This document shows positions 1 through 17,881 of a stretch of DNA of 17,881 nucleotides, one piece after another; position 1 is the first letter of the stretch; each line of letters opens with the position of its first letter. The notes below the pieces were generated by a model. The model saw only the letters and a program-made list of their open reading frames with translations. It ran no database searches and was not told the DNA's origin. Position numbers and translations under genes: made by a program. The stretch is from NCBI GenBank assembly GCA_018260755.1, contig JAGTWP010000027.1:1-17881 (forward strand), written 5' to 3'. The stretch is from Candidatus Altarchaeum sp. (GTDB taxonomy: Archaea; Altiarchaeota; Altiarchaeia; Altiarchaeales; Altiarchaeaceae).

Positions 1-3
1 TAA

Positions 4-55
4 CAAATATAATTTATAACAAATATAATTAATCACTCTTTAAGAAATATGAGCC
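4..55 (+). repeat. Left copy of a 52-bp inverted repeat shared by both window ends
   Basis: Positions 4-55 match the reverse complement of 17805-17856 at 51 of 52 bases; the single mismatch is at position 44. The element contains a 13-base unit (aacaaatataatt) twice in tandem at a 16-base period (2-14 and 18-30), followed by a less repetitive half ending in gagcc. It lies directly upstream of the promoter of fdhA. No transposase or integrase is encoded between the copies. It could be a dispersed repeat that broke the assembly, a terminal inverted repeat, or a regulatory element. Confidence 0.85.
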
Positions 56-60
56 AAAAT

Positions 61-70
61 TTTTATAAAT
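61..70 (+). promoter_or_regulatory. TATA-like box of the fdhA gene
   Basis: The sequence ttttataaat is centred about 25 bases before the fdhA ATG, the spacing expected between an archaeal TATA box and its transcription start. Transcription would then begin at or just before the ATG, giving a leaderless mRNA. No ribosome-binding site is visible before the ATG, which agrees with this. Confidence 0.5.
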
Positions 71-89
71 TTAAATTTCAATCTTAAAA

Positions 90-3000
90 ATGGAAAAATT
101 AAAAACAAAAACTAAGAAAACCGAAAACGGTTTTGAGATTACTAGAAGAAACTTCTTAAAAATAGGTGGTGCTGTTACAGCAGGAATTGCTGTTTCTAAT
201 ACTGTCGGAGCAAGTGAAACAAAAAAAAAGGACTCCAAAACCTCTCCGGGAATTGAAGGAAAAATTTTTCATTCAGTTTGTCCGTATTGTGCTGTCGGAT
301 GCGGGATGAAAATTTATGTTAAAGATAATAAAGTTATTCATATAGAAGGAGATGAAGAAAACCCGATAAGCAGGGGGAGTTTATGCAGCAAAGGTAATGC
401 GGCAATTCAGCTGATATACAATGATTTCAGAGTTAAAAACCCGTCAAAAAAATCCGGAAACGGAGAATGGGAAAAAATTTCGTGGAATGATGCATATAAT
501 GAAATTTCTGAAAAATTAAAAGCGATAAAGACTAAATATGGACCGGATGCAATTGGATTTTATGGATGCTCTTACGCTACAAATGAAGAGGACTATATGA
601 TTCAAAAAATTGCAAGAATACTTGGTACAAACAATATAGAACATCAGGCAAGAAAATGTCACGCTTCAACTGTTAGTGCCTTAAGCCCTTCATTTGGAAG
701 AGGTGCGATGACAAATCACTGGGTGGATATTAAAAATGCCAAATGTATTTTTATTATCGGAAGCAATATTGTTGAAAATCATCCCGTTGGATTTCAGTGG
801 GTTATGGAAGCAAAAGAAAAGAATGAGGCAAAAATTATTGTTGCAGATCCAAGATATACAAAAACAGCAAATAAGTCAGATATTTACCTTCAGAATCGCC
901 CCGGAACAGACATTGCATTAATAAACGGGATATGTAAAGAAATAATTGAAAACAAATGGTATGATGAGACATATTTAATGAACAGGACAAATACGCCTTT
1001 CCTGTTAAAAGAAAATAAATTAATTGAAATAAATATAAGTGCATTAGTGGACAACAAAGGAATAAAGATAAGGTCAGGTAATGGAAATGATAAAGTAAAA
1101 ATAACAATAACCGGAAAGGATGAGAATGGAAAAGATGTAAAAGAAGAAATTTATTTGGATGGAAAAAATTTTGTATCTCCAAAAAATAAATTTTCTTTTG
1201 TAAGTAAAATAGAAAATGAAAAGGCGTCGGGAGAGGTGGAAATTTTTGATGAGAATGACAAAGAAATTTCAAAGATTCCCGCAGGTGTAAAGGTCTATGG
1301 GGACTGTTATGGAGCTTATGCAGGTGTTTTTACAGCAGATGAAATGAAGACAAATAAAGATACAATATTCAGCAAGCTTGTTGAAAATGTTTCTTCCTAT
1401 ACTTTGGAAGAGGTTGAGAAAATTACATGGGTAGAAAAGGAAAAGATAAGGCAAATTGCCGAAACACTTGCAAAAAACAAACCGGCAACTATTTTATATT
1501 CGATGGGCGCAACACAGCATACAACAGCCGTGCAATATATAAGAAGTTATGCTGTTTTGCAGTTGCTTTTAGGAAATATTGGTGTTCCCGGGGGCGGAAT
1601 CAATGCAATGAGAGGAATCAGTAATGTTCAGGGAGCAACTGATCTGGGATTATGTCACATATTGCCCGCTTATTTATCGGTTCCGCAAAAAGATCAGAAA
1701 TTAGATAATTACTGGAGTTCATTTGGAAAAGCACGACTCGGGAAATTCAAGCAAAATGAAATTTTTAATATCCTAACAGACAATTTTCCGGAAGATAAAT
1801 TTTCGGGACACAAAGGTGGAAACGGAATGGGGTTGTGGGGAATAAATTATGAACAATTGCCAAAAGGAAACGGATATAGCAGCCAGGTTATGCTTAGAAA
1901 GGCAAAAGAAGGAGCAGTAAAAGCATTGGTAATATTCGGAGAAAATCCTATGGTTTCATCTCCGAATTTAAAAATAGTTAAAGAGGCATTCAAAAATTTA
2001 GAATTGCTCGTTGTCGTGGATATTTTTGAATCGGAAAGTGCAGCATCAGGAAGAAATGAAAACAGTTCTACATATTTATTGCCTGCAAGCACATTTGCAG
2101 AAAAAGCAGGGAGTGTAACTAATAGCGGAAGATGTGTTCAGTGGAGATACAAAGCAATAGAGCCATTGTATGAGTCAAAACCGGATTTGGAAATTTTGAT
2201 AAATTTTGGGAAGAACTTATATGAAAAAGGTGTTTTAAATTTTGATACAAATAAATTTAACAACTGGCAGGAAGCATTCAATTACGTGTTCAACTATGGA
2301 TATTCTCCGGATAATATCAGCTTTGATGATGAAATAGTTAGTGAAAATGTGTTGAAGGAAGTAGCAAAGTGCTGCTGGATTTATGATGTAATTGGAAAAT
2401 ATGCAGGTGTGATTGAAACAAGAAGCACAGATGAATTTGGCGATGAAGTAATAAATAAGGGAACAAATTATGCAAAGAGAAGAGACAATATCAGCGATAA
2501 CGGAGAAGGTGTTTATCCTGGGTGGGGATGGACGTGGCCGGTAAACAGGCATGTTTTATATTATGTTCATCCGGAAAAAGGAAAAAATCTGGAAATTCAA
2601 TATAAATTTAAGGACGATACATACAGGCCAAACAAAAAGGGCTCATACGTTATTCCGAACGATGGATTTTTGACAAAAGAAGGTGTTGCGGCGTTGGCTG
2701 CATTAACTTCAACTTTGAAAGACGGATTTCTGCCAAAACACATGGAACCAATAGAATCGCCTTATCCAGATTTATCTAAAAAGTATCCTCCTTATGTGAA
2801 ATTTGATACTGACACAAAGAAAAACACGAGCAATGTAGGAGAACTTGAAATTGGAGATGTTAATGAATTTCCTTATGTTTTAACAACTTTCCGGCTATTA
2901 GAACATATGCTTGCGGGACAAACAACAAGAAATATCCCTTATTTGGTTGAATTAGAACCCGAGCCATTTTGTGAAATTAATGAGAAATTAGCAAATGAAA

Positions 3001-3233
3001 AAGGAATAAAGAATGGTGATTATGTGAAAATTTCAACGAAAAGGGGAAGTGTTAAAGTCAGGGCAAGAGTTAATGGAAGAGTTAATGAAAAGACAATAGC
3101 TGTTACATGGCACTGGGGATTTAAGGGCTTATCAACAGGTGATTCTGCAAATTACCTAACAATAGATGCAGTTGACCCAAATGCAAGCATTCCTGAATAT
3201 AAAGTCGGGTTGTGCGATATTGAAAAGGTATAA
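90..3233 (+). CDS. fdhA: Formate dehydrogenase catalytic (alpha) subunit, Tat-exported, molybdopterin type
   Basis: This is a 1047-residue molybdo/tungsto-bis-pterin oxidoreductase of the FdnG/FdoG type, expected to oxidise formate to CO2. A Tat signal is clear: TRRNFLK at residues 18-24 followed by a hydrophobic stretch to about 38, so the enzyme should face outside. A [4Fe-4S] site is formed by C64, C67, C71 and C99, followed by the conserved SKG. The active-site segment has Cys190-His191 and then FGRGAMTNHW, as in formate dehydrogenases; the catalytic residue is a TGT cysteine, not TGA selenocysteine. Residues about 290-410 hold a lineage-specific, beta-rich insertion. The C-terminal molybdopterin-dinucleotide domain occupies about 900-1047 (TFRLLEHMLAGQTTRN at its start). 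It is followed after 29 bases by its Fe-S partner. Formate as substrate is inferred from family resemblance and is well supported; Mo versus W cannot be told. Confidence 0.93.
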   Translation: MEKLKTKTKKTENGFEITRRNFLKIGGAVTAGIAVSNTVGASETKKKDSKTSPGIEGKIFHSVCPYCAVGCGMKIYVKDNKVIHIEGDEENPISRGSLCSKGNAAIQLIYNDFRVKNPSKKSGNGEWEKISWNDAYNEISEKLKAIKTKYGPDAIGFYGCSYATNEEDYMIQKIARILGTNNIEHQARKCHASTVSALSPSFGRGAMTNHWVDIKNAKCIFIIGSNIVENHPVGFQWVMEAKEKNEAKIIVADPRYTKTANKSDIYLQNRPGTDIALINGICKEIIENKWYDETYLMNRTNTPFLLKENKLIEINISALVDNKGIKIRSGNGNDKVKITITGKDENGKDVKEEIYLDGKNFVSPKNKFSFVSKIENEKASGEVEIFDENDKEISKIPAGVKVYGDCYGAYAGVFTADEMKTNKDTIFSKLVENVSSYTLEEVEKITWVEKEKIRQIAETLAKNKPATILYSMGATQHTTAVQYIRSYAVLQLLLGNIGVPGGGINAMRGISNVQGATDLGLCHILPAYLSVPQKDQKLDNYWSSFGKARLGKFKQNEIFNILTDNFPEDKFSGHKGGNGMGLWGINYEQLPKGNGYSSQVMLRKAKEGAVKALVIFGENPMVSSPNLKIVKEAFKNLELLVVVDIFESESAASGRNENSSTYLLPASTFAEKAGSVTNSGRCVQWRYKAIEPLYESKPDLEILINFGKNLYEKGVLNFDTNKFNNWQEAFNYVFNYGYSPDNISFDDEIVSENVLKEVAKCCWIYDVIGKYAGVIETRSTDEFGDEVINKGTNYAKRRDNISDNGEGVYPGWGWTWPVNRHVLYYVHPEKGKNLEIQYKFKDDTYRPNKKGSYVIPNDGFLTKEGVAALAALTSTLKDGFLPKHMEPIESPYPDLSKKYPPYVKFDTDTKKNTSNVGELEIGDVNEFPYVLTTFRLLEHMLAGQTTRNIPYLVELEPEPFCEINEKLANEKGIKNGDYVKISTKRGSVKVRARVNGRVNEKTIAVTWHWGFKGLSTGDSANYLTIDAVDPNASIPEYKVGLCDIEKV

Positions 3234-3262
3234 ATTTAAAAAATTATTTAAAAATTTAAAAA

Positions 3263-4015
3263 ATGACAAAGTCCCTATTGATTGATTTGAGTAAATGTAC
3301 TGGGTGTAGATCCTGTACTGTGGCATGCAAGAGCTGGAACAAATTAGAGCCAAGAATAGAAAACAGGAATCAGGATGAAATAAGAAAGGCGGTTGAAAAG
3401 GCAAAAGGTACGGATAAATTTAGTGACAATGAATTTACCTACATACACGAAAAAGACATTAGAAATTTTTATAAAAGACAGTGTATGCATTGTGATGACC
3501 CTCAATGTGTAAAGAATTGTCCCACCCATGCGATAGTAAAATATGATAACGGTGCGGTTGTGGTAGATAAAGAAAAATGCGAAGGTGTCGGATTATGTGC
3601 ACAGGTCTGTCCTTTTGGTGTTCCGGTTATGGGTGAAGATAAAAAGCCAGTAAAATGCACTTTGTGCTATGACAGGATTACGCAAAATCCCGTGTTAGAA
3701 CCAGCTTGTGTGAAAGCATGCCCTTCAAAGGCATTAAAATTCGGTGATATTGATGAAATGAAACAATATGCATCTAAATACAAGTATGTTTATGGCGGAG
3801 GAGTAAATGACAGCTATAATTCATCTGTAATTTACGCTTCAAATATACCTTTTGAAGAAATTGACTTTAAAGTAGCAGAGGTTCACAACATAGCAAATGT
3901 TTTAGATGCGATTAAGCACCCTGTTGGTGTTTTAAGTATATTAGGGGGAGCTGCATTAGTCGGATTAAAAATTTATGGTGATAGAAAGAAAAAGGTGCAG
4001 GAAGGTGAAAAATAA
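3263..4015 (+). CDS. fdhB: Formate dehydrogenase iron-sulfur (beta) subunit, four-cluster ferredoxin type
   Basis: This 250-residue protein should carry electrons from FdhA through a chain of Fe-S clusters. Four cysteine groups are visible: C12, C15, C18 and C22; C74, C77, C82 and C86; C106, C112 and C116; C132, C135, C149 and C153. The third group reads CEGVGLCAQVCP, so the second ligand, expected at residue 109, is valine. That suggests a [3Fe-4S] cluster, as seen in NarH-type subunits where the same ligand is lost to Trp. Residues about 219-237 form one hydrophobic segment before a Lys-rich tail, resembling the C-terminal membrane helix of FdnH. There is no signal peptide, so export would be as a complex with the Tat-bearing FdhA. 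Its ATG follows the fdhA stop by 29 bases and the two are probably co-transcribed. Confidence 0.9.
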   Translation: MTKSLLIDLSKCTGCRSCTVACKSWNKLEPRIENRNQDEIRKAVEKAKGTDKFSDNEFTYIHEKDIRNFYKRQCMHCDDPQCVKNCPTHAIVKYDNGAVVVDKEKCEGVGLCAQVCPFGVPVMGEDKKPVKCTLCYDRITQNPVLEPACVKACPSKALKFGDIDEMKQYASKYKYVYGGGVNDSYNSSVIYASNIPFEEIDFKVAEVHNIANVLDAIKHPVGVLSILGGAALVGLKIYGDRKKKVQEGEK

Positions 4016-4065
4016 AATTAAAATTAAAAGATAAAATTTAAAATAATTTCGCTAACGCTCAAACA

Positions 4066-4075
4066 TTTATAAAAA
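4066..4075 (+). promoter_or_regulatory. TATA-like box before the four-helix membrane protein gene
   Basis: tttataaaaa lies about 25 bases before the ATG at 4093, again placing the predicted start of transcription at the start codon. The 77-base gap after fdhB and this box suggest the membrane protein gene can be transcribed on its own as well as with fdhAB. Confidence 0.4.
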
Positions 4076-4092
4076 TCTATAAAATTTTTAAA

Positions 4093-4524
4093 ATGGATAT
4101 AGATAAAATTTTACTTTGGGGACTCATAATAAGCAGTGCAGTAATTATAATTGTAAGTATTCAGCCATACATTTTGGGAACAGAGCCAACAATTCCCGGA
4201 ACAGGAATGATAGTAAAGATATTTTCTATAATATTGGGCATTCTGTTTGTAGTAGGGGTTGTTTATGTTATAAAAAACAAAACATGGAAAAAATATAAAG
4301 GCATGACATTGTTTGCCTACGCACTTGGGATGCTTTCAATTGCATTTCTGTTGTTTACTGGGTTGCTTGTCGGAAATTATTCCGGATTTCTTCCGGCAAG
4401 TGTGGATCTTTCTCAGTCAATTGATCAAATTTTAATTCCGTTGAGGACGATAAGCATATATTTTGCGATTGCCGGAATAATAATGCTTTTAAGTGTAATA
4501 TTGAAGCCCTCTTTGCGAACTTAA
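4093..4524 (+). CDS. Four-helix membrane protein next to fdhAB, possible membrane partner
   Basis: I do not recognise a family. The 143-residue protein has four hydrophobic segments at about 6-28, 39-61, 71-94 and 115-137, short basic loops (KNKTWKKYK at 61-69) and no signal peptide. It follows fdhB by 77 bases in the place where formate dehydrogenase operons usually carry the haem-b gamma subunit. It contains no histidine at all, so it cannot hold the bis-histidine b-type haems of FdnI. It also lacks cysteine, so it binds no Fe-S cluster by Cys. It might be a structural anchor, a quinone-site subunit without haem, or simply an unrelated neighbour. A role with FdhAB is inferred only from position. 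Confidence 0.8.
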   Translation: MDIDKILLWGLIISSAVIIIVSIQPYILGTEPTIPGTGMIVKIFSIILGILFVVGVVYVIKNKTWKKYKGMTLFAYALGMLSIAFLLFTGLLVGNYSGFLPASVDLSQSIDQILIPLRTISIYFAIAGIIMLLSVILKPSLRT

Positions 4525-4567
4525 AAATTTAAAGAAAATTGTGGGACGACTGAGAAATTTAAGTCCA

Positions 4568-4616
4568 TTTAAATAAAATTCCCCGTTTAAATAAAATTCC
4601 ATTTAAATAAAATTTC
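4568..4616 (+). promoter_or_regulatory. Triplicated TATA-like element upstream of the IscU gene
   Basis: The 15-base unit tttaaataaaattcc occurs at 4568-4582 and 4586-4600, and at 4602-4616 with ttc at the end. Spacing is 18 and then 16 bases. Each copy resembles an archaeal TATA box; the third lies about 25 bases before the ATG at 4631 and is the best placed to act as the promoter. Confidence 0.5.
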
Positions 4617-4630
4617 AAATGTCTTAAAAG

Positions 4631-5113
4631 ATGTATTCAAAAAAAGTAATGGAACATTTTATGAATCCAAGGAATACTGGAGAAATTGAGAATGCAGATG
4701 GTGTCGGAATTGCTGGAAATATGATATGTGGAGATGTGATGCAGATGTTTATAAAAGTGAATAAAAGTGCTGACGGCAATGTTCATAACCCTAACCATGA
4801 CCTTATAGAAGACATAAAATTTAAAACAATGGGATGTGCTGCTGCAATTGCAACTTCTTCAATGATAACAGAAATTGCAAGAGGAAAAACCATAGGAGAA
4901 TCCTTAAAGATAACAAAGGCGGATGTTGCGGAGGCACTTGACGGATTACCTCCGATAAAAATGCACTGCTCAAATTTGGCATCGGATGCGCTGACAGAGG
5001 CAATATATGATTATTTTTCAAAAAACAAATATGAAATTTCAGAAGGACTTAAAAACGCACACGAAAGAATAAAAAAGGAAAGAGATTATGCGGAAAGTAT
5101 AGGGGAAAAATAA
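4631..5113 (+). CDS. iscU: IscU/NifU-type iron-sulfur cluster scaffold
   Basis: The 160-residue protein is an IscU/NifU N-terminal-type scaffold on which [Fe-S] clusters are built before transfer to target proteins. All expected ligands are present: C33 with D35 (MICGDV), C69 (TMGCAA), and H112-C113 in PPIKMHCSNLA. The first residues (YSKKVMEHFMNPRNTG) are typical of the family. A short insertion at about 44-60 (NKSADGNVHNPNHDLIE) and a charged C-terminal tail of about 25 residues extend it beyond the usual ~130 residues. No cysteine desulfurase (IscS/NifS) is nearby, so the sulfur source must be elsewhere. It stands alone on the plus strand; the decayed transporter gene starts 19 bases later. 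Supplying clusters to FdhAB is a plausible but unproved link. Confidence 0.92.
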   Translation: MYSKKVMEHFMNPRNTGEIENADGVGIAGNMICGDVMQMFIKVNKSADGNVHNPNHDLIEDIKFKTMGCAAAIATSSMITEIARGKTIGESLKITKADVAEALDGLPPIKMHCSNLASDALTEAIYDYFSKNKYEISEGLKNAHERIKKERDYAESIGEK

Positions 5114-5132
5114 ACCTCAATAAAAATGTAAA

Positions 5133-5534
5133 ATGTCTGTTGCATGGATTTATTTAATTTCGGCAATACTTTTGAGGTTGCAGGGACAACATATATGAAA
5201 TTTAGCGATGGTTTTACAAAAATTTTGCCTTCGGCCATGATGTTTGTACTTTAGGGGGGAAGTTTCATTGCTTTAACTTATGCAGTCAAAACCATTGATA
5301 TTATTCTTGCTTACGCTGTGTGGGCTGCTGTCGGGATTATCCTTATAGCAATTATCGGAATACTTTATTTTAAGGAGCAGGTAACTGCATTAAAGGTTGT
5401 ATTTATCGAATTAATTATTATAGGTGTTGTCGGATTGTATTTATCGGATTAATTATTATAGGTGTTGTCGGATTGTATTTATCGGATTAATTATTATAGG
5501 TGTTGTCGGATTGTATTTAAGCGGAACACAGTGA
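5133..5534 (+). pseudogene. Broken small multidrug resistance (SMR/EmrE-like) transporter
   Basis: Reading across lesions gives a recognisable ~105-residue SMR four-helix drug/cation exporter: MSVAWIYLISAIL, then a frameshift to EVAGTTYMKFSDGFTKILPS, then TYAVKTIDIILAYAVWAAVG and finally LYLSGTQ. The membrane-embedded Glu (first helix, codon at 5174) is present only in the shifted frame. Lesions: one base lost in the T run at 5170-5173; a TAG at 5252-5254 where Tyr is expected before GGS; and a 38-bp unit present three times near the 3' end (5409-5522), which shifts the frame again. Base use matches its neighbours, so it looks like a native gene that decayed recently. The homopolymer lesion alone could be sequencing error, but the stop and the tandem repeat make true inactivation likely. 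Confidence 0.85.
5409..5522 (+). repeat. 38-bp tandem repeat, three copies, inside the SMR pseudogene
   Basis: Units are 5409-5446, 5447-5484 and 5485-5522. The first differs from the second at its first base, and the last differs in its final bases (aagc versus atcg). A short sequence ttgtattta precedes the array at 5397-5405 and recurs at the end of each unit, so replication slippage between these short matches explains the expansion. Because 38 is not divisible by three, each added unit breaks the reading frame. Confidence 0.95.
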
Positions 5535-5662
5535 AATTAGAGATATTTGGGAAAAATAAATGTCCGTTTTTAAATTTCCTTTTTAAATTTAAATATAAAA
5601 TTTTGTAATTATTTGATGTTAAGATAATAAATTTTAAAACAAATAAATTAAATAAAATCAAA

Positions 5663-6076
5663 ATGGCAATCGAAATAAAAGTAAGGGAGATAATGAAAAA
5701 GGACTTTGTAAAAATTGAAAAGGATGCAACTCTGATGGATGCGGCAATTAAAATGTATGAAAATCGTATTGGAAGTTTGATAGTTGAACCGAGTGAAAAC
5801 AGGGAACCTTTTGGAATTATAACCGGAAAGGATATTATTAAAGCGTATGCGGATGACAAACTTTTGAACAAAATAAAGGTTGGCGAAATCTCGTCTTCTC
5901 CGCTGGCGATTGTATCACCGGGAATGCCTATAAAATATGCTGCAAAACTGATGAAAAAAATAAATTTAAAGCATCTTGCCGTATTCAACGGAATAGATAT
6001 AGTCGGAGTGATGTCAAATGCAGATATAGTTGATGCAATAGCCGCAGAGGAAAAGAAAAGGGGAAGGAGCAAATAA
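5663..6076 (+). CDS. Two-CBS-domain protein
   Basis: The 137-residue protein consists only of two CBS domains, at about residues 7-66 and 72-129, followed by a basic tail (EEKKRGRSK). Typical features are VREIMKKDFVKIEKDATLMD at the start of the first domain and GIITGKDIIKAY and GVMSNADIVDAI closing the two domains. Such pairs bind adenine nucleotides or related ligands in the cleft between the domains and act as sensors, but the partner cannot be read from the sequence. It stands alone on the plus strand after the SMR pseudogene; its ATG follows an A-rich leader (tcaaaATG). Stand-alone CBS pairs are very common in archaea. The family call is sure and the specific role unknown. Confidence 0.92.
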   Translation: MAIEIKVREIMKKDFVKIEKDATLMDAAIKMYENRIGSLIVEPSENREPFGIITGKDIIKAYADDKLLNKIKVGEISSSPLAIVSPGMPIKYAAKLMKKINLKHLAVFNGIDIVGVMSNADIVDAIAAEEKKRGRSK

Positions 6077-6280
6077 TTTTGGGAAATTTAGATGTGTTTT
6101 TGGGGTTGACTAATTTTTACCCGTAAGGTATTTTTCTTTTCATCAGTAAAATTTTGTCTATGTATAATAAATGGTTTCCAAGAGAGGGTTCGACTGGATT
6201 TTAACGATTATTTAAATATTTAATGTTTAAAATTTAATTATTTATGAAAATTTTCAATCGTAAATTTTTGTTTAAATAAA
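6077..6280 (+). other. Intergenic region between the CBS gene and the zinc-finger gene
   Basis: No coding sequence is visible. The first part is unusually G-rich and T-rich for this genome (runs around 6081-6110). The last 70 bases are A/T-rich and should contain the promoter of the zinc-finger gene; ttatttatgaaaa at 6238-6250 is a possible TATA region. As this stretch and the small gene lie directly upstream of the CRISPR array, any array leader must be in or near here. Confidence 0.4.
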
Positions 6281-6436
6281 ATGGCGCGAACTTGTCCTCG
6301 CTGTGGTGGAAAGGGAACTATTACCTGTCCACGTTGCGAGGGAAGCGGAACTATCGGACCAATATTTAGTACTTGCGAAAGATGCGATGGTCGAGGTGTA
6401 GTCACATGCCCAATATGCGACGGCTCGGGCGAATAG
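6281..6436 (+). CDS. 51-residue DnaJ-type zinc-finger protein (four CxxCxGxG motifs)
   Basis: The small reading frame starts at ATG 6281 after aataaa and ends at TAG 6434-6436. It holds four motifs of the DnaJ cysteine-rich domain in order: CPRCGGKG (5-12), CPRCEGSG (16-23), CERCDGRG (32-39) and CPICDGSG (43-50). In DnaJ/Hsp40 the first and fourth motifs bind one zinc ion and the second and third another, and the same pairing is possible here. There is no J-domain or substrate-binding domain, so the protein is a bare zinc module of nearly the minimum size. Codon use (CGC, CGA, GCG, GGC) is more GC-rich than in the neighbours, which may reflect the Cys/Gly/Arg content or transfer. Its stop lies 11 bases before the first CRISPR repeat. 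Function is unknown; redox, protein-disulfide or RNA-binding roles are possible. Confidence 0.85.
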   Translation: MARTCPRCGGKGTITCPRCEGSGTIGPIFSTCERCDGRGVVTCPICDGSGE

Positions 6437-6447
6437 ATATGTGAAGC

Positions 6448-6739
6448 GAAAACAATCGCACTATGTAGTATGGAAACCTTTTTTTATTTTTTATTTTTTT
6501 TATTTTTTTGTTAAAACAATCGCACTATGTAGTATGGAAACCGAGCAGCAGTAAAAAAATACTCTTCAATGAACGGGTTTAAATCGCACTATGTAGTATG
6601 GAAACTTGGGCATTGCGTACTCATCACGAAGTGCGGACGATGGTGGTTTAAATCGCACTATGTAGTATGGAAACTGCTGTTCAAATTGACGGCATTAAAC
6701 AAAAAAAATAGTTTAAATCGCACTATGTAGTATGGAAAC
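6448..6739 (+). CRISPR. CRISPR array, five repeats and four spacers, no cas genes nearby
   Basis: Repeats lie at 6448-6477, 6510-6541, 6577-6605, 6646-6674 and 6711-6739. The last three are identical 29-mers starting gtttaaatcgcactatg and ending tagtatggaaac. The first two keep the 3' 23 bases but have aaaacaatcgc instead of tttaaatcgc at the 5' side, followed by a shared c. Spacers are 32, 35, 40 and 36 bases. The 3' end ggaaac matches the usual GAAAC end of type I-B/III-like repeats and would form the crRNA 5' handle, so transcription should run left to right with any leader at the left. The first spacer is a T tract of pattern T7-A-T6-A-T8-A-T7. No cas gene is in the window, so the array depends on Cas proteins encoded elsewhere or is silent. 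Confidence 0.95.
6479..6509 (+). terminator. Poly-T tract within the first CRISPR spacer
   Basis: Twenty-eight of about thirty-one bases are T, in four runs of six to eight interrupted by single A bases. Archaeal RNA polymerase is known to stop at U-rich tracts, so this could end the transcript of the upstream zinc-finger gene or cut short the array transcript. As a spacer it would be a very poor targeting sequence. The terminator reading is an inference. Confidence 0.4.
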
Positions 6740-6817
6740 TAAATTTTGCCCACACCCTAATTTTGCTGATGGATTGTTTTTGAAATGTAATAAAAATAAT
6801 GTGATAATGTGATAAAG

Positions 6818-7759
6818 ATGGATATTACAAATTTGAGAAATAAGCTTATTAATAACCTCACAGGTAAAATTTCCGAAAAAGTGAGTGAAAAAATTGTTGG
6901 CGAGGATAACCGAAATGTAACAGAGGCATTAATTGAATTAACTATTAAAGTAAAGGCAAATTTTATTAATAATGCAAATTCTCTTTCTGTTTGTTTTCCA
7001 GTTCCGATTGAGGACAATGAACACAGAATATTAGAGTATAAAATTTTATGGCGCGAAGGCGAATATCATAAATGCAAAATTGAAGACGGTTTGGCAATTT
7101 TAAATTTCAGAAAGGACTACAATAAAGGCGACAAAGAGGGTTGTTCAATTTATTTTAACTTAAAAAATCAGGCATATAAATCCATCTGGGCTCATTCAAA
7201 TCCGGAAAAGTTTTTAAATCCGCAAAAATACACCTTTCTTTCTGATGATACAAAAAAATTTCTTGGGCAATTTAAGGCTGAGAATAGCAGAGAAATCACA
7301 GATAAAATTTCGACATGGATTTTTTTAAATTTAAGATACAGCGACATTGATGAAATGAAGAATGCCGAATGGTTATTCAAAAACAAAATTGGAAATTGTA
7401 TTCATTATTCGACATTGTTCATTGCCTTTTGCAGATATTTTGAAATTCCGTGCAGATATGTGCTTGGCTTTGCGAAATACGGGAAATTTGAGCCACACAC
7501 ATGGGTTGAGTTTTACGATAGGGAAAATTCTTTATGGATTCCAATGGATTTATCGTTGAATCAGAAATTTTTTGTTGATGCGACACATATTCCGATAAGC
7601 AGACTTGAGGAAAAGCAGGTAAGCAGGTATTTTAAGGAGGTAAATATTGAAATTCCAAATGACTATGACGAAATTTTTAAAATAATAAATTTCGGAACGG
7701 AAAGTGTCGTTAAGGAAGATGCACATGTAGAAATCAGTGTTAGGGGAAAGATGATATAA
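6818..7759 (+). CDS. Transglutaminase-like cysteine-protease-fold protein
   Basis: The protein has 313 residues from this ATG; a GTG at 6809 would add three. A transglutaminase-like core fills the middle and second half. The expected triad is visible: Cys194 in GNCIHYSTLFIAF, His227 in HTWVEFY and Asp244 in PMDLSL, followed by the usual short strand. The first 140 residues form a beta-rich region without recognisable motifs, as is common upstream of archaeal transglutaminase cores. There is no signal peptide or membrane helix, so it should be cytoplasmic. Such proteins cleave or modify peptide bonds, but the substrate cannot be inferred. It begins about 80 bases after the CRISPR array and converges with the NAD kinase gene, separated by 37 bases. 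It is not a known Cas protein. Confidence 0.85.
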   Translation: MDITNLRNKLINNLTGKISEKVSEKIVGEDNRNVTEALIELTIKVKANFINNANSLSVCFPVPIEDNEHRILEYKILWREGEYHKCKIEDGLAILNFRKDYNKGDKEGCSIYFNLKNQAYKSIWAHSNPEKFLNPQKYTFLSDDTKKFLGQFKAENSREITDKISTWIFLNLRYSDIDEMKNAEWLFKNKIGNCIHYSTLFIAFCRYFEIPCRYVLGFAKYGKFEPHTWVEFYDRENSLWIPMDLSLNQKFFVDATHIPISRLEEKQVSRYFKEVNIEIPNDYDEIFKIINFGTESVVKEDAHVEISVRGKMI

Positions 7760-7796
7760 AAGATAAAAAACACATATTTTATAATAATGTTAAAAA

Positions 7797-8666
7797 TCAA
7801 ATTTTAAAAATTTTTGCACATCTCATAGTTCTTTCAAGTCGTATAAATTTTGCTACCTTATTACTTTTCTTTACGGAAATTTCATCTCCTACATTAACCT
7901 TTTCAATAACCTTGCCGTCAATTATTAAAAATGCGTCCTCGTTTGCTCTCTCAATATTTATAAAAATTTCCGAATCCGACGGAACAACAAGCGGTTTTGC
8001 ATTTCCCAAAAACGGATTCATGGGAGTTATTACAAAGACATTTGCAGCGGGATGAATTACCGGCCCCCCCAGCGATAAAGAATAAGCGGTGGATCCTGTT
8101 TGCGTTGCTATAACAACCCCGTCAGCAGAAAAGCCAATAACATCAATAACATCCTTATTTTTGTCCTTGTTTATTTTTATTTTAAAGTCCAGAAGCCGTG
8201 CCGGAAATTTGTAAGAAATCACAACTTCGTTTACCGCATCGTATTTGTCATTTACATTTAACATGTCATAATTCTCTATAAAAAAATTTCCTTCAAACAA
8301 ATTTTCTAATTTTTCAGTTGCATTGTTTTTATTCAGTTCTGTCATAAAGCCAAATTTACCTAAATTTATCCCTAAAACCGGAATACTTTGAATAGCATTT
8401 AGAGTATGTAAGAGCGTTCCGTCACCACCGAATACAAAGAGCACATCGCAATGCATATCTTTTAGATCGCTTTCTTTTACCTGACATTTTTCACATTTCA
8501 AAAATTTTCCTATTACTTCGTAGACATTATGCTCCGCAAGAATTTCCCCATCTGTGTTTTTTATAAAATTTTGCACTGATTTCAGTAATTTTATTATAAA
8601 TTCACGCTCTTTCTCTATTATATTCGGATTACATACAATACCTATGCTTGAAAATTTCTTTTCCAT
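7797..8666 (-). CDS. nadK: NAD kinase (ATP/polyphosphate-NAD kinase)
   Basis: This 289-residue enzyme phosphorylates NAD to NADP. Signature motifs are in order: FGGDGTLLHTLN (79-90, with catalytic Asp82), LGINLGKFGFMTELN (98-112), NE at 146-147, and TGSTAYSLSLGGPVIHP (190-206). The length agrees with single-domain archaeal and bacterial NAD kinases. A cysteine cluster (C58, C61 and C73: KCEKCQ and MHC) between the first strand and the GGDGT motif is not a standard feature and might bind metal. The gene is the third of three minus-strand genes, after purN and the PRC-barrel gene; 85 bases separate it from the latter, so it may have its own promoter. The NADPH need of RfbD and AroE is a general link only. 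Confidence 0.95.
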   Translation of the reverse strand: MEKKFSSIGIVCNPNIIEKEREFIIKLLKSVQNFIKNTDGEILAEHNVYEVIGKFLKCEKCQVKESDLKDMHCDVLFVFGGDGTLLHTLNAIQSIPVLGINLGKFGFMTELNKNNATEKLENLFEGNFFIENYDMLNVNDKYDAVNEVVISYKFPARLLDFKIKINKDKNKDVIDVIGFSADGVVIATQTGSTAYSLSLGGPVIHPAANVFVITPMNPFLGNAKPLVVPSDSEIFINIERANEDAFLIIDGKVIEKVNVGDEISVKKSNKVAKFIRLERTMRCAKIFKI

Positions 8667-8751
8667 ATAAATTTATTGCAAAATAAGAAAGACAAAAAAT
8701 ATTAAAAATAAGAAAAAAATTTAAAAAATAATTCCCGATATGTTTGACAAC

Positions 8752-9015
8752 CTACTTGAAACTTGGCGATTCGGTAAGTGTTGCAGGCCCGCGCTGAACA
8801 ACAACAACATCTCCTACTTCAAGTACATCTTCGTAATTTATTGAAAATTTCTTCAAAATTTCAGGTGCGGCTGTGGTATTTACTATCTGTTGTAAAGATA
8901 ATTTCACAATTTTTCCCGCTTCACTATCAATAATTACATCTCCTACCCGCCCTAACCTTTTTCCGCTGTATGTTATTATCTCCTTTCCATACAATTGCGA
9001 CAAATAAAGTGCCAT
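8752..9015 (-). CDS. PRC-barrel domain protein
   Basis: The 87-residue protein is a single PRC-barrel of the small archaeal type: LYGKEIITYSGKRLGRVGDV opens the first strands, followed by IDSEAGKIVKLSLQQ and the closing strands INYEDVLEVGDVVVVQRGP. The domain also occurs in the ribosome-maturation factor RimM and in photosynthetic reaction-centre subunit H; the stand-alone archaeal proteins have no settled function, though RNA- or ribosome-related roles are often suggested. It lies between purN and nadK on the minus strand. An AT-rich intergenic region with a repeated ATTTAGTAAAAA element precedes its start. Confidence 0.88.
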   Translation of the reverse strand: MALYLSQLYGKEIITYSGKRLGRVGDVIIDSEAGKIVKLSLQQIVNTTAAPEILKKFSINYEDVLEVGDVVVVQRGPATLTESPSFK

Positions 9016-9018
9016 TTT

Positions 9019-9071
9019 CTTTTTACTAAATTTTTACTAAATTTTTTACTAAATTAAATTTTTACTAAAAT
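9019..9071 (-). repeat. Short tandem AT-rich repeat upstream of the PRC-barrel gene
   Basis: Read on the plus strand, the unit tttttactaaat occurs four times with small length changes between 9019 and 9071, and once more near 9140. It lies in the promoter region of the PRC-barrel gene. It probably arose by slippage; a regulatory role is possible but not shown. Confidence 0.6.
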
Positions 9072-9149
9072 AATTACAATTAAGAATTAAATATTTAACT
9101 AAATTTATAATTAATTATTAAATTTACAATACCTTTATTTTTACTAAAT

Positions 9150-9764
9150 TTATTTTAAAATTTTAACCTTTCTACCTTCAACTTTTATTTTGTTTTCCGA
9201 AAATAATTTTATCGCCTCAATAAATGCCTGAACTTCCAATTTTTGAATCTTTTCTTTTAGTGTGTCTTCATTGTCCATATCCTCAACCTTACAGACCTTT
9301 TGAATTATTATCGGACCCCCGTCAACGGTTTCATCAACAAAATGTAAAGTGCATCCTGTAATTTTACATCCGTAATCAAGGACACTTTTATGAACATTTT
9401 TGTCCATTCCTCCTGCAAATGCGGGTAGTAAAGAAGGATGAATATTCATTATTTTAAATTTATAATTTTCAATAAATTTTTTGCTTAAAATTTTCATATA
9501 TCCTATAAGTAAGATTAAATCAATATTTCTTTTTTCCAAGTCCTTAATTATTTTTTCATCATACTCTTCCCTGCTCAATCCTGCGGAATCTATAAACAGA
9601 CATTCAATTCCGTTATTTCTTCCTCTTTCAAGTGCATAAGAGTCCTTCTTATTGCTGAGCAAAATTTTAATTTCAGCACTTAACTCTCCTTTTTTGATTG
9701 CATCAATTATTCCCTGCATATCTGTTGCTCTTGTTGAGGATAATACTGCAATTTTTAGTGCCAT
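9150..9764 (-). CDS. purN: Phosphoribosylglycinamide formyltransferase (GAR transformylase)
   Basis: The 204-residue enzyme transfers the formyl group of 10-formyl-tetrahydrofolate to GAR in purine synthesis. Catalytic residues are visible: Asn107 and His109 in MNIHPSLLPAFAGG and Asp148 in FVDETVDGGPIIIQ. The N-terminal phosphate-binding loop reads LSSTRATDMQGIIDAI, a variant of the bacterial SGNGSNLQ loop. Length fits the family. It is the first gene of the minus-strand group purN, PRC-barrel, nadK; 134 bases separate it from the PRC-barrel gene. It diverges from dtdA across a 120-base region with repeated ataaaaattaa units. Many archaea use formate-dependent PurT instead, so presence of PurN implies a folate-type one-carbon carrier or a modified cofactor. 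Confidence 0.92.
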   Translation of the reverse strand: MALKIAVLSSTRATDMQGIIDAIKKGELSAEIKILLSNKKDSYALERGRNNGIECLFIDSAGLSREEYDEKIIKDLEKRNIDLILLIGYMKILSKKFIENYKFKIMNIHPSLLPAFAGGMDKNVHKSVLDYGCKITGCTLHFVDETVDGGPIIIQKVCKVEDMDNEDTLKEKIQKLEVQAFIEAIKLFSENKIKVEGRKVKILK

Positions 9765-9803
9765 AATTTTATATTATTTGAAGGTATAAATAATTATATA
9801 GGG

Positions 9804-9858
9804 AATAAAAATTAAAAAATAAAAATTAAATAAAAATTAAATAAAAATTAAATAAATA
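9804..9858 (+). repeat. Short AT-rich tandem repeat between purN and dtdA
   Basis: The 11-base unit ataaaaattaa is repeated about four times in the divergent promoter region. The region must contain the start signals of both purN and dtdA. The repeat looks like simple slippage; nothing else is seen here. Confidence 0.6.
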
Positions 9859-9884
9859 AACAAAACAAAACCGATAAATTTAAA

Positions 9885-10682
9885 ATGTCAAAAATAATCC
9901 TTTATTCGCATCAGGACATTGCAGGCGAAAATATATCAAGATTTTTAAATAACTTAAATAACTTAAATTTAATGGTTAAAATTTTTGGAATTGACGAAAA
10001 AGTTATAAATTTAAACGATTTACCTTCTGAAATTTACGATGTTGTCGGTGATAAAATTGACTTGATAATCGTTGCATCTCGGCACAAATCCGAATCAAAA
10101 ATGCCGACGCTTTGTGTTCATTCTCCCGGAAATTTCAACGATGCAAGACTGGGAGGGAATGAAAGAATATTATCAATTGCACCTGCATTATACACAAGAG
10201 AAGCAATTATTGAATTTAAAAAACAACAGGAACAACAGCAAAGTATTTCAGAGTACGATGTAACACTTGAAGCTACCCATCACGGACCAACATTAAATCT
10301 TCCGATTATGTTTGTTGAAGTCGGAGGCAGTGAAGAACAGTGGAATGATTTAAATGCGTGTGAAGCGGCAGCAAATGTAATAAAGCATTTATACTATGCA
10401 GATCTGAATATTGAAAATAAAAATAAGGTAAAGGTAGCAATAGGCATTGGCGGAAATCATTATGCGAGTAAATTTACAAAAATTTTGCTAAACGAAAATA
10501 TTGCTTTCGGACACATAATGCCAAAATATAATTTCAATGAAGAAATGATTGAACAAATGCTCTCAAAAACAATTCCAAAACCCGACATTGCACTGATTGA
10601 CTGGAACGGATTAAACAGCGAACAAAGAAAAAAAGCAGTGAATAAGTTGGAACAGACAAATTTAGAGTGGAGAAAGGTATAG
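9885..10682 (+). CDS. dtdA: D-aminoacyl-tRNA deacylase, archaeal/plant type (DTD2/GEK1)
   Basis: This 265-residue enzyme hydrolyses D-aminoacyl-tRNAs, freeing tRNA charged with the wrong enantiomer. Family motifs are in order: SRHKSESKMPTLCVHSPGN (65-83), LEATHHGPTLNLPIMFVEVG (128-147) followed by SEEQW, GIGGNHYASKFT (187-198), GHIMPKY (209-215) and a C-terminal DWNGL segment. Length and order match the archaeal DTD2 proteins, which are unrelated in sequence to bacterial Dtd. This gene is one of the strongest archaeal markers in the window. The ATG follows gataaatttaaa, with no Shine-Dalgarno. It converges with the macro-domain gene, 25 bases apart. Confidence 0.95.
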   Translation: MSKIILYSHQDIAGENISRFLNNLNNLNLMVKIFGIDEKVINLNDLPSEIYDVVGDKIDLIIVASRHKSESKMPTLCVHSPGNFNDARLGGNERILSIAPALYTREAIIEFKKQQEQQQSISEYDVTLEATHHGPTLNLPIMFVEVGGSEEQWNDLNACEAAANVIKHLYYADLNIENKNKVKVAIGIGGNHYASKFTKILLNENIAFGHIMPKYNFNEEMIEQMLSKTIPKPDIALIDWNGLNSEQRKKAVNKLEQTNLEWRKV

Positions 10683-10707
10683 TCCTAAATTTTAAATTTT
10701 TAGATCT

Positions 10708-11256
10708 TTATTTCAGATATTTAAATTTCTTTTCAAATATGGAAAAGGTCTCATTATCATAAAGCACAATATAAATTTCGCTTAAATTTGTATCTTTATT
10801 TTTAACATAAGTCACGATTGTATTTAACATTATCTCTGCACATCTGTCTTTTGGAAAGCGATAAATCCCTGCACTGATTGCTGGAAACGCTATGCTTTTT
10901 AAATTTTCATTATATGCTAACTTTAAACAACTTAAAACCGCATTTTTTAACTTTTTAGCATCATTTCCTTCACCATAAACAGGTCCCACTGTGTGAATAA
11001 CAAATTTTGCCTTTAAATTTCCTCCTGTTGTTATTACTGCTTTTCCTGTTTCGCAAAATCCTATTTTGTCGCTCTCTTCCTGAATTATATTTCCGCCTTT
11101 CTTCACGATTGCCAGTGCAACTCCTCCGCCATGCTGTAATTCATTATTTGCAGCATTCACAATTGCATCAACATTCATGTCAGTAATATCCATCTGCTGT
11201 ATTTCAATCGCCGTATTTTTTATCTTTATTTTGTTTATTTTGTTTATTTCCTTCAT
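10708..11256 (-). CDS. Macro-domain protein, probable ADP-ribosyl/O-acetyl-ADP-ribose hydrolase
   Basis: The 182-residue protein is a single macro domain of the MacroD/YmdB-like group. Motifs are MDITDMNVDAIVNAANNEL (22-40), GGGVA (43-47), IHTVGPVYG (87-95) and the phosphate loop PAISAGIYRFPKDRC (125-139). These residues bind ADP-ribose; members of this group remove ADP-ribose from proteins or nucleic acids or hydrolyse O-acetyl-ADP-ribose. The exact substrate is not readable. The N-terminus (MKEINKINKIKIKN) is a low-complexity repeat. Just upstream a near copy of the first codons (ATG at 11276) starts a seven-codon frame whose TGA overlaps this ATG, so the start at 11256 is the one that keeps the domain in frame. 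No partner ADP-ribosyltransferase gene is seen nearby. Confidence 0.92.
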   Translation of the reverse strand: MKEINKINKIKIKNTAIEIQQMDITDMNVDAIVNAANNELQHGGGVALAIVKKGGNIIQEESDKIGFCETGKAVITTGGNLKAKFVIHTVGPVYGEGNDAKKLKNAVLSCLKLAYNENLKSIAFPAISAGIYRFPKDRCAEIMLNTIVTYVKNKDTNLSEIYIVLYDNETFSIFEKKFKYLK

Positions 11257-11334
11257 TTTTTGTTTATTTCTTTCATTTTATTTGGTCTATTTTTAATTTA
11301 ATAATTATATATTTAAATTTTAAATTTATTAAAA

Positions 11335-12204
11335 ATGACAATACTTGCATTTATTTTAAATCCGCAGCATTCAAAGGATATAATTTCATCAGCCATCATC
11401 GTTGGAGCATTTATATCTGGAATTATTTTATTACTTTATATGTATTGGAGGTATAATGAGAAAATTATGTTGCGAAATTTTGCCGTTGAATTTTTAAATT
11501 TGAAAAAGGAAAAAAGAGAAAAATTGCTGAAGAAATATCTGAAGATGGATGGCAATTATATGAGGGTTGCGGGAGGTGTGTTTTTAAATCATTATGATAT
11601 AATTTCTTGTGACTTGAGAGAAAATTTATTGAAGGACGTCCTGAAGAAAAACATCAAAATGATTGAAGACCCCATTGATGAATTAACGCCGGCATTTGGA
11701 AATTTAGCACTTAATATACTTGAAAAACATTTTGCTCTCATTCCGCAACATATTCGCAATGAAATAATAACTAAAAGTTTGCCAAACCAGGGAGAGATGA
11801 CAAAGGAACTACTCGTTGAAATTTTAGCAAAAAATTTTGAAAAATTTGAGCACGACTTCAGAAACGAAATACTTTTAAAACTTGTTAGTTTACCAAGTGA
11901 TAATGTTAAATTTCAAATTACAAAAATTTTAGACAAAAATTTTAATGATATTCCGCCGGAAATTTTAAAAGAAGCACTTCAGCAGTTAATGGAATCAAGA
12001 AACAAAATGAACGTTAACTATGTGATGGATATTTTATTTAGAAATTTTTACAAAATTGACATATTTACGAGAGACGAATTATTAAGAAAGTATGTCGGAT
12101 ATATAGGAGCAGATAAAAAGGTTTTGGAGAAATTTCTTTTTGTTTACGGAAAGTCAATTATTAATCAGGAATTAAAGAAAAGAATTATGGAATTAGCAAA
12201 ATAA
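11335..12204 (+). CDS. Membrane-anchored protein with 35-residue helical repeats
   Basis: I recognise no named family. The 289-residue protein has one strong hydrophobic helix at about 15-38, then a basic stretch and a cytoplasmic-looking helical region. That region repeats at 35 residues: ALNILEKHFALIPQHIRNEI at 125, LVEILAKNFEKFEHDFRNEI at 160, ITKILDKNFNDIPPEILKEA at 195, VMDILFRNFYKIDIFTRDEL at 230 and a weaker copy near 265. Two looser copies start at 46 and 79. The unit pattern is ILxKNF, a short turn, then a second helix RxEILxKxL, suggesting a HEAT-like solenoid for protein binding. The motif does not look like PPR or TPR. Its stop is one base from the aroE start, so they are co-transcribed, but no functional link is evident. 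Confidence 0.85.
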   Translation: MTILAFILNPQHSKDIISSAIIVGAFISGIILLLYMYWRYNEKIMLRNFAVEFLNLKKEKREKLLKKYLKMDGNYMRVAGGVFLNHYDIISCDLRENLLKDVLKKNIKMIEDPIDELTPAFGNLALNILEKHFALIPQHIRNEIITKSLPNQGEMTKELLVEILAKNFEKFEHDFRNEILLKLVSLPSDNVKFQITKILDKNFNDIPPEILKEALQQLMESRNKMNVNYVMDILFRNFYKIDIFTRDELLRKYVGYIGADKKVLEKFLFVYGKSIINQELKKRIMELAK

Positions 12205-12205
12205 A

Positions 12206-13081
12206 ATGAATAATTCAAAAACAAAAATTTTTGGTGTCCTCGGACATCCAATAGAGCATTCATTATCCCCTGTAATGCATAAGGCATTCTTTAAGGAAAA
12301 AAAAATAGATGCGGATTACTTTGCCTTTGATGTTGATGATAAAAATTTAGGTAATGCAATACATGGCGCGGATGCATTGAAATTTTGCGGGTTAAATGTG
12401 ACAATTCCACATAAAATTTCTGTTATGAAATACATAGACGAAATTAGCGAAGAAGCGAACCTGATTAACGCAGTAAATACAATAAAATTTGATTATATTA
12501 AAAATTTAATAATTGGTTACAATACCGATGGAATTGGTGCAATAAAAGCAATTGAAAAAAATTTAAACGAAGGTCTTAAAGGTAAAAAAATTTTTATATG
12601 CGGAGCAGGCGGAGCTGCAAGGGCAATCATATTTTCTGCTTTATTGAACAATGCAGAAATTTCAATTTATAACAGAACAATCGAAAAGGCGGACTTGATT
12701 CGGAAAGAAGTTAAGGAAAAGTTGAATAAACAGATTAAAATTACAAAAAATTTTGACTTAAAAGAGAGATTAAAGGACAGCGATATTATTATTAATGCCA
12801 CATCGGTCGGAATGTTTCCGAATGTTGATAAAAGTGCAATAAATGAAGATGATATTCCGAAAGGAAAGATTGTAATGGATATTGTTTATAATCCGATTGA
12901 AACAAAATTTCTGGAATTTGCTAAGAAAAGAAATTGTAAAGTTATTGACGGTGTTGATATGCTTGTTGAGCAGGGTGCCGAGGCATTAAAAATCTGGCTG
13001 GATATAGAAGCGGATGAAAATTTAATTGGCATTATGAGAAGGGCTGTGATTGAGAAATTGAAAAACAAACTGAAAAATTAA
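12206..13081 (+). CDS. aroE: Shikimate dehydrogenase (NADP)
   Basis: The 291-residue enzyme reduces 3-dehydroshikimate to shikimate in aromatic amino-acid synthesis. Substrate-site residues are visible: Ser19 and Ser21 in HSLSP, catalytic Lys70 in NVTIPHK and Asp108 in GYNTDG. The nucleotide-binding loop GAGGAARA is at 133-140, and NRT at 156-158 is the usual NADP-selecting motif. The C-terminal helix region GVDMLVEQGAEALKIWL is typical. Its ATG is separated by one base from the upstream repeat-protein gene, so both belong to one transcript, while rfbC follows after 27 bases. No other shikimate-pathway gene is in the window. Confidence 0.96.
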   Translation: MNNSKTKIFGVLGHPIEHSLSPVMHKAFFKEKKIDADYFAFDVDDKNLGNAIHGADALKFCGLNVTIPHKISVMKYIDEISEEANLINAVNTIKFDYIKNLIIGYNTDGIGAIKAIEKNLNEGLKGKKIFICGAGGAARAIIFSALLNNAEISIYNRTIEKADLIRKEVKEKLNKQIKITKNFDLKERLKDSDIIINATSVGMFPNVDKSAINEDDIPKGKIVMDIVYNPIETKFLEFAKKRNCKVIDGVDMLVEQGAEALKIWLDIEADENLIGIMRRAVIEKLKNKLKN

Positions 13082-13108
13082 TAAGCAAAATATAATTTTT
13101 AAATTAAA

Positions 13109-13678
13109 ATGTCATTTACATTTAAAAGATTAAAAATTTCGGAGGTTCTACTCATTGAACCAAAAGTTTTTAAGGACGAGAGGGGATTTTTTATGGAAAC
13201 CTACAAAGCAAGCGAATTTGAGAAATTTGGAATAGGTAAATTTGTTCAGGAAAACCAGTCATTTTCTGTTAAGGGTGTCTTGCGGGGATTGCATTATCAA
13301 AAAGAACCGTATGCACAGGGAAAACTTGTAAGAGCAATAAAAGGAGAAATTTTTGATGTTGCCGTTGATATAAGAAAGGGAAGTAAAACATTCGGAAAGT
13401 ATGTTTCGGAAATTTTATCGGAAGAAAACAAACTTATGCTCTATATTCCGGAGGGATTTGCTCATGGATTTTGCACTTTGAGTGACGAGGCGGTTGTAAA
13501 TTATCTTACAACAGCAGAATATGCTCCGCAAGCTGATAGAGGCATAATGTGGAATGACGAAGGTATTGCAATTGATTGGCCTATAAAAGAAGTATGGCTT
13601 TCCGAAAAAGATAAAAAGCACCCTAAATTAAGGGATGCAGATATAAATTTTGAATATGTAAAATTTAAAAAATTTTAA
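13109..13678 (+). CDS. rfbC: dTDP-4-dehydrorhamnose 3,5-epimerase
   Basis: The 189-residue cupin epimerises dTDP-4-keto-6-deoxyglucose at C3 and C5, the third step of dTDP-L-rhamnose synthesis. Visible motifs are DERGFFMETY (23-32), RGLHYQ with catalytic His62, Lys72 in QGKLVRA, FDVAVDIRKGS (82-92), IPEGFAHGF (113-121) and Tyr132 and Tyr138 near the active site. Length fits the family. It is the first gene of the rfbC-rfbB-rfbD-rfbA group, 27 bases after aroE. Its last six codons lie inside a 49-bp sequence that is repeated exactly after the rfbD stop. Confidence 0.96.
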   Translation: MSFTFKRLKISEVLLIEPKVFKDERGFFMETYKASEFEKFGIGKFVQENQSFSVKGVLRGLHYQKEPYAQGKLVRAIKGEIFDVAVDIRKGSKTFGKYVSEILSEENKLMLYIPEGFAHGFCTLSDEAVVNYLTTAEYAPQADRGIMWNDEGIAIDWPIKEVWLSEKDKKHPKLRDADINFEYVKFKKF

Positions 13679-13706
13679 TTTCAAAAATTTAGTTTTAAGT
13701 TAAATT
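13658..13706 (+). repeat. 49-bp direct repeat, copy 1 (rfbC 3' end and downstream)
   Basis: These 49 bases are identical to 15678-15726. The copy here covers the last six rfbC codons, the stop and 28 bases beyond. A further 33 bases before and including the rfbB ATG (13734-13766) match 15748-15780 at 32 positions, so the whole region upstream of rfbB is a duplicate of that upstream of rfbA with a diverged middle. Confidence 0.95.
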
Positions 13707-13733
13707 TTTTAAATGTTAAAAATAATATATGGC

Positions 13734-13763
13734 AAAATTTAAAATTTCAAATAAAGATTTAAA
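13734..13763 (+). promoter_or_regulatory. Likely promoter of rfbB, shared with rfbA
   Basis: The segment contains aaaatttaaaattt about 17-30 bases before the ATG, where an archaeal TATA box would give a leaderless transcript, and then ataaagatttaaa running into the ATG. It is conserved upstream of rfbA (15748-15777) with one difference while the sequence to the left has diverged, which suggests selection for promoter function. Confidence 0.45.
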
Positions 13764-14780
13764 ATGAATCTTCTTGTTACAGGTGGGGCAGGATTTATCG
13801 GGTCAAATTTTGTTTTGTATTGGCTTAAAAAATATCCCGAAGATATGCTCGTAAATTTGGATAAATTAACTTATGCAGGAAATCCTGAAAATTTAAAAAG
13901 CGTTGAAAATAATCCGAATTACAAATTTGTTAAAGGTGATATTTGTGATGCCAAATTAGTAAATAAATTAATGAAGGATGAAAGCATAGATGTAGTTGTG
14001 CATTTTGCTGCAGAGTCCCATGTAGATCGCTCAATTTTAGATCCTTCACCTTTTATAAAAACAAATATAGTTGGAACTTATACACTTCTTGAGGCGGCAT
14101 TAAAAAACAAAATAAAGAGATTTCATCATATAAGTACGGATGAAGTGTTCGGCTCTCTTTCTCTTGATTCAAAAGAAAAATTTAATGAAAAGACACCTTA
14201 CAATCCAAGAAGTCCTTATGCTGCATCAAAGGCGAGTGCCGACCATTTGGTTAGAGCATATTATCAGACATATAATCTTCCGGTAACTATCTCAAATTGT
14301 TCAAACAATTTCGGACCTTATCATTTTCCTGAAAAACTTATTCCTTTGGCAATAACAAATATTCTGGAAGGAAAAAAGGTTCCGATTTATGGCGATGGTT
14401 TATATGTCAGAGATTGGCTTTTTGTTGAGGATCACTGCACGGCGATTGATGCAATTATTCATAAAGGCAGGACCGGAGAAACATATCTCATAGGAGGAAT
14501 GACAGAAGAAATTTCAAACATAGATATTGTCCGAAAAATTTTAAATATTATAGGGAAGGATGAAAGTCAAATTGAATTTGTGAAAGACAGACCAGGGCAC
14601 GATAGAAAATATAGTGTTGACTGGAGTAAAATTAATAAGGAGTTAGGTTGGCATCCGAAACATGATTTTGATGAAGCGTTGAAATTAACAGTTGAATGGT
14701 ATGTAAAAAATCAGGAATGGTGGAAAAAAATAAAAACTGGAGAATATTTAAATTATTACAAAAGACAATACAACAGATAA
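13764..14780 (+). CDS. rfbB: dTDP-glucose 4,6-dehydratase
   Basis: This 338-residue short-chain-dehydrogenase-fold enzyme converts dTDP-glucose to dTDP-4-keto-6-deoxyglucose using bound NAD. Motifs: GGAGFIGSNF (7-16), FAAESHVDRSI (81-91), STDEVFG (124-130, with the catalytic Asp126-Glu127 pair), the YxxxK pair Tyr152 and Lys156 in SPYAASKASADH, and SNCSNNFGPYHFPEKLIPL. Length is typical. It lies after an 85-base gap behind rfbC with its own probable promoter, and rfbD follows after a 46-base gap made of a 17-base tandem repeat. Confidence 0.97.
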   Translation: MNLLVTGGAGFIGSNFVLYWLKKYPEDMLVNLDKLTYAGNPENLKSVENNPNYKFVKGDICDAKLVNKLMKDESIDVVVHFAAESHVDRSILDPSPFIKTNIVGTYTLLEAALKNKIKRFHHISTDEVFGSLSLDSKEKFNEKTPYNPRSPYAASKASADHLVRAYYQTYNLPVTISNCSNNFGPYHFPEKLIPLAITNILEGKKVPIYGDGLYVRDWLFVEDHCTAIDAIIHKGRTGETYLIGGMTEEISNIDIVRKILNIIGKDESQIEFVKDRPGHDRKYSVDWSKINKELGWHPKHDFDEALKLTVEWYVKNQEWWKKIKTGEYLNYYKRQYNR

Positions 14781-14826
14781 AATTTAACAAATAACAAAAT
14801 TTAACAAATAACAAAATTTAACAAAA
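14779..14826 (+). repeat. 17-bp tandem repeat between rfbB and rfbD
   Basis: The unit aaaatttaacaaataac occurs at 14779-14795 and 14796-14812 and partly at 14813-14826, ending at the rfbD start codon. The first copy overlaps the rfbB stop codon. It forms the entire gap between the genes, so each copy resupplies the same bases ahead of the start; copy number changes could alter spacing for rfbD expression. Confidence 0.9.
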
Positions 14827-15681
14827 ATGATAAAGATAGCACTAACCGGAGGAGACGGACTTGTCGGTTCCAAAATAGTTGAAATTTTAAAATCAGATGA
14901 GAATTTTGATATCCATTTAATATTGGAACAGCAGATGGATATTACAAACCGAGAGAGTGTTTTTAATACCTTGAAGGGCTTAAATTTTGATGTATTTCTT
15001 CATCTGGCTGCATATACAAATGTTGATAAGGCAGAGATTGAAAAAGAAAAGGCACGGAAGATTAATGTTGAAGGAACAAGAAATGTCTTTGATGCTGTTC
15101 GTTCCATGAATAAAAATTTTGTTTATATATCAACTGACTTCGTGTTTGACGGAAAAATGCAAAAGACACCGTTTTTTGAGGATTCAAAGCCAAATCCGAT
15201 TTCATATTACGGATTAACAAAGTATGAAGGCGAGAAAATTGTTAACGGAAACGGAACAATAATTCGTATTGCTTATCCCTACAGGACAAAATTTGACAAT
15301 AAGCCGGACCTTGTTCGAAACATAAAATCCTTATTAGAACAAGGTAAATTTTTGTCAATGGTTACCGATTCATTAATTGTCCCAACATTCATTGATGATA
15401 TTGCTTATGCTTTGAAAAAATTTCTTTTATCAAAAAATTTTAAACCGGAAATTTTTCACCTTGTTGGAACACAGGCACTTTCTCCTTATGAATGTGGAAA
15501 AATCATTGCTAGGACATTTGATTTGGACGATTCGTTAATCAAACCAATAACATATGAAGAATATTTTAAAGGTAAAGCAAAAAGACCTCGGTTTTCAGAT
15601 ATAAAAAGCAGTAATAATAACTTTTGTAAAATGGGTGGTTTTGAAGAAACCGTTTTTAAATTTAAAGACGAATTTAAGTAA
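14827..15681 (+). CDS. rfbD: dTDP-4-dehydrorhamnose reductase
   Basis: The 284-residue enzyme uses NAD(P)H for the final step to dTDP-L-rhamnose. The Rossmann loop is GGDGLVG at 8-14. Other motifs are LHLAAYTNVDKAE (58-70), ISTDFVFDG (101-109), and the YxxxK pair Tyr128 and Lys132 in ISYYGLTKYEGEK. The C-terminal half is shorter in motifs but of usual length. Bacterial RmlD forms a metal-linked dimer; nothing here decides whether this one does. Beyond its stop comes a 49-bp sequence copied from the rfbC end. Confidence 0.94.
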   Translation: MIKIALTGGDGLVGSKIVEILKSDENFDIHLILEQQMDITNRESVFNTLKGLNFDVFLHLAAYTNVDKAEIEKEKARKINVEGTRNVFDAVRSMNKNFVYISTDFVFDGKMQKTPFFEDSKPNPISYYGLTKYEGEKIVNGNGTIIRIAYPYRTKFDNKPDLVRNIKSLLEQGKFLSMVTDSLIVPTFIDDIAYALKKFLLSKNFKPEIFHLVGTQALSPYECGKIIARTFDLDDSLIKPITYEEYFKGKAKRPRFSDIKSSNNNFCKMGGFEETVFKFKDEFK

Positions 15682-15726
15682 AATTTAAAAAATTTTAATT
15701 TCAAAAATTTAGTTTTAAGTTAAATT
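15678..15726 (+). repeat. 49-bp direct repeat, copy 2 (downstream of rfbD)
   Basis: This copy starts at the last base of the final rfbD sense codon. Read in the frame used in copy 1 it still encodes the rfbC C-terminal VKFKKF and stop, though here it is not translated. That shows the direction of copying: the source is the rfbC end, and this is the derived copy. Confidence 0.95.
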
Positions 15727-15777
15727 GTTAATGATGTTAGCACAACAAAAATTTAAAATTTTAAATAAAGATTTAAA

Positions 15778-16833
15778 ATGAAAGGACTAATACTTTCAGG
15801 AGGAGAAGGAACAAGATTAAGGCCACTTACCTATTCGCAGCAAAAACAGTTAATTCCTGTAGCAAACAAGCCGGTTTTATTTTATGGAATTGAAGGTCTG
15901 ATTGAAGCGGGAATAAAAGACATCGGAATTATTGTAGGTCCAAATAAAGAACAGGTTGAAAATGCAGTAAATAATGCAAAATTTAACGCAACATTTAAAT
16001 TTATCTATCAAGATGCACCAAGGGGTTTGGCACATGCGGTAAAGATAGCAAAGAAATTTATCGGCGATGAATCGTTTGTTATGTATTTAGGCGACAACAT
16101 TTTAATGCAATCTCTTAATGACTTTGTTAATGGTTTTGAAGAATCAGACGAATCCGCAAGAATTTTGCTTTGCCCTGTTGATGATCCGAGCAGATACGGG
16201 GTTGCGAAAGTGAATGAAAAAGGTGAAGTAATTAAATTAGTTGAAAAACCAAAAGAATTTATTTCAAATTTGGGACTAATCGGTGTATATGCCTTCAAGA
16301 ATAAAATTTTTGATGCCTGCGATGCAATAAAACCATCGTGGAGAAATGAACTGGAAATTACCGATGCAATCCAGTGGCTCATAAATAATAAATTTAAGGT
16401 TCCCGCAAGGATTACAAACGGATGGTGGAAGGATACAGGAAAGGCAGAAGATATGATTGATGCAAATCGCCTGATTCTGGATTCTTTAAAGGAACAAAAT
16501 TTAGGAAATGTTGAAAACACGAAGATTGAAGGAAGGGTTTTTATTGACAGGGACTCAAAAATTTCAAATTCAACAGTAAGGGGACCTGTAATTATAGGAA
16601 AGAATTGCGAGATCGAGAATTCTTACATTGGGCCATATACAAGTATCGGAAATTTTTGCAAACTGAATAATACGGAAATTGAGAATTCAATTGTTCTTGA
16701 TAAAGCAGAAATTTCAGAGGTCAGAAAAATTTACGATTCTCTGATTGGAAAAGAGGTAAAAATTTTTAAAAAACAGACAATTCCAAAAGGAAAGAAATTT
16801 GTTGTGGGGGACAGGTCAATTTTAGAGATATAA
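15778..16833 (+). CDS. rfbA: Glucose-1-phosphate thymidylyltransferase, long form
   Basis: The 351-residue enzyme joins dTTP and glucose-1-phosphate to give dTDP-glucose, the first step of the pathway. N-terminal nucleotidyltransferase motifs are SGGEGTRLRPLT (7-18) and KQLIPVANKP (23-32), metal site GDN (105-107), VEKPKE (155-160) and WWKDTG (216-221). Residues about 245-330 form a left-handed beta-helix of hexapeptide repeats (VIIGKNCEI, YIGPYTSIG), absent from the ~290-residue RmlA of enterobacteria but present in the StrD-like long forms common in archaea and actinobacteria. The gene ends two bases before the next ATG, so the antitoxin-like gene shares its transcript. Confidence 0.95.
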   Translation: MKGLILSGGEGTRLRPLTYSQQKQLIPVANKPVLFYGIEGLIEAGIKDIGIIVGPNKEQVENAVNNAKFNATFKFIYQDAPRGLAHAVKIAKKFIGDESFVMYLGDNILMQSLNDFVNGFEESDESARILLCPVDDPSRYGVAKVNEKGEVIKLVEKPKEFISNLGLIGVYAFKNKIFDACDAIKPSWRNELEITDAIQWLINNKFKVPARITNGWWKDTGKAEDMIDANRLILDSLKEQNLGNVENTKIEGRVFIDRDSKISNSTVRGPVIIGKNCEIENSYIGPYTSIGNFCKLNNTEIENSIVLDKAEISEVRKIYDSLIGKEVKIFKKQTIPKGKKFVVGDRSILEI

Positions 16834-16835
16834 AA

Positions 16836-17159
16836 ATGGAAAATAAAAAAACCCCGAATTTTGTTCGCTCTGCATTGTGGTCGTATGATATTGATAAAAT
16901 TGATATGGAAAAGGATAACAAAATTATTATTGAAAACATATTAAATCACGGCACAGACGAACAAATAAGATGGCTTTTCAAAACATACTCTGTTAAAGAA
17001 ATAAGAAAGGTTGTAAGAAATCCGGGTAAAGGGTTTTGGTATCCTCAATCATTGAATTACTGGCTTATGTTCTTAAAAATACGAATAAATAAAGAGACAT
17101 ATAAAAATGCAATTAAAAAGATCTGTCCTCAAGCCGGAATATTTAACGGCCCTCAATAA
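16836..17159 (+). CDS. DUF6922-like protein, probable antitoxin partner
   Basis: The 107-residue protein begins with VRSALWSYDIDKIDMEKDNK and continues with an IIENILNHGTDEQIRWLFKTY segment, KEIRKVVRN and SLNYWLMFL. This pattern resembles the small proteins (DUF6922 in my recollection) found just before AbiEii-like nucleotidyltransferase genes. It has no transmembrane helix. The start follows the rfbA stop by two bases, and its last 53 bases overlap the next gene, which indicates translational coupling. An antitoxin role is inferred from this arrangement only. Confidence 0.75.
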   Translation: MENKKTPNFVRSALWSYDIDKIDMEKDNKIIIENILNHGTDEQIRWLFKTYSVKEIRKVVRNPGKGFWYPQSLNYWLMFLKIRINKETYKNAIKKICPQAGIFNGPQ

Positions 17160-17793
17160 AGAGCAGATTGAAATATTTAATAAACTGGCATGGACAAAAA
17201 GGTTTAACCTGTATCTGGCCGGTGGAACCGCTTTAACATTTTATCTTAATCACAGAACTTCGGCGGATTTTGATTTTTACAGTTCAAAAATAGAGAATAT
17301 TACAAGATATTTTATAGATGTCTTTAAGAAAGAAAGTTATTCCGTAACAATTAATATGGACACGCCCGAAACGACTGATTTAATGGTTGGAAATATACAC
17401 ATCTCGTGTTTTTACTATCCCTATAAACTGATTAGGCAACTATCTTCCTTTCATAATATATATCTTGCTTCGGTTGAAGATATAGCTGCGATGAAAATTA
17501 TTGCTATCGTTCAGCGGGGCAAATTCAGGGATTTTATAGATATCTATTTTCTGATGCGTACATTCGGACTGGAAAAAATCATTGAATGGACAAAGGAGAA
17601 ATATCCTGAATACTCCATAAGTTTGATATTAAAGGCCATTGTTTATTTTGAAGACGCTGGTGAGGAGATAAGTAGCAATGGAAGGGGCTTAAAAATATTT
17701 GACAGCACACTCACATGGACAAAGATTAAGAAATTCATTATTAAAGAAACATTAAAATTTCACAAAAATTATTTAAATTCGGGTAAATTTTAA
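17107..17793 (+). CDS. AbiEii/AbiGii-type nucleotidyltransferase, probable toxin
   Basis: The 228-residue protein has the nucleotidyltransferase core of the AbiEii family: YLAGGTAL at 36-43, then NHRTSADFDFYSS at 48-60 with Asp54 and Asp56 as the metal pair, and the family-typical ASVEDIAAMKIIAIVQRGKF at 121-140 followed by RDFIDIYFLM. In type IV-like toxin-antitoxin and abortive-infection systems such enzymes modify tRNA or other targets; those members are usually longer (~300 residues), so this is a short form. The start at 17107 lies inside the upstream gene. The pair sits at the end of the rhamnose group and next to the right inverted repeat, so it could be a mobile or accessory addition. 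The toxin role is inferred. Confidence 0.85.
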   Translation: MQLKRSVLKPEYLTALNKEQIEIFNKLAWTKRFNLYLAGGTALTFYLNHRTSADFDFYSSKIENITRYFIDVFKKESYSVTINMDTPETTDLMVGNIHISCFYYPYKLIRQLSSFHNIYLASVEDIAAMKIIAIVQRGKFRDFIDIYFLMRTFGLEKIIEWTKEKYPEYSISLILKAIVYFEDAGEEISSNGRGLKIFDSTLTWTKIKKFIIKETLKFHKNYLNSGKF

Positions 17794-17804
17794 GTAAATT
17801 TTTC

Positions 17805-17856
17805 GGCTCATATTTATTAAAGAGTGATTAATTATATTTGTTATAAATTATATTTG
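17805..17856 (-). repeat. Right copy of the 52-bp inverted repeat
   Basis: The reverse complement of these bases equals positions 4-55 except at 17816. The repeat begins 12 bases after the AbiEii stop. On its outer side, only 25 bases of other sequence remain before the window ends. Confidence 0.85.
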
Positions 17857-17858
17857 AA

Positions 17859-17881
17859 ATGAAAACGAAAAAAAGCATTAT
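17859..17881 (+). CDS. Possible start of a further gene running off the window
   Basis: An ATG at 17859 preceded by tttgaa opens MKTKKSI before the sequence ends. The spacing from a TATA-like tataaatta (17842-17850) is shorter than for the other genes. Seven codons are too few to judge; this is only noted as possible. Confidence 0.15.

Follow-up and report, generated by a model that had tools for sequence, protein, structure and literature searches.

We analysed a window of 17,881 nt from Candidatus Altarchaeum sp. (the whole stretch presented above, contig JAGTWP010000027.1), in which a CRISPR locus containing a short protein gene lies between two chromosomal genes. On the forward strand, a CBS-domain gene (5663-6076; Pfam CBS, 3e-22) is followed by a CRISPR leader of 194 nt (6077-6270), the first 8 nt of a leader-proximal repeat (GTTTAAAT, 6270-6277, recognized by alignment with the leader-repeat junction on another contig of the genome, C44), a segment of ~176 bp (6278-6453) carrying the ORF of a 51-aa DnaJ-type zinc protein (6281-6436), five repeats with their spacers, a trailer (6740-6808) and a transglutaminase-like gene (6809-7759; Pfam Transglut_core, 2.8e-20). 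No known RNA family or tRNA was found in the window. A tandem array with a 38-bp unit (5397-5519; 3.2 copies, 98% matches) lies upstream of the CBS-domain gene.

The five repeats (6449-6477, 6513-6541, 6577-6605, 6646-6674 and 6711-6739) are all on the strand of the zinc-protein ORF, which bears out a preliminary description of this DNA as a four-motif, 51-residue ORF next to a CRISPR array in the same orientation; that description had the ORF ending 11 bases before the first repeat, and here the adjacency stands while the distance becomes 12 nt from the stop codon. Repeats of 29 nt and spacers of 35-40 nt give the array the regularity of a type I-B array. Repeats 1 and 2 have one and the same hybrid sequence (AAAACAATCGCACTATGTAGTATGGAAAC), in which AAAAC from the edge of the insert takes the place of GTTTA and the last 24 nt are unaltered, and repeats 3, 4 and 5, the last at the leader-distal end, are canonical (GTTTAAATCGCACTATGTAGTATGGAAAC). 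Spacer 1 (6478-6512), the newest, consists of 30 T in 35 nt (86%), compared with a mean of 35% (s.d. 11%, maximum 58%) for the spacers of the C44 array, and its complexity is too low for it to be traced to a captured protospacer. For spacers 2 (6542-6576) and 3 (6606-6645), no exact protospacer match was found in viral contigs; spacer 4 occupies 6675-6710.

The main type I-B system of this genome is located on C44, where ~55 repeat copies lie behind cas6, cas8b, cas7, cas5b, cas3, cas4, a two-gene pair, cas1b and cas2 (locus L010), a full type I-B set by profile (Cas6, Cas8b/TM1802, Cas7/Csh2, Cas5b, Cas3, Cas4, Cas1b and Cas2). A 23-nt core of the window-array repeat has more than 50 exact occurrences on this contig and none with a reversed-pattern control; since the same core recurs there beside a complete type I-B cas gene set, we take the window array to be real. 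The leader ties the two arrays together as well, being 99% identical over 194 nt to C44:10480-10673, the main-array leader between cas2 and the first repeat (81% in congener G002 and 72% in congener G003). It is AT-rich (GC 24%), with one block conserved across four leaders of the genus. Repeat, leader and serving cas genes are thus all common to both arrays, whereas the window array has no adjoining cas genes, has an ORF between leader and repeats, carries two hybrid repeats and shares none of its spacers with the C44 array. In our judgement the gene content marks the genome as archaeal, and type I-B CRISPR has been reported from Altiarchaeota (PMC8324899); we found no published mention of the window-array repeat.

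Two further features of the C44 locus may be recorded here. Judging from sequence, the two genes between cas4 and cas1 in the cas operon (L010 7583-9156) may be a toxin-antitoxin pair of the AbiE kind. In the main array, spacer 6 (L010 11033-11069) includes 24 nt of the repeat in antisense orientation, and therefore array DNA itself was seemingly captured as a spacer; through this copy, spacer 6 is also the sole C44 spacer with a match in the window.

The leader of a CRISPR array usually abuts the first repeat directly, an arrangement that is not strictly defining. This is the case on C44, where the leader continues directly into GTTTAAATCGCAC, the canonical repeat (GTTTAAATCGCACTATGTAGTATGGAAAC) following it. 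In the window, the leader is followed by GTTTAAAT (with one G fewer than its C44 counterpart) and then by AAAATGGCGCG, which is the start of the ORF, and the repeat resumes at AATCGCAC and is completed past the ORF, so that ~178 bp separate the leader from the first repeat. The ORF thus interrupts the leader-proximal repeat and does not replace the leader; the preliminary description had it standing where a leader would normally lie, and this part must be given up, the leader being present immediately upstream of the ORF. The inserted segment extends from 3 nt ahead of the start codon to 17 nt past the stop codon, has a GC content of 50% (window 32%, leader 24%) and is present once in the genome. 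Derivation from the genome's own DnaJ gene or from another copy of the insert was ruled out, there being no second protein or DNA match. The triplet AAT is found at both edges, perhaps as a 3-nt target duplication, perhaps by chance.

Judged by comparison with the congeners, the whole leader-ORF-array block is itself an insertion. In G001 and G003, the CBS-domain gene adjoins the transglutaminase-like gene at a distance of ~40 bp, compared with 732 bp in the window, and the entire block is lacking; the transglutaminase-like gene has orthologues at 76-81% in all three congeners (G001-G003). The left edge of the block falls right after the CBS stop codon and the right edge near 6808, the latter being approximate. 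This is a draft genome of 78 contigs in which the leader is present twice, and such a configuration carries a risk of assembly error; a chimera is argued against because both correct ancestral neighbours are retained around the block.

Taken together, we consider it probable that the first repeat in a satellite array of the organism's own type I-B system took up a foreign gene and that spacer acquisition continued afterward. First, a duplicate of the leader and the adjoining first repeat was placed between the CBS-domain and transglutaminase-like genes, as shown by the near-identical leader and by the site being empty in two congeners. Cas1-Cas2 encoded on C44 would then have added spacers at the leader end, since the locus has a leader, an array and spacers not common to C44. 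Next, as the junctions show, a foreign fragment of ~176 bp, comprising little beyond the complete 51-residue coding sequence, entered after nucleotide 8 of the repeat. Finally, at least one more spacer (spacer 1) would have been gained, duplicating the 29-nt hybrid repeat although the true leader end was by now ~178 bp away; this last step follows from the two identical hybrid repeats that precede three canonical ones. Spacer acquisition duplicates the leader-proximal repeat and is normally tied to the leader-repeat border, and the order of the repeats makes it most likely that spacer 1 postdates the insertion.

New spacers go in at the leader end of an array, and promoters are a feature of CRISPR leaders (PMC7694759). 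Type I-B and I-E repeats possess internal rulers that determine the second integration site (PMC6895254); such rulers could explain how the hybrid repeat was duplicated at 29 nt despite the distant leader. The locus is an apparent natural insertion experiment at the leader-repeat junction, the most important junction of an array: the leader is displaced by ~178 bp and the repeat is altered in its first 5 nt, yet it was seemingly duplicated at exactly 29 nt. With this sequence, supplied by evolution, type I-B adaptation becomes directly testable for its leader dependence and its internal ruler, and the locus also raises the question of whether the 5' end of a pre-crRNA can be translated into a protein.

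The ORF product, MARTCPRCGGKGTITCPRCEGSGTIGPIFSTCERCDGRGVVTCPICDGSGE, has four CxxCxGxG motifs with a spacing of 11/16/11 and appears from its sequence to be a free-standing DnaJ-type zinc module. These motifs are common to the DnaJ central zinc domain, BSD2 and anti-TRAP, but the 51-aa protein has the zinc motifs alone, with neither the J domain nor the substrate domains of the DnaJ architecture, and this motif spacing sets it apart from all three. In Pfam, it reaches the BSD2 cysteine-rich domain (PF25436) with 27.1 bits against a cut-off of 27, the best stretch covering residues 4-23 only, and the DnaJ central domain (PF00684) with 27.1 bits, under the cut-off of 32.7; in NCBIfam, the match to anti-TRAP (RtpA; 5e-8, 32.8 bits) is under the equivalog cut-off of 65. 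A search of solved structures returned a BSD2 chain (6ekb, 5.6e-5) and DnaJ (5e-4), and a structure predicted from the single sequence, without an alignment, was too poor for use (pLDDT 50). Most likely, the protein folds around two small zinc sites and acts as a stand-alone chaperone-like or RNA- or protein-binding module, apart from CRISPR immunity.

As for expression, the leader is the probable promoter of the unit, and the arrangement makes a shared transcript likely, with the zinc-protein ORF first and the array after it; no terminator is evident between the stop codon of the ORF and repeat 1. Termination in archaea makes use of runs of at least 4 U, and such U-tracts support termination in Methanococcus (PMC8716108). 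By analogy, spacer 1 may act as a transcription end after the ORF and repeat 1: being nearly pure T, it would stop much of the transcription just past repeat 1, giving a short zinc-protein mRNA and little crRNA from spacers 2-4.

A broader interpretation, which we regard as unlikely, is that in this lineage promoterless foreign genes land in, and are expressed from, CRISPR leaders and repeats, where they would arrive via Cas1-Cas2 misintegration or repeat recombination. What speaks for it is a second gene unique in the phylum: in the C44 main array, near its leader-distal end, an RNase HI gene (L010 14107-14589) replaces a spacer, runs in the direction of the array and lies between two perfect repeats, its ATG inside the preceding repeat so that the ORF starts within or next to it. 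For both this gene and the zinc-protein gene, the space behind the preceding repeat or leader is too short for a separate promoter. The RNase HI is of phage type by PHROGs (phrog_531), with distant phage homologues; a pattern scan found no viral source for it, and no relatives of the gene were found in the other 28 genomes of the phylum. Set against this interpretation, there are two cases only, in one genome and at differing positions (one inside a repeat, the other between two intact repeats), and the zinc-protein gene is not flanked by whole repeats, unlike the expected product of Cas1-Cas2 integration. It is equally doubtful, in our estimation, that arrays of this genus are at once gene-cassette platforms and immune memory, the zinc protein being the first cistron of a pre-crRNA that ends in the T-rich spacer and the RNase HI being the second case. 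From the RNase HI gene in the main array and the repeats found outside the main arrays in G003 (described below), a general looseness of repeat placement in the genus seems likely.

That the block instead came with a virus or plasmid, bearing a leader-equipped mini-array and a zinc gene of its own, we think quite improbable. Archaeal viruses do bear host-type mini-arrays with a leader; those of SPV1 and SPV2 resemble the window array in having few spacers, a host-like leader and no cas genes (PMC6858448), and phages have weakly similar small zinc proteins, the phage matches, which include antitermination Q proteins, being weak throughout. The window array differs from the SPV1 and SPV2 mini-arrays in being chromosomal, between genes syntenic with the congeners, so that carriage on a viral genome does not apply, and in having a protein gene downstream of the leader. 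Furthermore, the leader is 99% identical to that of the host itself, the block contains no other mobile-element gene, and a search of 2.9 million viral contigs gave no exact match to the repeat core, for which reason a viral source of the array was rejected.

The preliminary description had proposed that a DnaJ-type zinc module and CRISPR arrays might be coupled, and a dedicated CRISPR accessory, such as an RNA-binding factor co-expressed with the pre-crRNA and kept beside the array by selection, would be one form of this idea. The shared strand, the leader promoter upstream and the lack of a terminator before repeat 1 would all suit such a role, as would the fact that distant relatives such as anti-TRAP target an RNA-binding protein (the RtpA match being, as noted, under the family cut-off). 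The contexts of the homologues, however, make it very unlikely. The zinc-protein gene lies neither beside the main C44 array nor in any sister genome. In a phylum sample of 29 genomes, all of one class, the only other free-standing relative is a 56-aa ORF in G006, with no CRISPR array to either side within ~5 kb; the other matches in the phylum lie in long ORFs of DnaJ size (~380-390 aa). In public genomes, the matching proteins are DnaJ-like or otherwise long, with no CRISPR arrays in the flanks examined. As far as this sample goes, the homologues show no tendency to lie beside arrays, and a CRISPR neighbourhood is therefore not a property of the family. The adjacency itself turned out to be more than trivial, the gene being inside the CRISPR locus, but the conserved coupling was rejected; we found no evidence of a functional partnership between the zinc protein and CRISPR, and the location of the gene is most likely an accident of the insertion. 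A keyword search of the literature gave no fitting published case of a gene between a leader and a first repeat, weak evidence that none exists.

A CreTA-like module, in which a guide from the mini-array represses the adjoining small gene, is extremely unlikely: the window array does resemble CreTA and other ectopic repeats in having type I-B repeats away from the main array and adjacent to a small gene (PMC9458426, PMC8501985), but it has no degenerate repeat pair guarding a toxin (three of the five repeats are intact), its gene encodes a zinc protein and not a toxic RNA, no guide match to the gene promoter was found, and comparison of its spacers with leader and ORF gave a single 8-nt seed, inside the ORF and at about chance level, with none in the leader. 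Self-regulation of the CreTA type was rejected for want of a convincing seed match; the check for self-targeting spacers covered selected loci of the genome.

Ectopic CRISPR repeats are a known theme (PMC9458426), and in G003 lone repeats or very short arrays are found at gene starts. In one of these (L050 1115-1279, on G003:C139, minus strand), a promoter-like leader end and a repeat-spacer-repeat-spacer-repeat unit directly precede a TraB-family-like gene, and each of the two spacers exactly reproduces the 39 nt after the last repeat, i.e., the start of the gene itself; its orthologues in three congeners have no repeats there. At a further locus (L049 1455-1614, on G003:C130, minus strand), a leader (72%) is followed by a three-repeat array with a spacer that is a 95% copy of the sequence just past the last repeat, the 3' end of an apparent aroA. 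In two species, repeats also lie in or beside diverged 5'-end fragments of a peptidyl-tRNA hydrolase-like gene, with the intact gene following downstream (L051 2961-3120 on G003:C88; L059 2906-2934 on G002:C93). A solo repeat (L053 2549-2577 on G003:C79) stands between ~35-nt copies (88-91%) of one sequence, apparently a gene start, and in G002 a repeat-like sequence with 3 mismatches (L058 1973-2001 on G002:C220) is located directly at the start of cas1.
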